Assembly (NCBI GenBank): GCA_014695325.1
Contig: JACJNZ010000048.1
Location: 248,001-312,000, forward strand
DNA: 64,000 nt
DNA from: Cyanobacteria bacterium FACHB-502
GTDB lineage: Bacteria > Cyanobacteriota > Cyanobacteriia > Elainellales > Elainellaceae
Reading direction: 5' to 3'
In this document: one piece after another, positions 1 through 64,000 of the stretch
Layout: every line of letters begins with the position of its first letter
Position numbering within the stretch: the first letter of the stretch is position 1
Position numbers and translations under genes: made by a program
The notes under the pieces: generated by a model
Databases searched by the model: none
What the model saw: the letters and a program-made list of their open reading frames with translations, nothing else
What the model was told of the DNA's origin: nothing

Positions 1-306
1 CACAAAGTTTGACACTTGCTACCGTAAATCAGGTTCCACGCTTTGGCAAAAGCGGTTACAGAAATTGAATCAACCCATGCCAGCATTGGCCAAAAAAATT
101 GCGATGATCGGGCACATCCGCCAGCTCCCTCCGTCTAAGGGGGTACAGGACAGGACTGAGACGCTCACCATTCGCAAAATTGGCAAGCCGCAGTCTGCCG
201 GGTGCAATACCGCCGCTTGTAGAGCCTCTGTTTCTCTACGGCTTATTTTCGCTGCTCATGCGCGCAATGGCGCAACTACTCGGTATACAGAACACGGGGA
301 ACAGGT
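1..306. other. Left-edge stretch without a convincing gene
   Basis: No coding region is supported here. A reading frame from 65 to 334 overlaps the next gene, has no family resemblance and lacks a clear ribosome site. The only functional element I can point to is the GGGGAACAGG ribosome-binding sequence just before the ATG at 307. Confidence 0.6.
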
Positions 307-2295
307 ATGTCAAGCTTTGCTGGAGTCAATCTAAAACAGGCTAGACCCATTGCAGTAGACACTCAAACTCGCATTGCCACCAATCTCAGCGAGACTGGTG
401 AGGGGATGCCGAATCAACTTTATCGGTTTCGTTTAAACCAACGCAGCAATCTTAATCTGCGAGTAAACAATGCAGAAGCAGGCGTAGAACTGTTGCAGGA
501 TAAAAATCGGAATGGCAAAGTCGATCGCAACGAGATTTTAGGGCGATCGGTTCAGACCCAAAAATTGCAGCAGCAGGCGAACGATTCTAGAAACGGAAAG
601 TTAAAGCAGGAATTAAACCAGGGGACATACTTTATCCGCGTTTTGGGAAACGGTGAAGCGGATCAAAGTTATCGCTTTATGCTGTCGGCGATGCCCGTTC
701 AGTCGAGGGGCAATTTAGCTCAATCAGGAACTCAATCAGGGTTTAATACCTGGTCAGCCACCCGCAACCAGAGCCGCCTGCGGCAATCTACCCCGGTTCC
801 TTATCGTCTGCAAAGCAACGAAGCCGGACAGGTCTTTGTGCAACCCGACCCCAGCACCCGCAGCTTATCCCGCAACACTGCTGAGAGAGCAAACAATCTG
901 CGCCCGGTACAGGCTTCTCCCGATCGCTGGAATGCCAGCTTTATTAACCGCACGCGCAGCAACGTCGCCAACTACCGCACCTATAACTTCAATCGGGCGG
1001 ATTTCAAAACCGACTTAGGCAGTCAGGGCAACAATGGCACGGTCATCGCCCGACTCCGGCAGGATTACGGCATGGGCAGCCCCAACAAAAGCATTCGGAC
1101 GCGGCATTTTGCGATGCAAGCTTGGACAAGGGTTCAGCTGGAAGAAGGCAAATTCTACAAAATTACCAGCCAGTCCGATGACGGCACTCGCTTCTTGTTT
1201 AAAAAGCCCGGCAACGACCAAACCGTTACTGAAATTGGCGGCGACTGGCGCAACCGCACTACGAAATCCGCGCCTTGGTCACAAACAATGGTGGCAGGCG
1301 AGGGCGGCAGCTATGACTTTTATGTGCAGTACTACGAGCGCGTCGGAGCTTCCACAATTAACATCACGCTGGAACAAGTTCAAGCCAGCAGCCGCGTCAC
1401 TGCCAATTCTGCAATCAATCTCCGCAGCCAGCCCTCTACGGTAGGCAATACGCCGATCGGAAGCCTCGAAACAGGAACCAGCTTTTCTGTGGTGCGGCAG
1501 GTGCGTTCTGCTACCGATGCCAGCTATCCCAACTGGTATGAAATCACCACCAGCGACGGCAAACGCGGCTATGTGGCAGCCGACAGCAGCTTGATCGAGC
1601 TTGTGGGCAATAGCAATCTGGCGACGATCGGCACAGGTGCGCCCCCAACCAACAATCCTACGATTCCCGGTGGGCCCTTGCCTCCTCAGTCCCCCATTCC
1701 TCAACCTCCACTACCGGGCGGCGTTGGCGGAACCGATCGCAAAACGTTTAACTTCTCGACTACGTATCCCAGCAGTTATTCCTACTTTAAGCAGGATCTT
1801 GCAGAGATTAATAGCCCCAGCTATTACTCCGGCAGCTACAAGCCCATGATCGAAGAGCTGGCACTTCGCTATGACTGGCTCCAGCCTTCGGTTATTGCAG
1901 CGATCGGTTCGCGTGAGTCTGCTTGGGGCTTGCTGCTGGCTCCGAAAGGTCCGAGCGGCACAGGCGACGGCGGATATGGACGCGGTATTATGCAGATCGA
2001 CGCTGAATTCCATCCAGAATTTATTAGCACAGGCAAATGGCGGGACCCCAAGGAAAACCTGACCTACGGCATCGAGAAAGTGCTGCGCCCCTACTACGAC
2101 TACCTCGATCGTAATACCAACCTTCAGGGCATGGAACTGTTGCGGGCTGCGCTGGCTTCGTACAATGCCGGGCCGGGTAACGTGATGGCTGCCTACAATG
2201 CTGGACTCGACGTGGATTACTACACCACAGGTCGAGACTACGGAAAGGATGTACTCGATCGGGCGGGCTGGTTCCAGCTTCAGGGATGGGTATAG
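307..2295 (+). CDS. Modular secreted-type protein with SH3 and lysozyme-like (SLT) domain
   Basis: This 662-residue protein probably cleaves or remodels peptidoglycan. A pre-peptidase C-terminal (PPC)-like beta domain spans roughly residues 10-127 and includes an EF-hand-like Asp-rich loop (DKNRNGKVDRNE). A PA14-like region with the SDDGT motif spans about 209-357, a bacterial SH3 domain about 364-434, and a Pro-rich linker about 443-472. The C-terminal part resembles a soluble lytic transglycosylase or goose-type lysozyme: GSRES with candidate catalytic Glu537, a GIMQID segment, and ASYNAGPGNV near 617. No classical signal peptide is visible, so the export route is unclear. The ATG at 307 has GGGGAACAGG about 6 bases upstream. 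The domain order is inferred from motifs, not from a profile search. Confidence 0.8.
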   Translation: MSSFAGVNLKQARPIAVDTQTRIATNLSETGEGMPNQLYRFRLNQRSNLNLRVNNAEAGVELLQDKNRNGKVDRNEILGRSVQTQKLQQQANDSRNGKLKQELNQGTYFIRVLGNGEADQSYRFMLSAMPVQSRGNLAQSGTQSGFNTWSATRNQSRLRQSTPVPYRLQSNEAGQVFVQPDPSTRSLSRNTAERANNLRPVQASPDRWNASFINRTRSNVANYRTYNFNRADFKTDLGSQGNNGTVIARLRQDYGMGSPNKSIRTRHFAMQAWTRVQLEEGKFYKITSQSDDGTRFLFKKPGNDQTVTEIGGDWRNRTTKSAPWSQTMVAGEGGSYDFYVQYYERVGASTINITLEQVQASSRVTANSAINLRSQPSTVGNTPIGSLETGTSFSVVRQVRSATDASYPNWYEITTSDGKRGYVAADSSLIELVGNSNLATIGTGAPPTNNPTIPGGPLPPQSPIPQPPLPGGVGGTDRKTFNFSTTYPSSYSYFKQDLAEINSPSYYSGSYKPMIEELALRYDWLQPSVIAAIGSRESAWGLLLAPKGPSGTGDGGYGRGIMQIDAEFHPEFISTGKWRDPKENLTYGIEKVLRPYYDYLDRNTNLQGMELLRAALASYNAGPGNVMAAYNAGLDVDYYTTGRDYGKDVLDRAGWFQLQGWV

Positions 2296-2399
2296 AGTAG
2301 ACTTCCCGCATAAAGGCTCGCGCCCTTACCCTAAATCCCTCTCCCAAACGGGTAGAGGGATTCCCGATCCAGCTCTCCTTCCCTCAATCGCGCAACCCC

Positions 2400-2954
2400 T
2401 TACACCTCAACGGCAGCTTCGTTGACTGTCCGTGCTGCTTTGCCATTCATCGTTTCCTGAATGGGCGATTGTCCTGTATTGGGCTGAAGTACGAGAACGG
2501 CACAAGGGGCACGGTGCATTACATAATTGCTGACGCTGCCCAAAATTGCTTCAGTAAGTCCTGATCTGCCGCGCCGCCTCATGACGATCAAATCTGCGCC
2601 CCACTGTTTTGCTGCCTGACACAGCCCTTCTCCCGGTTCTGTAATGCGGTACTCAGAGGTGACGGAAACGTCAGCCTGCCGCGCGATTTGACAGTAGTGA
2701 TATAGCAGCTCTTGCACCTGACGAGTTTGCTCAGAGAGGCGCAGCGATTCGACCTGATAGCTCTGGTGCATGATTTCGGGGGAAACGCCCATCTCGCCAG
2801 GGAGCGGCGGCACAAGCGTCATCACATCGGCAGTCACACAGTGAAACAGCATCAGCTTCGCCTGGTTTTGTCTAGCTAATTCCAGCGCATGGTCAAAGGC
2901 ACTCTGGCTCAATAACGAATGATCGATCGCCACTAAAATTCGCTTGAAACTCAT
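2400..2954 (-). CDS. Universal stress protein (UspA family)
   Basis: A 184-residue single-domain Usp protein. The N-terminus KRILVAIDHS is the typical first beta strand and loop, and the ATP-binding signature G-x2-G-x6-G-S is present as G129, G132, G139 and S140, so it is likely an ATP-binding Usp. Family members are cytosolic and respond to stress, but the specific signal cannot be read from sequence. Residues after about 158 form a short polar tail beyond the domain. A GGGGGA ribosome site precedes the ATG. It is converged on by the gene ending at 2295, and its upstream spacer holds a 15-bp tandem repeat. Confidence 0.9.
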   Translation of the reverse strand: MSFKRILVAIDHSLLSQSAFDHALELARQNQAKLMLFHCVTADVMTLVPPLPGEMGVSPEIMHQSYQVESLRLSEQTRQVQELLYHYCQIARQADVSVTSEYRITEPGEGLCQAAKQWGADLIVMRRRGRSGLTEAILGSVSNYVMHRAPCAVLVLQPNTGQSPIQETMNGKAARTVNEAAVEV

Positions 2955-2964
2955 TTCGCGTCCC

Positions 2965-3024
2965 CCTTAGCAATAACTCAGAGCGATAACTGTTAGAGCA
3001 ATAACTGATAGAGCAATAACTTGA
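2965..3024. repeat. 15-bp tandem repeat, four copies, the first degenerate
   Basis: Units of 15 bases follow each other directly: a degenerate copy at 2965-2979, then AGAGCGATAACTGTT (2980-2994), AGAGCAATAACTGAT (2995-3009) and AGAGCAATAACTTGA (3010-3024). The array lies in the leader of the UspA gene. Other spacers of the window hold unrelated sequences with the same period. Confidence 0.85.
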
Positions 3025-3124
3025 ACGACAAACGGCTTCCTTTACTCAAACCCTAGCGCAAGTGAAATCGCGACGATCGCCATTGTTACAAGGCTTATCA
3101 GGGCAGGGCTGATCAGAAACAGGG

Positions 3125-3997
3125 CTAAGAACGCCGGACGCTAAGAAGCCCGATTGCTCCCAGCAGCAGCAGTGCCCCCAATGCGCTCAACCCGCCAAAG
3201 GCTTCCCGAAACACCACGACTCCCAAAAGCGTTGCTGTCAACGGTTCCAGTAAAACAGCGATTCCCGCAACCGTTGCCTGAGTTCGGCGCAGACCGATCA
3301 TATAGATCGCGTAGGCAATCCCGGTAGGAACCAGTCCCAGATACAGTAAAAACGGCATTCCCGCCGCCAGAGCAGGCAGCGACGGCGTGAGCAAAATTGC
3401 CGGGGTCAGCAAAATGGCAGCGATCGTAAAGCTCACCGCAGCAACCTGTAACGGCTCCAGCGTCGCCACTCCCACCTTGGCAATAATTGAGCCGATCGCG
3501 TAGGAAAGCCCGGCGCCCAGTGCCAGCAGTGCCCCCATCAAAAAGCGGCTGCCGTTCACTGTGAATGCTTCAGGGTTTGCCACCAGCAGCGCAGTCCCGA
3601 TCAATCCCAGCACCAGAGCTACGCTGAGCTGTTTTGTCAGCCGCTCTCCCAGCCGCGTCACTGCCAGAATCGTGATAAACAGGGGCGAAGAGCAGATTGC
3701 CACCAGAGCCGTCACCGCTACTCCCGCCAGCGAAACGCCCCAAAAATAGCACACCTGATAAATTGCCATCGTCAGCCCCAGTCCGGCATAGGTCAAAAAC
3801 TCAGACCTCGATCGCCAGCCCCGCAGCTTTCCCTGTTGACGCGCCAGCAGCAGCAAAAAAGGAGACGCGATCGCTAATCGCCAAAACCCTACCACTAAAG
3901 GGCTAAGCTGAGTCACGCTGGAGAGCAGCACCATCGTTGCGCCCGTTGTGCCCCAGGAAAGGGCGGCAAGGCAGATCAGCAGTAAGCCAAAGTTCAT
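3125..3997 (-). CDS. EamA/DMT-family transporter
   Basis: A 290-residue integral membrane protein with about ten hydrophobic segments arranged as two similar halves, as expected of the drug/metabolite transporter superfamily (EamA, RhaT-like). The first half starts with ALSWGTTGA and the second repeats the theme near residue 150 (GALLALGAGLSYAIGS). Family members export amino acids or other small metabolites across the inner membrane, and the substrate here cannot be told. The length matches the family norm. It stands alone, separated by 170 bases from the UspA gene on the same strand. Confidence 0.88.
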   Translation of the reverse strand: MNFGLLLICLAALSWGTTGATMVLLSSVTQLSPLVVGFWRLAIASPFLLLLARQQGKLRGWRSRSEFLTYAGLGLTMAIYQVCYFWGVSLAGVAVTALVAICSSPLFITILAVTRLGERLTKQLSVALVLGLIGTALLVANPEAFTVNGSRFLMGALLALGAGLSYAIGSIIAKVGVATLEPLQVAAVSFTIAAILLTPAILLTPSLPALAAGMPFLLYLGLVPTGIAYAIYMIGLRRTQATVAGIAVLLEPLTATLLGVVVFREAFGGLSALGALLLLGAIGLLSVRRS

Positions 3998-4189
3998 GAG
4001 CGATTGGCGAATATCAGCTCATTTATCTTAAAAAGAAACTCCCCAGGTAAACCAGGAGAAGATAGGCTTAATCGATCGATGCAAGGGAAATTGTTACCTC
4101 ACTCCGTCACTTTGCCCTATCATTTCGCCCTGCCACTCAATCACCCAGCTAGACTTCTATTTTCGGCATTGCTGAATTGGAGTATGATT

Positions 4190-4266
4190 AGCCCCCCCAA
4201 TTTTGGAGGAAACTGATCCTCAAAGTCCCCCAACCTTGGGGGATTTAGGGGGCGATGCAGGGTCTC
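4190..4266. repeat. Dispersed C-run/G-run hairpin repeat
   Basis: This is the clearest copy of an intergenic element seen repeatedly in the window. It begins with a C run followed by AATTTTGGAGG, continues with CTCAAAGTCCCCC and a hairpin closing on GGGGGATTTAGGGGGC, and ends GATGCAGGGTCTCAAG. Related copies lie near 19043, 21556, 24361, 43688, 50505, 51378, 52726, 55280 and 61522. Confidence 0.75.
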
Positions 4267-4303
4267 AAGTTGTGTCTTCATCCTTCGATTCAGCAACGCC
4301 CTA

Positions 4304-4372
4304 TTTTCAAAGCGGGTCTTTTCAAAGAGAAGCAAATCTTTTCAAAGCGGGTCTTTTCAAAACGGGTCTTTT
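4304..4372. repeat. Short tandem repeat, TTCAAAGCGGGTCTT type
   Basis: TTCAAAGCGGGTCTT recurs at about 4306-4320 and 4341-4355, with variants at 4321-4340 (expanded to 20 bases) and 4356-4370 (AACGGG). Most steps are 15 bases. It lies between the EamA gene and the 60-aa protein gene, in DNA I do not regard as coding. Confidence 0.8.
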
Positions 4373-4431
4373 TCACAGCAGATCTAATGCTAAGCGCAGA
4401 TCTTAATGTTAGGCAGAGTTGCCCACTACAC

Positions 4432-4463
4432 ATAAAAAACAAAGGAGCGATCCGGATCGCTCC
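4432..4463 (-). terminator. Rho-independent terminator
   Basis: A perfect 20-base palindrome (GGAGCGATCC/GGATCGCTCC, 4444-4463) is followed on the minus strand by TTTGTTTTTTAT. It lies 81 bases beyond the stop of the minus-strand gene 4545-4727 and fits its terminator. Confidence 0.85.
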
Positions 4464-4544
4464 CTGTCTGAGTTTGAAAAACCAGGATTTGAAAAACCGA
4501 ATCGTTGAGGAGATTGGCGAGTCAACTGGCTCAAGCCGCTTGCC

Positions 4545-4727
4545 CTATTCGACCTCGGCAGCCCCTTCCTGATTGGAGTTATCCCGCTCCATTTCATCAT
4601 TCTCCTGCGAACCGCCACCCATGCGTCGTCTACCAAACCGTCCTGAATTGGTGCGCTTGCGAAACTTACGGGCGTAAGCCAAATTACGGAGTGCTTTTTC
4701 TTTTTTTTGATTTCGGCGTTTAGCCAT
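4545..4727 (-). CDS. Small basic conserved cyanobacterial protein
   Basis: A 60-residue protein with a strongly basic N-terminal two-thirds (MAKRRNQKKEKALRNLAYAR) and an acidic tail. The open frame extends further upstream, but I start at the ATG at 4727, because an AACGAGGTTGAGA-type ribosome site lies just before it and the upstream residues look random. The basic helix suggests nucleic-acid or ribosome contact; that is inference, and no function is known to me. I recall similar short proteins starting MAKRRNQKK in cyanobacteria. A strong terminator follows at 4432-4463, which supports an independent transcript. Confidence 0.75.
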   Translation of the reverse strand: MAKRRNQKKEKALRNLAYARKFRKRTNSGRFGRRRMGGGSQENDEMERDNSNQEGAAEVE

Positions 4728-4987
4728 TCTCAACCTCGTGGAATAACAACGATGTGAAGACCTAGGGTGTGAAGACTCAAAACGGGCTGAGTTTGATTTC
4801 GAACTGCCCGATCGAACTGCTGCTAAAAGTCTCCACAAAGAGTCCATTCTACCATAAGCTGACAGGGCTAGTCGATTTGCCCATCAGTTCCGGCAAGCGG
4901 CATGGGCGCGACTTCGCCAAGGAGAACGGCTTCACATTCCAGCTTCATCCTCAGCATTTGCAGCAATCTCCTTAGACACCCACCTCC

Positions 4988-6322
4988 TCAGACACCTGCC
5001 CCCTCAGACACCCACTGTGCTGCAAAGGCAAGAGCCTCTTCACGACTCGCAATTTTGCCTTCTGCCCGCGCCATCTGAAGCATCTCGAGCAGTTTGCCGA
5101 TCTGGGGTCCGGCAGGAAGGTGCAGGGTCGTCATCAGATCCCGCCCGGTAACGATCGAGCTAGGGTGGGCGATCGGGTCATCGGGGGTTAGAAACCGTTG
5201 GATCAGGGGGGCGATCGTCTCTTGTGGAATTCCAGAGGCAACTGCTAAAACTGCCAGAGCCGGAAACGCTGCGCCAATACTGCGAAACAGCACATACTGA
5301 TCGCGCTTTAACAGGTGAGCCAACCGATCGGGCTGGATCGAGTCTGGGTGGATCAGGGCAAAACTCTTGAGGACTGCCAGCACCGACTGCACCTCGGCTC
5401 GGCTGTATTTGAGCTGCCAGAGCTCCTGCTCGGCAAGTTCTAGGTCAGGGGCAACCAGGCATGCCAACTTTGCAATCTTGAGCCAGCTTCGCCCCGTGCC
5501 CGACAACCGCTGCTGATCTCGAAACCAGCCCAGCACTTCTAGACCCTGATCTGCCCAGCGCCGATCGAGTTCGATCGCGGCACGGTCGATTTGGGTGATC
5601 CATGCCAACCCCCGCCCCGTCGCGTGCGGCAACCAGGAGGAAAGCAGCCCATCCTGCCAGACCCGCACCAGCAGAGCAGTGCCTTTTGCGGTGCTGAGCA
5701 GATAGCTTAGCTCTGCCTGAACGCGCTCAGCAGCGATCGTTCCCAGTAAATCGGCAAGCTGCTGGATCGTTTGTTCGGTTTCGGGTTCTAGCGTGAAGTC
5801 GAGCTGTGCTGCCTGACGATATGCCCGCAAAAGACGCAGGGGGTCTTCCTTCAGGTTTTCGGGAGCCACCATGCGAATTAGATGACGCTGAAGATCTGCA
5901 AATCCGTGCAGGGGATCAAGCAATTGCTCGGTGTAGGGATTGTAGGCGATCGCATTGACCGTAAAGTCACGTCGTTGCAAGTCATCTTCTAGCCGATCTC
6001 CCACCTGCTGCGCGAAATCAACCGTTGCCTGATCGAACACGACCCGCGCAATGTGCCGATCGGCATCCAGCAAAACAAAACCCGCATGGTAGTGCTTAGC
6101 GATCGCTTTTGCCGTTTGGACTGCTCCTTCGGGCATGACAAAATCCAGATCTAGATACTCCACCTGGCGACCAAGCAGCGCGTCACGCACATTGCCGCCA
6201 ACGAGATAGGTGGACGCAGGAAGCCATTCGAGGCTAAAGGGCCAGGTTTGAGGCGATAAAACAGATGCCGTCACAGGGAAAGATTGCTGAAGCAGGCTGG
6301 GCGAAAGTTCTAAGTAATTCAA
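4988..6322 (-). CDS. cca: CCA tRNA nucleotidyltransferase / poly(A) polymerase family protein
   Basis: A 444-residue class II nucleotidyltransferase that adds all or part of the CCA end to tRNA. The head domain has VGGNVRDALLG (residues 41-51), the metal-binding D58-L-D60, and RRDFTVNAIAYN (117-128), followed by the nucleotide-selecting helix and LRLLRAYRQAAQL near 162-174. The C-terminal half is the variable tRNA-binding region. Some cyanobacteria split the activity between a CC-adding and an A-adding enzyme, and sequence reading alone does not tell which type this is. It is a single gene on the minus strand, with no close operon partner. Confidence 0.88.
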   Translation of the reverse strand: MNYLELSPSLLQQSFPVTASVLSPQTWPFSLEWLPASTYLVGGNVRDALLGRQVEYLDLDFVMPEGAVQTAKAIAKHYHAGFVLLDADRHIARVVFDQATVDFAQQVGDRLEDDLQRRDFTVNAIAYNPYTEQLLDPLHGFADLQRHLIRMVAPENLKEDPLRLLRAYRQAAQLDFTLEPETEQTIQQLADLLGTIAAERVQAELSYLLSTAKGTALLVRVWQDGLLSSWLPHATGRGLAWITQIDRAAIELDRRWADQGLEVLGWFRDQQRLSGTGRSWLKIAKLACLVAPDLELAEQELWQLKYSRAEVQSVLAVLKSFALIHPDSIQPDRLAHLLKRDQYVLFRSIGAAFPALAVLAVASGIPQETIAPLIQRFLTPDDPIAHPSSIVTGRDLMTTLHLPAGPQIGKLLEMLQMARAEGKIASREEALAFAAQWVSEGAGV

Positions 6323-6553
6323 AAATGGGTCAATCCAAACAACTAGACATCAAAAACAGGAGCAAGACAGATAGGGAAACGAAGGGCGATCGATCTCAGC
6401 AAAAACTGCTCGAAAAGACAGCGTGCTGCTAAAACTCCTCCTTTTCATTTTGAAACATCCGTCTTAAATCGCATCGGTTTTCTAGCAACTTGAGCTAGAG
6501 TAGCAGAAAAGGAGATTCAACCTGTATCCTGCTGCCGAAGGGAGGGAAGGGCG

Positions 6554-6835
6554 ATGTGTATTTGCGTTAACTGCCACTATGTCGATCGCTGCATTACCTA
6601 TCATGCGGTAGAAGAGGCGCATCAGCAGCCCCACCTGACTGAGTCTCCTGATTTTGATCCCATCAACCCGGAAATTAACGCTAACATTAACCCGCCTGAA
6701 GTGCGAATAGAAGGCGATCGCATTGTTCAGGATGGTGACTTTGGCTTTGAGTATGATGTGGTAGGATGCGCCAGCTTTAAGCGAGAAATGGGCAAATGGT
6801 CGCGCCTGCGCCCCGGTGAGCTTGTGCCAACGTGA
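6554..6835 (+). CDS. ycf34: Ycf34 family iron-sulfur protein
   Basis: A 93-residue protein that starts MCICVNCHYVDRCITYHAVE, the hallmark of Ycf34, conserved in cyanobacteria and red-algal plastids. Cys2, Cys4, Cys7 and Cys13 are candidate cluster ligands. The Synechocystis homologue has been reported to carry an Fe-S cluster and to affect photosynthetic electron transport; that is literature knowledge, not seen here. A strong AGGGAGGGAAGG ribosome site precedes the ATG. The WD40 kinase gene follows on the same strand after 115 bases, so co-transcription is possible. Confidence 0.92.
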   Translation: MCICVNCHYVDRCITYHAVEEAHQQPHLTESPDFDPINPEINANINPPEVRIEGDRIVQDGDFGFEYDVVGCASFKREMGKWSRLRPGELVPT

Positions 6836-6950
6836 CTTAAGTTTATTTCTCCGATCGGATTTCCGCTTGCACGCGCTACGGCTCCACGCTGTTGGTTTCA
6901 ATGGGCAGATGAATAGGATAGAGAAAGCGTCTCCCGTGATCCTTAGCTGA

Positions 6951-8822
6951 ATGAGCTATTGCCTGAACTTTGCCTGCCCCAATGCTGAAACTGCTGGAAC
7001 TAATCGCTTTTGCCAAAATTGCGGCAAACCGCTGCTTCTGGGCGACCGATTTCGTGCACTGCGGGTAATTGGACAGGGCGGATTTGGGCGAACCCTGCTA
7101 GCAATTGATGAATCCCTACCTCAGTCGGCTTCAGAGCAGCCTGAGCAGTTGGCGCAATGCGTCATCAAACAGCTTCTTCCCGAATCCCGGCAGTCGATCG
7201 AGCTGTTTCGTCAGGAGGCTGAGCGGCTGCGATCGCTGGGACAGCATCCCCAAATTCCGGCACTGCTGGCGCATTTTGAGCAAGCCGACGCGCTGTATCT
7301 GGTTCAGGAATTGATCGATGGACAAACGCTGGAGCAAGTCCTGAAAACCGAAGGGACTTTTGCAGAAGCGCAGGTTCGATCGCTGCTGGCGGAAATTTTG
7401 CCCGTGCTGCGGTTTATTCACGATCGCCAAGTGATTCACCGCGACATCAAGCCCAGCAATATTATCCGTCCCTCTGATGATCCGTATGATGAAAAGAATT
7501 CAGTTCAGAAGCAGCTATTTCTGGTAGATTTTGGTGCCTCCAAGCTGAACGCAGGCGATCGAAGCAAGCAAACCGGTACGCTGATCGGCAGTGCGGGTTA
7601 TGCGGCTCCAGAGCAAGCAATGGGTAAAGCCGAGTTTTCCAGCGATTTGTATAGTCTGGGCGTGACTTGTGTGCATTTGTTAACCGGACTACACCCATTT
7701 GATCTGTATTCGGTGAGCGAAGATGCGTGGGTGTGGCGATCGTATTTGCCGAAGCCGATCAGCCTGGAACTACGGCGCGTGCTGGATAAACTGCTGCAAA
7801 AGGCAACTCGTCAACGTTATCGCCATGCCAGCGAAGTTTTACAGGACTTAAGAATAGAGGCAAATCCTTCTGCAAAGCCTGCTGCAACCCGGACCCTTCA
7901 GCCCGATCGCCAGCGATGGAACTGTGTGCAGATGCTCGAAGGACACGAAGGCGAACTGACTGCCTTGGCGATTGATCCCTCTGGGACTCTGCTCGCAACA
8001 GGCAGCAGCGATCGGGCGATTTATCTGTGGAATTTAGCGACGGGCAAACGGCTGTACAGCTTTTTGGGGCGATCGTTCTGGTCTGGTGTGGGACACCGCG
8101 ATCGCATCACCGATCTGGTGTTTCATCCCGATGGGCAGACCCTGATCAGCAGCAGTGATGACGGCACGATTCACTTCTGGGCTCTGGAAACCCTGCGCCT
8201 GCTCGACACCCTGCCCGGACACGGTTGGGGAATTACAGCACTGCACTTGAGTCCCGATGGTTTAACGCTGGTGAGCGGCGATCGAGATGGGCTGATTCAG
8301 CTCTGGGATCTGGAGCGATGGCGATTGATCAGTCAGTTTCAGCAGCAGCGAGGGCAAATTAGCGGCTTTGTCCTAACGCCCGACGAGCGAATTTTGATCA
8401 GCAGCAGCGACGACAAAACCCTGTGTTTCTGGGACTTTGAAACCGACGAACTGCTGAAAAAGATTCGGGGTCATGCCGATCGCATTACTGCCCTTGCCCT
8501 CTCTCCCACGGGAAACACTTTGATCAGCGGCAGCAGCGATCGCACAATCAAGCTTTGGAATCGCCATTCCGCGGAACAGGTGAAGGTCATTGCTGCCCAT
8601 CGCGCCAAGCTCAATGACTTGCAGGTCCATCCCGGCGGAGCCATGTTTGCCAGCGGCAGCGAGGATAGCACCGTGAAACTTTGGGACATTCGCACAGGCG
8701 ATCGACTGGCAACGTTATCCCATCCGTGGTCGGTGAATGCGATCGGCTTTACGCCAGACGGAGCGTTGCTGGTGAGCGGAAGTGCGGATGAGGTGGCGAG
8801 GGTGTGGGAAAGGAGTGGGTAA
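6951..8822 (+). CDS. 4-Cys zinc-ribbon Ser/Thr protein kinase with WD40 repeats
   Basis: A 623-residue signalling protein. An N-terminal zinc ribbon has Cys4, Cys9, Cys21 and Cys24. The Hanks-type kinase domain covers about residues 32-305: glycine loop GQGGFG (41-46), catalytic Lys73, HRDIKPSN (163-170), DFG (193-195) and APEQ (219-222), all intact. About seven WD40 repeats fill residues 325-623, with repeated ISSSDD and ISGSSD turns followed by I-x-x-W motifs. WD40 propellers usually recruit partner proteins. It is the first of two such kinases in the window, the other being at 34051. It converges with the histidine kinase gene at 8844. Confidence 0.93.
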   Translation: MSYCLNFACPNAETAGTNRFCQNCGKPLLLGDRFRALRVIGQGGFGRTLLAIDESLPQSASEQPEQLAQCVIKQLLPESRQSIELFRQEAERLRSLGQHPQIPALLAHFEQADALYLVQELIDGQTLEQVLKTEGTFAEAQVRSLLAEILPVLRFIHDRQVIHRDIKPSNIIRPSDDPYDEKNSVQKQLFLVDFGASKLNAGDRSKQTGTLIGSAGYAAPEQAMGKAEFSSDLYSLGVTCVHLLTGLHPFDLYSVSEDAWVWRSYLPKPISLELRRVLDKLLQKATRQRYRHASEVLQDLRIEANPSAKPAATRTLQPDRQRWNCVQMLEGHEGELTALAIDPSGTLLATGSSDRAIYLWNLATGKRLYSFLGRSFWSGVGHRDRITDLVFHPDGQTLISSSDDGTIHFWALETLRLLDTLPGHGWGITALHLSPDGLTLVSGDRDGLIQLWDLERWRLISQFQQQRGQISGFVLTPDERILISSSDDKTLCFWDFETDELLKKIRGHADRITALALSPTGNTLISGSSDRTIKLWNRHSAEQVKVIAAHRAKLNDLQVHPGGAMFASGSEDSTVKLWDIRTGDRLATLSHPWSVNAIGFTPDGALLVSGSADEVARVWERSG

Positions 8823-8843
8823 GTAGGTGAGTGGATAAGTGAG

Positions 8844-10016
8844 TTAGGTGGGGAGGTAGATTCTGAAGGTGCTGCCTTTGCTAGGGATGGACTCAACCAT
8901 GATTTTGCCGCTATGTGCTTCAATAATGCGTCGGGATAGATACAGTCCTAGCCCACTGCCCGCCCGCTTGTGTTCGCCCTGACGGAAGCGTTGGAACAGA
9001 GTTTCCTGGTCCGCTTCAGAAATGCCAGAGCCACTGTCGGAAACTTCAATTGCCAGATAGTGTTTCGTCTGAGGTTCACTCGGTAACAGGGGAACGTCTT
9101 GAACCTCATACTCACCTGGGTCGATCGGGTCTTCGGGCAGGGCAAGTTCTCCCGCATCGAGTAGGCGAATGCCGACAAAGCCCTGGTCGGTAAATTTGAT
9201 TGCATTTCCCACCAGATTAGTGAGGACGCGCTGTAGCTCTAGACGATCGGCAGAAACCACACTGGAGCCAGGCGGCAGCGAATCGATATCGAGCTGGAAT
9301 TTCAGCCCCCGATCTTCTGCCAAGGGTTTTAGCTCTTGTGCCACTTCCTGAATGAGCGGTTTTAAGTCGATCGAGGTGAAAATTAACGCTTTTTGTCCAG
9401 CTTCATGGCGATACACTTCCAGCAGCGTGTTGACCATTTGCAGCAGGTTTTTGTTGCTGCGGATCATGATCGATACTGCGTCTACCATGTCATTCGAGAC
9501 GGTTCCAAAGGCTTCATCTTTCATCAGGTTCAGCATTCGATCAGCAGCCACTAACGGCGTTCTGAGATCGTGCGTCAGACGAGAGACAAAATCTTCGCGC
9601 TGGCGCACCATTTGTTCGCGTTCATCAATACTGTGCTTGAGGCGAAGCAGCGATCGAACCCGTGCTAGCAGTTCGTCCACGTCCACAGGCTTACGAATAA
9701 AGTCGTCGGCTCCAGCGTCCAATCCTTCCACCACGCTGGACTGTTCGTGAGCCGTAATCAGCAGGATCGGGATAAAGCGTGTGTTGCGCCGAACGCGCCG
9801 AGTAACTTCGTAGCCATCCATTCCCGGCATCATCACATCCAGCAGAATTAGATCGGGCGGCGACTTTGCGATCATCTCCAGGGCAGTTCGCCCATCTTCC
9901 GCCAGACTAATTTCATATCCTCGATCTTCCAGAATCGTCTGAACCAGAAACAGGTTGTCTTGAGAGTCGTCCACTGCCAGGATGCGATCGATTCTAGAAG
10001 GCTGCGTTCGTGACAT
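8844..10016 (-). CDS. Response regulator-histidine kinase hybrid (REC-HisKA-HATPase)
   Basis: About 390 residues. A receiver domain comes first, with phospho-acceptor Asp60 in LILLDVMMPG and conserved Lys in RKP. HisKA follows with the H-box SRLTHDLRTP (His149), then a HATPase_c domain with an N box (LVGNAIKF), DSGSGIS, and the G-rich GSGLGLYLS loop. The open frame can be extended to a GTG at 10046, but I prefer the ATG at 10016 because CAAGAGCT lies before it and family members start near the receiver. An N-terminal receiver feeding a kinase suggests input from another sensor. No membrane segment is present, so it is cytosolic. Confidence 0.9.
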   Translation of the reverse strand: MSRTQPSRIDRILAVDDSQDNLFLVQTILEDRGYEISLAEDGRTALEMIAKSPPDLILLDVMMPGMDGYEVTRRVRRNTRFIPILLITAHEQSSVVEGLDAGADDFIRKPVDVDELLARVRSLLRLKHSIDEREQMVRQREDFVSRLTHDLRTPLVAADRMLNLMKDEAFGTVSNDMVDAVSIMIRSNKNLLQMVNTLLEVYRHEAGQKALIFTSIDLKPLIQEVAQELKPLAEDRGLKFQLDIDSLPPGSSVVSADRLELQRVLTNLVGNAIKFTDQGFVGIRLLDAGELALPEDPIDPGEYEVQDVPLLPSEPQTKHYLAIEVSDSGSGISEADQETLFQRFRQGEHKRAGSGLGLYLSRRIIEAHSGKIMVESIPSKGSTFRIYLPT

Positions 10017-10686
10017 GGTAGCTCTTGTACTAAATGATAAAGACACAACAAAATTTTCTTATCAGTAGCAATATTAAACAACTGACCAGAATTGTGCCTA
10101 GTTGCCTATTCTGGATTGGCTACTTAACCTTATAAGACAATTTTTAAGGCAATTTGTTAAGCGGGCTGCATCTCAAGTAAACGCATAAGCTCGTAAAGAT
10201 TCACCCACAAATGCCTTAGAAATTCATCCGCATCAAGATAGAGAACCAGGCTTATCTCTTTTGAATCTGTCTTTTGGCATAGGCTTTTAGTTAGATCGCT
10301 CGAGGTTAGGTGTCAAGATGGGGCGGGAAGGTTGCGTTTGGAAGTTAAGTTTATTTGCGAATCTTGTTTTACTCCTTTAAAGCAACTCGCTCTGCTCTTA
10401 ATCTTGCTTATTACTATCTTATAGTTTCATTCAAAATGGTTAGAGTTTTCTCTATCTTCGGAAGGAACGGGATTCAATGAATCAGAGATGATATTAATCT
10501 TCCAATCGAAGTGAGAAGCAGATTGAGAATTGGAATGATAAGCATAATCTACTTTTAGATTGATTCTCCCTGAGATTAATTCTATTTAAGAACAGTAAGA
10601 ACAGTGAGTATCCTAAAGCGTGTTTCGCTTCGCCAGCAGGCTCTAAGCGTATGATTGTCCATCCGTCAGGATTCTGTTGTCATCAA
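10017..10686. other. Intergenic stretch, no gene seen
   Basis: This 670-base AT-rich spacer lies between two minus-strand histidine kinase genes. I see no open frame, tRNA or convincing hairpin terminator. It contains a short 10-bp doublet, AAGAACAGT near 10587-10606, of unclear meaning. Confidence 0.5.
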
Positions 10687-12102
10687 CTATTTCTTTTGAA
10701 GCGTCTTTTCAGGCTTTATTGGAACAACAGACTGGGCGATCGCTTCTTGCTGGGGCATTGCTCGCTCGGTAGAGTAGATCGGGCTAATCGTTCTGGGAAG
10801 ATCAACCTGAAAGATTGACCCTTTATCTTCTTTGCTTTCAACCGTAATGTTTCCCTGCATCATTTGCACAAGGGAATGGGTAATCGCTAAGCCCAATCCC
10901 GTGCCCGAATGTTTGCGGCTAATCGTTTGCTCAACCTGCCGAAATGGTTCAAAAATATGTTCAAGATCGGCGCGTGCAATTCCAATTCCGGTATCGCTAA
11001 CGGCAATAAAAATTCGTTCTGCTGCCGAATAATTTGCAGATTGACTGGCGAATCCATCGGATAATTCCTTTGGTGTGACACCAGATCTTCTAATTTCAGA
11101 CCTTTCAGTTCCAGATTTTTTAATTTCAGATCTTTCAATTATCGCGCCGCCCTCCACCTGCACCTGCACCTCCCCCGCGGGTGTGAATTTGATCGCGTTT
11201 GAAAGCAGATTGCTGAGAATTTGCCGCAAACGAACCCGATCGTTCACAATTCGACAATTCGCTAGATCAATCTCAACCGTGATATTGAGTTGCTTTGTTT
11301 GTGCCAGCGATCGTAGCTCGGCAACCACTTCATGAACCACTTCTGCTAAATCGAATTCTTCTGCATGAAGTTCAAGTCGTCCTGACTCAAAGCGAGAAAA
11401 ATCAAGGATTTCGTTAATTAGGGAGAGGAGATGCTTTGCATTACTGAGAATGCGCTTGGTCATGTCAGTTTGCTGAGCAGTGAGCGTTCCTTTGCTTCCT
11501 CGCAGCAGCATTTGCGAAAAGCCAATCACGGCATTCATAGGCGTTCGCAGTTCATGAGACAGGGTTGCGAGAAACTGCGATTTTAGCCGTGACGCTTCTA
11601 AAAGCTGTAGGTTTTGCAGTTGAATTTGCTGCTGCTGCCGCTCTAGTCTAAAATTTTGACGCAATAAAATCTCGTTGCTTTCTCGAAGCTGTTGATAAGC
11701 TAAAGCTGCCTCCATTTCGGCACGATAAATCCGAATTGCACTGCGAAGAATATGGGATAGTCTTTCAGGGGAAATTTGAGATTTTGCGAGATAGTCTGAC
11801 GCGCCAGCTTTCATCAACTCGACTGCAATTTGTTCATCGCCCTGTCCAGTCAGCACAATTAAAGGAATTTTGATGCCCGCCTGACGAATTTCTTGAATCA
11901 GGGTCAGTCCATCTCGATCGGGCAGGCGAAAGTCTAGAAAGACGCAGTCAAACGGCTGAGCTTGAAGGGCGGTAAGAGTGCTAACACAGTCTAAAACTTC
12001 TACGATTTCTGCTGCTAAACCTGCTTTTTTGAGGGCACGTCGCACAGCCATTCGATCGACTTCATCGTCGTCAACAATTAAAATTTTAAGAGCATCATCC
12101 AT
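10687..12102 (-). CDS. REC-coiled coil-histidine kinase hybrid
   Basis: About 471 residues from the ATG at 12102. A TTG 63 bases upstream would extend the frame, but only by a low-complexity leader. Order: receiver with Asp57 (VFLDFRLPDRDG); a Gln/Leu-rich coiled coil near 150-175; HisKA with SHELRTPMN (His183); HATPase_c with LLSNAIKF, DTGIGI and SGTGLGLAI. The ATPase domain is interrupted by a low-complexity stretch encoded by a 15-bp tandem repeat (11081-11140) between its N box and DTGIGI. The CheY-like gene at 12210 lies upstream on the same strand, so the pair probably forms a relay. No transmembrane segment is present. Confidence 0.9.
   Translation of the reverse strand: MDDALKILIVDDDEVDRMAVRRALKKAGLAAEIVEVLDCVSTLTALQAQPFDCVFLDFRLPDRDGLTLIQEIRQAGIKIPLIVLTGQGDEQIAVELMKAGASDYLAKSQISPERLSHILRSAIRIYRAEMEAALAYQQLRESNEILLRQNFRLERQQQQIQLQNLQLLEASRLKSQFLATLSHELRTPMNAVIGFSQMLLRGSKGTLTAQQTDMTKRILSNAKHLLSLINEILDFSRFESGRLELHAEEFDLAEVVHEVVAELRSLAQTKQLNITVEIDLANCRIVNDRVRLRQILSNLLSNAIKFTPAGEVQVQVEGGAIIERSEIKKSGTERSEIRRSGVTPKELSDGFASQSANYSAAERIFIAVSDTGIGIARADLEHIFEPFRQVEQTISRKHSGTGLGLAITHSLVQMMQGNITVESKEDKGSIFQVDLPRTISPIYSTERAMPQQEAIAQSVVPIKPEKTLQKK
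11081..11140. repeat. In-frame 30-bp (2 x 15) tandem duplication inside a kinase gene
   Basis: Two 30-base units (11081-11110 and 11111-11140) match at 26 of 30 positions. Each is itself built of 15-base halves related to TTTCAGATCTTTCAA. On the coding strand they give ERSEIKKSGT followed by ERSEIRRSGV, a charged insert in the HATPase domain. Confidence 0.9.
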
Positions 12103-12209
12103 AGCCTGTATTCCGCCAGCCTCTATGTTGTCCAGAGCGCTATCTTTTGTAGCAAAACTGCTCAAAAAAAGCTCGTTAACTCCTGAATCACCGCTCTTTA
12201 ACCTGTAAC

Positions 12210-12641
12210 TCAGAGCAGTTCGCAGAGTGCCCAGTATTTACTGAGCGCGATCATTGTTTCTGCAAAATTGACAAACGTTACAGGCTTGAGAATGTATCCT
12301 GCAACATTGAGATTGTATGCTTCAACGCGATCGCGATCTTGATTTGATGTCGTTAATACAATAACGGACAGTGGACGTAGTGCTGGATCAGACCCTAGCT
12401 CGTGCAGAAACTCGATACCTCCCATCTTGGGCATATTTAAATCCAGTAGAATCAGTCGTCGTTTTAGCGGAATTGCCAAAGGCTGATCGCCATTTTCACG
12501 CAGCATTGCCAAAGCTTCGATTCCATCCCCAGCGACATAAAGTGGATTAGTGATATTGTGCTTTTTAAAAGCGCGCTTAACGTTCATTACGTCCACTTCG
12601 TCATCTTCTACAAGCAGGATGTTCAGCAGGCGATCGTACAT
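12210..12641 (-). CDS. CheY-like single-domain response regulator (Rcp1-like)
   Basis: A 143-residue stand-alone receiver. The acidic pocket is VEDDEVD, the phospho-acceptor is Asp67 in RRLILLDLNMPKMGG, Thr/Ser follow in VIVLTTSNQD, and the conserved Lys is in LKPV. The motif LLDLNMPKMGGIEFL and the longer loop before it are typical of the regulators paired with phytochrome-like kinases (Rcp1 group). There is no output domain, so it must act by protein contact. The hybrid kinase gene begins about 107 bases downstream on the same strand (44 bases by the extended frame), a likely two-gene operon. Confidence 0.9.
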   Translation of the reverse strand: MYDRLLNILLVEDDEVDVMNVKRAFKKHNITNPLYVAGDGIEALAMLRENGDQPLAIPLKRRLILLDLNMPKMGGIEFLHELGSDPALRPLSVIVLTTSNQDRDRVEAYNLNVAGYILKPVTFVNFAETMIALSKYWALCELL

Positions 12642-13026
12642 TTTGCGCTTGCTTTAGGATTATTTGAAGGAGAATATAAATTTTTGTAACTGGCTTAAGA
12701 ATAGCCACAGCAGGCGATCCCCGGCTTCAACCACAGGAGTGAGTTTTTCCACTAATGAAAGTAAACTTAGGAAGTTCAAACTGTCGCAGCTCATATTTAC
12801 ACCCGAGCGGGCAGTAGCGCGCTGAAGAGCGTTAGACAGAATCATTAGACAGACCAGTTGCCTGACTCAAAGCGAGAAACGCTATATTTCCCCGAGAATA
12901 GGGTTTATCCTCATCGCAGAAAATATTACCTCTCCTGATGGACGCAAACTCCAGTTCCATCGTCCATACTGGTGATTATTCAGATTATTCAATAGAACTT
13001 TTGACGCATCGTAACGGGTACTAGCA
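12642..13026. other. Divergent promoter region between two response-regulator genes
   Basis: This 385-base spacer separates the minus-strand CheY-like gene from the plus-strand NarL-type gene, so it should hold both promoters. I cannot identify clear -35/-10 pairs. A 61-codon minus-strand frame at 12660-12845 has no recognisable family and I do not call it. Confidence 0.5.
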
Positions 13027-13746
13027 ATGAGTGAAATTTCTGTCGCTCTGGTTGAAGATCACGATCTTACTCGTGTGGGTCTCAGAACTGCCCTTCAACG
13101 TTATGAAGGCATTCGAGTGATTGGTGAAGCAGCAAATGCCTCTCAAGGCTTAAAGCTGTTGGAAAACGCGAATCCTGACGTTGCCATTGTCGATATTGGC
13201 TTGCCCGACATGGATGGCATTGAGCTAACCCGGCAGTTCCGTCAGTTTCAAAGTGAGCATGAAGACAACGGTACAAGAGTTTTGATTCTGACCATGCATG
13301 ATAGCGAAGAATCCGTTCTGGCAGCATTTGCCGCAGGAGCAGATTCTTACTGCATGAAAGACATCAGCACAGAGCGACTGGCAGAGGCTCTCAAAGCAAC
13401 CTACGGCGGCAACTCCTGGATCGATCCAGCGATCGCGACGATCGTTCTTCGTCAAGTCCGGCAGGCAAGTCCGGCAGGCGGCATCAATGAGGAACTAAAG
13501 AAAGTTTCGATCGGCGCAGTCGAGCCAGAATACGAGCAAATTCTAGAAAGCTATCCACTGACGGAGCGAGAACTGGAAGTTCTGGAGCTAATTGTTGCCG
13601 GATGCAGCAACGCCGCGATCGCCGAAAAGCTCTACATCACTGTTGGAACTGTAAAAACTCACGTTCGGAATATTCTTAACAAGCTGTGTGCCGATGACCG
13701 AACTCAGGCAGCCGTGCTTGCGCTGCGATCGGGTTTGATCGGCTAG
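13027..13746 (+). CDS. NarL/FixJ-family response regulator
   Basis: A 239-residue DNA-binding response regulator. The receiver domain (about 1-125) has ALVEDHDLTR, phospho-acceptor Asp56 in VDIGLPDMDG, and LTMHDSEE. A linker leads to a LuxR-type helix-turn-helix (about 175-239) with LTERELEVLELIVAG and the recognition part VGTVKTHVRNILNKL. It is likely to control transcription. It diverges from the CheY-like and hybrid kinase genes, so they may form one pathway; that is inference from position only. A hairpin terminator follows at 13817-13847. Confidence 0.92.
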   Translation: MSEISVALVEDHDLTRVGLRTALQRYEGIRVIGEAANASQGLKLLENANPDVAIVDIGLPDMDGIELTRQFRQFQSEHEDNGTRVLILTMHDSEESVLAAFAAGADSYCMKDISTERLAEALKATYGGNSWIDPAIATIVLRQVRQASPAGGINEELKKVSIGAVEPEYEQILESYPLTERELEVLELIVAGCSNAAIAEKLYITVGTVKTHVRNILNKLCADDRTQAAVLALRSGLIG

Positions 13747-13816
13747 CTTGTCCATTCCATTTCCTGCTTGCGTCGAAACGGCTCCAAGCTAAAACTCCAA
13801 AAACTTGCTGACCCAT

Positions 13817-13847
13817 AAACCTGTTCTGCAAAGGGCAGGTTCTTTTT
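13817..13847 (+). terminator. Rho-independent terminator of the NarL-type gene
   Basis: AACCTG (13817-13822) pairs with CAGGTT (13835-13840), followed by C and a six-T run. It lies 70 bases after the stop codon of the plus-strand gene. Confidence 0.8.
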
Positions 13848-13935
13848 TGGGCGTTGCTTCAATTTCTGCTGTTGCAGTAAGGATTAAAGCAGGCAGAAAC
13901 GCTTAGCTTAGCGATCCGCACATACAAATTCGCTC

Positions 13936-13979
13936 ATACAAAAAAGTAGACCTTTAACAATGCTCTGTTTCAGGTCTAC
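13936..13979 (-). terminator. Rho-independent terminator of psaL
   Basis: GTAGACCT (13946-13953) and AGGTCTAC (13972-13979) form an 8-bp perfect stem. Read on the minus strand, the hairpin is followed by TTTTTTGTAT. It sits 55 bases past the psaL stop. Confidence 0.88.
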
Positions 13980-14033
13980 CTTCATGCTGATTTGTTTTTC
14001 TAAAGCTTGTTCGGCGTGACCCGCTAAGCCAGC

Positions 14034-14573
14034 TTACTGTCCGAGCAGATGCAGGATATTCGAGAATACATCAATGTTAGAGACGATGCCATAGGCAAAC
14101 AGCGCGCCGCCGACTCCACCGAGGAAGAAACCGCCTGCATATTCATTCCAGCCTTCGGGTTGGAAATAGTCTGCGGGGGGATTGGGGGTCGTAATCGTCG
14201 CAACCGGACGGGGAGGAATGCTGGAGGCGTAGAGGGAAATTGCCAGGGTGGAGATGACGATCAAGCCGAGCGTAGACAGCAGGGCAACGGTTCCGCCCAC
14301 TTCAGTATCGCGGAGCGGGTTGAACTCATAAAAGGGTCCAACAATCCAGTAGCCGTGTGCCAGACCAACTTCTAAGCCCCGGCGAAGTGGGGACAAACCC
14401 TGACGATAGGCAGGCAGATTGTTAATGTAGGCTTTAACGAGCGGTGAGGCGTTAATTGGCGTTTCCAGGTTGCCAATCTGCGGATTGTTGGCAGCGGGGT
14501 GAACGACTTCCTGATTGCGCGGATCACGGGGACGATCTTTAGAGCGATCGATCGATTCAATTGCTTGCACCAT
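14034..14573 (-). CDS. psaL: Photosystem I reaction center subunit XI (PsaL)
   Basis: A 179-residue thylakoid membrane protein that forms the centre of the photosystem I trimer or tetramer interface. The family sequence is easily recognised: the N-terminal region TPINASPLVKAYINNLPAYR, the segment LRRGLEVGLAHGYWIVGPF, and two hydrophobic spans near 95-118 and 146-166. It has a longer N-terminal extension than the shortest PsaL forms. I find no psaI frame in the 270 bases upstream, although psaI often accompanies psaL. A clear terminator follows, so it seems to be transcribed alone. Confidence 0.96.
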   Translation of the reverse strand: MVQAIESIDRSKDRPRDPRNQEVVHPAANNPQIGNLETPINASPLVKAYINNLPAYRQGLSPLRRGLEVGLAHGYWIVGPFYEFNPLRDTEVGGTVALLSTLGLIVISTLAISLYASSIPPRPVATITTPNPPADYFQPEGWNEYAGGFFLGGVGGALFAYGIVSNIDVFSNILHLLGQ

Positions 14574-14845
14574 AGTTTTCTATTGCTTGTATTTAGTGTT
14601 GGGGCTAATCATAAGGAGATTTAACGACGAAATCTTCCTTCTTAAGCGACAGAAGCAATCTACAAACATCGGCAAAAAGAGAGATTGTCTATTCGCTCAA
14701 GGATTCTCTTTCTTTTGTTCCTTCTCCGCTCAGAAAAACGATGAATCCCCCTCTCGCCAAAAACCATGGTTTTCCAGGAAAGGGGGACTGCAACAGTAAC
14801 TTTTAACCGCTGCTGCGCTATGCCCCTACAGGCCTATGCTCGTAC

Positions 14846-16975
14846 CTATGCTCGTACGGCAAAATCGCCTGTGCTGAGGTTGCGGCTTGCTAGCGTCGGT
14901 TTATCCAGCGTGGCAAACAGACCACCGCCGCCAAATCCTGCATCAGAACCGTTTGCATTGTAGTACAGGTTGCCGGTTGACCGAATGTAGGTAATCAGCG
15001 AGTCGCTGCGTTTTGCCTGCCGTAGACGCTCGACCGACTCAAACGAAACCCGCCGCCCCAGTTCAGTAAAGGTGGTGCGATCGAGAATAATTTGATCCAG
15101 ATTTCGCTTAAAGTCGCGCACCCTATCCACACCCATTTCTGCCTGGTTAAAGGCTTTTCCGATGTCAAAGATAAAGGTATCTTCGCCATTGCCGCCCCGC
15201 AGAATGTCATTGCCGCTGCCGCCGACCAAATCATCTTCGCCGCTTGCACCGACCAGCGTATCGTTGCCTGCCTCGCCTAGCAGGTTGTCATCGCCCGACT
15301 GACCGTTCAGATTGTCATCGCCTGCGCCGCCGACCAGCGTATTGTTGAGGGAATTGCCGACGATGCGATCGTTACCGCTGCCGCCGATGCCGTTCTCGAT
15401 CTGGTTTGCGGCGTTCAGGGTTAGCGTCAGGTTGGGGTTCACTATCTGAGCTGAGGTAATGCCTAGTTCGATCGCGATTGCCTGAGTCGAAGTCGAGAAG
15501 TCGAGCGTATCGATTCCGGCGGCGTCTGTCAGGGTATCGCTGCCCAGGGGCGTGTTTGCCGTAAAGCTATAGCTATCATTACCCTCGCCGCCATTGAGCG
15601 CATCGTTGCCTGCCCCACCGATCAAGATATCGTTGCCGCTAAGCGCATTGATCGTGTCATTGCCGCCTTTGCCGTCGAGAATATTGGCTTCGGCACTGCC
15701 GCCGATCGTGTCGTTGGCCTCTGTGCCGTTGACATTGCGATAGCCCGCGACATTGGTATTGGCAGGGGGAGTGCTGTTGAGCACCAGCGTTCCAGCAGCC
15801 AGGTCAACCGTGATCGAAGACAGCCGCTCCAGCGAAGCGTCGATCGTCTTCGTCGCATCATTTAGCGAAATCAGGCTTGTCTGGTTCAGGAAAACGGCAA
15901 TGTTGTTTGTGCCAAAGGTAGCCGTTGCCAGGTCAGGTTTGCCGTCGCCATTAAAGTCGCCGATCGCCAGTCCATTCGGTTCTGATCGAGGTCCAGTCGA
16001 CAGGGCGATTGGGGGGTTAAACGTACCGTCACCTCTGCCCAGCAGCACATCTAGGGCGTTAGAGCTGCTGTTTGCCGTGATCAGATCCAGCTTGCCGTCC
16101 CCATTGACATCTTGATTGGCGATCGTGTAGGGCTGAAGTGCCCCGATTCCAAGGACAACTGTTGTGGCAGGGTTGAATCCGCCTGCGCCGTTGCCCAGCA
16201 GCACCGAGACGTTATTGGAGCCGTAGTTTGCCGTCGCCACGTCCAGTTTGCCATCACCGTTAAAGTCGCCTGCGGTAAGCGAAAAGGGATCGGTTCCCGT
16301 GGCAAAGGTAACAGTTTCGCCAAACGTACCGTCGCCTCGCCCCAGCGCGATCGCGATCGCATTTGCGCCTGCGGGGGGTGGAGTGGAACCGCCTGTTGCA
16401 GCGTTTGTGGTGACCAGATCCAGCTTGCCGTCGCCGTTGAAGTCAGCCGTGATCGCTGAGGTGGGATTCACGCCGATCGCAAAGTTGTTTGGGATGCCAA
16501 AGCCGCCTGCCGGGTTGTTCAGCAGAACGGTCACTAAGTTTGAGCTAGAACCCACCGTTGCCAAATCAGAACGACGATCGCCATTAAAGTCTCCTGAGAC
16601 GATCGAAATTGGTCCTGCGCCAACTGGGGTACTTCCCGCCGCCGTGAAGGTTCCGGTTCCCGTGCCCCGCAGCAGCGAAACAGTGTTACTGCCTCGATTA
16701 GCAACTGCCAGATCTAAACGCCCATCGCCATCAATGTCAGTCGCAGTCAGGGCGTAAGGGTCAGATCCAACTATGAAAGAACTGGCGGGACCGAATGTGC
16801 CTGACGCTGTGCCCAGCAGCACCGAAACGCTGTTCGAATTGCTATTTGTCACCGCCAGGTCTAGTCTGCCGTCACCGTTAAAGTCGCCTGTCACCACATC
16901 GAGCGGCTGTGTACCAACGGGAGAATTTGCGGCACCGTTAAATTGAAGCGGAAAAGGATTTGTGCCAATAGCCAT
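14846..16975 (-). CDS. FG-GAP/VCBS repeat protein with RTX calcium-binding repeats
   Basis: A 709-residue probable extracellular protein. About seven FG-GAP/VCBS-like repeats fill residues 1-365, each carrying a DFNGDGKLDLA-type calcium loop followed by V-x-V-L-L-G. A region around 365-425 is less regular. RTX-type nonapeptide repeats (GGxGNDxLxGG) occupy about 425-480 and 530-600, ending with a TFIFDIGKAFN segment, and a C-terminal region without repeats follows. There is no N-terminal signal; RTX proteins of this type are usually exported by a type I system through a C-terminal signal. A role in adhesion or surface coating is inference. The calcium loops should make folding calcium dependent. 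Confidence 0.9.
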   Translation of the reverse strand: MAIGTNPFPLQFNGAANSPVGTQPLDVVTGDFNGDGRLDLAVTNSNSNSVSVLLGTASGTFGPASSFIVGSDPYALTATDIDGDGRLDLAVANRGSNTVSLLRGTGTGTFTAAGSTPVGAGPISIVSGDFNGDRRSDLATVGSSSNLVTVLLNNPAGGFGIPNNFAIGVNPTSAITADFNGDGKLDLVTTNAATGGSTPPPAGANAIAIALGRGDGTFGETVTFATGTDPFSLTAGDFNGDGKLDVATANYGSNNVSVLLGNGAGGFNPATTVVLGIGALQPYTIANQDVNGDGKLDLITANSSSNALDVLLGRGDGTFNPPIALSTGPRSEPNGLAIGDFNGDGKPDLATATFGTNNIAVFLNQTSLISLNDATKTIDASLERLSSITVDLAAGTLVLNSTPPANTNVAGYRNVNGTEANDTIGGSAEANILDGKGGNDTINALSGNDILIGGAGNDALNGGEGNDSYSFTANTPLGSDTLTDAAGIDTLDFSTSTQAIAIELGITSAQIVNPNLTLTLNAANQIENGIGGSGNDRIVGNSLNNTLVGGAGDDNLNGQSGDDNLLGEAGNDTLVGASGEDDLVGGSGNDILRGGNGEDTFIFDIGKAFNQAEMGVDRVRDFKRNLDQIILDRTTFTELGRRVSFESVERLRQAKRSDSLITYIRSTGNLYYNANGSDAGFGGGGLFATLDKPTLASRNLSTGDFAVRA

Positions 16976-17159
16976 AATACTTTACTCCTCAAACGTGATG
17001 AAGTGAAAATAAGGACGAGCTTTAACAAAAGTCGCAGCTCGGTCTTAACATTTTGAAAAACGAATCCTGAAGAATCGTAGACAGTTAGAGAAACTGGTTC
17101 TTAGTTATCCGGGGACTAAAGTGCGGATATCAATTTGAAGAACCATGAGGAAGAAAAAT

Positions 17160-18242
17160 TTAAGGTTGAGTGAATAGAGGGGTAAGAGGTTCTAACGTCA
17201 AAATTTGAGCAATTTCGTCGGTTTGTAATCCTAACGCCATCGATCGCCTCACCTGGGGCAAAAGTTGAACGTCATAGAGTTCTGTTACGACGCCTTCGAG
17301 CTTCAGCCAATGAGCAATTTCGCCGCTTTGTAGATCGATTGCCAGAACGCCACAGCTTGCTTGTAACTGGTTGCGAGTGAGCTGTTCATCTAACGCCAAT
17401 CCAGAAAATGTGCGATCTCCCCTAGCTTTAGACAAGCCTACCAGCGCAAAGTTCCCGAAAAATGTTAAGCCTCGTAAATATCCGGGGCAAAAGGCGATCG
17501 GCTCAAACTTCCCGGTCTGGAGATCCACCAAGCCAAACTCGCCCGTGCCTGACTGAAGTAACCAAAGTTTTCCTCGATAGCAGCGCGGCGAATGGGGCAT
17601 TGATAGCCCAGTGCAGAGAATTTCACTGGTCCGCAAATCAATCACGCAGCCCCCGTTCTGGCGATCGTTGCGCCATCCTTCTGCAAGAGCCGACTGGCTG
17701 CAAGCAGTTGCATAGCCCGGCATTCCGTCTTCTGCTAACGCCAACCCGTTTAAGTGACAGCGATCTTCATTCATCACCTGAGAGATAAACGGCGGCTTCC
17801 AGAGCGGCACACAGCTATGGCGGGAACTGACCGTGGCGATGCAGTTTAGTAAGGTACTGACAAACAAGATTCGCCCAGTGCGATCGACCACGACATCATG
17901 AATATCCAGATCGCCCGTCGTGTAGGCAATGCGCGGCACAAATAGGCGATCGTAGCCGTTGTAAACCTGTCCCGGCTGCAACACATTATCAAACTGCCAG
18001 AGCTGATAGCGAGAGCTAAGATAAAGCCGCTCAGAGCCAACCGCAAATAGCCCCATCGCCCGCTCAAATAACCGCTCAAACCCGGAAACACCTCCGTTCG
18101 GATTTTGCCCGATCAGCAGCAGTCGAGAACTCTGGTAAGTGGTAATTGCCAGACTGAAATTTTGCTCTCTGAGCCAATCGGCAAAGCTGCGCGAAGCGAG
18201 AATCTGAACGGGTAAAGCTTGCGGCTTCGGTGAATCAGGCAT
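17160..18242 (-). CDS. TIGR03032 family protein (beta-propeller-like, unknown function)
   Basis: A 360-residue protein that I recognise as the TIGR03032/DUF4915 family from motifs such as GYDRLFVPRIAYTTGDLDIHD, the HLNGLALAEDG and YATACSQS segments, and MPHSPRCYRGKLWLLQSGTGE. Regular beta-rich repeats suggest a propeller fold. The family has no settled function to my knowledge. No signal peptide or membrane span is seen. It is followed on the same strand by the RTX protein gene after 184 bases and preceded by the thioredoxin-like gene only 39 bases away, so it may share a transcript with the latter. Confidence 0.82.
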   Translation of the reverse strand: MPDSPKPQALPVQILASRSFADWLREQNFSLAITTYQSSRLLLIGQNPNGGVSGFERLFERAMGLFAVGSERLYLSSRYQLWQFDNVLQPGQVYNGYDRLFVPRIAYTTGDLDIHDVVVDRTGRILFVSTLLNCIATVSSRHSCVPLWKPPFISQVMNEDRCHLNGLALAEDGMPGYATACSQSALAEGWRNDRQNGGCVIDLRTSEILCTGLSMPHSPRCYRGKLWLLQSGTGEFGLVDLQTGKFEPIAFCPGYLRGLTFFGNFALVGLSKARGDRTFSGLALDEQLTRNQLQASCGVLAIDLQSGEIAHWLKLEGVVTELYDVQLLPQVRRSMALGLQTDEIAQILTLEPLTPLFTQP

Positions 18243-18281
18243 TTCAAGGGTTGGGGCGATCGACGGATCAAAAACAAAACA

Positions 18282-18863
18282 CTAGCCAAAATAAGCAGGG
18301 GCATTTCCCGGCTTCCATTTGATATTGCAGCCAATGCTTGGCTTTTGCTCAGAAGCGATCGGCTGTTGTGCCAGCACTGCCTCGATCGCCCCTCGTAAAT
18401 CTTTCCCGGTTACAGGTAAACCATTGCTGGGGCGGCTGTCATCGAGCTGTCCGCGATACACAAGCTGACGATTGGCATCAAACAAAAAGAAGTCGGGTGT
18501 ACAGGCGGCGGTATAGGCTTGCGCGACTTCCTGCGTTTCGTCATAGCAGAATGGAAAAGTGAAGCCCAGTTCGACTGCCATTTGCTGGAGGCGATCGGGC
18601 GCATCGTCAGCATAGCTTGCCGCATCGTTTGCGCTGATTGCCACAATGCCTAAGGGAGAATTGGCGTAGTCCTGCCCCAGTTTTGCCAGCTCGGTTTGAA
18701 TATGCTTCACAAACGGGCAGTGGCGACAGATAAACATAACCAGCAGTGCGTCTTTACCCTGAACGGTATCGAGGCTAGTCATTTCGCCTGATACGACATT
18801 GGGCAAAGCAAAGGCGGGGGCGGCTGTGCCAAGGGCAAGCATGGTGGATGCAGTGAGTGCCAT
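18282..18863 (-). CDS. Thioredoxin-fold AhpC/TSA-like protein with CxxC
   Basis: About 193 residues from the ATG at 18863. The open frame runs 96 bases further upstream, but the family starts at MALTxSTML and AAAGGACTC lies just before this ATG. The active-site motif is CRHCPFVKH (Cys46 and Cys49), within FICRHCPF, typical of the peroxiredoxin-like thioredoxin family often annotated as AhpC/TSA or redoxin. Ser-Ala-Asn-Asp and the cis-Pro region TPDFFLFD follow as expected. It should reduce disulfides or peroxides, or act as a regulator; the partner is unknown. The residues after the start are hydrophobic but do not make a convincing signal peptide. Confidence 0.88.
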   Translation of the reverse strand: MALTASTMLALGTAAPAFALPNVVSGEMTSLDTVQGKDALLVMFICRHCPFVKHIQTELAKLGQDYANSPLGIVAISANDAASYADDAPDRLQQMAVELGFTFPFCYDETQEVAQAYTAACTPDFFLFDANRQLVYRGQLDDSRPSNGLPVTGKDLRGAIEAVLAQQPIASEQKPSIGCNIKWKPGNAPAYFG

Positions 18864-19385
18864 AAAGAGTCCTTTTGCTAATTCCTGCTTTCGGGTGAAT
18901 TGTGAAGGGAAACCAGCTTTGTTACAGTCCACTACAACGATACGCAACGGTTCAGACAACTTCCAATAATTTGCTTTAAAATCAGGATTTTTAGATGGCT
19001 ATTTCTTTGTTGAAAACCGCTGGAGAAGTGTCAGAGATTCTACGTTTCCCCCTAAATCCCTCAATTTTAGAGAACTTTGAATCTCAAAACTGAGAGGGTG
19101 GATTTCTTCCAAAATTGGGAAGTGAGAGGCAATATAAGGAATTAGTCTGAACTTAAAAACTTGCAATTTAGTTCGAGTGTTTCATCGATCGAAGAGATGT
19201 TGAAAGAGCTATCCCTGCAACTTCAACCGCCCGCTAGTCTCCTAATTCTAGGGGAACTTAGACCTCCTTCAGACTCCAAAGTCTCCCAAAGTTAACCCCT
19301 TGAGGAGGCGTGTAGAACCTCTAATACTTTTCGAGCAACCCCTCCGGGGGAATTCCTTCGCACCGCGAGCCTGCCATTTTTACCT
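18864..19385. other. Intergenic stretch with dispersed repeat copies
   Basis: No gene is visible in this 520-base spacer. It holds two decayed copies of the dispersed hairpin repeat: around 19043-19120 (CCCCCTAAATCCCTCAATTT and CCAAAATTGGGAAGTGAG) and around 19255-19330 (CTCCAAAGTCTCCC, CCCCTTGAGGAGG). Confidence 0.6.
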
Positions 19386-20699
19386 ATGCAAGGATTTATT
19401 GTTTCCCTGATTATTTTCGCTGCCGTTTTTGCCGTTTTCAGCTTAGGGCTGAATTTGCAGTGGGGCTATACCGGACTAATTAACTTTGGTCACGTTGCCT
19501 TTATGACGATCGGTGCTTATACGACTGTGCTGCTGACGCTTCAGGGTGTGCCGCTCTGGGTGGCAACGCTAGCGGGTGCGGCAATAGCAGCTTTACTGGG
19601 ACTATTAATCGGCTTTTCGACGCTGAGGCTTCGAACGGATTATTTGGCAATTGTGACGATCGGTGTCTCTGAGTTAATCCGGCTGGTTGCGGTGAATGAA
19701 GACTGGCTGACGCGGGGCACCTTTGGGATTCAGCGGTTTGCCCTGCCGCTTGCCGGAGTTAATCCGAGTTTGCCTGTGCGGGTGCTGATGGTCGCGGTTT
19801 TTGGCGGCGTGATTGCGCTGAGCTACTGGCAGGGCTGGAAGTGGCTACGGCAGCAGCTTAAGTCGATCCCGCAGTCTGCGCTGGTGAATACGTCGATCGC
19901 TGCTCTGGGCTATGTGACGTCGCTGGCTCTCCTGCTGTATGGAAGCGGCATCATTGCCCGTCAGCTCAAATTCTCGAACGCTTTGCCGCCGATCATCCTG
20001 GGAATTGGGCTGTTGGTCGGTCTGGCTGCAATCATCGCTCTTTATGTCTGGCTGGCAAAGAAAATGTCCGATCGCTTTCCTGCCTGGACGAGCGGTTTGA
20101 CGATTGTGATGACGGGTATTCTTGCAGGGTTGGGCCTCTGGGCATCGAGCTATGCGATTCGATCGCTTTATGACTACAGCAGCAATCCCCCGAAGAATGG
20201 GCTGATGTTTGTGTCGGTGCTGATTGTAGCGTTGCTTTACTGGGCACTGGAGCGGCTAGCGCGATCGCCCTGGGGCAGAATTTTGAAGGCGATTCGGGAA
20301 GACGAGGAAGTTGCCAAGGCACTGGGCAAAAATGTGTTCTGGTATAAGCTGCAATCCCTGATGATTGGGGGAGCGATCGCTGGAATTTCTGGGGCGATGT
20401 ATGCCTGGCAGCTAACAACGGTGTATCCCGATAACTTTCAGCCGATCGTTACCTTCAACGCCTGGACAATGGTGGTGCTAGGCGGGGCAGGCAGCAATGC
20501 AGGCGCAATCCTAGGTGCGGCAATCTTCTGGGCATATCAGACGGTGACGCGCTTTATTTTGGAAGACATTGTGCCGCTGGACGATGCCCGGCTGGGCGCA
20601 TTTCGGGTGATGCTGATCGGGCTACTGCTGATGGTGCTGATGATTTGGCGACCGCAAGGCATTTTGGGCAAAAAGGAGGAACTTACCCTTGGTCGATAA
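19386..20699 (+). CDS. livM: Branched-chain/neutral amino acid ABC transporter permease (LivM type)
   Basis: A 437-residue membrane protein with about ten hydrophobic spans. The N-terminal part LQWGYTGLINFGHVAFMTIGAY and the later EAA-like loop IREDEEVAKALGKNVFWYK, followed by the GAIAGISGAMYAW segment, identify the LivM permease group of the HAAT family. Cyanobacterial relatives belong to the N-I neutral amino acid transporter (Nat), so the substrate class is plausible but unproven. The ATPase gene starts inside its last codons (11-base overlap). No LivH permease, binding protein or LivF ATPase is adjacent, so other subunits must be encoded elsewhere. Confidence 0.88.
   Translation: MQGFIVSLIIFAAVFAVFSLGLNLQWGYTGLINFGHVAFMTIGAYTTVLLTLQGVPLWVATLAGAAIAALLGLLIGFSTLRLRTDYLAIVTIGVSELIRLVAVNEDWLTRGTFGIQRFALPLAGVNPSLPVRVLMVAVFGGVIALSYWQGWKWLRQQLKSIPQSALVNTSIAALGYVTSLALLLYGSGIIARQLKFSNALPPIILGIGLLVGLAAIIALYVWLAKKMSDRFPAWTSGLTIVMTGILAGLGLWASSYAIRSLYDYSSNPPKNGLMFVSVLIVALLYWALERLARSPWGRILKAIREDEEVAKALGKNVFWYKLQSLMIGGAIAGISGAMYAWQLTTVYPDNFQPIVTFNAWTMVVLGGAGSNAGAILGAAIFWAYQTVTRFILEDIVPLDDARLGAFRVMLIGLLLMVLMIWRPQGILGKKEELTLGR
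20673..20680 (+). promoter_or_regulatory. Ribosome-binding site deciding a TTG start
   Basis: AAGGAGGA lies eight bases before the TTG at 20689. This strong site supports the TTG as the start of the ABC ATPase rather than the internal ATG at 20716. Confidence 0.75.
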
Positions 20700-21495
20700 T
20701 TTTTCGGAGCGATCGATGGGGCGATCGGCAACGGCTTTTGCGCCCCTACTAGCTGCAAACGGGCTCTCGAAAAGCTTTGGCGGTATTCATGCGGTGGATA
20801 ATGCGTCGATCGACGTGCTTCCCGGCAGTATCACGGGGCTGATTGGTCCGAATGGAGCGGGCAAAACAACGCTGTTTAACCTGCTGTCAAATTTCATTCG
20901 TCCTGATCAGGGGCAGGTCATTTTTGACGGTTCTCCGATTCATCAGCTCCCGTCCCACAAGATTGCTCAGCAAGGGCTGGTTCGCACTTTTCAGGTTGCC
21001 CGTGTGCTGTCTCGCCTGTCGGTGATGGAAAATATGCTGTTGGCAGCCCAGCAGCAAACCGGGGAGAATTTCTGGAACGTCTGGCTGCGACCGGGGCAAA
21101 CCGCAAAAGAAGAGCGACAGCAGCGGGAATATGCCAGCGAAATTCTCGCCTCGGTGGGTCTATCGCATATGGCGCAGTCCTATGCTGGGTCACTTTCAGG
21201 CGGACAGCGTAAACTCCTGGAAATTGCCCGTGCAATGATGGTGCGCCCCAAAATGATTTTGCTGGACGAGCCTGCTGCCGGAGTCAATCCGACGCTGATC
21301 AACCAAATCTGCGACTACATCCGCTACTGGAATCAGCAGGGCATGACTTTTCTAGTGATCGAACACAATATGGACATGATTATGTCGCTGTGCGATCGAG
21401 TCTGGGTGCTTGCCGAAGGACGCAATCTTGCCGAAGGAACGCCCGCCGATATTCAGCGCGACCCCAAGGTGCTGGAAGCCTATCTAGGGCAGTAG
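20689..21495 (+). CDS. livG: Branched-chain/neutral amino acid ABC transporter ATPase (LivG type)
   Basis: A 268-residue ATP-binding subunit. Walker A is GPNGAGKTT, the signature is LSGGQRKLLEIA, Walker B is MILLDEPAAGVNP, and the switch His is in VIEHNMD. The C-terminal SLCDRVWVLAEGRNLAEGTPADI tail is typical of LivG, as is the RTFQVARVL segment after Walker A. It starts with TTG at 20689 inside the end of the permease gene, preceded by AAGGAGGA, so translation is probably coupled. It supplies energy to the LivM permease encoded upstream. Confidence 0.92.
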   Translation: MVDNFSERSMGRSATAFAPLLAANGLSKSFGGIHAVDNASIDVLPGSITGLIGPNGAGKTTLFNLLSNFIRPDQGQVIFDGSPIHQLPSHKIAQQGLVRTFQVARVLSRLSVMENMLLAAQQQTGENFWNVWLRPGQTAKEERQQREYASEILASVGLSHMAQSYAGSLSGGQRKLLEIARAMMVRPKMILLDEPAAGVNPTLINQICDYIRYWNQQGMTFLVIEHNMDMIMSLCDRVWVLAEGRNLAEGTPADIQRDPKVLEAYLGQ

Positions 21496-21555
21496 AAGAC
21501 GAGAGTGCCACCCGTCCTAAAGCATTACGCTTGCGAGGAAACGCGAACTCTGCTC

Positions 21556-21620
21556 TCAAAGTCTCCCTTTTTATTACCGGGAGAGATTTAGGGGAATCTC
21601 AACCCCTTGAGACCTCTACC
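21556..21620. repeat. Dispersed hairpin repeat copy
   Basis: CTCAAAGTCTCCC, a short spacer, GGGAGAGATTTAGGGG and AATCTCAACCCCTTGAGACC match the general plan of the element at 4190, with substitutions. It lies in the convergent space between livG and the HD-domain gene. Confidence 0.6.
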
Positions 21621-21716
21621 AAAAAGCTTCTCAGCCATCCGCTTCGATCGGTAGGTAGCGATCGCTTCGCAGTTTCCTAACGGGGCAATCGCCCTACTCA
21701 CCGTTCCGCAATCTGC

Positions 21717-22568
21717 CTACGCTTCGCTGAGTTCCGGCTCTACGGGCTCGTGTTCCACCACAAACACATTCGAGTAGAGATTGGCGATAATCTGCTTACC
21801 CTGCTGGGTTAATTCCAGATAGCGTAAGCCATCCTTCACATAGGGATAAACACCATTCCAGTAAAACTTGGGATAGTTTTTTCGCAGGTCACCCGGATGC
21901 CGATAGCCGAGGGATTTATTCACCCCGGTTTCCTCGAATTCATAGAACAGGGCACTAATTTTTTTCAGGTAGCGCGGGTCGCTGAGTTGCCCGATCAGGT
22001 CTGAAGCGCGAATTAATCCTGGATAGTTGAGGGTGTCCTGATGGTCTTCGGCTTTGGGTACTGGGAAGCGCGTCAGTTCAATATTTCGCTTCACTCGCTC
22101 GGCATCGATCAGGCTATGTCCACCAAACCGCTCATCGACGAATAGTTTGGCGCGATCGACATGGTAGGGAGTCAGCCCTGCATCCGAGGAACCAGGAGGT
22201 AAATGCACCATTTCCCCATCTTTTCCGGTTGCGTACCAGCCTTCTTGATCCTGCCGACACACGCCTTTCACATAGCCAATGTCGTGGCAGACCAGCGAGA
22301 TAACGAAGTGCAGCCAGTCCTCGCAAGACACGCCGCCTTCACGAATGTGCCGCCCCCGCAAAATCTCCTGCCCGACCAGCGTGACTAGAATCGTATGCTC
22401 AACATTGTGGTAAAGCGCGTCGCTGTTGGCAATGTTCTCTAATGCCATTGCCCCAACCCAGCCAATGATGTCTTCGTAGTCGTGCTTCCAACCGCCATAG
22501 GTGCGGCGATAGCCTTCCTTCAACTGGGAGACAAAGTGATCAATCAGCAGTTCTGTGGCGTTAAACAT
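21717..22568 (-). CDS. HD-domain metal-dependent phosphohydrolase
   Basis: A 283-residue protein from the ATG at 22568 (MFNATELLIDHF). The frame continues 75 bases upstream into Cys-rich, unconserved residues that I exclude. The HD metal site is visible as YHNVEHT (His54, His58) and LVCHDIGYV (His95, Asp96), with a later Asp in IRASDLIGQLSD. HD proteins hydrolyse phosphoester bonds, often in nucleotides or signal molecules, and the substrate cannot be told. The protein is soluble, with no transmembrane segment. It resembles the HD proteins commonly seen in cyanobacterial genomes without named function. Confidence 0.85.
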   Translation of the reverse strand: MFNATELLIDHFVSQLKEGYRRTYGGWKHDYEDIIGWVGAMALENIANSDALYHNVEHTILVTLVGQEILRGRHIREGGVSCEDWLHFVISLVCHDIGYVKGVCRQDQEGWYATGKDGEMVHLPPGSSDAGLTPYHVDRAKLFVDERFGGHSLIDAERVKRNIELTRFPVPKAEDHQDTLNYPGLIRASDLIGQLSDPRYLKKISALFYEFEETGVNKSLGYRHPGDLRKNYPKFYWNGVYPYVKDGLRYLELTQQGKQIIANLYSNVFVVEHEPVEPELSEA

Positions 22569-22781
22569 GGAAGTTTCTTGGCGTGGGAAGCAGGGAAAAC
22601 AGGATTTGCAGAACAAGATAAGCGAACACTGACCACCGAGCAAATGGCTGCTTTGGATGTTGCTTTAGTATGCCCAAAGGAAGGGTGCCGATCGCAGCTA
22701 TAGTTACCCTATCGCATCTAAAAACAAAGAGATGTGAGCTGATGCAACAGTTTTACCTTGATTTTTCCTAAACAGAATCCA

Positions 22782-23066
22782 TCACAAAATGTCCTGCACC
22801 ATTTGAATCAGGCGATCGAGATGCTGCTCACAAAAGGCTTCTGCTTGGGGCAGAGGAATTCCGCGCTCGATCGCGTAGGTTTCGAAGGCGTTGTAGATCA
22901 TTGCCTCTGCGATTTCATGCTCTTCCTGTCCCACTGCCCAGCGATACTCGATGCAGCCGCGAATGATCTGCTCCACAAGCTGCCGCTCGTACCGTAAATC
23001 GGCAATCAGCTGATCAGCGATTCCTTCGGAGTTGTGCTCTGTGCCAAACGACTGATCAGAATCCAT
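22782..23066 (-). CDS. Conserved small protein of unknown function
   Basis: A 94-residue acidic, mostly helical protein with no motif I recognise. I start at the ATG at 23066; a TTG directly before it also lies in frame. Codon use and composition match neighbouring genes, which supports it as real, and it lies only 22 bases after the stop of the plus-side neighbour and on the same strand as the agmatinase-like gene that precedes it. It may be co-transcribed with that gene. No function is proposed. Confidence 0.7.
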   Translation of the reverse strand: MDSDQSFGTEHNSEGIADQLIADLRYERQLVEQIIRGCIEYRWAVGQEEHEIAEAMIYNAFETYAIERGIPLPQAEAFCEQHLDRLIQMVQDIL

Positions 23067-23088
23067 CAAGAATTTATCTCAGAACTGC

Positions 23089-24153
23089 TCAATACGGCTG
23101 CTGCGACTGAATCATTGCGCTGATAATGCGATACAGCACCCTTGCGCCCACGTTTCCATTCCATTCGCTAGTGCCAGGAGCAACTTCGCACAGATCAAAG
23201 CCAATGACCTGCTTGCCCGATCGCGCTAATTGCTTTAGCAAATAGGTAATTTCAGAAAATTGCAGTCCGCCCGGAACCGGAGTGCCTGTGTGGGGACAGA
23301 GCGACGGGTCGAGTCCATCGATATCAAAGCTGACATAGACTGTATCGGACAAATTCGAGAGAATGTCTTCGCAGATCAAATGCCAGGTTTGTCCCGTAAA
23401 CAGCCGCTCTTTTAGCGTCCAGTCGTAAAAGGGAACAATGCGATCGGCTGAATTTTGGATGCGATCGGCTTCCATGGGAGAAAGATCGCGAATGCCCACC
23501 TGCACCAGTCGGCTGATTTGGGGCAGCTTTAGCGCATTGTCCATGATCGATGCATGGGAATATTCAAAGCCTTCATAGGCCACTCGCAAATCCGCATGGG
23601 CATCGATGTGCAAAATGCTGTACTCGTCGTAAATTTTTGCCAACGCTTGCATCAAGCCCAGCGGCGAACTGTGATCGCCACCCAGCACTCCCACTTTTTT
23701 GCCGGACATGAGCAGCTTGGTTGCTTCTGTTTCCAGCCAGGAGTTTAAGTCGATCGAAGCTTGATTAATTTCATTGATCAAATCCGTCCAGGCTTCCGGC
23801 GATTCGCCTTGTTCTAGGGCAGCAATATAGTCTGTGGCTTTGGTGCGAAGGGCATCGTTGCGATCGAGCCACTGGGCAGACACTTCCTGAGCCGCCACGC
23901 CCACTTCCCAGATCCGAATTCCTTCCGGGTCATGCAGGTCAAGCTGGGTCGAGGCATCAATCACTGCCGCAGGTCCGCGTGCGGTTCCCGCTCCATAGGA
24001 AACGGTGACTTCCCACGGCACCGGCACAACTACCACTTTTGCCGTTTCGGTCGTATAGGGCAAGCCAAAAATATTTGCCGTTTTGCTGCCCACTCCGTTG
24101 GGATCATAGCCAGCAAGCAATGTTTCAGAATCCGCAGAAGCAAAGTTGACCAT
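23089..24153 (-). CDS. speB: Agmatinase-like ureohydrolase (SpeB)
   Basis: A 354-residue arginase/agmatinase superfamily enzyme. The binuclear metal ligands are all present: H161 in GGDHSSPLG, D184-A-H186-A-D188, and D277-I-D279-G. Agmatinase splits agmatine into putrescine and urea. The neighbouring SpeD-SpeE fusion uses putrescine, which favours this reading. Cyanobacterial members of the superfamily also include guanidine hydrolases, so the substrate is not certain. A long helical insert (about 100-150) precedes the first metal loop and makes the protein longer than typical bacterial agmatinases of about 310 residues. Confidence 0.85.
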   Translation of the reverse strand: MVNFASADSETLLAGYDPNGVGSKTANIFGLPYTTETAKVVVVPVPWEVTVSYGAGTARGPAAVIDASTQLDLHDPEGIRIWEVGVAAQEVSAQWLDRNDALRTKATDYIAALEQGESPEAWTDLINEINQASIDLNSWLETEATKLLMSGKKVGVLGGDHSSPLGLMQALAKIYDEYSILHIDAHADLRVAYEGFEYSHASIMDNALKLPQISRLVQVGIRDLSPMEADRIQNSADRIVPFYDWTLKERLFTGQTWHLICEDILSNLSDTVYVSFDIDGLDPSLCPHTGTPVPGGLQFSEITYLLKQLARSGKQVIGFDLCEVAPGTSEWNGNVGARVLYRIISAMIQSQQPY

Positions 24154-24524
24154 AGGACGTTATGAGTAGGATAGTTACTGCCCACCGATTGTTTTACCGC
24201 AGCAGACAACTTTGTTGAATGTTGAATTTGCGTTGAATCGCATCGAATTGTGTGTGATTCGTAGGATGGGTAAACGAATTGTTGTGAGAGGATTGTTTGA
24301 AACGTCGTAGCTGCGACCCGCCTCCAGCTCTCGAATGCTGGGAAACCGAATTAACTTTATGACTCTCAAAGTCCCTTATTCGTGGGAGATTTAGGGACAA
24401 TGCAGGACACCTGCGACTCCTCAAACCTCCTCCTACTACAGCGTTCAAGGTGTAACCCAGATTCAATCATTGATATCGCGGCTACACCCAACCCACCCTA
24501 CGGTTGATTCATCTTTGGAATTCG
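24154..24524. other. Spacer between polyamine genes with a dispersed repeat copy
   Basis: No gene is seen. At 24361-24426 there is a copy of the dispersed element: CTCAAAGTCCCTTATTCG, GGGAGATTTAGGGACAATGCAGG, then CTCCTCAAACCTCC. The spacer separates the SpeDE gene from the agmatinase-like gene on the same strand. Confidence 0.6.
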
Positions 24525-25802
24525 CTACACCAGCAGTTCCCGCACAAAGTTCGGCAGGGCAAAGGCAGCAGAATGCACCATTTCATTGTAATATCTCAGC
24601 CGATGATGCTCTGAGAACTGGTGCGCTCGTTCGGTGTCAAACGATTTCAACGGATGGGCACTCCCTTTCGAGGCATAGGCAAAGCTCCACATTCCAGTCG
24701 GATAAGTGGGAATGTATGCCAGATAGGAATGCACCTGACCCGCGCCAAAAATATCGCGATGACACTGAAACACGGACTGAAACACCGCAGCGTTAAACAT
24801 CGGCGATTCGCTTTGTGCCACCAAAATACCATCGTTGGTCAGGCAGCGATGTACCTGATGATAGAATTCCGCGTTGAATAAGCCTTCCGCAGGCCCAACC
24901 GGGTCGGTAGAATCAACGATGATCAGGTCAAAGCGGCGATCGTCGCAGTTCTTGACATACTCAATTCCGTCTGCAACGTGAATTTTGAGCTTCGGATGGT
25001 CAAGGGCAGAGGAGATTGTCGGCAGATATTGCCGGGAAGAATCAATTACGTCTTCGTCGATTTCGACCAGGACGACTTCTTCCAGGTTTTCGTGCCGCAG
25101 CAGTTCACGCACCGTGCCGCCATCGCCGCCGCCAATCACCAGTGCCCGCTTGGGATCGGGGTGGGTCAGCATCGGCACATGGGCAATCATTTCGTGGTAA
25201 ACAAACTCATCCTTTTCGGTACACATAATCATGTCGTCCAGGATGAGCGTATTGCCAAACTTGTAGGTCTGGTAGATTTTGATGTCTTGATAAGGCGACT
25301 TTTTGCGATACAGCAAATCGCCAGAATGTCGCAAAGAAAAAGCACAGTCTTCACTGCGCTCTGTCAACCAAACATTACGGTTGTAGTGGGGCGCGATCGG
25401 AATAGGAGCAGGGGTGAGTGGAGTAGTCGGAACTTTCTGCTGTTCCTGAAGCAAACGGTAGGAACCGCGCCACATTTCGGTTGCAGAGCCGTATTCTGCC
25501 TCAAACGCTTCCTTGAGCAAATGATAAGCCGTCCAGGTATCAACACTGTCGCCGCAGGTAAAGAGGTCAAGCGATGCAAAGCCGTATTCAGGCCAAGTGT
25601 GAATTGCCAGATGGCTTTCCTGAATCACTACCACTCCCGACACACCAAACGGCTGAAAATGATGAAAGGTAGAGTTAAGAACCGTTGCGCCTGATTCTTT
25701 CGCTGCGTCGATCATACTCTGCTCAATGTGCATTACATCGTTGAGTTTTTCGGCGGCACAGCGGTAAAGCTCAATCACAAGATGTCTACCCAGTGCTTCC
25801 AT
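24525..25802 (-). CDS. S-adenosylmethionine decarboxylase-spermidine synthase fusion (SpeD-SpeE)
   Basis: A 425-residue fusion. Residues 1-125 are a prokaryotic SpeD: Glu62-Ser63 in [12 protein letters not shown] is the self-cleavage site giving the pyruvoyl group, and His68 and Cys83 are the expected catalytic residues, at the same numbers as in the Thermotoga enzyme. After a linker rich in Pro, Thr and Ala, residues 145-425 are a spermidine synthase: [15 protein letters not shown], the SAM-site [22 protein letters not shown], and the catalytic [16 protein letters not shown]. One chain would thus make decarboxylated SAM and use it at once on putrescine. AAGGAAGGTGAT precedes the ATG. The agmatinase-like gene lies downstream. 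Confidence 0.92.
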
Positions 25803-25913
25803 TTATCACCTTCCTTGGGAAAAGCTAAAAGTCACAAACCTCTAATATTACCGTAGAAAATTCCCCTTGACCGAAGAGAGTAACAGGTTCTTATTAAATC
25901 TATCTAAGGGGGT

Positions 25914-27158
25914 CTATCGATCGGTTCGTACTAAATAGCCCATCTCGTCAACCACCAGCGGTGTTTCTGGAAAATCGCTGCGCGTCAAGTTTCGCACCAA
26001 AATCACGCTCTGAAAATAATCGTCCAGATAAGGAATACCGTAGCGATCGAGCGCGACCGGAAGCACTCTGCCAGAAATAAACTCCCCTTGCGGATCTAGC
26101 TCTATTTGCAGCACCATCGAATAGCCCAACGCACCCACGGTAGATAGCGTTCCGTAGCCCATAAAATTGCCGAGTGAATAAGCAATCAATCGATCGTTAT
26201 AAAGCTCGACCGCTCTCGGCACATGGGGACCATGACCCAAAATCACATCCGCGCCCTGATCGATCATGAAGCGGGAAAATTGCAAGATGTTGCCACGATT
26301 TTCGCCAAAGAAATACTCGGTTCGATCGCTTACACGAGTTTGATCGCTGCCTTCTGCGCCCGCATGAACCGAAATAATCACTAGATTGGCATTTTGAGAG
26401 GCTTCCTGAACGAGTTTTGCAGCCGTGTCTAAATCGTGCATTGAGTTATGATCGCTGAAATAGCTAAAACCAATCCAGGCGATCGTTGTTCCTTTCACTG
26501 GTGTATAAACAATTTTTCCTTTTTGTCCGATTGCTTTCATCCCGGTTTGTTCAATTTGGGCGATCGTTTCTGTAAATCCCGGCTCGCCAAAATCAAACGT
26601 GTGGTTATTCGCAACGTTTAACACATCAAATCCCATTTCTTTAAGCATTTGGGCATACACAGGCGGCGTGCGAAAGGCAAACGTCATTCTCTGACTCGTA
26701 TTTTTTGCGCTGTAGGGATAAGTCGTCAACGTGCTTTCAAAATTGCCAAAAGTGATGTCGGCTTCCCCCAGAAAAGGCTTAATTTTGCCAAACAAAAGCT
26801 GAGTTTCCTGCGCTAGTGCTTCTCCCGGTTCTGCGGGTAAAAGACTGCCCTTAGAATTGCTGCCCGGAATCAGATCACCGACTGCACTAATCGTAATGCG
26901 ATCTGTTTTTGGAGAAACGGGTATGAGTTGATGCGTCGGCGAAGCAAGTGGGAACATTGCGACAGCCTGATTCACCCCTGGAGAAATTGAGGTCAGGGTC
27001 AGTTGTTTCACAGTTCCCCAGGCGAGTCGTTGCTTTACCTGCATTCGATTGAGCAGGGCATGGGTGACTGTACCTAGAATCACTCCCACCGTCAATCCCA
27101 CAATAGCCAAACGCATAAACGAATCGGTGCGATGATGTTTTCTTGTTTCCCGCTTCAT
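25914..27158 (-). CDS. CapA/PgsA-type metallophosphatase-fold protein
   Basis: A 414-residue protein of the PGA_cap family. An N-terminal basic stretch and a hydrophobic span (about 14-34) anchor it in the membrane, with the rest outside. Family motifs are SAVGDLIPGSNS, FGNFESTL, NVANNHTFDFGEPG, SVHAGAEG and GHGPHVPRAVE followed by YSLGNFMGYG. These carry the metal-binding Asp, Asn and His residues of the calcineurin-like fold. CapA proteins take part in poly-gamma-glutamate or capsule formation in some bacteria; no other capsule gene is next to it. AGGAAA precedes the ATG. It diverges from the CAP-domain gene. Confidence 0.88.
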   Translation of the reverse strand: MKRETRKHHRTDSFMRLAIVGLTVGVILGTVTHALLNRMQVKQRLAWGTVKQLTLTSISPGVNQAVAMFPLASPTHQLIPVSPKTDRITISAVGDLIPGSNSKGSLLPAEPGEALAQETQLLFGKIKPFLGEADITFGNFESTLTTYPYSAKNTSQRMTFAFRTPPVYAQMLKEMGFDVLNVANNHTFDFGEPGFTETIAQIEQTGMKAIGQKGKIVYTPVKGTTIAWIGFSYFSDHNSMHDLDTAAKLVQEASQNANLVIISVHAGAEGSDQTRVSDRTEYFFGENRGNILQFSRFMIDQGADVILGHGPHVPRAVELYNDRLIAYSLGNFMGYGTLSTVGALGYSMVLQIELDPQGEFISGRVLPVALDRYGIPYLDDYFQSVILVRNLTRSDFPETPLVVDEMGYLVRTDR

Positions 27159-27834
27159 TCGTTCGATTTCCTGGTTTCCTATAATTCGCCCTGCTATCGC
27201 TGCACCCGTGTTTTGTCTGGCACGGAGAGTATCTGATAGTATATCTAAGATGTATTAAACTAATTCGTTTTCTACCCGTTCAAAACGTTATTTATTGTGG
27301 CTTACTTGTGGCTTAAACGGGCGTTGCTTAATGGGTAATAGGGATCTTCAATTTATGCAGAAGACCTCATGATTGCGATCGCGCTCACCACCATACTCAC
27401 CCCCACGGATGAAACGCGATTTTCAAAGCAGATTTAGTCATTCATGCATTGCGATCGAACTGTCGGTACTTATTAGATATTGCTGTTGAGTATCACGGTT
27501 GGATACTACTGCAAAGCTCAAACAACTGCTTAACAAACGATCGAAACAGGTAATCAAAATTTGTCTTCTATCGGTAGGTTGAGATGTTGAATGTGATTTT
27601 GGTCACATGACCGCGTAGGAAATGATTTTTTCTGCAAATATCTCTACTTGAAGGGCTTCTCGCTAAAAACCAATTAATTCAAGCAGTTCAGCTTTAGTGT
27701 TTGATTAAATATGCCTTTATCCGAGGATGTTCTGAGTTGAAGCAAAGCCGTAAAAGTACGGACTGTATCAAAAAAAAGTCTAATTTTAGACAATTACACT
27801 GACTGTTTTTTTCGTCGCAGAACAAACACTAGCA
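27159..27834. other. Divergent intergenic region, AT-rich
   Basis: This 676-base spacer separates the capA-like gene from the CAP-domain gene. I see no open frame. It contains a perfect CRP-type palindrome (27592-27607) and a 14-base palindrome, GTCTAATTTTAGAC (27778-27791), close to the CAP-domain start. Confidence 0.6.
27592..27607. promoter_or_regulatory. CRP-type (SyCRP1-like) binding site
   Basis: The sequence is TGTGA-TTTTGG-TCACA, an exact TGTGA-N6-TCACA palindrome flanked by AA on the left and TG on the right, the consensus of cAMP receptor proteins including cyanobacterial SyCRP1. It lies 228 bases before the ATG of the CAP-domain gene and 434 bases from the divergent capA-like start. 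About 0.06 such sites are expected by chance in 64 kb. Confidence 0.65.
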
Positions 27835-28647
27835 ATGCCCGTTCTTAGAGCAGAGACAGTGCGTATGCGATCGAAAGATTTCAGAGCTGCTAGTACCGCT
27901 AAAGTTCTAATGGCTGAGGACAGCAGCACCGGACGGCTCAATTCTTTGACCCCGGAGCGGCTTTACAAAATTCACTCCCAACAGCGCGGCTGGCTGAACC
28001 TTTCCTTATCCCGACTTCAGGCGAACGCAAATCTTGAACTGTTCAATCAGCAGGGCAAGCTGTTGAGTCAGTCTAGCCAGCCTGGGCGCACCAGCGAAAC
28101 CATTCGCCGTGAGGTCGGTCCTGGAACCTACTATGTGCGAGTTTCGCGCCAGCAAGGCAAAACGCGCTATCAATTGAAGCTCGACCAGGAACCCGTTCAG
28201 GTCGGTCTGGCCAACCTACAGCTTCCTCTGCCTCAAGCCCCAGATCCGATCGTCCAATCGGTGTTAGACATCACCAATCAATATCGAGCACAGGCAGGGT
28301 TGTCGCCCTTGCGCTGGAACTCTGTGTTAACGGCAACCGCGCTGGCTCATAGCCAGGACATGGCGTTGAATGACTTCTTTGGTCACACCGGTTCGAATGG
28401 CTCTTCGCTATTTGATCGATTGCGGGCAGCAGGCTATGGCTACGACAGTGCAGGAGAAAACGTAGCAGCAGGCTATGCAACACCAGAGAACGTGGTGCAG
28501 GCATGGATGCAGAGTTCTGGTCACCGAGCTAACATTCTCAACCCAGAGTTAACGGAACTGGGAGTCGGATTTTTCTTGATGGAGCAAGACTCCGGTACAG
28601 TTCAGTCCCGCTACTACTGGACACAGAACTTTGGCACACCTGCGTAA
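27835..28647 (+). CDS. CAP-domain (SCP/PR-1) protein with PPC-like N-terminal domain
   Basis: A 270-residue protein. Residues about 38-120 resemble a PPC beta domain (YKIHSQQRGWLNLSLSRLQ ... YYVRVSRQQGK). Residues 139-268 are a bacterial CAP/SCP domain: NQYRAQAGLSPLRW, AHSQDMALNDFFGHTG, GENVAAGY, QAWMQSSGHRANILNP and LGVGF, with the conserved His and Glu residues. CAP proteins are usually extracellular and bind small hydrophobic ligands or act on the envelope. No typical signal peptide is seen, and the N-terminus may be mis-started. The gene ends eight bases from the convergent coiled-coil gene. A CRP-type site lies upstream. Confidence 0.87.
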   Translation: MPVLRAETVRMRSKDFRAASTAKVLMAEDSSTGRLNSLTPERLYKIHSQQRGWLNLSLSRLQANANLELFNQQGKLLSQSSQPGRTSETIRREVGPGTYYVRVSRQQGKTRYQLKLDQEPVQVGLANLQLPLPQAPDPIVQSVLDITNQYRAQAGLSPLRWNSVLTATALAHSQDMALNDFFGHTGSNGSSLFDRLRAAGYGYDSAGENVAAGYATPENVVQAWMQSSGHRANILNPELTELGVGFFLMEQDSGTVQSRYYWTQNFGTPA

Positions 28648-28654
28648 GGCGGCT

Positions 28655-30637
28655 TCAGGTCGGCAGGGGCTTTGAGTCTTCCTGCTGCAAAAACGATGGA
28701 AGTTCGACACTGCTCAGCGATCGCTTTGCCTTTACAGGGCGGAACGGATGCAAAAGCGGTGAGGGCGCGTTTGGGTTAGCAGCCAGGGCTGGAATAGAGC
28801 TTTTCTGCGTGGCTGGTTCGGTGGGCGGTGTTGAAATTTGAGGTTCTGTTACACCAGTTTGTGGCTTCGAATTGAGGGGGGCAGAAGTCGAGGAAGGATT
28901 GATTGAGGGAGGATTTAAGGGTTGGGCAGGCTGTTCTGACTCATCGAAATTGAGTGATGCAAACGCTGTCAAATCGCCTGTTAAACTTGCTTTGACTACC
29001 TCTTCTGGAGCAACCTCAATCAGTCGCGCCAGGTCTTGCCAGAGGGCATCTTCCGCTTCGGACATTGCAGAAGCCAGCAGGCGATCGGCGTCAGAAACAA
29101 TCACGTCATCGGGGTCAGCAATAGACTCAACTAGCGGCAATTCAACAGCCATTATTTCAGGAGATTCGCCCTGCATTGGCTTGGTTTCTGCCATTTCTGC
29201 TTCTGCCGCTTCTGTACTCACGGTTTGAGAACTTACGGTTTGAGGACCCACCGTCTGAGACAGCAAAGCCTCCACAAAGTGATCGGCGAGCGGTTGAACG
29301 ACGGCATCCAGTTGGGTCAGCAGATCGGGCGACGGCAAGATTCCAGCCGAGGTCTTTAGGTCGTAGCTAATTGAGACAGGAGGGGCTGGCTCTAAGGCAG
29401 TAGCTTCTGCGGCAAACTGCGAAGCGATCGGCTCTGCTTGAGGTTGAGCGGTAGTTTGATCAGCCTCAACAAACACTTCCTGCTCTTGGAGCTGATCTTC
29501 TGCGGTATCTGATGCAGTTGCACTGAGCGGAGCAAGCACCGGGAGCTGAACTGTGATTGGATTGGAGCGGACAGGTTCTTCAATCGCCTTTGGTTCTTCG
29601 ATCGGAGCAATTTCAGACAGGAGTTCTGCGACTTCAGCCGCTGCCTGATCTGCCTCTAGGGAAGCCAGTTCATCCGCACTCTTGAACCGCTTCATCCAGG
29701 GAAGCAGCGACTCTTGCAGGACAACAGGCTTTGACCAGGGTTGAATCTGCTGTGCTTTGGGCAGGAGGAGGCTATCGATCGGGGGAGCAATCATTTCTGT
29801 GCTGGAGTCCGTTTGCGGCATCGGCATCTCCAGACATTTTTCGAGCGCGGCTTTAAACTGAAGTGTGTATCGCTGCTGACGTTGAAGCCTTGCCTGCAAA
29901 TCGCGGCAGGTTCCTTCGGACTGCACTAAGGACTGCACCTGTTCGTTGTATCGCTGCTGAAGTAGGGCAGCCTCCCGCTCAAGCTGGGCAGCTCGCTCCT
30001 GGCTACTTTCCAGTTCTGCCGTAAGCGTTTCGATCAGGATGTGCTGTCGCTGGTTGGTTTGATGGGCAAATTCAAGCTGGCTAAACAGGTTGGCAATCTG
30101 TGCCTGAGCTGTTGCCAGATCTTCAGACTGGGGAGTAGCAAACGCTTCAGGCGATCGTTCGATTTGTCCTTTTAGGGCTTGTTGACTGCGTTCCAGGGCT
30201 TCTTCAAGCTGGGAAACGCGATCGAGCAGCACCCCATTACATTGATTTAATTCTTGAATCAGGCTGATCAAATCAATCAGGTTCGGCGGCTCAGATGACT
30301 GGGGAAGCTGTTCTGACAGAGCAGCCGTGAGCGACTCAGAAATCTCGCTTGCCGCAGGCTTTCCTGATGCTGACCCTGGACTGGCGATTGCTGGGCTAAC
30401 CCCGCTCGACGGGCTAACGACTACAGGCGCAACATAAGCGTTAACCGGGGCCGTAAGGGGAACTTCTTGCGACGCTGACTCATCTAACGCTAAAGGCTGC
30501 ACGTCTGGCGATTCGCAGGTTGCTTCGGTCTTTGCCAGTTCAGAATCGGTCAGTTCGGGAAAAGGATTCCACCAGTCTAGGGAAGATTCTAGTCCTGGTT
30601 CTGCCTGAGGCTTCAAAGGGAAATTCGGTTCACTCAT
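28655..30637 (-). CDS. Large acidic coiled-coil protein of unknown function
   Basis: A 660-residue protein from the ATG at 30637. Low-complexity acidic and Pro/Ser-rich stretches flank a predicted coiled coil at roughly residues 120-270 (repeated LEEALERSQQ, ELESSQERAAQLEREAALLQQ). Residues 270-660 are Glu/Ala/Val/Pro-rich with short hydrophobic clusters, and the last 40 are basic. I recognise no domain and no membrane span. It begins with an N-terminal WWNPFPELTDSE motif that might be a docking peptide; that is inference. Proteins of this composition in cyanobacteria are sometimes scaffolds or cell-shape factors, but nothing here proves it. Confidence 0.75.
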   Translation of the reverse strand: MSEPNFPLKPQAEPGLESSLDWWNPFPELTDSELAKTEATCESPDVQPLALDESASQEVPLTAPVNAYVAPVVVSPSSGVSPAIASPGSASGKPAASEISESLTAALSEQLPQSSEPPNLIDLISLIQELNQCNGVLLDRVSQLEEALERSQQALKGQIERSPEAFATPQSEDLATAQAQIANLFSQLEFAHQTNQRQHILIETLTAELESSQERAAQLEREAALLQQRYNEQVQSLVQSEGTCRDLQARLQRQQRYTLQFKAALEKCLEMPMPQTDSSTEMIAPPIDSLLLPKAQQIQPWSKPVVLQESLLPWMKRFKSADELASLEADQAAAEVAELLSEIAPIEEPKAIEEPVRSNPITVQLPVLAPLSATASDTAEDQLQEQEVFVEADQTTAQPQAEPIASQFAAEATALEPAPPVSISYDLKTSAGILPSPDLLTQLDAVVQPLADHFVEALLSQTVGPQTVSSQTVSTEAAEAEMAETKPMQGESPEIMAVELPLVESIADPDDVIVSDADRLLASAMSEAEDALWQDLARLIEVAPEEVVKASLTGDLTAFASLNFDESEQPAQPLNPPSINPSSTSAPLNSKPQTGVTEPQISTPPTEPATQKSSIPALAANPNAPSPLLHPFRPVKAKRSLSSVELPSFLQQEDSKPLPT

Positions 30638-31056
30638 AGCTTCCACTCACAAGGGCACGCATCACCTAAGCTCAATTTCACCGCACGGCAGACTCCGTCC
30701 GGCTAAACTCACACCATCTTGATCGACACAGACTATTAGGAAACAACACATCTGAGAAACAGCACACCAATCCTCAAATCTTGCCGAATTCGCTTGAAAT
30801 AGGGAAGATTTCCTCTACTTCGGCTGTTCAACTTTCTTCAGATCACCCAATCTCAGTCCAGCCTGCCGCACACGCTTCACTGAGACTCTTAACTTAGTAA
30901 CATAGAAAATCGGTTTAGCAACAGATTTATAAGTTAGTTAATGGTGTTGCCCGACTGCCGCTCATCTTACTGCCGCTCATCTTATAGTTAAGGACTCGGT
31001 TAAGCAAGTGGCTCGATCGTCTGGCGCAGCCACTCCGCTGAATTGACTTGACTCCC
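30638..31056. other. Intergenic stretch with a perfect 15-bp doublet
   Basis: This 420-base spacer lies between csaB and the coiled-coil gene, both on the minus strand. No gene is visible. ACTGCCGCTCATCTT occurs twice in direct tandem at 30954-30968 and 30969-30983. Confidence 0.65.
30954..30983. repeat. 15-bp tandem repeat, two identical copies
   Basis: ACTGCCGCTCATCTT is repeated exactly with no gap. It has the same period as the arrays at 2965, 4304 and 44824 but a different sequence. Confidence 0.9.
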
Positions 31057-32094
31057 CTAACGTAAAGCCGATCGCAATACTTCCTGATGAATCAGCGCTC
31101 GATCGACCGTTGCCTGAATTTGAGCTGGATTCAGGGCATCGCCATTGGCAAATAGCTCCAGCCAATCATGGGTTAACGCGCTCGCCGTCGTCGGCAGGGA
31201 GTCCAGCGTCGCACCTGACATTTCAAAATCCTGCATGAGTTGGCTCACCTTGGGATCATAGCTGATGGCATAACAGCGACACTCCGCCGCCGCCGCCATA
31301 ATCAGCGCATGAAGCCGCATCCCGATCGTCATCTCTACTCCTTGAAACAAGCCTTTGAGCTGCTGAGGATCGATCAGCGTCAAAATACGGCTCACGCCCG
31401 GAAGTTGCGGCTGGATCGCTTCGGCGATCGCGAGATCCTGGGCGGGCTGAAACGGAACGAGCAAAATACAGGTTTGCGTTGCCTTCTGAAAATCTGCCAG
31501 GGCACGGGTTATCAGCGTCAGGCGATCGGGTGTAAGGCGCGAGTGGGAGCGCAGGGCAACGGCAACCCTGGGCGCAGGCAAATCCCACAAACCCGGAACG
31601 GGCAGGGATTTCAGTGCCCAGACTGGATCGGGAGCCAGGGTCAGCGGCACTTGCCAGGAATCTACCTGTGAAGCCGACGCACTGTCTCGAACACTCACCG
31701 CAGTACAGCCTCGAAAAGACTGACGTGCCAGCCAGCCAGAGATCGATCGCCGTAAGGGACCCACACCCTGTGCCCAAGCGATCGTGCGTAAGCCCATCTG
31801 CTGGGCTAGCAGCATCAACCCCCCATAGTAAAAGGGATTTAGGGCACTGGTGGCATCTTGCATCAGGCTTCCGCCGCCCCAAACAAACGCATCTGCTCGG
31901 CGAAATGCTTGAACGATCGCAGGTAAGGATTTGCGCGGTACCGCTTCGACCTGATACTGCTTCTCAGTTTCGATCGGATTGCCAGAAAGTACGATCGGCT
32001 CAACGTGAGCAGGCAGCATTTGCAGCAGCGTTGCCAGCAGTGCCTCGTCGCCGCCATTTCCCATACCATAGTAGCCGCATAGTACTGCCCGCAT
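31057..32094 (-). CDS. csaB: Polysaccharide pyruvyl transferase CsaB
   Basis: A 345-residue enzyme of the pyruvyl transferase family that adds ketal-linked pyruvate to cell-wall polysaccharide so that S-layer-homology proteins can bind. Typical motifs are the N-terminal CGYYGMGNGGDEALL, VWGGGSLMQDATS, AWAQGVGPLRR, ALRSHSRLTPDR and the GMRLHALIMAAAA region with its conserved Arg and His. The family is common in cyanobacteria, which carry SLH-domain porins. GGGGAAG lies before the ATG. It stands on the minus strand downstream of the HTH gene, with no other S-layer gene nearby. Confidence 0.92.
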   Translation of the reverse strand: MRAVLCGYYGMGNGGDEALLATLLQMLPAHVEPIVLSGNPIETEKQYQVEAVPRKSLPAIVQAFRRADAFVWGGGSLMQDATSALNPFYYGGLMLLAQQMGLRTIAWAQGVGPLRRSISGWLARQSFRGCTAVSVRDSASASQVDSWQVPLTLAPDPVWALKSLPVPGLWDLPAPRVAVALRSHSRLTPDRLTLITRALADFQKATQTCILLVPFQPAQDLAIAEAIQPQLPGVSRILTLIDPQQLKGLFQGVEMTIGMRLHALIMAAAAECRCYAISYDPKVSQLMQDFEMSGATLDSLPTTASALTHDWLELFANGDALNPAQIQATVDRALIHQEVLRSALR

Positions 32095-32233
32095 TTTTGA
32101 CTTCCCCTGGGTGCGTTTCTCCTAAAACAATACTGGAGAGAGGGGGTGGATGGGTGGATGGGTAAATGGGTAGGGGAATGAGGAGTAGGGATGAGGAGTG
32201 GGGATGTGGAGGAGTAATCGCGTATCCACCCTG

Positions 32234-32671
32234 CTATCGGGAATTCCCAAACCGCTGCAAATATTCCCACCCGCGCTGTGCCCACACGCGATCCCGTCCG
32301 GTCTTCTCTGCGATCCACTGAGCAACTTTGGGACCAGACCAGCTTCCTCCATCGGGAGCCGTGCCCTGAAGCACCTGTCGGAGTTCCTGCTGCTGTTCAG
32401 GGGTGAGCAGCGATCGGGGGGTAGGGGGTTGGCGTTCTTTGATGCGATTGCGGACGGATTCCGGTCCCTCGCTGTTGTAGCGGCGCACGATCGTTTTGGC
32501 GTAGTCGTAGTTCAGCCCAACCAGTTCTGAGGCTTGCTTGATCGTCCATTGTTGTGCCACCAGCAGCAGCAAATGCCAGCGACGTGCTTCAATCCGGTCT
32601 TTGGTTTGCTTATAGCGATTCTTTAACTCTTCCAGCGTCAGGTAAGATTCCAGGCGAACTTTAGGGGACAT
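32234..32671 (-). CDS. Lone helix-turn-helix protein, IS630-transposase-like N-terminal half
   Basis: About 145 residues from the ATG at 32671 (MSPKVRLESYLTLEEL); upstream ATGs at 32680 and beyond are also possible. A homeodomain-like HTH covers WTIKQASELVGLNYDYAKTIVRRYN, followed by a second winged-helix region with GSWSGPKVAQWIAEKTGRDRVWAQRGWEYLQR. This is the layout of the DNA-binding half of IS630-type transposases, but the DDE catalytic half is absent and the frame ends naturally. I see no terminal repeats. It may be a domesticated DNA-binding protein or a transposase remnant. Confidence 0.72.
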   Translation of the reverse strand: MSPKVRLESYLTLEELKNRYKQTKDRIEARRWHLLLLVAQQWTIKQASELVGLNYDYAKTIVRRYNSEGPESVRNRIKERQPPTPRSLLTPEQQQELRQVLQGTAPDGGSWSGPKVAQWIAEKTGRDRVWAQRGWEYLQRFGNSR

Positions 32672-33025
32672 AGCAGGCATAGACATTGGGGCTGAGGAAT
32701 GAATGGAGAACAAGGAAAGGTGTGAATCACAATGCGAGAATCAGGAGAGCAGGTCAACGCGACTCTCCGTAGATTCAGCAAAGTATTTCGTAGTGAAGAT
32801 TACATCACTACTTTCTTCGATCGAAATTCCGTTGTCTGCTTTAGCAGCAGTTTTTTATGCAATCACCCGAAATTATGAAGCCTCTGTAATTTTTCGCAGG
32901 TATTTTCCTCAGGTTTGGTTCGCTTTGATTCTGGTTCGCTGCTAGATGGGCATTGAGAAACGGATAGAGCCTGGTTCGGGCTCGCAAGCTACAATACAAA
33001 CTGATTGTTTTATCCATGCCCCCTC
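32672..33025. other. Divergent spacer, no gene seen
   Basis: AT-rich spacer between the HTH gene and the DUF2499 gene, containing both promoters by position. I cannot assign -35/-10 boxes and see no RNA gene. Confidence 0.45.
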
Positions 33026-33334
33026 ATGCACGCCCTTTCGATTCCCACCTGGATGATTCATGTCTCCAGCGTGATTGAGTGGATCGCCGCCATCTGGCTG
33101 ATCTGGACTTATAGCGAGGTAAGCCGCAATTCTGCATGGCGTGCCCTCTCGTTTGGGATGCTGCCTGCGCTTATTAGCGCGATGTGTGCCTGTACCTGGC
33201 ACTTTTTTGATAACAGCCCTGCGCTGGAATGGCTGGTGATGCTGCAAGCTGCAACTACGCTGATTGGTAATTTCACCCTGTGCGCTGCAGGCTGGTGGAT
33301 CTGGCAAAGCCGTAAGGACACCCCGATCGCATGA
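33026..33334 (+). CDS. DUF2499 (Ycf49-like) membrane protein
   Basis: About 102 residues, taking the ATG at 33026; a TTG at 33005 would add seven residues. The sequence MHALSIPTWMIHVSSVIEW and WHFFDNSPALEWLVMLQAATTLIGN is characteristic of DUF2499, found in cyanobacteria and plastids. Three hydrophobic spans indicate a membrane protein. The function is not established. Its stop overlaps the next start in ATGA, so it is translationally coupled to a DUF3593 gene, a pairing that I recall as conserved in cyanobacteria. Confidence 0.85.
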   Translation: MHALSIPTWMIHVSSVIEWIAAIWLIWTYSEVSRNSAWRALSFGMLPALISAMCACTWHFFDNSPALEWLVMLQAATTLIGNFTLCAAGWWIWQSRKDTPIA

Positions 33335-33657
33335 CTCCCGAAACCCTATTTGGTCTATCCCTGTTCCCCTATCTTGGTTTCCTCTGGTTTCTCACTCGTT
33401 CGCACCAAATGCCCCGGCTTGCCCTGATTGGCTTTTATATGACGCTGGTGTTTGTGGGTGTGACGATTCCTGCGGGAATTTACGCAAAAGTAGCTTACGG
33501 TGAAGCTCTTGCTAATGTGGACTGGTTGCATGGCAGTGCAGAGTCATTTTTGACGCTGGCAAATGTGCTGGTAGTGCTGGGCTTTCGTCAGGCGATCGTG
33601 CAGGTAACTGCCCAGAGGAGTGCCCCAAGGAATGCCAAGCTAGAGGAGAAGGGCTAG
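33331..33657 (+). CDS. DUF3593 membrane protein
   Basis: A 108-residue protein with three hydrophobic spans (about 8-22, 29-52, 70-90) and a charged C-terminal tail. The LFPYLGFLWFLTRSHQMP and VTIPAGIYAKVAYGEALANVDWLHGSAE segments fit DUF3593. It begins in a four-base ATGA overlap with the DUF2499 gene, so the two products are made together and probably interact in the membrane. Function is unknown, and plastid homologues in plants suggest a photosynthesis-related role; that last point is inference from distribution. Confidence 0.85.
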   Translation: MTPETLFGLSLFPYLGFLWFLTRSHQMPRLALIGFYMTLVFVGVTIPAGIYAKVAYGEALANVDWLHGSAESFLTLANVLVVLGFRQAIVQVTAQRSAPRNAKLEEKG

Positions 33658-34050
33658 GGAAAAGCGGCGATTTTTGTAGAGTGCGATCGCTTCAGAATGT
33701 AGTATCCAGCCTATGATTAAATTTAAGATTTAGGCTAGAGCAATTACTGTGCTAAAAGAATTTTTCTCAAGGAAGTGCTGAGGTTAATGCTAAGGAATGC
33801 CAAGGTTTGATGCCAAGCTGTCAAACTATCCAGAGCATTGAACTGGCTCTATGTTGAGAAACGATGTTGAGAAACATTGAAATTGTCCGCTGGAGCGTGG
33901 GTTCCCGTTGGGAGAATGACTGGGGCAATTCATGATCTTGTCGCTGCCCGATTTACGTTACCTTCTGCCCGTTACACTGCCTGGTTTGGGCATCTTGAGG
34001 TTAGGAGGAAAGATTAGGAAACAACCCTTCGCCTGAGTGCACTACCCGCT
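33658..34050. other. Intergenic stretch before the second WD40 kinase
   Basis: No gene is supported. A 12-13 base direct repeat, ATGTTGAGAAAC, occurs twice near 33851-33876, and there is a HIP1 octamer near 33686. Confidence 0.5.
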
Positions 34051-36111
34051 ATGATTTGCTGTCTCAATCCTCACTGCAAGAAACCGCTCAACTCCGCAAG
34101 TGAAACAATCTGTCAAGGCTGCGGCGATGCTCTGATCCGCCTGCGAGGTCGGTATCGGGCAGTGCAGCCACTCGGACAAGGTGGATTTGGCAAGACGTAT
34201 TTGGCAGTTGACGAAGATCGACTGAACAGCAAATGTGTGATCAAGCAGTTTTCGCCGCAAATTCAGGGAACGAAGTCTTTGGATAAGGCGGTTCAGCTTT
34301 TTAACCAGGAAGCGGTACGGTTGGACGAACTGGGTGAGCATTCCCAGATTCCAACGCTGCTAGCGTATTTTGAGCAGGAACGCTACCTGTATCTGGTGCA
34401 GCAATTCGTCGAGGGACAAAGCCTGCTGCAAGAAATGCGGCAAAATGGGGCGTTTAGCGAACGACAGATTCGGGATGTGCTCTCGGATGTGTTGCCCGTG
34501 CTGCGCTTTATTCATCGCCATCAGGTGATTCACCGAGATATTACGCCTGCCAATATTTTGCGCCGTCAGTCAGACGATCGCCTAATTCTGATCGATTTTG
34601 GCGTTGCCAAGCAAATTAACGAAGAGTCTGCCGGAGAGCAGGGAACCCGAATTGGCACAGAAGGATATGCGCCAATGGAGCAGTTTCGCGGCGGCAAGGC
34701 ATATCCTGCCAGCGATCTCTATAGTTTGGGGGCAACCTGCCTGCATTTGATGACGGAAACTCGACCCGACAACCTTTATGACCCGCTCAACGGCTGCTGG
34801 ATTTGGCGAGAATATTTGCGTAATGACAAGAAAACGCTGGTGAGCGATCAACTTGCCCACATCCTGGACTATATGTTGAAGGATCTGGTCAACGAACGCT
34901 ATCAGTCTGCCGATGAGGTCATGCGTGACCTAAATGCCGACTCCTTTTTCCCCACGGTGGCGCAATTGCCTTTGGCGAGAACTGCAAAGCCGCCCATTCA
35001 GCCTGTTGGCTTGGGGGGACAGCCGATCAGTGCTCCCAAACGAGCCACCGTACCGCCTGCTATAGCCAGTAAACCGCCTTCGTCTAGACCCCCTCTGTCT
35101 AAACCGTTTGCCTCTACTCCGCCCACTCCAAAGCCACCTCAGGTGCAGCCGCCCTGGGAGAGTTTGCCTGCGACACCCAATTCGGGTCAGCCTAACGTGA
35201 TTTCGAGTCGGGGCAGCAATCGATCGTCCCGCGCAATGCACATTCTCACCGGACACGCTTCCTGGGTAACGTGCGTTGCTATTGGCTCCAATGTTCAAAA
35301 AGTGGCAAGCAGCAGTCTGGATGATACAGTGCGGATCTGGGATGCCGTGACGGGTCAAGAAATGTCTATCCTGAAAGGGCATAGCCGGGGCGTCAATACG
35401 ATCGCCCTCAGTCCTGATGGCAAAGCCCTGATTAGCGGCAGCGATGACTACACGCTTAAAATCTGGAATGTCAGTACGGGTACGCTGCTGGGAACCCTGA
35501 CGGGTCACAGTCGCGATGTCAATGCCGTCAGTGTTAGCCCCGACAGCAAACTGTTTGTCAGCGGCGGCGAAGACCGCACGATCCGCATCTGGAGTCTGAC
35601 TACGGGCGCATTAATGCGAACTCTGGGCGGTGAAACAGGCATGATTCGAACGCTGGCAATCAGTCCCGATGGCAAACTGTTGGCAAGTGGTGCACTGGAC
35701 AACAAAGTGCGGCTCTGGAATCTGACCACGGGCAGCCCCCTCCAGGTTTTATCGGGACACCTCAACTCGATTAATTCGATCGCCTTTTGTGCAGATGGCA
35801 AAACGTTGGTTACAGGCAGCAAAGACAAAACGATTCGCGTCTGGAACTACCAGACCGGGGAAATGCTGCGATCGCTGGCTGAACACACTCGTGATGTGAA
35901 TGCGATCGTGATTACGCCAAACGATCGATTGCTGGTCAGCGGCAGCAGCGATACAACCATTCGCATCTGGGATTTAGCAAGCGGTCGAGTGCTAATGACC
36001 TGGGCAGATCACGCCGATGCTGTAAACTCCCTGGCGATTAGTCAAGACGGTAAGCTGCTGGTGAGCGGCAGTTCAGATAAAACGGTGAGAATCTGGCAGT
36101 TGCCAACCTGA
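34051..36111 (+). CDS. 4-Cys zinc-ribbon Ser/Thr protein kinase with seven WD40 repeats
   Basis: A 686-residue paralogue of the kinase at 6951. The zinc ribbon uses Cys4, Cys9, Cys21 and Cys24. The kinase has GQGGFG (42-47), Lys65, HRDITPAN (161-168) and DFG near 182. The catalytic-loop Lys of HRDxKPxN is replaced by Thr165, while the catalytic Asp163 is kept, so activity should be tested rather than assumed. A Pro-rich linker (about 310-385) leads to seven regular WD40 repeats (about 395-686), each with GH-x-V, ISGSSD-type turn and I-x-I-W. Partner recruitment by the propeller is expected. Confidence 0.93.
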   Translation: MICCLNPHCKKPLNSASETICQGCGDALIRLRGRYRAVQPLGQGGFGKTYLAVDEDRLNSKCVIKQFSPQIQGTKSLDKAVQLFNQEAVRLDELGEHSQIPTLLAYFEQERYLYLVQQFVEGQSLLQEMRQNGAFSERQIRDVLSDVLPVLRFIHRHQVIHRDITPANILRRQSDDRLILIDFGVAKQINEESAGEQGTRIGTEGYAPMEQFRGGKAYPASDLYSLGATCLHLMTETRPDNLYDPLNGCWIWREYLRNDKKTLVSDQLAHILDYMLKDLVNERYQSADEVMRDLNADSFFPTVAQLPLARTAKPPIQPVGLGGQPISAPKRATVPPAIASKPPSSRPPLSKPFASTPPTPKPPQVQPPWESLPATPNSGQPNVISSRGSNRSSRAMHILTGHASWVTCVAIGSNVQKVASSSLDDTVRIWDAVTGQEMSILKGHSRGVNTIALSPDGKALISGSDDYTLKIWNVSTGTLLGTLTGHSRDVNAVSVSPDSKLFVSGGEDRTIRIWSLTTGALMRTLGGETGMIRTLAISPDGKLLASGALDNKVRLWNLTTGSPLQVLSGHLNSINSIAFCADGKTLVTGSKDKTIRVWNYQTGEMLRSLAEHTRDVNAIVITPNDRLLVSGSSDTTIRIWDLASGRVLMTWADHADAVNSLAISQDGKLLVSGSSDKTVRIWQLPT

Positions 36112-36580
36112 AAACTGTTCGATCCTCCTGAACTCCCTGCAAGAGGGATTTGAGCCTATCGTTCTAATATGCTCATCAATTTGCCTTGTGCAAAAGGAGC
36201 AGGGACGATCGGTGTAGATCTTGCCCATCGATCTACAATCAACACAGCCTGAACATGATTGCTAAAAACCTGTTTAGGGCGATTACTCCTTCGGGGAACT
36301 GCGAAGCAACTGGTTTTGAGGCAGGGAAGGAGGATTGTACAGAATATTCCTACCTAAACCCTTGAATTAGGCTCTTATACAGAATCATTTCCGTCTAAGC
36401 AGCTAAAGTGAGATCCTATGCGGAGATATTTCAGCCTATATCGCTGCCCAGGGATCTTAGGCAGAAACATTCAGTCTAATAACTTGTTATGTTGCCAAAC
36501 CTCAGTAGGGAAAACGTTTTCACGATTACTGTTAAGCTTTAGCAATAAGTTATTTTGAGGTGCATAGCAAATAGTCACAA
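36112..36580. other. Intergenic stretch at the left edge of the accessory island
   Basis: No gene is visible. AT content rises here. GTTATGT at 36486-36492 resembles the right-end core of the cassette site at 38336, but I find no inverted partner upstream, so I do not call it a site. Confidence 0.45.
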
Positions 36581-37405
36581 TTAACCGTTTACCGCTTCAT
36601 AGTCTTCCCAAGCTGCCTTCACACCAGCCTCTATAATCAAGCTCAAATCACACCCATACTCTCCAGCACAGCTAAAAGAACCAAGTTCTAGGATAAATAA
36701 CTCCCCTTCCGACTCACAAATATCTACTGTGTAGAGCAATTCTGGATACCAATTAACCTGCTTTAACACTTCAGCAAGGTAATTTACTAAATAGCCACCT
36801 TTAATTCTCTCGTCAATTCTTTCCTCTCCAATCAGGTAAAGAGAACCAGTGATGATCTCGTCTTTGTAAACAAAAAATCGCCACTCCTTAGTAATCGATC
36901 GCTTTCCACTCACGAGTACTAAAGTTGTTTCATCTCGTCTTAACTCACTTCCTAAAGTTTTAATGGTATTTAGAACTTGAATGTTAAACACACCAGCACG
37001 GAACGACTTCATATTGCTGTCAGGTCTAATAAAAAGCTCACCGTTGGACTGGAAATATTCAAGAATTTCTTCTCTTCTTCTGATTAGCTCACCTAATGGA
37101 AGAATGAAATACTTGTTGTTTAGCAAATACTGACCGAAATAAGCATAGTAGGTCGTACAACGGAGATTCTTCTCATCCATATATGCTCCAGGAATCCAAG
37201 AAGTTCGTAGGACATCTCGACCTAGATTTAGGGTTCCTCTAAATAACACACATTCGTGATCTGAAAAGTATTTGTTTGCTTCTTCAGGTCGAAAGTCAAG
37301 ATATCTAACCTCTTTGTAGAAATAGTTCTGCCTTTTTAACTCCTCTAAAAATTGCTCATCAGCATCAGAGACATATCTTTCAATTAGCCAGTTTACTTTT
37401 TCCAT
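36581..37405 (-). CDS. ATP-grasp domain protein (R2K-like)
   Basis: A 274-residue protein with the layout of small ATP-grasp ligase-like proteins annotated as DUF4343 or ATP-grasp R2K. Key parts are ELFIRPDSNMKSFRAGVF, a VLVSGKRSITKEWRFFVYKDEIITGSLY-like core (given here in pieces), WYPELLYTVDICE and LFILELGSFSCAGEYG, where the acidic and Asn-like positions bind metal and ATP. ATP-grasp enzymes join a carboxylate to an amine or thiol; the substrates are unknown. Base composition is AT-richer than in the flanking genes. It is on the minus strand, opposite in direction to the cassette genes that follow, with an attC-like site 105 bases before its start. Confidence 0.75.
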   Translation of the reverse strand: MEKVNWLIERYVSDADEQFLEELKRQNYFYKEVRYLDFRPEEANKYFSDHECVLFRGTLNLGRDVLRTSWIPGAYMDEKNLRCTTYYAYFGQYLLNNKYFILPLGELIRRREEILEYFQSNGELFIRPDSNMKSFRAGVFNIQVLNTIKTLGSELRRDETTLVLVSGKRSITKEWRFFVYKDEIITGSLYLIGEERIDERIKGGYLVNYLAEVLKQVNWYPELLYTVDICESEGELFILELGSFSCAGEYGCDLSLIIEAGVKAAWEDYEAVNG

Positions 37406-37706
37406 ACCTGTCCGCGTTTGCTGTTGTTACTAGATTCTGCCTTTCATTAAAGAATGGTAGTACTATTTAAACCTGTAGGTGAAAGAGTTAGAGTTGTGTT
37501 GATGCAGCAGCATAACCAGTCGGTTGCAGCGGACATCTGTTTGTCCCTATGCCAAGTTTAAAGATACTTGCTGCCGTTGAACCGGGTCGTTAGGCTATTC
37601 AAGCTATTGATTAGGATGTAGTTGAGAAGTTATCTGCTGATGTGCGAAGTTATGCTAAGCTGCACCCTTAAAAACACCGGAATTTTGGTTAATTCTATGA
37701 GTCACT
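37406..37706. other. Spacer holding the first attC-like site
   Basis: The spacer separates the minus-strand ATP-grasp gene from the plus-strand GNAT gene. It contains the inverted-repeat site 37510-37595. The rest is AT-rich, with no clear promoter boxes. Confidence 0.5.
37510..37595 (+). other. attC-like site A
   Basis: The left core is GCATAAC (37510-37516) and the right core GTTAGGC (37589-37595), which is GTTRRRY. The inner arms CGGTT-G-CAGCGG and, reverse-complemented, CGGTTCAACGG pair with one extra G on the left arm, as in the extrahelical base of attC sites. Total length is 86 bases. Confidence 0.6.
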
Positions 37707-38258
37707 ATGAGCCAGCAGACTTATCTGAAAGTACCTTTTGTTTGGGAAGAGCCTAAGCCGCTGATTGAGGTTCCTTCTCGATTAAAGTTCAAAGCTGCTA
37801 AAACACTGGACTATGAGGTATTGCTTTCAGTAGTTGCTGAGGTTATGGAATCATCAATCGATGCCAGCGATCGAAAACAAGTTATGGAACGCGGTTCTCG
37901 CGAAGTTGCCGAGCAGTTTCTAGCCGAGTCGAAAGATGGATTCTCGTATCGAGATGAATGGTGGCAGATAGGGCTTAGTAGCGATGATAGAGTCATTGGG
38001 TTTGTTTTCCCTGTGATCTATCAAAATGGTGCTAAAAATGGTTTGGAAGAAGCAACTATTTATTACATCGGGGTTTTGCCAGAATATCGTGGGCTGGGCT
38101 TTGCAACCGATTTGCTGTTAAAAGGAACGAGGGTATTGCAAGATGTAGGAATCTGGAGGGTGTTCTGTGATGCAGACGTAAACAATATCCCAATGATTTC
38201 TACCTTTGAACGAGCTGGATATCAGCAGCACAGTGAACCTTGGCAACGTCCTCTGTAA
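37707..38258 (+). CDS. GNAT-family N-acetyltransferase (cassette gene)
   Basis: A 183-residue acetyltransferase. The acetyl-CoA motif lies in IGVLPEYRGLGFATDLLLKG (about residues 115-134), followed by the C-terminal FCDADVNNIPMISTFERAGY that is typical of the fold, in which an Asn and the aromatic RAGY close the domain. The substrate is unknown; GNAT enzymes acetylate amines of antibiotics, proteins or small metabolites. GNATs are frequent cargo of integron cassettes. The start has no strong ribosome site. An attC-like site begins nine bases after the stop, and another lies upstream. A/T-rich codons set it apart from its neighbours. Confidence 0.82.
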   Translation: MSQQTYLKVPFVWEEPKPLIEVPSRLKFKAAKTLDYEVLLSVVAEVMESSIDASDRKQVMERGSREVAEQFLAESKDGFSYRDEWWQIGLSSDDRVIGFVFPVIYQNGAKNGLEEATIYYIGVLPEYRGLGFATDLLLKGTRVLQDVGIWRVFCDADVNNIPMISTFERAGYQQHSEPWQRPL

Positions 38259-38267
38259 ATACGCAAG

Positions 38268-38342
38268 ATGTAACACCGACCGTTGAGAGGTTATCTGTGA
38301 GTATTAAAGGGTATCTGCGGCGGGTAATGGGCAGCGTTATGT
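38268..38342 (+). other. attC-like site B (degenerate)
   Basis: The left core is ATGTAAC (38268-38274) and the right core GTTATGT (38336-38342); outer arms GATGTAAC and GACATAAC (reverse complement) match at six of eight. The inner arms pair only weakly (CCGTT against CCATT). It starts nine bases after the GNAT stop. Weaker than sites A and C. Confidence 0.42.
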
Positions 38343-38492
38343 CGCAGACTTCAGAGTGAGGCGATGCTTGAGTTTTATCTGTCCCTATTCTTAAAAAAAG
38401 CATTGTGATTTCTTTATAAAACACTATTGCGAGGCTAAATAAGGGATATCTAAGTTAGCCTAAGCACCAAACTTTGATCTCAAGCCCACTAT

Positions 38493-39620
38493 ATGAATTC
38501 TCCTAAGAAGAAACGGTTTGAAGATTTTGGTCCCTACTCTCATTGGAACTGGCAAGCTCAATTAGAGAAAGGTTTACCTAACTCTGCTGTAGAGATTGAA
38601 TTATTTAGTGATGCTTGCTTTAGAAGTACAGAGGTTGAGCATGGTCCATACTTAGTAATGAATGCTGAACCTTTTCCACCAATAGAACCTCGCCAATCAA
38701 TGCATGGTCGGCTCATTCTTCGATGTGAACATTATCTAGATCCTAATCAAGATCCAACTATCCATCCTCGCAACACAGATACATCAAGATATCATGGAGG
38801 AACCCTGCGTGATGAAATAGCAGCCCTATATTCTCTCTGCATGGGTGTGCGGTTAAAGGCTGGTGGCGTAGTTCGAGAGTTTTCACACGGGAACGAATAT
38901 GGTCAACCTCGCATTCCACGACCAGATGAAACCCCAATATTTTTCCCTCCTCATGATAGGAGGTATATTCTGCCATTTCATCCAGCCGAGCATAAGTTAG
39001 AGGCAATGCAAGAGCAGATGAACTTGTATATTCTTCTGCAACCTCAACAAGCTTCTATTCTGATTCGCTCTGCTAGGCTTTATCAAGATGCAGTGTGGTT
39101 AGCAGAGAGCGACCCTGAAATTTCCTGGCTCTTATTGGTGTCTGCGATTGAGGTAGCTGCTGGCCATTGGTACGCTGAAGAAAACCCTGATATTAAAAAA
39201 CAGCTAGAGCATCTCAAGCCAGAGCTATTCCGGGATCTGAATGATTTAGAGTGTGATGGATCAAAAGCTATCGAAATTGTTAGTCAACATCTAAAAGGGC
39301 TTTTAGGAGCAACTAATAAATTCAGACAATTTCTTGCCAGGTTTAGACCTCAAGAGCCACTTCCTAATAGACCAGTCCGGTGGCAGGTGGATTGGAGTCA
39401 ATCATCCTTGGAAAAGGTATTCAATAAGATCTATAGTTACCGCTCCAAAGCATTGCATGGAGGTACTCCATTCCCTAAACCTATGTGTAGGCCCCCAACA
39501 CGCGATTATCAGAATCAGATGTTGACAGAACGCCCAGATGTTGGGTTAGCTGAGTCATCACTTGGAGCATCTTGGAAGACAGAGGATGTTCCCATACATC
39601 TCCACACATTTGAGTACTGA
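38493..39620 (+). CDS. HEPN (ApeA-like) domain protein, hypothetical (cassette gene)
   Basis: A 375-residue protein of unknown function. The C-terminal half is helical and contains WLLLVSAIEVAAGHWYAEE near 212-230 and the motif Arg317-S-K-A-L-His322 in YRSKALHGG, which fits the R-x4-6-H motif of HEPN domains, the active site of many HEPN ribonucleases. The N-terminal 150 residues have no motif I know. HEPN proteins often serve in phage defence or toxin-antitoxin systems; for this one that is inference. It is AT-rich, lacks a clear ribosome site, and is followed by attC-like site C 78 bases after its stop. Confidence 0.7.
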   Translation: MNSPKKKRFEDFGPYSHWNWQAQLEKGLPNSAVEIELFSDACFRSTEVEHGPYLVMNAEPFPPIEPRQSMHGRLILRCEHYLDPNQDPTIHPRNTDTSRYHGGTLRDEIAALYSLCMGVRLKAGGVVREFSHGNEYGQPRIPRPDETPIFFPPHDRRYILPFHPAEHKLEAMQEQMNLYILLQPQQASILIRSARLYQDAVWLAESDPEISWLLLVSAIEVAAGHWYAEENPDIKKQLEHLKPELFRDLNDLECDGSKAIEIVSQHLKGLLGATNKFRQFLARFRPQEPLPNRPVRWQVDWSQSSLEKVFNKIYSYRSKALHGGTPFPKPMCRPPTRDYQNQMLTERPDVGLAESSLGASWKTEDVPIHLHTFEY

Positions 39621-39698
39621 GTACATAGTAAGAAATTCCTTGCTGAACTGGTGGCGAAGCATGATTGAAATTCATTCAGATAAATGTCCTAGTGAGCA

Positions 39699-39784
39699 GC
39701 ATAACAACCCTGGTGTAATGGATTGACCCAATCCGCTTGTGGTGTCGCGAAGATCTCGGCAACCGCTGACCAGGAACGTTAGGC
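39699..39784 (+). other. attC-like site C
   Basis: The left core is GCATAAC (39699-39705) and the right core GTTAGGC (39778-39784), the same cores and the same 86-base length as site A. CCTGGT in the left arm pairs with CCTGGT of the reverse-complemented right arm, and an unpaired G follows at the same place as in site A. The arms diverge in other positions, so this is a shared design rather than a copy. Confidence 0.62.
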
Positions 39785-39932
39785 AAACCTCACACAACGT
39801 TACGATGCACCTGAAGTGGCAACCGATGACCAATCATGCCATTCCTCAAAGCAATGCGAATGAAATCATGGTTAACGTTGATCAGCTCGATCGCCTCTTT
39901 CACGATTCTGATTTCCACCCGACAACATTCTT

Positions 39933-39938
39933 TATAAT
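39933..39938 (+). promoter_or_regulatory. Candidate -10 box of prfC
   Basis: TATAAT lies 27 bases before the prfC ATG. I do not see a good -35 at the right distance (nearest is TTTCCA, too close), so this is a partial promoter call. Confidence 0.45.
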
Positions 39939-39964
39939 GAAAGTTGGGTTTACAGAGCTTGAGA

Positions 39965-41605
39965 ATGTCCACTGAACTCCAGACCGAGATCCAGACTGAG
40001 ATTGCTGCTGCCGTTGAGAAACGCCGTAACTTTGCGATTATTTCCCACCCGGACGCCGGAAAAACAACCCTCACCGAAAAGCTGCTCCTCTACGGGGGTG
40101 CGATTCACGAAGCGGGAGCGGTGAAAGCTCGGCGGGCGCAGCGTCATGCGACTTCGGACTGGATGGCAATGGAGCAACAGCGGGGGATTTCGATTACCTC
40201 GACCGTGCTGCAATTTCAGTACGACGACTACTGGATCAATCTGCTGGACACGCCGGGACACCAGGACTTTAGTGAAGACACCTATCGAACACTGGCGGCG
40301 GCGGACAATGCGGTGATGCTGGAGGATGCGGCGAAAGGTCTAGAACCCCAAACCCGTAAGCTGTTTGAAGTTTGCCGAATGCGCGGCATTCCAATTTTCA
40401 CCTTCTTCAACAAGCTCGATCGCCCCGGACGGGATCCGTTTGAGCTGATGGACGAAATTGAGAAAGAGCTTGGGCTGAAAACCTATGCAGTGAACTGGCC
40501 CATCGGCATGGGCGATCGCTTCAAAGGCGTGTTCGATCGACGGGAGCGCAAGATTCACCTGTTTGAGCGATCGGCGCACGGCAGCCGTGAGGCAATAGAT
40601 ACGGTTGTAGATCTGGGTGATCCGCGTATTGAGGATCTGTTGGAAACTGATTTGTACTACAAGCTGAAGGAAGACCTGGAACTGCTAGAAATGGCGGGCA
40701 CAGAGTTTGACCTGGAGGAGATTCACGCAGGCGAACTCACTCCGGTATTTTTCGGCAGCGCGATGACCAACTTTGGGGTAGAGCTGTTTCTCAACTCCTT
40801 CTTGGACTATGCCTTGAGGCCCGGTTCGCGCCGCAGTACATTGGGCGAAGTGCAGCCGACCGAGCCAGAATTTACCGGGTTTGTATTCAAGCTTCAGGCG
40901 AATATGGACCCGCGCCACCGCGATCGCATTGCCTTTATTCGTGTCTGCTCTGGCAAGTTTGAGAAAGATATGGTCGTGAGCCATGCGCGATCGGGCAAAA
41001 CGGTGCGGTTGTCTCACCCGCAAAAGCTGTTTGGGCAGGATCGAGAGTCGCTGATGGAAGCGTATCCGGGCGATGTGATTGGTCTGAACAATCCGGGCGT
41101 GTTCGCGATCGGCGATACAATCTACAGCGGTCAGCGACTAGAGTTTGACGGCATCCCAATGTTCTCGCCGGAGCTGTTTGCTTATCTCAAGAACCCGAAC
41201 CCGTCGAAGTTTAAGCAATTCCGCAAAGGGGTGAGCGAACTGCGGGAAGAAGGCGCGGTGCAGATTATGTACTCAGTAGACGAGGCAAAGCGCGATCCGA
41301 TTTTGGCGGCAGTGGGACAGCTTCAGTTTGAAGTGGTGCAGTTTCGTCTGCAAAACGAGTATGGCGTTGAAACCCTTCTGGAACCGTTGGGCTTTAGCGT
41401 GGCGCGATGGGTTGAGGGCGGTTGGGAGGCACTGAATAAGGTTGGTCGCCTATTCAATACGGCAGCTGCAAAAGATAGCTGGGGTCGTCCTGTCTTGCTG
41501 TTCCGCAACGAGTGGAACTGTCAGCAAGTCGAAGGCGACCACCCGGAGCTGAAGCTGAGAAAAGTTGCGCCTGTGGTTTCGGGGCAAGAGCCGGAATCGA
41601 TTTAA
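39965..41605 (+). CDS. prfC: Peptide chain release factor 3 (RF3)
   Basis: A 546-residue GTPase that removes RF1/RF2 from the ribosome after termination. The G domain has [14 protein letters not shown] (P loop), the switch [16 protein letters not shown] and [10 protein letters not shown]. The RF3-typical insert and domains II and III follow, including [34 protein letters not shown] (named here in parts) and the C-terminal [12 protein letters not shown]. The start is the ATG at 39965; an upstream TTG at 39944 is in frame but has no family support. It lies directly to the right of the cassette island, so this gene marks the conserved chromosome side. Confidence 0.96.
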
Positions 41606-41751
41606 GGGAGTTGGGGCGATTGCGGCTGGCTATGATTGTTCTCAGTGACTAATCTCTCTTCCCGCCGATCGCCTTTCTGCCTAATTAAAGATTCGTTGCG
41701 GTAAAAGCTTCGGCTAATCTTGCAGCATCAGCAAGAATGCGGGAGTGACCT

Positions 41752-42231
41752 ATGCGCGAAGAGATGCACTCAGACGCTCGCGATCCGGGCGAGTTTACAG
41801 GCAATATGCCTCCTGATTTGGAAGACGAGGCAACCGAAGAAATTATTTACGATGATGATGTTCCTCAGGGGCTTACAGAGTCGTATGGGACGGGCGTTCA
41901 AGAGCTGCCAGGACTGAACATTGGCGGACGCACCATGAACGATCGCCGTAACGGAACTCCTGAGGACTATGAGCAGGTTGTAGGCGGCGATATTGACTCT
42001 GATCCTTATCAAGCCAGCACGGTTGGCGATGAATCGGTGGGCGGCACAGTGAACACGCCCGATATGGATATCGTGGACGAAATTGGCGCAGCGGTGGGGC
42101 TGGAAATGGACGATCGTGCCTTTCTGCGAACCGAAGACATTCTGGAGCAGCGTGACGATCGCCGCTGGGAGCTTGACCCCGAATCCTCTGAAGATTACGG
42201 TGTGCGGCGGCAAGACCGGGAAGAAGTATAG
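41752..42231 (+). CDS. DUF6335-like acidic cyanobacterial protein
   Basis: A 159-residue highly acidic protein that I take to belong to the DUF6335 group, based on DDDVPQGLTESYGTGVQELPG and the later GGDIDSDPYQASTVGDESVGGT. It has no membrane span, no Cys and few hydrophobic residues, so it may be partly disordered. A homologous segment in cyanobacteria is usually found in proteins with no assigned function. The C-terminal LDPESSEDYGVRRQDREEV is conserved in the group, I believe. A hairpin with T5 lies 280 bases downstream (42512-42548). Confidence 0.72.
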   Translation: MREEMHSDARDPGEFTGNMPPDLEDEATEEIIYDDDVPQGLTESYGTGVQELPGLNIGGRTMNDRRNGTPEDYEQVVGGDIDSDPYQASTVGDESVGGTVNTPDMDIVDEIGAAVGLEMDDRAFLRTEDILEQRDDRRWELDPESSEDYGVRRQDREEV

Positions 42232-42669
42232 TGATGCAAAGCAGTCTCCTTGTTCAGAAATAGGAGTTGCCCGGAGAAGCATTGAACCCGATTTAAAACT
42301 TGAATTCCGGATCGAGACGCTGTAGAAGTTTGGCCTATCCTCAGCATTGGAGTAGTGATAAAAACATGCGACTTCCACCCGCTGTATTGGGGATAGCAGA
42401 CGTACCACAGCCCACCGCTTTCGTAAGTGGTTCCCATCAGTCGGAATCAATGGTCTCCTAAATTATTGCCTCCTAAATCAACTGCCTCCTGAATCAACAG
42501 TGGAGCCTGAGCCAGTGCAGAACTTTCGTAGGGGACGCACTGGTTTTTAGCGAGATGAATCATTTCACACAAGCAATCTGTGTGACAACATCAATTATCT
42601 GTTCCCCTTTCGGCGGTTCGTCTGAAACTGGGTAATGCACGATCGCTGGACAAGACCTCACCTTATCAA
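42232..42669. other. Intergenic stretch, 15/16-bp repeat and terminator-like hairpin
   Basis: No gene is seen. CTCCTAAAT-type units recur at 42452-42498 with steps of 15 and 16 bases. A hairpin with T5 follows at 42512-42548. Long minus-strand frames here are shadows. Confidence 0.55.
42512..42548 (+). terminator. Candidate Rho-independent terminator
   Basis: CCAGTGC (42512-42518) pairs with GCACTGG (42537-42543), followed by TTTTT. The loop is 18 bases, so stability is moderate. It lies 280 bases after the DUF6335-like stop. Confidence 0.5.
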
Positions 42670-43569
42670 TTAAGCGATCGACCCCACTCGTGATAGCAAA
42701 CCATCCTTGCAGTAATCGGTTAGGAAGGGCGATCGATCGCCGTCTTTTGTCCACAGAATTGGGAAAAAACTTTCGTCCATGGTGGTGTCGTTGACCCGCT
42801 TATAGCGTCCATAGATGTAGCCTGCTTTGTTTGTGGGATGGAACTGCGCGTTAGAGGGAAGCGTATGCAGTCCAATGCTGTGAAACACGCCTTCGGTGCG
42901 GGTCGTTTTACATAAGCCGTGCCAGGTGCGTCCGGTATGAAAGGCGCAGCCACCTGCAGGAACTTCCACGAAAACCAGTTCTGGTTCTGTCACGCCTGCA
43001 TTTTCTGCTGCCTGCAACATTGCCCAGCGATAGTCCTTTGTGGGGGCATGGAATTCGCCTTCCACGTTCACCAGATCCCATTTGTGGGAGCCTCTGGCAT
43101 AGACCAGGGTTCCATCTGCGGGAGTGGCATCGTTGAGCGCGATCCAGCAGGTCACCATTGCAGGAGGATTTAGATAATCAATATATGCTCCGTCCTGGTG
43201 TAGCGCAATTTCCTTTGCACCCGGCGGCTTCATCCATAGACTGTCTTGTCCAATTCTGGCTCCATCCCAGCCCGCCAGCGTTGCTGACAGTCGCCCAATT
43301 TCCGCCGACAGTACCAGACTAGCGATCGTCAAATCACACTTCCAGCCATTACAGATTTCCCGCGTGATATCCGGCAAACTTAGCCCTGGTCGCCAGTGCC
43401 ACTCATCGGGATAAATGCCTGTCTCAAACTGACCGTGAAACAGTGGCTCTATGCGATCGACTAACTGCTGAGCAAAATCCGGCGGCAGAAAGTTTTCCAG
43501 AATTAAAAATCCGTCTTCCTGAAACTGCTGGATCTGCGCCTCGGTAAGTTGAATGGGTTGGTAAGTCAT
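42670..43569 (-). CDS. Phytanoyl-CoA dioxygenase family protein
   Basis: A 299-residue non-heme iron, 2-oxoglutarate-dependent oxygenase of the PhyH family. Iron ligands fit His124-Q-Asp126 in ALHQDGAYIDYL and His217 in TWHGL; DGTLVYARGSHKW is a typical core strand. The family hydroxylates varied substrates including halogenation-type natural products, so the substrate here is open. It reads toward the DUF6335-like gene from the far side. No cluster partner is visible. The gene is not AT-rich and appears native. Confidence 0.88.
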   Translation of the reverse strand: MTYQPIQLTEAQIQQFQEDGFLILENFLPPDFAQQLVDRIEPLFHGQFETGIYPDEWHWRPGLSLPDITREICNGWKCDLTIASLVLSAEIGRLSATLAGWDGARIGQDSLWMKPPGAKEIALHQDGAYIDYLNPPAMVTCWIALNDATPADGTLVYARGSHKWDLVNVEGEFHAPTKDYRWAMLQAAENAGVTEPELVFVEVPAGGCAFHTGRTWHGLCKTTRTEGVFHSIGLHTLPSNAQFHPTNKAGYIYGRYKRVNDTTMDESFFPILWTKDGDRSPFLTDYCKDGLLSRVGSIA

Positions 43570-44112
43570 CGTTTTTGCTGGCGTGAGGGTGAAGAGAAAC
43601 GAATAAGGCGATCAGACAGGGTTGGGTGATGCGATCGAATGCTGAACGCGACTGGATGAGAGGTTGTTTAAACGACCGCCCTGTTCCGAACCACCCCCCT
43701 AGCCCCCTATCTTGAGGGACACTAAGCCAATCACGCTCACACTCAAAGTTTCCCTTGCTCTTTTAGAGCGGCAAGTCAAAAGTTGGGGAATTGAGGGGGC
43801 AATGTAGGAGATAGGCTACTTTTCAAGCAACCTCTCAAAAATAAAGTTCACCACGATCTTTACTGAAAATCCTTACTTGTTATAATAAGCTCACTCGTCC
43901 GAGAAAGTGTATTTCTGGCTACGTCCCACGACACTTTTTAAGTATTGTTTTTAAGTATTATTTATCTTTGTCGATCAATTTCATCGAGCATATCCATCGT
44001 CTGATTGCTTGAGTTTTTTTCGCTATCTTCTAAATTCTTGATTTTGATTAAGTTCATCGCGATTTGATATTTATTCAGTTCACGTTTCAATTCTCCTATT
44101 CTTCAACAATTC
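43570..44112. other. Intergenic region with a dispersed repeat and an NtcA-type promoter
   Basis: No gene is seen. At 43688-43838 lies a large copy of the dispersed repeat (CCCCCTAGCCCCC, CTCAAAGTTTCCC, TTGGGGAATTGAGGGGGCAATG). An NtcA-type site lies at 43909-43922, and a 13-bp direct repeat, TTTTTAAGTATTG, covers 43935-43960. Confidence 0.6.
43909..43948 (+). promoter_or_regulatory. NtcA-type promoter of the solute-binding protein gene
   Basis: GTA-TTTCTGGC-TAC at 43909-43922 is an exact GTA-N8-TAC. A TAN3T box, TATTGT (43943-43948), lies 20 bases after it, close to the 20-24 spacing of NtcA-activated promoters. The gene starts at 44113. Confidence 0.55.
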
Positions 44113-44835
44113 ATGACATCTCAAACCTTAACCACTGTTGAAGCAGGCTATTTGCATATTATCGCTAGCGACTTTGATGCCCGTCCTATGACTAATGTAA
44201 ACCAGGGAGTGCGATCGGGCTATGAGCCAGATTTGGTAAGGCTTGTGTGCGCTCGACTGGCCTTGGAACCTGTGTGGCATAATTTACCCATGAATGAGTT
44301 TTATAGCCGTGCCCAGAGCGGTAAATATGACGTGGTCTGGTTTAATCAGGCAATCACCGAAGAGCGACAGGAGTGGGTCGATTTTACCCGTCCTTATGGT
44401 TTGTTTGATGAAGCAGTTTTAGTGCGATCGAACAGCGCAATTCATACGATCGCAGACCTGGCTGGATTAAAAGTGGGCGGCTTGGCAGACAGCACCAATA
44501 TTGCCCTGGTTGAGACTTTCTCTGACGCGATCGCTGTTCCCTTTCCCGGCAGCGACAAAGTGCTTCCCGAAATGCTAGCGGCACTGCGATCGGGTGAAAT
44601 TGACGCAGTAATTGATGATGAACTGGTGCTAATTGTCCCCGCGGAGGAAGACCGTTCTCTGCGCGTTGCGTTTACGCTGCCGACTCAGGTTCCGTTTGGG
44701 ATTGGCGTTAGAAAAGGACAAATTGCGCTGCGGGATGCCCTCAATGAAACGCTGGAGGCTCTAATGGCAGATGGCACTATGGCACAGCTCTGGACAAAGT
44801 GGATTCCCTGGAAACCGTTTCCGTTTGGTCAATAA
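44113..44835 (+). CDS. Solute-binding protein family 3-like, no signal peptide
   Basis: A 240-residue protein of the periplasmic binding protein fold (SBP_bac_3): YEPDLVRLVCARLAL, TEERQEWVDFTRPYG, LAGLKVGGLADSTN, GEIDAVIDDE and PFGIGVRKGQ are all typical, matching amino-acid binding proteins and related receptors. Unlike those, it starts directly at the fold (MTSQTLTTVEAGYLHIIASD) with no signal peptide, and the start codon cannot be moved upstream to add one in this reading. So it may work in the cytoplasm as a sensor, or be exported in another way. It precedes the glutamine-synthetase-like gene and both have NtcA-type sites. Confidence 0.8.
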   Translation: MTSQTLTTVEAGYLHIIASDFDARPMTNVNQGVRSGYEPDLVRLVCARLALEPVWHNLPMNEFYSRAQSGKYDVVWFNQAITEERQEWVDFTRPYGLFDEAVLVRSNSAIHTIADLAGLKVGGLADSTNIALVETFSDAIAVPFPGSDKVLPEMLAALRSGEIDAVIDDELVLIVPAEEDRSLRVAFTLPTQVPFGIGVRKGQIALRDALNETLEALMADGTMAQLWTKWIPWKPFPFGQ

Positions 44836-44868
44836 CGATTTGATCAATGATGATTTGGTCAATGACGA
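44824..44868. repeat. 15-bp tandem repeat, three copies, spanning a stop codon
   Basis: TTTGGTCAATAACGA (44824-44838), TTTGATCAATGATGA (44839-44853) and TTTGGTCAATGACGA (44854-44868). The stop codon of the binding-protein gene (44833-44835) lies in the first copy, so repeat growth could change the C-terminus. Confidence 0.88.
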
Positions 44869-44901
44869 TCGCAGGAACAGGGAGAAAGAAATCTAAAACT
44901 C

Positions 44902-44943
44902 GTATTGTGAGATACAAACTTGTTATAACAATTTGAGTTTAGT
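44902..44943 (+). promoter_or_regulatory. NtcA-type promoter of the glutamine-synthetase-like gene
   Basis: GTA-TTGTGAGA-TAC at 44902-44915 is an exact GTA-N8-TAC. A weak -10, TTTAGT (44938-44943), lies 22 bases after it. The GTG start is at 45046, giving a leader of roughly 100 bases. Confidence 0.55.
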
Positions 44944-45045
44944 AGACACCAGAGGAACGGTTCAACTTTAGATTCGCAAAACTTCGCAACACTTCTCAAC
45001 CAATACGCTTTAACTACGCTCTAACAATAGGGGGGAGGACGATCG

Positions 45046-46545
45046 GTGACAGGCATTTTAACAAAGCTTGAGACATTAACCGACGTGGAAGCATACGTTT
45101 CTGCGGATGGACGAGATGAGCAGGTTCAACAGGTTCGCGCCAAAATTGATCAGCTTGGCATTCAATACATTTACTACCAGTTTATTTCCGTCACGGGGCG
45201 CGTTGTGGGTAAAGGTGTTCCCGCCGATCACTGGGAATCGATCGCCGCAAAAGGCATTCAGTTGGTTTACGGCTCTACGGCAAATCTGTTTCTCGATCGC
45301 TATCGCAACTACATTGGCTATGGTCCTGAAGCGGCTGAACTGGTTGCCATTCCCGACCCGGAAACCTTTTGTCAGTTGCCTTGGGATAAGCGAGTGGCGC
45401 GGGTGTACTGCGTTTGTTTTCGCAACCGGGAAGAAGAAGTTGATCCGGGCGCATTCCTCACCTCCGACTGTCGCGGCAACCTGAAGCGTATTCACGCTCA
45501 ATTTCAAACCGAACACGGGCTGCATTTACGACACGGCTGCGAACCCGAAATGATGTGGCTGAAAAAAGGCGCAGACGGTCAACCGGTGGGCGGCGTGACG
45601 AAGCCAAACTGCTATCACATCGATCAGTTTGAAGAACTGCGTCCGGTGTTTTTGCGCGTGATTGAATACGGCCGGGCAATGGGTCTGGATATGATCCAGG
45701 GCGACCACGAAGACGCACCCGGACAGCTCGAACTGAATTTCACCTACGACGATGCGCTGCGGACGTGCGATCGCCTCACCACGTATCGCCAGATCTGCGC
45801 CCAGGTTGCCCGCGAGTTCAATCTGATTGCCTGCTTTATGTCGAAGCCGTTTATGGGCGTGTCTGCTTCTGGCTGTCATCACAATCTTTCCCTCTGGCGC
45901 GATGGCGAAGAAACGCTGAATCCGTTCGGCATGGAAGACCTGCCCGGAATGCCCGAAAACTTCACCTACCGCAAAGGCGGCGAAAATACCTTTATGCCCG
46001 TTCCGGAAGGCTCGAAGCGAATACCGGGGCCGACCGGGCTGCACTGTATCGGCGGCGTGATCGAACATTTGGGCGCCCTCACGGCGATCGGCTGTTCGAC
46101 AGTGAATTCCTATCGACGGCTGTGGGATACCGGGCTTTGGGCACCCGTTTACTCCGACTGGGGTTATCAGAATCGCACCTGTGGCCTGCGGGTTTCAGCT
46201 CCCGGTCGGTTTGAGTATCGCGCTGTTGATTCGATGGTCAATCCTTATCTGATGGCATCTGCGCTCCTGAAGGCGTTCGACGACGGCATCAAGCGCAACC
46301 TCGACCCCGGCGAACCAGAACAGCGCAATCTCTATGAGGCAATGGAAGCCGGAAAGCAGGTGAAAAAGCTGCCGATGTCCCTGGGGGAAGCCCTCGATCG
46401 CCTGGAAGCCGATGAGGTCATTCGTGCTGCAATGCCTGGAGAAATGTATCCGCTCTATGCCTGGTACAAGCGCGACGAGTGGGAAAGATTCCTGGCAACC
46501 ACCAGCAATTGGGATATGGAAACCTATCTCGACTGTTTGCCCTAA
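45046..46545 (+). CDS. Glutamine-synthetase-family enzyme
   Basis: A 499-residue member of the GS superfamily, longer than type I GlnA (about 470). Conserved pieces are EPEMMW, GDHEDAPGQLELNF, FMSKPFMGVSASGCHHNLSLW, NSYRRL and FEYRAVDSMVNPYL, which hold metal, ATP and glutamate residues. It differs from GlnA in many positions, and may be a gamma-glutamyl ligase that uses another amine, such as a polyamine or an amino acid. The start is a GTG at 45046 with a strong GGGGGGAGGA site before it. An NtcA-type promoter suggests nitrogen control. The upstream binding-protein gene shares that sign. Confidence 0.86.
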   Translation: MTGILTKLETLTDVEAYVSADGRDEQVQQVRAKIDQLGIQYIYYQFISVTGRVVGKGVPADHWESIAAKGIQLVYGSTANLFLDRYRNYIGYGPEAAELVAIPDPETFCQLPWDKRVARVYCVCFRNREEEVDPGAFLTSDCRGNLKRIHAQFQTEHGLHLRHGCEPEMMWLKKGADGQPVGGVTKPNCYHIDQFEELRPVFLRVIEYGRAMGLDMIQGDHEDAPGQLELNFTYDDALRTCDRLTTYRQICAQVAREFNLIACFMSKPFMGVSASGCHHNLSLWRDGEETLNPFGMEDLPGMPENFTYRKGGENTFMPVPEGSKRIPGPTGLHCIGGVIEHLGALTAIGCSTVNSYRRLWDTGLWAPVYSDWGYQNRTCGLRVSAPGRFEYRAVDSMVNPYLMASALLKAFDDGIKRNLDPGEPEQRNLYEAMEAGKQVKKLPMSLGEALDRLEADEVIRAAMPGEMYPLYAWYKRDEWERFLATTSNWDMETYLDCLP

Positions 46546-46625
46546 ACCCTAACGAACGCTGCTCAACGGCCAGAATCCAGAATAAGGCCAGAATAAACAG
46601 TTGGGCGGCAACGGGACGGTAGCGT

Positions 46626-46697
46626 ATGGCAATGCCTCAAAATTACGTCCCCATGCAAAACGAGCCAGTAACTCGCGAGTGCAAGCCTGGCTGCTAA
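46626..46697 (+). CDS. Possible 23-aa short peptide gene
   Basis: ATG at 46626 opens 23 codons ending in ECKPGC before TAA; GGGACGG lies 10 bases upstream. It falls 80 bases after the GS-like gene on the same strand. I have no family match, and a chance frame is quite possible. Confidence 0.2.
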   Translation: MAMPQNYVPMQNEPVTRECKPGC

Positions 46698-46735
46698 CTT
46701 TACACGTTTTGGTGGTTGATTTTAGGTTGTGGGAT

Positions 46736-47230
46736 TTAAAAGGGAATTTCGTCGTAGTCTACCGGGTCAGCAGCAGGTGCAGCGTATGCAGGGGGTTTGC
46801 TCGATTCTGCTTTTGCCGATTTGCCGATCGCTGGCTTGACGGTGGGAGTGGGCGCAGCAGGGGTGGCTTTAGGGGTTGATGCAGCAGGGGCACTGGGGGC
46901 ACTGGCAACGGTGGTTAGGGTAGCATCTGCGTTGACGTGATGAATGCGCTGCGCGGTGAGTTCTGCCCGCTTTTCTTTGAAGCCTTCCTGACGATCGATT
47001 GTATTCATGTTGAGTCGCCCTTCAACGATGATGCGATCGCCCTGGTGATAGCGTTCCTGGATTTCCTGCGCCAGGTTACCCCAGCCGACCACTTTCAGCT
47101 TTGAGGGCGGGTCGTCGTCACGCAGCCCGGGGAACTGCACCCACATTTCGGCGATCGGTGTTTGGTTATCCGGGGTGTAGCGCAGTTGCGGGTCTTGGGT
47201 CACTTCTCCCATCAAAATGCAGCTATTCAT
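46736..47230 (-). CDS. ssb: Single-stranded DNA-binding protein
   Basis: A 164-residue SSB. The OB-fold starts MNSCILMGEVTQDPQLRYTPD, as in cyanobacterial SSBs, and covers about 1-100 with the conserved KLKVVGWGNLAQEI and GDRIIVEGRLNM. An Ala/Pro/Thr-rich linker (about 105-150) leads to the acidic tip DPVDYDEIPF, which binds replication and repair partners. The length fits the family. It acts in replication, recombination and repair in the cytoplasm as a tetramer. Its gene is next to the manC-type fusion gene on the same strand, with 200 bases between. Confidence 0.93.
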   Translation of the reverse strand: MNSCILMGEVTQDPQLRYTPDNQTPIAEMWVQFPGLRDDDPPSKLKVVGWGNLAQEIQERYHQGDRIIVEGRLNMNTIDRQEGFKEKRAELTAQRIHHVNADATLTTVASAPSAPAASTPKATPAAPTPTVKPAIGKSAKAESSKPPAYAAPAADPVDYDEIPF

Positions 47231-47428
47231 AGGTCAGCAGGCTCCTGACTGTACAAATGTATTACTTTGGGTTACTATCTTACTTTAAACCAGGAGAATG
47301 GGGATTGGTATAGAAAAATCAAGGTTAGATAAGTTTGTTCATCCAAGCCTGCGCCCCGAGCCTGTGCCAAGCCAGACATCTCTGCATTGCCCCTTGGTTT
47401 CCTGGTTCTGCTCTCCTCGATTCGCTTC

Positions 47429-49999
47429 CTATTCGGATAAATCCATCAGGTCAACCGGGCGATCGTCGTGACTATGCGCCTGATCAACAAACTCCTGCAC
47501 GTAGGCACGATATTCCCGCAAGGTTTCATCGACCCAGTTGCGATCGAAGCTATCGGCATAAAGATGCACCACGGGTTCTCCGGCATCGGGCAGCAGCAGC
47601 ACCCAGCTATCGCGATCGGGGCTAAAAATTTTCACGCCGTCGGTCAAATCGAGCGGGCTGGAGGAGCGGGTTTCAACCAGATGCCGCATCAAGGCTCCTT
47701 TAGCTGCCCAGGGACAGCGTACGGTGAGCGATCGGTGACAAACGCGCGGCAGCTCTGCCCGAATTTGTCCCAGAGTGCGGGGGGTGCGGTAGGCGTCTTG
47801 CTGCTGAAGCGAGAGCAGTTCGAGCAGCTTGGCAATGCAAAACATGGCATCAAAGCCGGGGTGCATTTGCGGGAAAATAAACCCGGTGTCGCCGCTGCCG
47901 CCCAGTACCACGTTCGGATTCGTGTGGCAGGCTTCCATCAGCGCAGTTGGGTTAGCTTTGGTGCGAATCACTTTGCCATCATGACGGCGGGCAATTTGCT
48001 CGACTACGCTGGAGGCACTCACCGGAACCACAACAACGCTGCGTGGGTGATCCATCAGCATCAGGTGAACCATCAGGGCAGTTAGCATTTCGCCGTGAAT
48101 CGTGTTGCCAGATTCATCGACTAGAATGAGCTGTTCGCCGTTAGCAGAAACCTGAACGCCTAGATTCCCTTTCAAGGCTTCTACCACATGACCGAGCTGG
48201 CTGAGCAACGCTTCGCGATCGGCAGTCGATGGAACCGTATGGCTAAGGCTGGCATTCAGCACCACCGCATCGCAGCCAAACTTACCCAGAATTTGCGGCA
48301 GCACGGCTCCGGTCACGGCATACACATAGTCGATCACGATTTTGTAATTGCCATTTCGCATCGCCTCGGCATTCAGCATTCGCTCGAAGCAAGCACTATA
48401 AATTTCGGTGGTTTGCGTCACAGTGGCAACGTTGCCAATTTCCTGAATCTGCGCCCGCCGAAAGTCTTCTTTGAAGTATGCGCCTTCGATCTTCTTTTCT
48501 CGCGCTTTGGAGAGGTTAATGCCCTTATTGTCAAAAAACTCGATCAAAATATGATCCGATCGCTCAGGATGCATCCGGACATGAATGCCTCCGGCAACCG
48601 CCAGCGTGGGAGTCACCGTTCGCGCAACCGGAATTGCCGTGGCTTCCAAATTTTGCACATTCACCCCGACTGACATTAATCCTGCAATGAGCGATCGCGA
48701 CACCATGCGCGAAATCGGACGCTGATCGCGAGAGACAATCACCTGCGAACCGGGCTTCAGCGTGGAACCAAAGGCAGCTCCTAATCGCACCGCAAACTCT
48801 GGGGTGATATCGACATTTGCCTGACCAGAAACGCCCCGCTGTCCGAATAAGTTGCGGTGGGCTGCGTGTCCCCAAATCAGATTCATGTTCAGGGTTGCGC
48901 CCGGTTCGATTCGTTTGCTGGGCCAGATACGAACATTTGGACTCACGAGCGATTCTTCGCCCACCGTGGAAAGTGAGCCAACCACTGCACCCTCTAAAAC
49001 GTTTGCCCGCCGATCGATCCGGGTTCCCCGTGCCGCGACACAAGCCCGGAGCTGCGCCTCTTCGCCCACAATCACGCCATTCCAGATGATCGGACGCTTC
49101 AGGTTGGCATCGTTACCAATGATCGAGTTATCGCCAATCACGGTTCCGGCAGAGATCTGCACCCGTGCCCCGATGCGGCAGTGATGTCCGATTAAAACGG
49201 GCGACTCCAGCCGTGCCGAGGGATCGATATGGGTGTTTTGTCCGACCCAGATTCCGGGCGATCGTTCCGGGTAGTCTAATTCCAGCTTCACCTCTTGGTT
49301 GAGCGCGGCATATTGCGCCTGACGGTAAGCGTCCAGATGTCCGACATCGCACCAGTATCCTTCTGCCACAAAGCCATACATCGGCTCGCCTTTCTCCAGC
49401 AGCAGCGGGAACAGGTCTTTAGAAAAATCGGTTTCCTGGTTGGGCGGCAGGTAGTCTAAAACTTCCGGCTCCAGAATGTAGGTTCCGGTATTCACCGTGT
49501 CTGAAAAAATTTCGCTGCTAGAAGGTTTCTCCAGGAATCGCTGAATCCGGTGCTGTCCGTCGGTGATCACCACGCCAAATTCGCTCGGGTTCGGCACACT
49601 AGTGAGAATTAGCGTTGCTTTCGATCGCCGTTCTTTGTGGAACTGAATCGCTGCCGTCAGGTCAAAGTCGGTAATACAGTCGCCGCTGATCACCAGGAAT
49701 GTTTCGTCTAAAAGCTCTGCGACGTTTTTAACGCAGCCTGCCGTGCCCAGGGGCTGATCTTCCTCGACTGCGTAGGTCATCTGTACCCCAAACTCACTGC
49801 CGTCCTGAAAATAGTCGCGCATGACATCAGGCAAATAGTGCAGCGTCGCAATAATCTCGGTAATGCGATGACGGCGCAGCAGATTCACAATATGTTGGGC
49901 GATCGGACGGTTCAGCACCGGAACCATTGGCTTGGGCAGGTCACAGGTCAATGGTCTCAGCCGGGTTCCTGACCCCCCTGCCATCAGCACTGCTCTCAT
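47429..49999 (-). CDS. Mannose-1-phosphate guanylyltransferase/phosphomutase fusion
   Basis: An 856-residue protein of a type found in cyanobacteria. Residues 1-235 are a nucleotidyltransferase (MAGGSGTRLRPLTCDLPKPM, with GDCITDFD and GYWCDVGHLDAY). Residues 250-370 contain left-handed beta-helix hexapeptides (IGHHCRIGARVQISAGTVIG). Residues 385-840 resemble a phosphomannomutase/phosphoglucomutase. The phosphoserine loop of the mutase is not intact in an obvious way (RDQRPISRMVSRSLIAG), so mutase activity is doubtful. It should make GDP-mannose or another NDP-sugar for polysaccharide. It is a stand-alone gene with the start in the ATG at 49999. Confidence 0.9.
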   Translation of the reverse strand: MRAVLMAGGSGTRLRPLTCDLPKPMVPVLNRPIAQHIVNLLRRHRITEIIATLHYLPDVMRDYFQDGSEFGVQMTYAVEEDQPLGTAGCVKNVAELLDETFLVISGDCITDFDLTAAIQFHKERRSKATLILTSVPNPSEFGVVITDGQHRIQRFLEKPSSSEIFSDTVNTGTYILEPEVLDYLPPNQETDFSKDLFPLLLEKGEPMYGFVAEGYWCDVGHLDAYRQAQYAALNQEVKLELDYPERSPGIWVGQNTHIDPSARLESPVLIGHHCRIGARVQISAGTVIGDNSIIGNDANLKRPIIWNGVIVGEEAQLRACVAARGTRIDRRANVLEGAVVGSLSTVGEESLVSPNVRIWPSKRIEPGATLNMNLIWGHAAHRNLFGQRGVSGQANVDITPEFAVRLGAAFGSTLKPGSQVIVSRDQRPISRMVSRSLIAGLMSVGVNVQNLEATAIPVARTVTPTLAVAGGIHVRMHPERSDHILIEFFDNKGINLSKAREKKIEGAYFKEDFRRAQIQEIGNVATVTQTTEIYSACFERMLNAEAMRNGNYKIVIDYVYAVTGAVLPQILGKFGCDAVVLNASLSHTVPSTADREALLSQLGHVVEALKGNLGVQVSANGEQLILVDESGNTIHGEMLTALMVHLMLMDHPRSVVVVPVSASSVVEQIARRHDGKVIRTKANPTALMEACHTNPNVVLGGSGDTGFIFPQMHPGFDAMFCIAKLLELLSLQQQDAYRTPRTLGQIRAELPRVCHRSLTVRCPWAAKGALMRHLVETRSSSPLDLTDGVKIFSPDRDSWVLLLPDAGEPVVHLYADSFDRNWVDETLREYRAYVQEFVDQAHSHDDRPVDLMDLSE

Positions 50000-50256
50000 A
50001 CTTCCCTCCTTGAATTTCGCCGACTCGGTAAGGCATGGCTAACGCGATTAGCTACTGCATCGAGCTTTTTTTAGTCTCCTACAGTCCATCGGGGTTGGGG
50101 TGTCCGTCAGGAGAGATTCTAAAGTGTGCGCAACAATTGTTAATAGTTAACGAAGGCAAAACTAGATAATTGCGAAGCCGTCGCAACCTATAGCAGGAGT
50201 TCAGGTTGCTAATTTACACTTGAAGGAAAGCTTTAGGTTCAAAGAAGGCTAAATCA

Positions 50257-50439
50257 ATGCTAAATGTTCTGGTTTTCTTGGCGATCGGGGTTTATGTGGG
50301 CGGTGTAATTAAGTTCTGGAGAGGGTTCCACCGTACTAATTTTAGCAGTGGAAGACTGTACCTGGCGCTACTGTGGCCCCTGCTGATTTTGGGCAATCCC
50401 TCTTATCGACAAAACTTCCGCCGTGCTTTGAGAGGCTAG
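50257..50439 (+). CDS. Small conserved membrane protein
   Basis: A 60-residue protein with two hydrophobic spans (about 3-20 and 35-48) joined by a basic loop and ending in a basic tail, NPSYRQNFRRALRG. AAGAAGG lies 8 bases before the ATG. I believe similar proteins are found in many cyanobacteria, but I know no function. It is transcribed away from the sugar-nucleotide fusion gene, in its own direction, with a dispersed repeat after it. Confidence 0.7.
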   Translation: MLNVLVFLAIGVYVGGVIKFWRGFHRTNFSSGRLYLALLWPLLILGNPSYRQNFRRALRG

Positions 50440-50504
50440 TTTTTTCTGACAAAACGCATTCATTGACCTGTTTTTCCCAGTGTGAATCTTCCTTGATCGA
50501 AGGA

Positions 50505-50590
50505 TGAGGAGGCTTGAAGTGTGGCAAATTCCCTACATTGCCCTCTCTATTTCCCTTTGGCTCCTCATTAGGGGGCTTTGAGACCATTAT
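50505..50590. repeat. Dispersed hairpin repeat copy
   Basis: The segment has GAGGCTTGAAG, ACATTGCCCTCTCTATTTCCC and TTAGGGGGCTTTGAGACC, which is the element of 4190 read on the other strand, partly decayed. It lies directly before the methyltransferase gene. Confidence 0.55.
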
Positions 50591-50616
50591 TATCCTGAAG
50601 GGCACAGCAACAAGGC

Positions 50617-51351
50617 ATGGCAAAAGAGAAAGGCAAAACGGCGGGTAGTGGACTGGGCGATATTCTGGGCAAGCCATCGGGTGATTGGCAGCCTCAAATC
50701 GAGGCAGTGATGCTGCGGTTTAACCGGGAATATCGACGGGAAGCGATCGATCTACCGCCAGAAGTGGAAGAAATGCCGATTTTTCGAGAGTGGGCAACCG
50801 GACAGCTCACAAGTCGGCTCAATTCGCCTTTTTGGGAAATTGCCAAGCCACAAAAATCACAAAAATGCCTGGATATCGGCTGTGGTGTCAGCTTTTTGAT
50901 TTATCCCTGGCGCGACTGGGACGCTTATTTTTATGGGCAGGATGTCAGCACCGAAGCACAAGATATTCTCAACACACGCGGACCCCAACTCAACTCGAAG
51001 CTGTTTAAGGGCGTGCAGTTGGGCGGAGCCGATCAACTCAAATACGACCCTGCTTTCTTTGATCTGGTGATCGCCACTGGGTTTAGCTGCTATTACCCGA
51101 TCGCCTACTGGCAGCAGGTTCTCACTGCTGTAAAGCGAGTGCTGAAGCCTACCGGGTTTTGTGTCTTCGATGTGCTAATTCCTGATACGCCGATCGCCGA
51201 AAACTGGGCAATCCTGGAAACCTACCTGGGCGCAGAAGTCTTCCTCGAATCGCTAGACGGCTGGAAAAAGGCGATCGAATCCACGGGCGCAAAGATTGTG
51301 AAAACGCAGCCGGGAGAAGTGTTTCAGATGTATAAGGTGAAATTTACCTGA
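50617..51351 (+). CDS. Class I SAM-dependent methyltransferase
   Basis: A 244-residue soluble enzyme. Motif I of the Rossmann fold is CLDIGCGVSFLIYPW (about 86-100), followed by the acidic DVSTEAQD at the SAM ribose, and the post-motif FFDLVIATGFSCYYPIAYWQQVL and LKPTGFCVFDVL. The first 80 residues include a helical lead with FNREYRREAIDLPPEVEE. The substrate is unknown. It is flanked on both sides by dispersed repeat copies (50505, 51378). No operon partner is visible, since the next gene is on the other strand. Confidence 0.87.
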   Translation: MAKEKGKTAGSGLGDILGKPSGDWQPQIEAVMLRFNREYRREAIDLPPEVEEMPIFREWATGQLTSRLNSPFWEIAKPQKSQKCLDIGCGVSFLIYPWRDWDAYFYGQDVSTEAQDILNTRGPQLNSKLFKGVQLGGADQLKYDPAFFDLVIATGFSCYYPIAYWQQVLTAVKRVLKPTGFCVFDVLIPDTPIAENWAILETYLGAEVFLESLDGWKKAIESTGAKIVKTQPGEVFQMYKVKFT

Positions 51352-51377
51352 GGATATTTGAGTCGTGTAAGCGGTGC

Positions 51378-51455
51378 GACATTGCCCCCTCAATTTCCCA
51401 ACTTTTGACTTACTGCTCTATAAAGAGCGAGGGGGAACTTGCAGCCTTCAGGAGA
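51378..51455. repeat. Dispersed hairpin repeat copy
   Basis: ACATTGCCCCCTCAATTTCCCAAC, a spacer with CTCTATAAAGAG, then GAGGGGGAACTT. The flanks match the reverse strand of the copy at 43740-43810. It lies just after the methyltransferase stop. Confidence 0.6.
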
Positions 51456-51505
51456 GTTAGATTCCTCCCAGAATTGACCTGCTAAAGGAAGCGGCTCAGC
51501 GTGAG

Positions 51506-52663
51506 CTAGTCAATCCATTGAATCTTGCCCATTGCCTCTGAGACTTGCTGAAGTTCTATGCCGGGAAAAGTGACGATCGGGCGATCGAGGGTTGGCACTC
51601 CTGCGAGAAACGCACCGTTCAGCAGCAAGACAGTTTCGGGGTTGAGTTTTCCAGTGGGCTGAAGCCCCATTTGGGTCTGAAAGCTGCGAGTCGCGGTCTG
51701 AAGAGCATCGGGCATAACGGATTCAGACTGCGCCAGGTAGCCCAACTGCATGAGGTAACGCGCTGCATCCCCTGGCACTAAGACGGTGTCGCCCGGACGC
51801 AGAATCGGAACATACTGTTTACGCCAGATTTGCTCAAACTTGGCTCTGGGCAGGCGGAGGATTTTGCCGCGGTCGGGGTCGGCGATCGTTGCCGTATCTT
51901 CATCCATTGCGAGTAGCCCGACGGCATGAGGAGCTTTACCCCGTCGCAGTTCGAGCCAGGTTGCCAGCACACCGGGACGGTTGATTTGCCGCATTTGCTC
52001 CCAGGTAGGCGTTAGCTCAATTCCGTCGAGGTTCATCTGTTGCAGTGCACCCACCAATTGAGGCATCGAGGTCCCCAGAGAGCTGGTTCCGGCAAGCTGC
52101 GCGACGCTCGATTCAGTTGCCTCGATGTTCCAGAGCCGCAAGACAGATGCCAGAGCTGCCGGGGCACAGCTACTATCCGAGGTCTGGCGAAAGATGCCGT
52201 TCGGCTGCAAATTGTTTTCTAAAGAACTGTAGATTGGGGCGAGAAAGTACCGCTCGGAAGAATGAAATGCCATTAACCCCAGCAGCCCTAGCAGCGCAAC
52301 CACGACTACCTGAAGCCGAGCGGTTCGCCAGCTCACGACAAATGCTAGCCCGCAAAACCCGACGAGAATCACGCGCATTGCCGTCCAGGTAAACTGCATT
52401 CCCGAAACGCGCCATTCGATCGGGAGTGCCTGCACCTGAGACAGGTAGGACACCAGCACCAGTAGCCCGATGTAGACCCCCAGGAAGGTCAGCGACAGCC
52501 AGTTTCTACCTTGAAACAGATTATCTGCCGTTGCCCCTCGCCGCAGCAGTACGCGCCCAAATCGCACTCCGCCTAAAAAGCCCAGCCCACTCAGTAATAC
52601 GGTGACAACCTGTTCCACAATCCTTTCTCGTTCACGGTGTTTTGTACCTCGCCTGTTTTCCAC
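51506..52663 (-). CDS. Membrane-anchored C39-like peptidase with peptidoglycan-binding domain
   Basis: A 385-residue protein with four hydrophobic spans in residues 17-132, then a C39-type cysteine peptidase domain: Cys166 in TSDSSCAPAAL, His246 in APHAVGL and Asp262 in IADPDRG form the expected triad. A peptidoglycan-binding PG_binding_1-like segment follows (about 300-350: MQLGYLAQSESVMPDAL ... FQTQMGLQPTGKLNPET). It is likely to cut a leader peptide or a wall peptide at the membrane. No bacteriocin precursor or ABC transporter is adjacent, so the target is open. Confidence 0.82.
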   Translation of the reverse strand: MENRRGTKHRERERIVEQVVTVLLSGLGFLGGVRFGRVLLRRGATADNLFQGRNWLSLTFLGVYIGLLVLVSYLSQVQALPIEWRVSGMQFTWTAMRVILVGFCGLAFVVSWRTARLQVVVVALLGLLGLMAFHSSERYFLAPIYSSLENNLQPNGIFRQTSDSSCAPAALASVLRLWNIEATESSVAQLAGTSSLGTSMPQLVGALQQMNLDGIELTPTWEQMRQINRPGVLATWLELRRGKAPHAVGLLAMDEDTATIADPDRGKILRLPRAKFEQIWRKQYVPILRPGDTVLVPGDAARYLMQLGYLAQSESVMPDALQTATRSFQTQMGLQPTGKLNPETVLLLNGAFLAGVPTLDRPIVTFPGIELQQVSEAMGKIQWID

Positions 52664-52725
52664 TGTATGCGTTCTGTTGAAGCTTTGCTAAAACGAGGCA
52701 TGTTCCAGGAGGGGTTTGGGCAGTC

Positions 52726-52800
52726 GCAGAGATTCGACATCGCCCCCTAAATTTCCTGGCGCCGTCCGATCGAGATTCCCTTGTCAGATCTGCTCGAAAG
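52726..52800. repeat. Partial dispersed repeat copy
   Basis: GACATCGCCCCCTAAATTTCC corresponds to the end of the dispersed element on the opposite strand. The rest is not recognisable. Confidence 0.45.
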
Positions 52801-52907
52801 GCGATCGAATCCTGATCTGGGGTTAACCCGATCCAGACTAAAGTTGTCTTTCTATCAGAAAATCGCTCACCATAGGGGAGAGTTTAGCGGTTGGTGAGTT
52901 CAGAATC

Positions 52908-53408
52908 ATGACACTTGATTTTTTGTTTAACGCAGCAAACTTGTTTGCCCTGCCCTTCTGGTTTTTGATGATCGTGCTGCCGAACTGGGGCATAACACGC
53001 AAAGTCATGGGGTCAGTGCTGCCGTTTGTCGCGCTGGCTGGACTCTATATCTATTTGTTTGCCAATAGCCTCGACCCGGAATCAGCACAGGCGTTTTCTA
53101 ATCCGCAGCTTGCCGATCTTGCTCGCTTGTTTGCCGATGAGCGAGTCACGGCGACCGGATGGATTCATTTTCTTGTGATGGATTTGTTTGTGGGTCGCTG
53201 GATCTACTGGGAGGGTCAGCGAACCGGAGTCTGGACGACCCATTCTCTGCTATCCTGCTTGTTTGCGGGTCCGATCGGCTTACTGTCTCATTTAGCAACT
53301 CAGGGATTTCGCCAAACCTTTTTAACCCGCCCTGCGTCTACGGCGGAAGAACCAAGCAGTTCGACTGCGTCTGGAGCAATGTCCAATTCTCCGGCAGAGC
53401 CGTCTTAA
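52908..53408 (+). CDS. ABA4-like (DUF4281) membrane protein
   Basis: A 166-residue protein with about four spans, ending in a polar Ser/Thr-rich tail. LFNAANLFALPFWFLMIVLPNW, ATGWIHFLVMDLFVGRWIYW and the AGPIGLLSH segment are typical of ABA4 homologues. Plant ABA4 is needed for neoxanthin formation, and cyanobacterial relatives have been linked to carotenoid processing; no such partner lies nearby. It is the first gene of a tight plus-strand group: the TonB-like gene starts 18 bases after its stop. Confidence 0.88.
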   Translation: MTLDFLFNAANLFALPFWFLMIVLPNWGITRKVMGSVLPFVALAGLYIYLFANSLDPESAQAFSNPQLADLARLFADERVTATGWIHFLVMDLFVGRWIYWEGQRTGVWTTHSLLSCLFAGPIGLLSHLATQGFRQTFLTRPASTAEEPSSSTASGAMSNSPAEPS

Positions 53409-53426
53409 ACGAAGTAAAGGATTGCT

Positions 53427-54617
53427 ATGACGAATTCACTCGATCGCAAGCCCAAGTCCGCGATCAGTCAGTGGCGCGTTCAAAAAGGCGATGATCCAGC
53501 GTGGCTCTGGTGGCTCGTTGCCGGCAGCTCGATCGCCACTCACGTCCTGCTGTTGAATCTGACGCTTTCCTTCAGCAGCCGTCTATCTAGCCCGTTGTCC
53601 AGCAGCAATCCGATTGCGATCGATCTGATTGAGCTAACGCCCGATAAACCTGCTGCAAATCCTCCTGCCAAACCTGCAACGGCGACTCCTGCCGCAGCTT
53701 CCCCAGCGAATCCCGCACCTGTCGCAAACCCGTCTGCTTCTGCTCCTGCCCCAACCGCCGCGAATTCTCCTCGCTACACGCCTCCTGCGCCGACTGGTGA
53801 TATTGCCTTTGCCCCATCTGTTCCACCCATTCCATCCGCCCCGATTCCGCCCGTTTCAGCACCGACTCCCACGACTACTCTTCCTCCGTCCATCCCCGCT
53901 CAGACTTCCGCACCGCTTCCCCAGCTTGAGCCTGCACCCCTGCCGCCGAGTTCTCCCGCGATTGCTCCGGAGTTCCCCCCAGGGGTAACAGACAACCCTT
54001 TCCCTGAGCGAGATCCTTCCCCGATTCCAGAATCAACTATGCCCGATTCGGCTTTACCCGCGTCTCCACCTGCTGATTCCCCAGTGGAAGGCGAATCTAT
54101 CCCAAATTCTGAATCGGCTGCTGCGCCTGTTCCACCCACTTCTCCCCAAGTTGTCACGCTGCCAATCGAGATCCCTGTTCCTGATGTAAGCGAAACGCTG
54201 CCAGTTCCATCGCCGTCTGTGGCGCAATTAGAACAGGTTGAAACTCCACAGCAAGCAGTTCCGGTAATGCTCACAGCAAGCGTGATCCCGGCTGAACCCG
54301 CATCCGACGCGAACGCACTTCCCGAGACGATCGCCCGTCCGCTTCAGGACTCTGAAACCTTTGCTGCCGACCCCCGCAGCTCACCCTGCCTGATTACCCC
54401 TGAAGTCATTCCCTATCTAGGCGAAACTGTTGCTGTCCAAGTCACCACTAACGAAGCAGGACAGGCAACTGATGCCAGCGTCCGCCAGCCCAGCAGCAGT
54501 CCCGTCTACGATGATCTTGCCGTCTGCATGGTCAAGCAATGGCAGTTTGAACCCGCCGTCTCTCAGGGAAACCCTGTGCCAAGCAATGCGCTTGTCGTCG
54601 CCGTTCGCATCCAATAA
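53427..54617 (+). CDS. TonB-like energy transducer
   Basis: A 396-residue protein. A short cytoplasmic head and one membrane span (about residues 30-48) lead to a Pro/Ala-rich periplasmic rod (about 75-240, with many PAP and PTP runs), which in TonB crosses the periplasm. The C-terminal domain has VAVQVTTNEAGQATDASVRQ and the AVCMVKQWQFEPA segment, as in TonB. TonB passes proton-motive energy to outer-membrane receptors. ExbB/ExbD are not nearby. The gene follows the ABA4 homologue by 18 bases and precedes cobH by four, so one transcript is likely. Confidence 0.85.
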   Translation: MTNSLDRKPKSAISQWRVQKGDDPAWLWWLVAGSSIATHVLLLNLTLSFSSRLSSPLSSSNPIAIDLIELTPDKPAANPPAKPATATPAAASPANPAPVANPSASAPAPTAANSPRYTPPAPTGDIAFAPSVPPIPSAPIPPVSAPTPTTTLPPSIPAQTSAPLPQLEPAPLPPSSPAIAPEFPPGVTDNPFPERDPSPIPESTMPDSALPASPPADSPVEGESIPNSESAAAPVPPTSPQVVTLPIEIPVPDVSETLPVPSPSVAQLEQVETPQQAVPVMLTASVIPAEPASDANALPETIARPLQDSETFAADPRSSPCLITPEVIPYLGETVAVQVTTNEAGQATDASVRQPSSSPVYDDLAVCMVKQWQFEPAVSQGNPVPSNALVVAVRIQ

Positions 54618-54621
54618 CCCC

Positions 54622-55269
54622 ATGCCCTCCCTCAACCACCCCATCCTGGAACAGAGCTTCGCCGTGATCGATCGTGAAATTGGCTCCCATTCCTTCACGC
54701 CTGCCGAGTATGCGATTGTTCGTCGTGTAATTCACAGCACGGCAGATTTTGAGTTTAAGGAGCTGATTCGCTTTAGTCCTGATGCGATCGCAGGTGCAGT
54801 GCAGGCTCTTCAGCAGGGCGTGCCGATCGTCGTTGATGTGAACATGGTGAAACAGGGGATTCTCAGCGTAGTTAATCGCACCTTTCAAAATCCGATCATG
54901 GTGGCAGTCGATCAGGCAGAGACCGCACTACCCGGAAAAACACGCACCGAAACAGGTCTCCTGTCCTGCTGGGAAGCAGTTCCTGGGGCAATCTATGCGA
55001 TCGGCAATGCGCCCACGGCACTGTTGGCACTTTGCGAGCGAATTGGTGGCGATCGAATTGCGATGGCTCAGTCTGGCTCTGCCTCTCCCTTTGCAATGCC
55101 TCCGCTGGTGATCGGTGCGCCCGTGGGGTTTATCTCGGTCGTCGAGTCCAAAGCAGCTCTTGCCCAAACTCCTATTCCCCAGATTCGCGTAGAGGGGCGC
55201 AAGGGGGGGTCAGCGATCGCGGCGGCAATTCTCAACGCCCTGCTGATTCTGGCATGGGAAGCCACTTAG
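54622..55269 (+). CDS. cobH: Precorrin-8X methylmutase
   Basis: A 215-residue enzyme of cobalamin (corrin) synthesis that moves the C-11 methyl to C-12. Signs are IVRRVIHSTADFEF, VDVNMVKQGI, AIYAIGNAPTALLAL and PLVIGAPVGFISVVESK, which contains the catalytic His of HSTAD. The open frame reaches back to 54430 inside the TonB-like gene, but MPSLNHPILEQ at 54622 is the natural start, four bases after that gene's stop. There is no ribosome site, so it is likely to be coupled to the TonB-like gene. Its place beside a TonB-type transducer may link corrinoid synthesis and uptake. Confidence 0.9.
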   Translation: MPSLNHPILEQSFAVIDREIGSHSFTPAEYAIVRRVIHSTADFEFKELIRFSPDAIAGAVQALQQGVPIVVDVNMVKQGILSVVNRTFQNPIMVAVDQAETALPGKTRTETGLLSCWEAVPGAIYAIGNAPTALLALCERIGGDRIAMAQSGSASPFAMPPLVIGAPVGFISVVESKAALAQTPIPQIRVEGRKGGSAIAAAILNALLILAWEAT

Positions 55270-55272
55270 CCC

Positions 55273-55310
55273 CAAAAACAAAAAGTCCCCCAGAATCGGG
55301 GGATTAAGGG
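55273..55310 (-). terminator. Dispersed repeat acting as a terminator of ycf37
   Basis: TCCCCC (55286-55291) pairs with GGGGGA (55298-55303); on the minus strand the hairpin is followed by a CTTTTTGTTTTTGG run. This copy of the dispersed element has all parts of a Rho-independent terminator 40 bases beyond the ycf37 stop. Confidence 0.7.
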
Positions 55311-55346
55311 GCAGTGTAAGACATCCGCGATCAATCAAACATTCCT

Positions 55347-55886
55347 TCAGGAAGAAGGAACCAATCGCTTGCGGAGCGAATCTGCCCGTCGCTTTGCCGT
55401 TGAATTTTTCGGGTCAATCTTGAGCGCAGCTTCGTAGGTCTCAAGTGCCTGAGCGGTGAGCTGCTTTTTCTCGTAGGCAAATCCCAGATTGTTGAGCACC
55501 GTGGGATATTCGGACTGTCGCTCCAGTGCCTCTTTGTATTGCCGGATTGCCAGGTCATACTGCTCCTGAGCAGCATAGGCAAACCCCAGTGCGTTATAAA
55601 TCAGGGCAGCGTTTTCTCCACCTTCCAAATCTTTTGCCTTCAGGGCTTTTTGGAACATGGCGATCGCCTGACTAAAGAGCCGCTTATCTAGATAAATACC
55701 GCCTAGCTCGTAATATTCCTTAGCGGTTCCCTTCTCCTTGGTGAGCTTGCGTTGAAGACGGGCGAACGTTCCCTCAGTGCGGCGCGATCTAAGGATTTGT
55801 CGAAAGAGAAACCAGCCTGCGACTGATAGCAGGGCTAACAGGACTGACAGATAGATAACCGGAAGCAAACTTGGGTCAATTGCCAT
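55347..55886 (-). CDS. ycf37: TPR protein, Ycf37 type (photosystem I assembly)
   Basis: A 179-residue protein with one N-terminal membrane span (about 9-29) and three TPR repeats in residues 55-165 (EYYELGGIYLDKRLFSQAI, ALIYNALGFAYAAQEQYDLAI, PTVLNNLGFAYEKKQLTAQAL). The RTEGTFARLQRKLTKEKGTAKEYYELG segment is the Ycf37 signature. The Synechocystis homologue is thought to help assemble or stabilise photosystem I; that is literature knowledge. The thylakoid membrane is the expected site. It is a single gene with a terminator formed by the dispersed repeat. Confidence 0.86.
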   Translation of the reverse strand: MAIDPSLLPVIYLSVLLALLSVAGWFLFRQILRSRRTEGTFARLQRKLTKEKGTAKEYYELGGIYLDKRLFSQAIAMFQKALKAKDLEGGENAALIYNALGFAYAAQEQYDLAIRQYKEALERQSEYPTVLNNLGFAYEKKQLTAQALETYEAALKIDPKNSTAKRRADSLRKRLVPSS

Positions 55887-55968
55887 TGCGAATACAGACT
55901 TGAACTCTTCCTTTCAGCCTACAACATCACGGAATTGGACGGAGGAGCCTGACTTGGTTCAACTTACA

Positions 55969-55996
55969 CAAAAAAACAAGGGACGAAAGCCCCTTG
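55969..55996 (-). terminator. Rho-independent terminator of the Bax-inhibitor-1 gene
   Basis: CAAGGG (55977-55982) pairs with CCCTTG (55991-55996). On the minus strand a TTTTTTTG run follows. It lies 49 bases past the stop of the gene starting at 56773. Confidence 0.8.
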
Positions 55997-56044
55997 CCGA
56001 AAAAGCGATGCTGTGAAGAATGATGAACCCGCAAAAACAATGAA

Positions 56045-56773
56045 CTAGTCGCGGCTATTAATTGCAATCAGCAGACGCAGGATAAACACAAACAGGTTGA
56101 TGTAGGTGAGATACATCGAAAGGGCAACGGAGAGATACTGCTGATCGCTGTAGCTACGCGGCAGGATATAAAAATCAACCACCGAAGCACCTACAAACAG
56201 CAAAACCCCTAGCCCAGAAATCCCAATTTCTAGCCAACTCGGCGTGAATATCCCAAAGAACGAAAACAGCAGTTGACCGAGAATTACCACAAACAGGGCA
56301 ATGATCCCAATGCTGATGGTTTTCGAGAGTGCCAATCCATCTTGATCAGACAGGTTAGAGCCGATCGATCGTGCCCCAATAAACGTGACACCACAGCCCA
56401 GAGCGGCTGCCACGATGCCCATAATTCCAACCCCCTGCGTTCCCAGCGCGACAAAAATCAGTCCACTCAGGGTGTATCCAGAGAGCAAGCTATAGGCAGC
56501 CAGAAGTGGGAGCGCAACGCTGTTCTTGCCCTGCTGAGCGACGCTGGAAGCCACAAAGAAGAGAATCAGCTCGACAATTAATGCCCCGATGAAGGTCGGC
56601 ATAAACAGGCTGGGATTGGAACTGATAACCCCCAAGCCACCGTATGCGCCCAGTGCGGTCAGAACTAGACCTGCACCTAAAAAAGGCAGTGCTTTAGAAA
56701 TAACGTTTGGACCGACGATCGGCAGTCCTTTAGCCTCGCGCATCGCGCCGCGAAAATTGCTGGTGTTACTCAT
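56045..56773 (-). CDS. Bax inhibitor-1/YccA family membrane protein
   Basis: A 242-residue protein with seven hydrophobic segments. SLLSGYTLSGLIFVALG, GVTFIGARS and YLTYINLFVFILRLL match the Bax inhibitor-1 family (YccA, YbhL), with the last helix carrying the charged pair that gates the calcium path in related proteins. Bacterial members may be calcium channels or protease regulators. The N-terminal tail is longer than usual by about 30 residues. It has its own terminator and no operon partner. Confidence 0.87.
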   Translation of the reverse strand: MSNTSNFRGAMREAKGLPIVGPNVISKALPFLGAGLVLTALGAYGGLGVISSNPSLFMPTFIGALIVELILFFVASSVAQQGKNSVALPLLAAYSLLSGYTLSGLIFVALGTQGVGIMGIVAAALGCGVTFIGARSIGSNLSDQDGLALSKTISIGIIALFVVILGQLLFSFFGIFTPSWLEIGISGLGVLLFVGASVVDFYILPRSYSDQQYLSVALSMYLTYINLFVFILRLLIAINSRD

Positions 56774-57131
56774 GACGCTTCTATTTCCTCAAGTCGATTC
56801 GTCAGAAAGTTAATTGACTGAACCACAGATTCACAGAATAAACTCACAGATTGGGTTCACAGGGTAGAGCAAAGCCCAAAAATCCGCTCTGCTTTGATTG
56901 TAGGTGATCGCTCCAATTGGGCATCGCGAGTCTAACCATTGGAATGGCTCTAATGCAGCCGTAAATCGATTCTGCACGCATCCGCAGATTGGAGTGTCGG
57001 TCATGACTCCGTACTTTCTCGGATTCCTCTGCATACGCCCCTTTCCATTCCCCGTGGAATAACGATGGTTACTACCCCCCTTCTATCCCGACAATGTGCC
57101 TAACTCTGAAAGCAAGGTGGTTCTTCAGGTC
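56774..57131. other. Divergent spacer, no gene seen
   Basis: The spacer lies between the Bax-inhibitor gene and sigF, and must hold both promoters. No clear box or RNA is seen. A frame at 56831-57034 on the minus strand is not supported. Confidence 0.45.
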
Positions 57132-57914
57132 ATGGCTACTCAATCTTCTCTTCGCTCTGACAGCATGGAACTCTTGATGGCATACAAGCAGAATCCATCT
57201 GTTGCCCTCCGTAATCGGCTCGTACGTTTGAATGCTGGACTCGTTCGCAAAATTGCTCATCAAATTTGCCACAAGTGCTCTGAACCCTACGAAGACCTGG
57301 AGCAGATTGGCTACCTCGGCTTAATTCGGGCGATCGAGCGATTCAATCCTGGCCAGGGCTGTGCCTTTAGCTCGTTTGCGGTTCCCTACATTCGCGGCGA
57401 AATGCTGCACTTCCTGCGCGATCGCGGTAACTCTGTTAAAGTTCCCCGCCGTTTGCAGGATCTCGACAAAGAAGGGCAGCGGGTGCGGACAGAGTTAACC
57501 AAGCTCCTAGGTAGAACGCCCGAAGACAACGAAATTGCAGAGCGGCTCGGTGTCTCCGCCTGCGAGTGGCGCGAAGTGAAGCTGGCAATGCGAAACCGCA
57601 TGCCCCTGAGTCTAGATGCCACAATTTCCCACCAGACCGACTCGCCGATGACGCTGGGCGAAACCCTGCCCGATATGCACTACCAAACGCTCCAAAAGCT
57701 CGAAGAAGACCGCCAGCAGCTGCAGCGTGCTCTTAACCAGCTCGAAGAGAAAACCAGAGCCGCGATCGAGTTTGTCTTTTTCAGCGATTTGTCCCGCAAA
57801 GAAGTTGCAGAGCGAATCGGAGTCAGCCCAATGACTGTCACCCGCCGTATTCATCGCGGTTTAGAGCAAATGCTCACCTTCTTACAGCCCCAAACCCTGC
57901 AAACCGATCCCTAA
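57132..57914 (+). CDS. sigF: Group 3 RNA polymerase sigma factor (SigF type)
   Basis: About 260 residues from the ATG at 57132; the frame extends 12 codons earlier without family support. Region 2 is RNRLVRLNAGLVRKIAHQIC and DLEQIGYLGLIRAIERFNP, with AFSSFAVPYIRGEMLHFLRDR, which is characteristic of the SigB/F/G group. Region 3 has GRTPEDNEIAERLGV, and region 4 ends with the helix-turn-helix RKEVAERIGVSPMTVTRRIHRG. It directs RNA polymerase to alternative promoters, and cyanobacterial SigF is linked to motility, pili and stress. No anti-sigma gene is adjacent. A terminator lies 47 bases after the stop. Confidence 0.92.
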   Translation: MATQSSLRSDSMELLMAYKQNPSVALRNRLVRLNAGLVRKIAHQICHKCSEPYEDLEQIGYLGLIRAIERFNPGQGCAFSSFAVPYIRGEMLHFLRDRGNSVKVPRRLQDLDKEGQRVRTELTKLLGRTPEDNEIAERLGVSACEWREVKLAMRNRMPLSLDATISHQTDSPMTLGETLPDMHYQTLQKLEEDRQQLQRALNQLEEKTRAAIEFVFFSDLSRKEVAERIGVSPMTVTRRIHRGLEQMLTFLQPQTLQTDP

Positions 57915-57960
57915 GTTTTCGCGTCTCGTCTCCCTAAATGTCCATATCTCCTTGAGCTAG

Positions 57961-57987
57961 GGCGATTGTCAACCGATCGCCTTTTTT
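57961..57987 (+). terminator. Rho-independent terminator of sigF
   Basis: GGCGAT (57961-57966) pairs with ATCGCC (57976-57981), followed by TTTTTT. It lies 47 bases after the sigF stop. Confidence 0.85.
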
Positions 57988-58093
57988 CATGCCAAAAATT
58001 CCTTATCTCCCCATGCCCCATGCCCCTATCCCCCCTTCACTCTTCACCCTTGCAGTAATCTAGAAGAAGAAACCTACCTTATCCCCAAACGCT

Positions 58094-58366
58094 ATGCCTC
58101 CCCGTTGGTCGCGCAAACCCGATCGCAAAGATGCTGACTACCGCAAGCTGGACGATCGCATGAATTTTGCAGTTCACGTCGCTTCCTTTATTGCCGTTAA
58201 CTCCGGTGTATGGTTTGTTCACAACCTGCAGCAGGCAGACTGGGAGTGGATTAGCTGGCTCACTGGGCTATGGGGACTTGTCCTAGCGGCACATGCAATT
58301 TATATCTTCACAATTGCAGATTACTCAGAGGCGACACCTGCGCCAACCTTGAGTAAAAAAGAGTAA
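58094..58366 (+). CDS. 2TM-domain small membrane protein
   Basis: A 90-residue protein with a basic N-terminus (RWSRKPDRKDADYRKLDDR), then two hydrophobic spans (about 24-43 and 51-75), the second ended by FTIADYSEA. This matches the 2TM domain family (PF13239-like). The function is unknown; related domains in other bacteria are found with signalling proteins. The next gene starts 33 bases after its stop on the same strand. Confidence 0.8.
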   Translation: MPPRWSRKPDRKDADYRKLDDRMNFAVHVASFIAVNSGVWFVHNLQQADWEWISWLTGLWGLVLAAHAIYIFTIADYSEATPAPTLSKKE

Positions 58367-58399
58367 ATCAATACCAATAATCAAAACAGGAACAGAACA

Positions 58400-58708
58400 A
58401 TGGCATACGCAACCACCAACGAAGCGATCGAAAAACTCGCTGCGGCGATCGGCGAAAACGTTTACATCGACGTGGCAAAGTGGCATCTCTATCTGCGTGA
58501 TGCTCACCTACATACTGTTCTGGCAGAGCAGCTTTATCCTCAGATGCAGGATGGCAACCTCCAGGAAAATCAGGTTCTTGATTTGCTGAAGAAAGTCCCT
58601 GTGAGACTGGGCGGCGGCAAGCTCGAAGTTCCCCTTTCAGAACTGCTGCCAATGCAGTCACAGGTGCATCTGATGGATGTCCTGGAAGAGTATCAGCGCG
58701 AGATGTAA
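58400..58708 (+). CDS. DUF3181 family protein
   Basis: A 102-residue soluble protein of the cyanobacterial DUF3181 family, recognised from TNEAIEKLAAAIGENVYIDVAKWHLYLRDAHLHT (given in pieces) and KKVPVRLGGGKLEVPLSELLP. It is short, mostly helical, without Cys or membrane spans, and has no assigned function. AGGAACAGAACA lies before the ATG. It is probably co-transcribed with the 2TM-domain gene that lies 33 bases upstream. Confidence 0.86.
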   Translation: MAYATTNEAIEKLAAAIGENVYIDVAKWHLYLRDAHLHTVLAEQLYPQMQDGNLQENQVLDLLKKVPVRLGGGKLEVPLSELLPMQSQVHLMDVLEEYQREM

Positions 58709-58760
58709 CCTGACAGTGATTCTCCAACGATAAAATCCACGGATCTAGCTTGGGGTTAAC

Positions 58761-58784
58761 AACATTAACTCCAACATTAACTCC
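58761..58784. repeat. 12-bp tandem repeat
   Basis: AACATTAACTCC occurs twice in tandem (58761-58772 and 58773-58784), partly repeated a third time as AGTTCTAAC. It lies between the DUF3181 gene and flv2. Confidence 0.85.
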
Positions 58785-58965
58785 AGTTCTAACAAAGTCG
58801 TTTTCGTTGCAAGTCACAAGACGCAGGAAGTTTTTCAGGACGATCGCGCCAAGGAGCGAGTCTATCTCAGGAAGCGATCGTCCCAGCCATTCAGGTCGTT
58901 CAACCCACTCTCCCACGGCAGCATTGTCACAACTTCGATCGCCCTAAGATTGCCATAATACCGTC

Positions 58966-60687
58966 CTAATACTGACTGCCCGATTTGCGGTGCTGCACGG
59001 CGGTGACTCCATTGGATTCCAGCAGTTTTCCGTCTTCGACCAACGCGTAGACGAGCCAGTGATCGCCGCATTCCATTCGATCCTGCACCCGGCATTCAAG
59101 ATAGGCAAGGGCTTCGTCTAATACCAAGCAGCCATTGTTTGCCGGATGGGTGGCAATTTCGGCAAAGCGATCGTTGCTGGCGGCAGTTCGCTGAAAATAG
59201 CGCCTGAGGTTACGCCCTTCTTTGAGAATGTTGAGGACAAAGGAACCGCCGAGCTGTGCTGCGTCTTCGTTGTCTTCTTTGCTGATGGCGATCGTCAATC
59301 CGGGAGGGCTAAACGTTGCCTGAGACACCCAGGAAGTCAGCATTCCGCGATTGACTCCGTTTTCCTGCGTGGTTAATACACAAAGCGATCCGGTAATGCG
59401 TCCGACTGCATGTCCGGTGCGATCGCTCTGGGATTCGGCAGCAAGCTGACGAGGGGCGCGAATCTTTCTTGTTTTCCGAAGTGCCTGGACAAACTCGCCT
59501 CCGGCGGCTTCACCCTGTTTTAGAGTGGCTTCGGTGGGTTTGAACTTAACGCGAATTGGCTCAAATCCGAAGCGGAACCCTGCGTCTTGCAGCTTTGTTT
59601 CTAGCAGGTCGATCGCCTCACCGCTCCAACCGTAGGAGCCAAATATCCCTGTGAGTTTGGTCTTGGTAGCAGTAGAGAGGGCAATGCCCAGCGCAGTCTG
59701 AATTTGAGTCGGGGCGTGTCCTCCCAGGGTGGGCGAACCAAAGATAAAGCCGTCACACTGCTCCAGAGCGGCTGCGATTTCAGCGGGATCAGTAAACTCG
59801 CAGTTGATTGACTGCACCGAAGCACCAGCCTGAATCATGCCCTGGGCGATCGCATTTGCGAGGGTTGCGGTGTTGCCATAGGCAGAGGCATAGAGCAGAG
59901 CTACGTTGAGATCCTGAGTTTTTTGCTGTTCACACCATTGGCGGTAGTCAAACGTAAAGCGGCTGAGGCTGTAGCGCACTAAGGGACCGTGACCGGGCGC
60001 ATAGATCTTGGCGCGAATCTCTGAAAGCTTATCGAGGGCAGCTTCAACTTGCTTTGCCTGGGCTGCATGAATGCAGTCGAAATAATAGCGGCGGTCTTCG
60101 TCAAGCTGTTTCCAGTTCTCATCAAAGACAGCATCATCGCAGACATGCGCCCCGAATAGCTTGTCCGTGTACAAAATGCGACTTGCCGGATCGAAAACGC
60201 AAAGTCCGTCGGGATGGCGCGGCGTGGGAGTGGGAATGAGCTGAAGCTGATGCCCTTGCCCCAGGTCGATCGTCTCTTCCACGTTTGCCAGAATGATTCG
60301 TAAATCCAGATTGGGAAGTGCCGATCGCAGCGCGACTTCTGCCGCACGGGTGCAGACAAAGGTAATTTGCGGAGCCGTTTCGACATTGAGCAGTGCTTTG
60401 AGGGTGGCGCAGCGATTTGAGTTAACGTGCCCTAAAATCACATAGTCAATCTTTTGCAGATAGACGTGGTGCGCCAGTTCTTCAATAAAAATCTCTGTGA
60501 ACGATTCACCAGGCGGGTCGATTAACGCGATTTTGTCTGCCTGGATCAGGTAAGAATTTGCCGTCGTTCCCTTTTGACGAGCATACTCCACCTCAAACTT
60601 GAGCCGATCCCAGGTGCGCGATCGTAAGACCAGCGTCTGCGCTCCGATTTCGGCAACTTGAACGTCACGGGGTTTGATGTCTGTCAT
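58966..60687 (-). CDS. flv2: Flavodiiron protein, Flv2/Flv1-type with replaced diiron ligands
   Basis: A 573-residue flavodiiron protein with a metallo-beta-lactamase-like domain (about 1-260), a flavodoxin domain (about 265-405, LLYASAYGNTATLANAI) and the cyanobacterial flavin-reductase domain (about 430-573). Where canonical proteins have H-x-E-x-D-H, this one has His87, Asn89, Asn91 and Arg92 (GHVNSNR), so the diiron site is not normal, as in Flv1 and Flv2. It needs a partner with intact ligands, most likely the protein at 61649. It lies third in the minus-strand operon, 131 bases after the Sll0218-like gene. Confidence 0.9.
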   Translation of the reverse strand: MTDIKPRDVQVAEIGAQTLVLRSRTWDRLKFEVEYARQKGTTANSYLIQADKIALIDPPGESFTEIFIEELAHHVYLQKIDYVILGHVNSNRCATLKALLNVETAPQITFVCTRAAEVALRSALPNLDLRIILANVEETIDLGQGHQLQLIPTPTPRHPDGLCVFDPASRILYTDKLFGAHVCDDAVFDENWKQLDEDRRYYFDCIHAAQAKQVEAALDKLSEIRAKIYAPGHGPLVRYSLSRFTFDYRQWCEQQKTQDLNVALLYASAYGNTATLANAIAQGMIQAGASVQSINCEFTDPAEIAAALEQCDGFIFGSPTLGGHAPTQIQTALGIALSTATKTKLTGIFGSYGWSGEAIDLLETKLQDAGFRFGFEPIRVKFKPTEATLKQGEAAGGEFVQALRKTRKIRAPRQLAAESQSDRTGHAVGRITGSLCVLTTQENGVNRGMLTSWVSQATFSPPGLTIAISKEDNEDAAQLGGSFVLNILKEGRNLRRYFQRTAASNDRFAEIATHPANNGCLVLDEALAYLECRVQDRMECGDHWLVYALVEDGKLLESNGVTAVQHRKSGSQY

Positions 60688-60818
60688 AGGGGGAGGATAG
60701 AAAGGGACTGGAAAACTAGACGGTCGGCAAAACTAATCAGAGCACTGCTCAGATATCGAAGCGGGAGGGATGCGGGAGCTTTTACCGCGCCATCTTTTCA
60801 CGACTGCACTTAATTTTG

Positions 60819-61397
60819 TCAAAACTGAGGCTGCTCTAATTCTCGATGATGATTGGCGTGATGATTCGTGCGAGTTGGCACATCAGTCATTTCTTCTTCG
60901 ATCGCCGCTGCCACCGCCAGTTCTCTTGTTCGTCGCGCAGAAAGCACCTGTTCCGGATCGATGCCTTCAAACGTAGGAGGCAGCCAGACGCGAATCACCA
61001 GCAGCATACCCAGCACCAGTAGAAACGCGCAGGAAGCCGCAATCTGTGTCCAGGGAGTTTCGAGGACGCCTCGCACAATCACTTCTCGCAAAATGGAGAC
61101 GATCGACACTTCAACCGCGACCCCAATCGACACGCGCTGTTCTTGCAGGTAAATAATCAGTAGCCGGAACAGCTCAACCAGAATGAGGAGAAACAAAATA
61201 TCGGCAGTGACGGCAGTAAAGTCCAGCGGCGGCAGCAGCGACAGCACCATTTCTCGAAGCTGGATCACCATGAAGCTGAATAAGCCGATACAGAGTGAAA
61301 TCACAATCAAATCTTGGACGGCTTCCAGGGCGCGGACGATGTAGTGACGCTTAATCCAGTTGTAGCGATCGGTTGTGGAACTCATAGCATTCTGCAT
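60819..61397 (-). CDS. Sll0218-like (PsiE-type) membrane protein
   Basis: A 192-residue protein with four hydrophobic spans (about 28-50, 60-82, 92-112, 118-138), ending in a charged His/Glu-rich tail. The span and loop pattern (LEAVQDLIVISLCIGLFSFM, VELFRLLIIYLQEQRV, REVIVRGVLETPW) resembles PsiE-family proteins and Sll0218. Its position between two flavodiiron genes, in the order canonical-Sll0218-noncanonical, is that of the flv4-sll0218-flv2 operon, in which Sll0218 helps stabilise photosystem II. The assignment relies mostly on this order. Confidence 0.78.
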   Translation of the reverse strand: MQNAMSSTTDRYNWIKRHYIVRALEAVQDLIVISLCIGLFSFMVIQLREMVLSLLPPLDFTAVTADILFLLILVELFRLLIIYLQEQRVSIGVAVEVSIVSILREVIVRGVLETPWTQIAASCAFLLVLGMLLVIRVWLPPTFEGIDPEQVLSARRTRELAVAAAIEEEMTDVPTRTNHHANHHRELEQPQF

Positions 61398-61521
61398 CGG
61401 TTTTCTGTTCCATCAAGATTTCCTCCCTAGCTTACCTTCAAGTTAACTTATCTATAAATAGCTTAATGTTCAAAAAAGCTGATTAATTGAATTAACGTTT
61501 TACTGAAGGGTAATGCAGAAC

Positions 61522-61580
61522 AGTTCCAGGATTGGGAGCCAGAAAGGGAAATAGAGGAGGCGATGCAAAACCTTTAATAC
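61522..61580. repeat. Dispersed hairpin repeat copy (partial)
   Basis: CAGGATTGGGAGCCAGAAAGGG and AGAGGAGGCGATGCAAAACC resemble the right half of the element at 4190 (GGGGGCGATGCAGGG). It lies inside the flavodiiron operon between flv4 and the Sll0218-like gene. Confidence 0.4.
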
Positions 61581-61648
61581 TGCTCCGATCGCCCCTCATC
61601 TACGTGAATATGATCGTTGCCCCAATCTACTGTGCTTAATAGCTGTGC

Positions 61649-63376
61649 CTAGTAGTGGTTGCCGACCTTGCGGTGGTGAATTGCAGTCAAGCCATCGACC
61701 CTAGATACGCGACCTGCCTGAATCGTGCTGTAGACAATCCAGTGATCGCTGCATTCCATGCGGCTAACCACTTCGCATTCCAAATAGGCTAGCGACTCTG
61801 CCAGGATCGGCGAACCGTTGGTGGCAGGATAGGTCTTGACACCGGCAAAGCGATCGGCTCCGGGAGCAAACCGCTTGAGAAAATGCTTCATCAGGGTTTG
61901 ATAGTTGCCTTCTTCCAGCACGTTCAGCACAAATCGATCGCCTACGTGCATAAAGGATTCGATTGCCCGGTCTTTTGCAACTGCGATCGACACGCCAGGA
62001 GGCTTCAGGCTTGCCTGTGCCACCCAGGATGCCAGCATCGCGCTGGAGATGTCGCCCTTTTGTGCCGTGATGATATAGAGTCCGCCGCTGAGCCGCCCCA
62101 GTGCTTTATCCAGATCGTTGTCGAGAGCCTTCATTTGCTTGACGGTGCGATCGCGGGTGAGCCACTGTCCCAGGTCGGTTCCGGCTTCGACGCAGAGCTG
62201 AAAGGTGCTGTCGTTCGGCGTTTCTTTGATCAAAATCGGCGGAAACGCTTCTCGCACCCCCACTTCTCGAAAGCGATTGCGAAGCGGATAGACCGACTCA
62301 TCCTCGCCGCCGCCTGTTTCAAACAAGCCCACGACCTGCTTGGAGTTCACGGCTGCCAGGATCGTACCCAGTGCCGCTTCCGTGCTGCCGATCGAGCGAC
62401 CTGGCTGAGGTGGCATCCCGATCACAATGCCCGATGCTAGACCGATCGTTTCAGTAATGTCGTGCGGCTCAGCCGTGCACAGATCAATCAGCTCGACGCC
62501 CACGCCTGTTTTCTGGATGCCCTGACCGATTGCCTGGGCTAGCTCGTCGCTGTAGCCGTAGTCCACTACATAGAAAATGGCAACCATTGTTTCGGCTTTT
62601 GCCTGTGCCTGGCTCCATTCGCGGTAGCGGTTCACCAGTTCTGAAATGTGGTGCTTTAGCAGGGGGCCGTGTCCGGTGGCGATCGTCTCGATGGTTGGAA
62701 GGTTGCCCATGCGCTTCAGGGCTGCCAGTACCGAGCGGGCATTTGGACCCATGAGGCAGTCGTAGTAAAGCTTATAGTCTGCCTCCAGCAGCTCCAGGTC
62801 TTCGTCGTAGCTGTAGTCGTCGCAGTAGTGCATCCCAAACACATCGCAGGTGTAGAGAGTGCTGGTTTTGTGGTCGAAGGTCAGAATGGTGTCGGGCCAG
62901 TGGAGGTTAGGTGCAGAAACGAACTCCAGCTCGTGCCCATTGCCCAGATCCAGCCGCTCGCCGCTTTTTACCTGGAGCCGCTCAAAGGGAGAATGTACCA
63001 GATCTTCAAGAAATTGAATGGCTACCTTGGAACCGACGATGGTAATGTGAGGCGCAAGCTGGAGCAGGTCTTTGATCAGACCGCTGTGGTCGGGCTCAGT
63101 ATGGCTGACAACTAAATAGTCAATCTGTTGGGGATCGATCAGCCCGGTCAGGGTATCAAAGTAAAGCTCGCGAAATTTCTCGTGCGAGGTATCGACTAAA
63201 GCAGTCTTCTCACCCCGGATCAAAAAGGAGTTATAAGTTGTGCCGTTTTGCAGCTCAAATTCAATGTCAAAGCGATCGCGATCCCAGTCAAGCGATCGAA
63301 TTGCTGTCGTGTTATCGGCTATTTCTAAGGTTTGGAGCGTTAAGCGGCTTTGAATGCGCTCAGTAAGTGCTACCAT
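61649..63376 (-). CDS. flv4: Flavodiiron protein, Flv4/Flv3-type with intact diiron site
   Basis: A 575-residue protein with the same three domains as the one at 58966: diiron (about 1-265), flavodoxin (about 270-410) and flavin reductase (about 430-575). The diiron motif is complete: His92, Glu94, Asp96 and His97 in VVSHTEPDHSGL, with His in NLHWPDT and GHGPLLKHH. It should take electrons from photosystem II or ferredoxin to O2. First gene of the operon flv4-sll0218-flv2, inferred from order and the partner's lost ligands; Flv3 is the alternative. A palindrome lies 84 bases upstream. Confidence 0.9.
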   Translation of the reverse strand: MVALTERIQSRLTLQTLEIADNTTAIRSLDWDRDRFDIEFELQNGTTYNSFLIRGEKTALVDTSHEKFRELYFDTLTGLIDPQQIDYLVVSHTEPDHSGLIKDLLQLAPHITIVGSKVAIQFLEDLVHSPFERLQVKSGERLDLGNGHELEFVSAPNLHWPDTILTFDHKTSTLYTCDVFGMHYCDDYSYDEDLELLEADYKLYYDCLMGPNARSVLAALKRMGNLPTIETIATGHGPLLKHHISELVNRYREWSQAQAKAETMVAIFYVVDYGYSDELAQAIGQGIQKTGVGVELIDLCTAEPHDITETIGLASGIVIGMPPQPGRSIGSTEAALGTILAAVNSKQVVGLFETGGGEDESVYPLRNRFREVGVREAFPPILIKETPNDSTFQLCVEAGTDLGQWLTRDRTVKQMKALDNDLDKALGRLSGGLYIITAQKGDISSAMLASWVAQASLKPPGVSIAVAKDRAIESFMHVGDRFVLNVLEEGNYQTLMKHFLKRFAPGADRFAGVKTYPATNGSPILAESLAYLECEVVSRMECSDHWIVYSTIQAGRVSRVDGLTAIHHRKVGNHY

Positions 63377-63769
63377 GTCTGACTTTCCTCACTAACGGGC
63401 GAGCCTTGTCCTGTCATTACCCCATTATTGCTCTGCTGACTAGTTTTTTGTAAAGTTTTAATAAGTAAATCTACTTATTATCTCTGCTTATCAATTCTCC
63501 CATAAGGGTGACGCAAACTTAATCAATTTCTGACGTGAGGAAGCTAATAGACGCGGCTACCGTCGTTTTAAGGGTATTTTTGCCGTGGCTACGAGCATGT
63601 TGCATTCTGTCTCAGAAACGAAAGATTCCCTTGTAAACTGTAAACGGGTTAAATATAAGCATTAAGATTGATGCGCTCAGAAAGAATTAAAGATCCTTGC
63701 TTATAATCTGTACAGGAATCTTTTCATTCCTCAACGGTTCTAGAACATCTCTATCAAAACTCTTAAAAG
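63377..63769. other. Divergent promoter region of flv4 and the OmpR-type regulator
   Basis: This spacer of about 390 bases has no gene. Besides the palindrome 63460-63479, AT-rich stretches lie near both starts. I do not see an accepted regulator box. Confidence 0.5.
63460..63479. promoter_or_regulatory. Palindrome upstream of flv4, possible operator
   Basis: AATAAGTA-AATC-TACTTATT is a perfect 8-4-8 inverted repeat, 84-103 bases before the flv4 start. It could bind a dimeric regulator; it lacks a T run of terminator type on the flv4 strand. Which protein, if any, binds is unknown. Confidence 0.4.
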
Positions 63770-64000
63770 ATGCCTCGTATTCTTGTCATCGATGATGACC
63801 CTGCAATTGCCGAACTCGTCGCCGTAAATCTGGAAATGGCTGGCTATGATGTCAGTCAAGCTCCAGATGGCATCAAAGGACAAGCCCTTGCGCTTCAGCT
63901 CATTCCAGACCTGATCATGCTGGATTTGATGCTGCCTAAGGTCGATGGATTTACGGTTTGCCAGCGTCTCCGGCGTGACGAACGAACTGCTGATATTCCC
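63770..64000 (+). CDS. OmpR-type response regulator, cut by the window end
   Basis: The first 77 codons of a response regulator starting [20 protein letters not shown], with acid residues Asp8-Asp9-Asp10 and phospho-acceptor Asp52 in [13 protein letters not shown]. The [15 protein letters not shown] end of the visible part is typical of cyanobacterial OmpR/PhoB-type regulators, including the RpaB-like group. The DNA-binding half lies outside the window, so the family is probable but not shown. It diverges from the flavodiiron operon. Confidence 0.85.

Follow-up and report, generated by a model that had tools for sequence, protein, structure and literature searches.

The remains of a chromosomal integron platform were identified in the window, i.e. 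the whole 64-kb stretch of cyanobacterial DNA that was analysed. With a probability of about 0.9, this region comprises a putative attI site, three cassettes, and two intact and one decayed attC sites, while its integrase gene (intI) has been lost. The sequence-only reading had proposed an integron cassette array without nearby integrase in a cyanobacterium. The proposal is supported, since none of the three results that would have refuted it was obtained, namely low covariance-model scores for all sites, the absence of an unpaired-base pattern in folding, or a segment found syntenic in relatives. The three attC sites had been recognised correctly, but the first cassette, the attI leader and the remnant of a small ORF had been missed. 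The sites concerned are listed below (a slash in a core marks the crossover point; R1 and R2 are the covariance models for attC and leader, respectively).

36156 to 36215, minus strand: predicted 3' remnant of a small ORF, ending in TPIVPAPFAQGKLMSILER and a stop codon; tblastn E=1.3e-4, 74% over 19 aa; family HMM E=0.003
36335 to 36479, plus strand: putative attI leader with four palindromes of about 23 bp, starting at about 36335, 36375, 36416 and 36457; spacing 40–41 bp
36447 to 36492, plus strand: last palindrome and putative attI core G/TTATGT; R2 40.9 bits, E=2e-6; insertion point after G36486
37510 to 37595, plus strand: attC s1; R1 60.0 bits, E=2e-14 (filters off)
38254 to 38342, plus strand: decayed attC s2, which retains its right half but no longer has the left R box; R1 26.2 bits, E=7e-5 (filters off)
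39699 to 39784, plus strand: attC s3; R1 64.2 bits, E=1e-15 (filters off)

The attC sites and the leader of the array

A scan of the 64-kb window for an attC-like pattern returned s1 and s3 as the top two matches (14.3 and 13.5), while shuffled windows reached scores of up to 14.9. As the scan alone was not decisive, a covariance model (R1) was built from cyanobacterial attC sites located beside intact integron integrases (full-length, with TIGR02249 above cut-off) of other genomes. For this model 17 sites were aligned and oriented by the extra base of the left arm, without any sequence of the window. Two of the three sites scored far above background and the third clearly above it, the best independent match in the window reaching 11.8 bits. 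Both s1 and s3 displayed a pronounced strand asymmetry, with 60–64 bits on the plus strand against 9–16 on the other, and carry R'' and R' cores of the type RYYYAAC and GTTRRRY as well as inverted L arms; in s2 the left side of this arrangement is failing. The E-values of several models are rough, since they were calibrated on short random sequence.

The coordinates, the cores GCATAAC and GTTAGGC and the length of 86 bp previously given for s1 and s3 were all recovered. The unpaired G noticed in their left arm corresponds to a conserved column of the 17 aligned reference sites, which show arm covariation and conserved bulges. The third site, first placed at 38268–38342, is indeed derived from an attC (66/91 in the alignment with a true attC along its length), but it is decayed, its real left edge lies at about 38254 and the left R box is gone. 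An intact attC that is 81% identical to s2 was observed at another locus of the congener G386 (L152, 5009–5096). Single-strand folds of the sites were predicted, with z-scores of only -0.3 to -1.7 for s1 and s3 and a positive value for s2. Folding energy is weak support and not exceptional, and recombination of the folded strand by IntI is inferred. The AT-richness of the array (GC 42.0% vs. 51.4% in the window; fifth lowest of 608 sub-windows) and its lack of HIP1 (none between 35868 and 40512) were confirmed. Neither Rfam nor ARAGORN gave any match in the 64-kb window.

One may object that such sites are chance palindromes, or dispersed MITE-like repeats unrelated to integrons, as the scores of the generic attC pattern overlap those of shuffled sequence. 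However, R1, built from intI-adjacent sites, found sites in 87 of the 373 cyanobacterial genomes sampled and nothing in the other 286, which served as specificity control. Moreover, the arms of the sites covary, and the sites bound single-gene units that differ between copies. The objection is refuted by these sequence comparisons, which establish the sites as attC.

Left of the array, four palindromes of the type TTAGGCAGAAACATTCAGTCTAA were located by a palindrome scan, the third unit being read by eye; the last one ends a few bases before G/TTATGT. Their half-sites (TTAGGC, TTAGAC, TTATGC) are R-box-like. A second covariance model (R2), covering the last palindrome and the core, was built from leaders outside this genome, 10 of them linked to intI and two, taken from relatives, without intI. 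On the window, the next match after the leader scored 16.3 bits. Palindrome symmetry was retained across the leader sequences, with 82% of cells paired against 29–41% in slid controls. The same leader was found between intI and the cassettes of at least 10 intact cyanobacterial integrons from seven families, either as tandem palindromes (G060, G011, G185 at two loci, G262, G346, G174 and G005) or as a single unit (G080, G253 and G357). Tandem palindromes were absent from the two other integrons checked for layout (L041, L055) and from the picocyanobacteria-like group f19. The leader was detected in 62 of the 373 cyanobacterial genomes, 52 of which also harbour attCs (expected 14.5, p=5e-30).

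Given that leaders of this kind occupy the interval between intI and the first cassette of intact integrons, the one in the window is identified by sequence as attI, with a predicted core G/TTRRRY where cassettes enter; no IntI binding data are available. This position between intI and first cassette also overturned the idea that the palindromes are an unrelated intergenic repeat. They are inferred to be accessory IntI-binding sites, a regulator-binding role being equally possible.

A different layout was observed in the picocyanobacteria-like family f19 (L051, L052, L053 and L056). Here the attCs follow the stop codon of intI and share its orientation, opposite to the arrangement usually seen in integrons.

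Cassettes and genomic context

The cassettes and their genes are the following:

36487 to 37589, plus strand: cassette 1, carrying an R2K ATP-grasp gene antisense to the array; 86.3% identity over the entire unit to contig C5 of G393
36581 to 37405, minus strand: R2K ATP-grasp ORF, 274 aa; Pfam R2K_2 E=2e-10
37590 to 38336, plus strand: cassette 2 (GNAT), delimited by attC crossover points
37707 to 38258, plus strand: GNAT acetyltransferase ORF, 183 aa; Pfam Acetyltransf_1 E=2e-10
38337 to 39778, plus strand: cassette 3 (HEPN-like gene), delimited by the crossover points of s2 and s3
38493 to 39620, plus strand: HEPN-like ORF, 375 aa, with an RSKALH (R-x4-H) motif; 79% identical to a relative in Lyngbya aestuarii BL J

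When relatives were searched at the DNA level, positions 36457–37593 of the window proved to be 86% identical to a segment of G393, which belongs to a different genus of the same family. The unit in common is bounded by a GTTATG on the left and by the R' core of s1 on the right. Outside of it, identity drops to 52% (left 110 bp) and 55% (right 200 bp), compared with 49–54% for shuffled sequence. The high identity inside the unit and the random level of its flanks demonstrate that the R2K ATP-grasp gene and s1 together form a cassette. The G393 copy has the same extent and lies behind a different attI, so that, judged by alignment, one cassette is common to platforms of two genera. As this first cassette carries an antisense gene, not all genes of the array point one way. 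The earlier description of one-gene units in a single direction stands with regard to the single-gene units, but not to direction, and the array starts earlier than had been assumed.

The GNAT gene of cassette 2 has a relative in G406 (67% nucleotide identity), which is also followed next by an attC. The product of the cassette 3 gene had no match in Pfam or NCBIfam, no relatives of the gene were found in the 145 other genomes searched, and the relative in L. aestuarii BL J has no attC nearby. As the AlphaFold model was useless (pLDDT 31) and Pfam gave no match, the assignment rests on the R-x4-H motif only, and the protein is referred to as HEPN-like. A 7-bp tandem duplication (TGAGTAC, 39611–39624) truncates the ORF, which ends 18 C-terminal residues short of the Lyngbya relative. 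A PADLOC match to Cas8f (E=9e-4) spans 43 residues and was discarded as noise.

The array is flanked by a kinase gene on the left and by prfC on the right. In G386, the one congener searched, these flanks are located about 2.6 Mb apart, indicating that the array (36111–39968) sits at a rearrangement breakpoint. The region upstream of prfC was searched for an empty site in ten relatives, and no similarity past prfC was detected; no empty site could be located, as the flanks are rearranged in G386. With the flanks apart in G386, the HEPN-like gene missing from 145 relatives and cassette 1 present elsewhere as a unit, the syntenic segment that would have spoken against an integron was not encountered.

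Loss of intI and multiplication of the platform

Neither intI nor any remnant of it was found in the window, in agreement with the earlier statement that no integrase was in view. The locus fails as a complete integron, which requires intI adjoining attI: the gene is absent here and represented only by fragments elsewhere in the assembly. It does qualify as a CALIN, a term that requires two or more attCs within 4 kb and the absence of a nearby intI, as s1 to s3 lie within 2.3 kb. In the genome-wide check for intI, nothing but fragments came to light. The 5-kb contig C72 encodes the 222 C-terminal residues of intI joined to the end of an IS630-type transposase. This fragment is the largest one, and its junction with the transposase (L006, 1–1302) probably results from a gene-breaking insertion, or else from an assembly join. 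On contig C93 a degenerate piece of intI lies between ftsH and an alcohol dehydrogenase gene, beside a leader and array, and N-terminal pieces were found at the end of C30 and on C55. As the assembly is a draft of 100 contigs, an intact intI could still be present in one of its gaps.

Between the end of the kinase gene (36111) and the leader lies the small-ORF remnant. The full small ORF is found on the far side of intI in the platforms of several family members. The 19 residues are weak evidence alone, and are supported by their position. The locus is consistent with a platform that has undergone deletion of intI and of most of the small ORF. The small ORF family (66–98 aa) had no match in Pfam or NCBIfam. 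In many platforms of the bacterial family, as well as in G185 from another family, its members are situated beyond intI (L190–L193, L195 and L196; L184–L189; L149; L043 10240–10497). In G400 a solitary small platform ORF without detected leader lies downstream of prfC (L124, 3246–3548), possibly as the relic of a lost platform.

The cassettes could also have been placed at an arbitrary GTT-like site by an IntI encoded elsewhere (attG-type insertion), without any attI ever having been present here. Such off-target insertion is among the sources suggested for arrays without integrase (PMC8618304), and would agree with the lack of a nearby intI and with the many scattered clusters of this genome. 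It is however very improbable for this locus. The start of the first cassette coincides precisely with the core of a leader which, elsewhere, marks the attI adjoining intI; this argues for a platform that lost intI. In addition, the small platform ORF remnant lies outside of the leader. For the leader-free clusters of this genome, off-target insertion is not excluded.

According to the preferred reading, the loss of intI from a platform, IntI would have recombined the folded single strand of the attC of each circular cassette with attI, the crossover falling between G and TT; the enzyme may have been supplied by another locus. Of the platform itself, intI and most of the adjoining small ORF are gone. 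The catalysis by IntI, the single-strand folding of attC and any action in trans are inferred. With only fragments of intI in this assembly, the array of the window is probably frozen today.

The array is not isolated. While the sequence-only reading was right in regarding it as real, its view of a single locus missed dozens of further attC clusters and the intI fragments in the same genome. At least 82 attCs (R1, E<0.01) were detected on 27 contigs, in at least 45 clusters as defined by a 4-kb same-strand rule; these are lower bounds, since only part of the candidates was scored. R2 gave 17 matches (E up to 10); once palindromes read on both strands had been counted a single time, 14 distinct leaders remained. 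Of these, 12 are located 0.5–3.1 kb upstream of an attC on the same strand (E<0.01), and a thirteenth precedes an attC of E=0.026 by 0.9 kb. That 13 of 14 leaders lie within 5 kb of an attC has a chance of about 1e-22. Many other attC clusters of this genome had no leader detected by R2. All 36 genomes of the family contain attCs according to R1 (2 to 122 each), and an IntI match above cut-off was obtained in 18 of the 36, some of these being truncated or interrupted by stops.

Two closed related genomes, G011 and G388, revealed that the platform is multiplied, mostly without intI. G011 has one intact intI and six leaders spread across the chromosome, and G388 has one intI with a stop codon and several platform copies. 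Five of the G388 copies share a 604-bp deletion inside intI with an identical junction, and the four with a leader attached have different first cassettes, the change occurring exactly at G/TT. Upstream of the attI core, copies are 96–99% identical among the G388 deletion copies, 100% between L190 and L196, and 87–92% among three copies of the window's genome. Downstream of the core, identity in the same copies falls to the random level of 50–53%, with the switch exactly at G/TT, as predicted by an IntI crossover between G and TT. The mirror case was found in G011, where a platform with intI and one without have leaders of 53% identity and a first cassette of 91% identity. These alignments demonstrate an exchange of cassettes exactly at attI cores, in relatives as well as at other loci of this genome. 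The G388 copies have a sharp outer end at the stop codon of the small ORF, and no inverted repeats, target duplication or transposase could be established around the platform copies. One G388 locus (L196, 4143–6024) was seen to be composite: a leader and intI residues 1–188 are joined to a second copy that carries the 604-bp deletion, resembling the product of recombination between two platforms.

A distributed integron can be envisaged from these data, in which the platforms without intI still function as attI sites and would receive their cassettes in trans, through one intI located elsewhere. No activity data exist, and the idea is held only tentatively. The single intact intI of G011 next to six leaders, two of which differ (53%) and are followed by the same first cassette (91%), speaks for it. 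The G388 copies do so as well, since loading in trans after the loss of intI is the simplest reading of a common deletion combined with different first cassettes. On the other hand, the copies could have been loaded while intI was still present in the copy or a neighbour, the deletion being spread afterwards by gene conversion, and no intact intI was found in the window's own genome. It is possible, but not favoured, that most platforms are copied deletion derivatives lacking intI and that cassettes are stored independently of the place where the integrase is encoded.

Relation to known integrons and significance

The locus resembles the sedentary chromosomal integrons of Vibrio and Xanthomonas in having an attI followed by attC-ended cassettes with all sites in one orientation. 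It differs by the absence of intI, by tens of small arrays instead of one large array in the genome, and by the palindromes preceding attI. As in attI1 of class 1 integrons, the core ends in GTTRRRY and extra repeats occur beside it. In attI1 these are direct repeats, whereas the accessory elements here are 3–7 palindromes with a spacing of about 41 bp. A related integron with an intact intI is that of plasmid pB of Kovacikia minuta CCNUW1 (NZ_CP083584.1), which has a four-palindrome leader and five attCs of the same type. Its IntI and the C72 fragment share 71% identity. In contrast to the window, the arrangement is canonical and plasmid-borne. The array side of this plasmid locus (L204, 4245–12660) includes genes for a DNA cytosine methyltransferase and an AAA ATPase; a small CDS beside intI was considered, and is not a member of the small ORF family.

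Integrons have been known in cyanobacteria since genome surveys (PMC2426708), and a cyanobacterial attC model exists (PMC8352920). Arrays without integrase are also known (PMC8618304; PMC9024848), and off-target insertion, intI loss and rearrangement are debated as their origins (PMC8618304). The locus shares with CALINs the presence of two or more attCs separated by less than 4 kb, cassettes of one gene each and no intI nearby (PMC9024848), but it retains an attI leader that can still be recognised as well as part of the platform ORF, and many such loci occur in one genome. In Xanthomonas extra CALINs were found at seven loci (PMC12444791), compared with 45 clusters here. The attG off-target sites (Loot et al., 2024, cited in PMC12444791) would likewise place cassettes far from intI, whereas the insertion point in the window is an attI leader. 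The palindromic attI leader, the multiplied platforms with deleted intI, the cassettes common to them and their loading without intI appear to be undescribed. The literature search lacked most subscription papers, and absence is not proof.

Because identification of the attI leader does not depend on intI, off-target insertion and loss of intI can be distinguished for each locus individually. In this way the window, together with a dozen or more further clusters of this genome, is assigned to the platforms that lost intI. The leader model also offers a way to find attI across cyanobacteria, where this site is hard to recognise. If the reading of a distributed integron is true, the tandem-palindrome leader would be an extended attI letting IntI find scattered sites. 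The dozens of arrays in one genome raise the question whether one integrase can feed many scattered insertion sites, and the multiplied platforms of closed genomes allow a direct test of whether IntI acts in trans on many attI sites.
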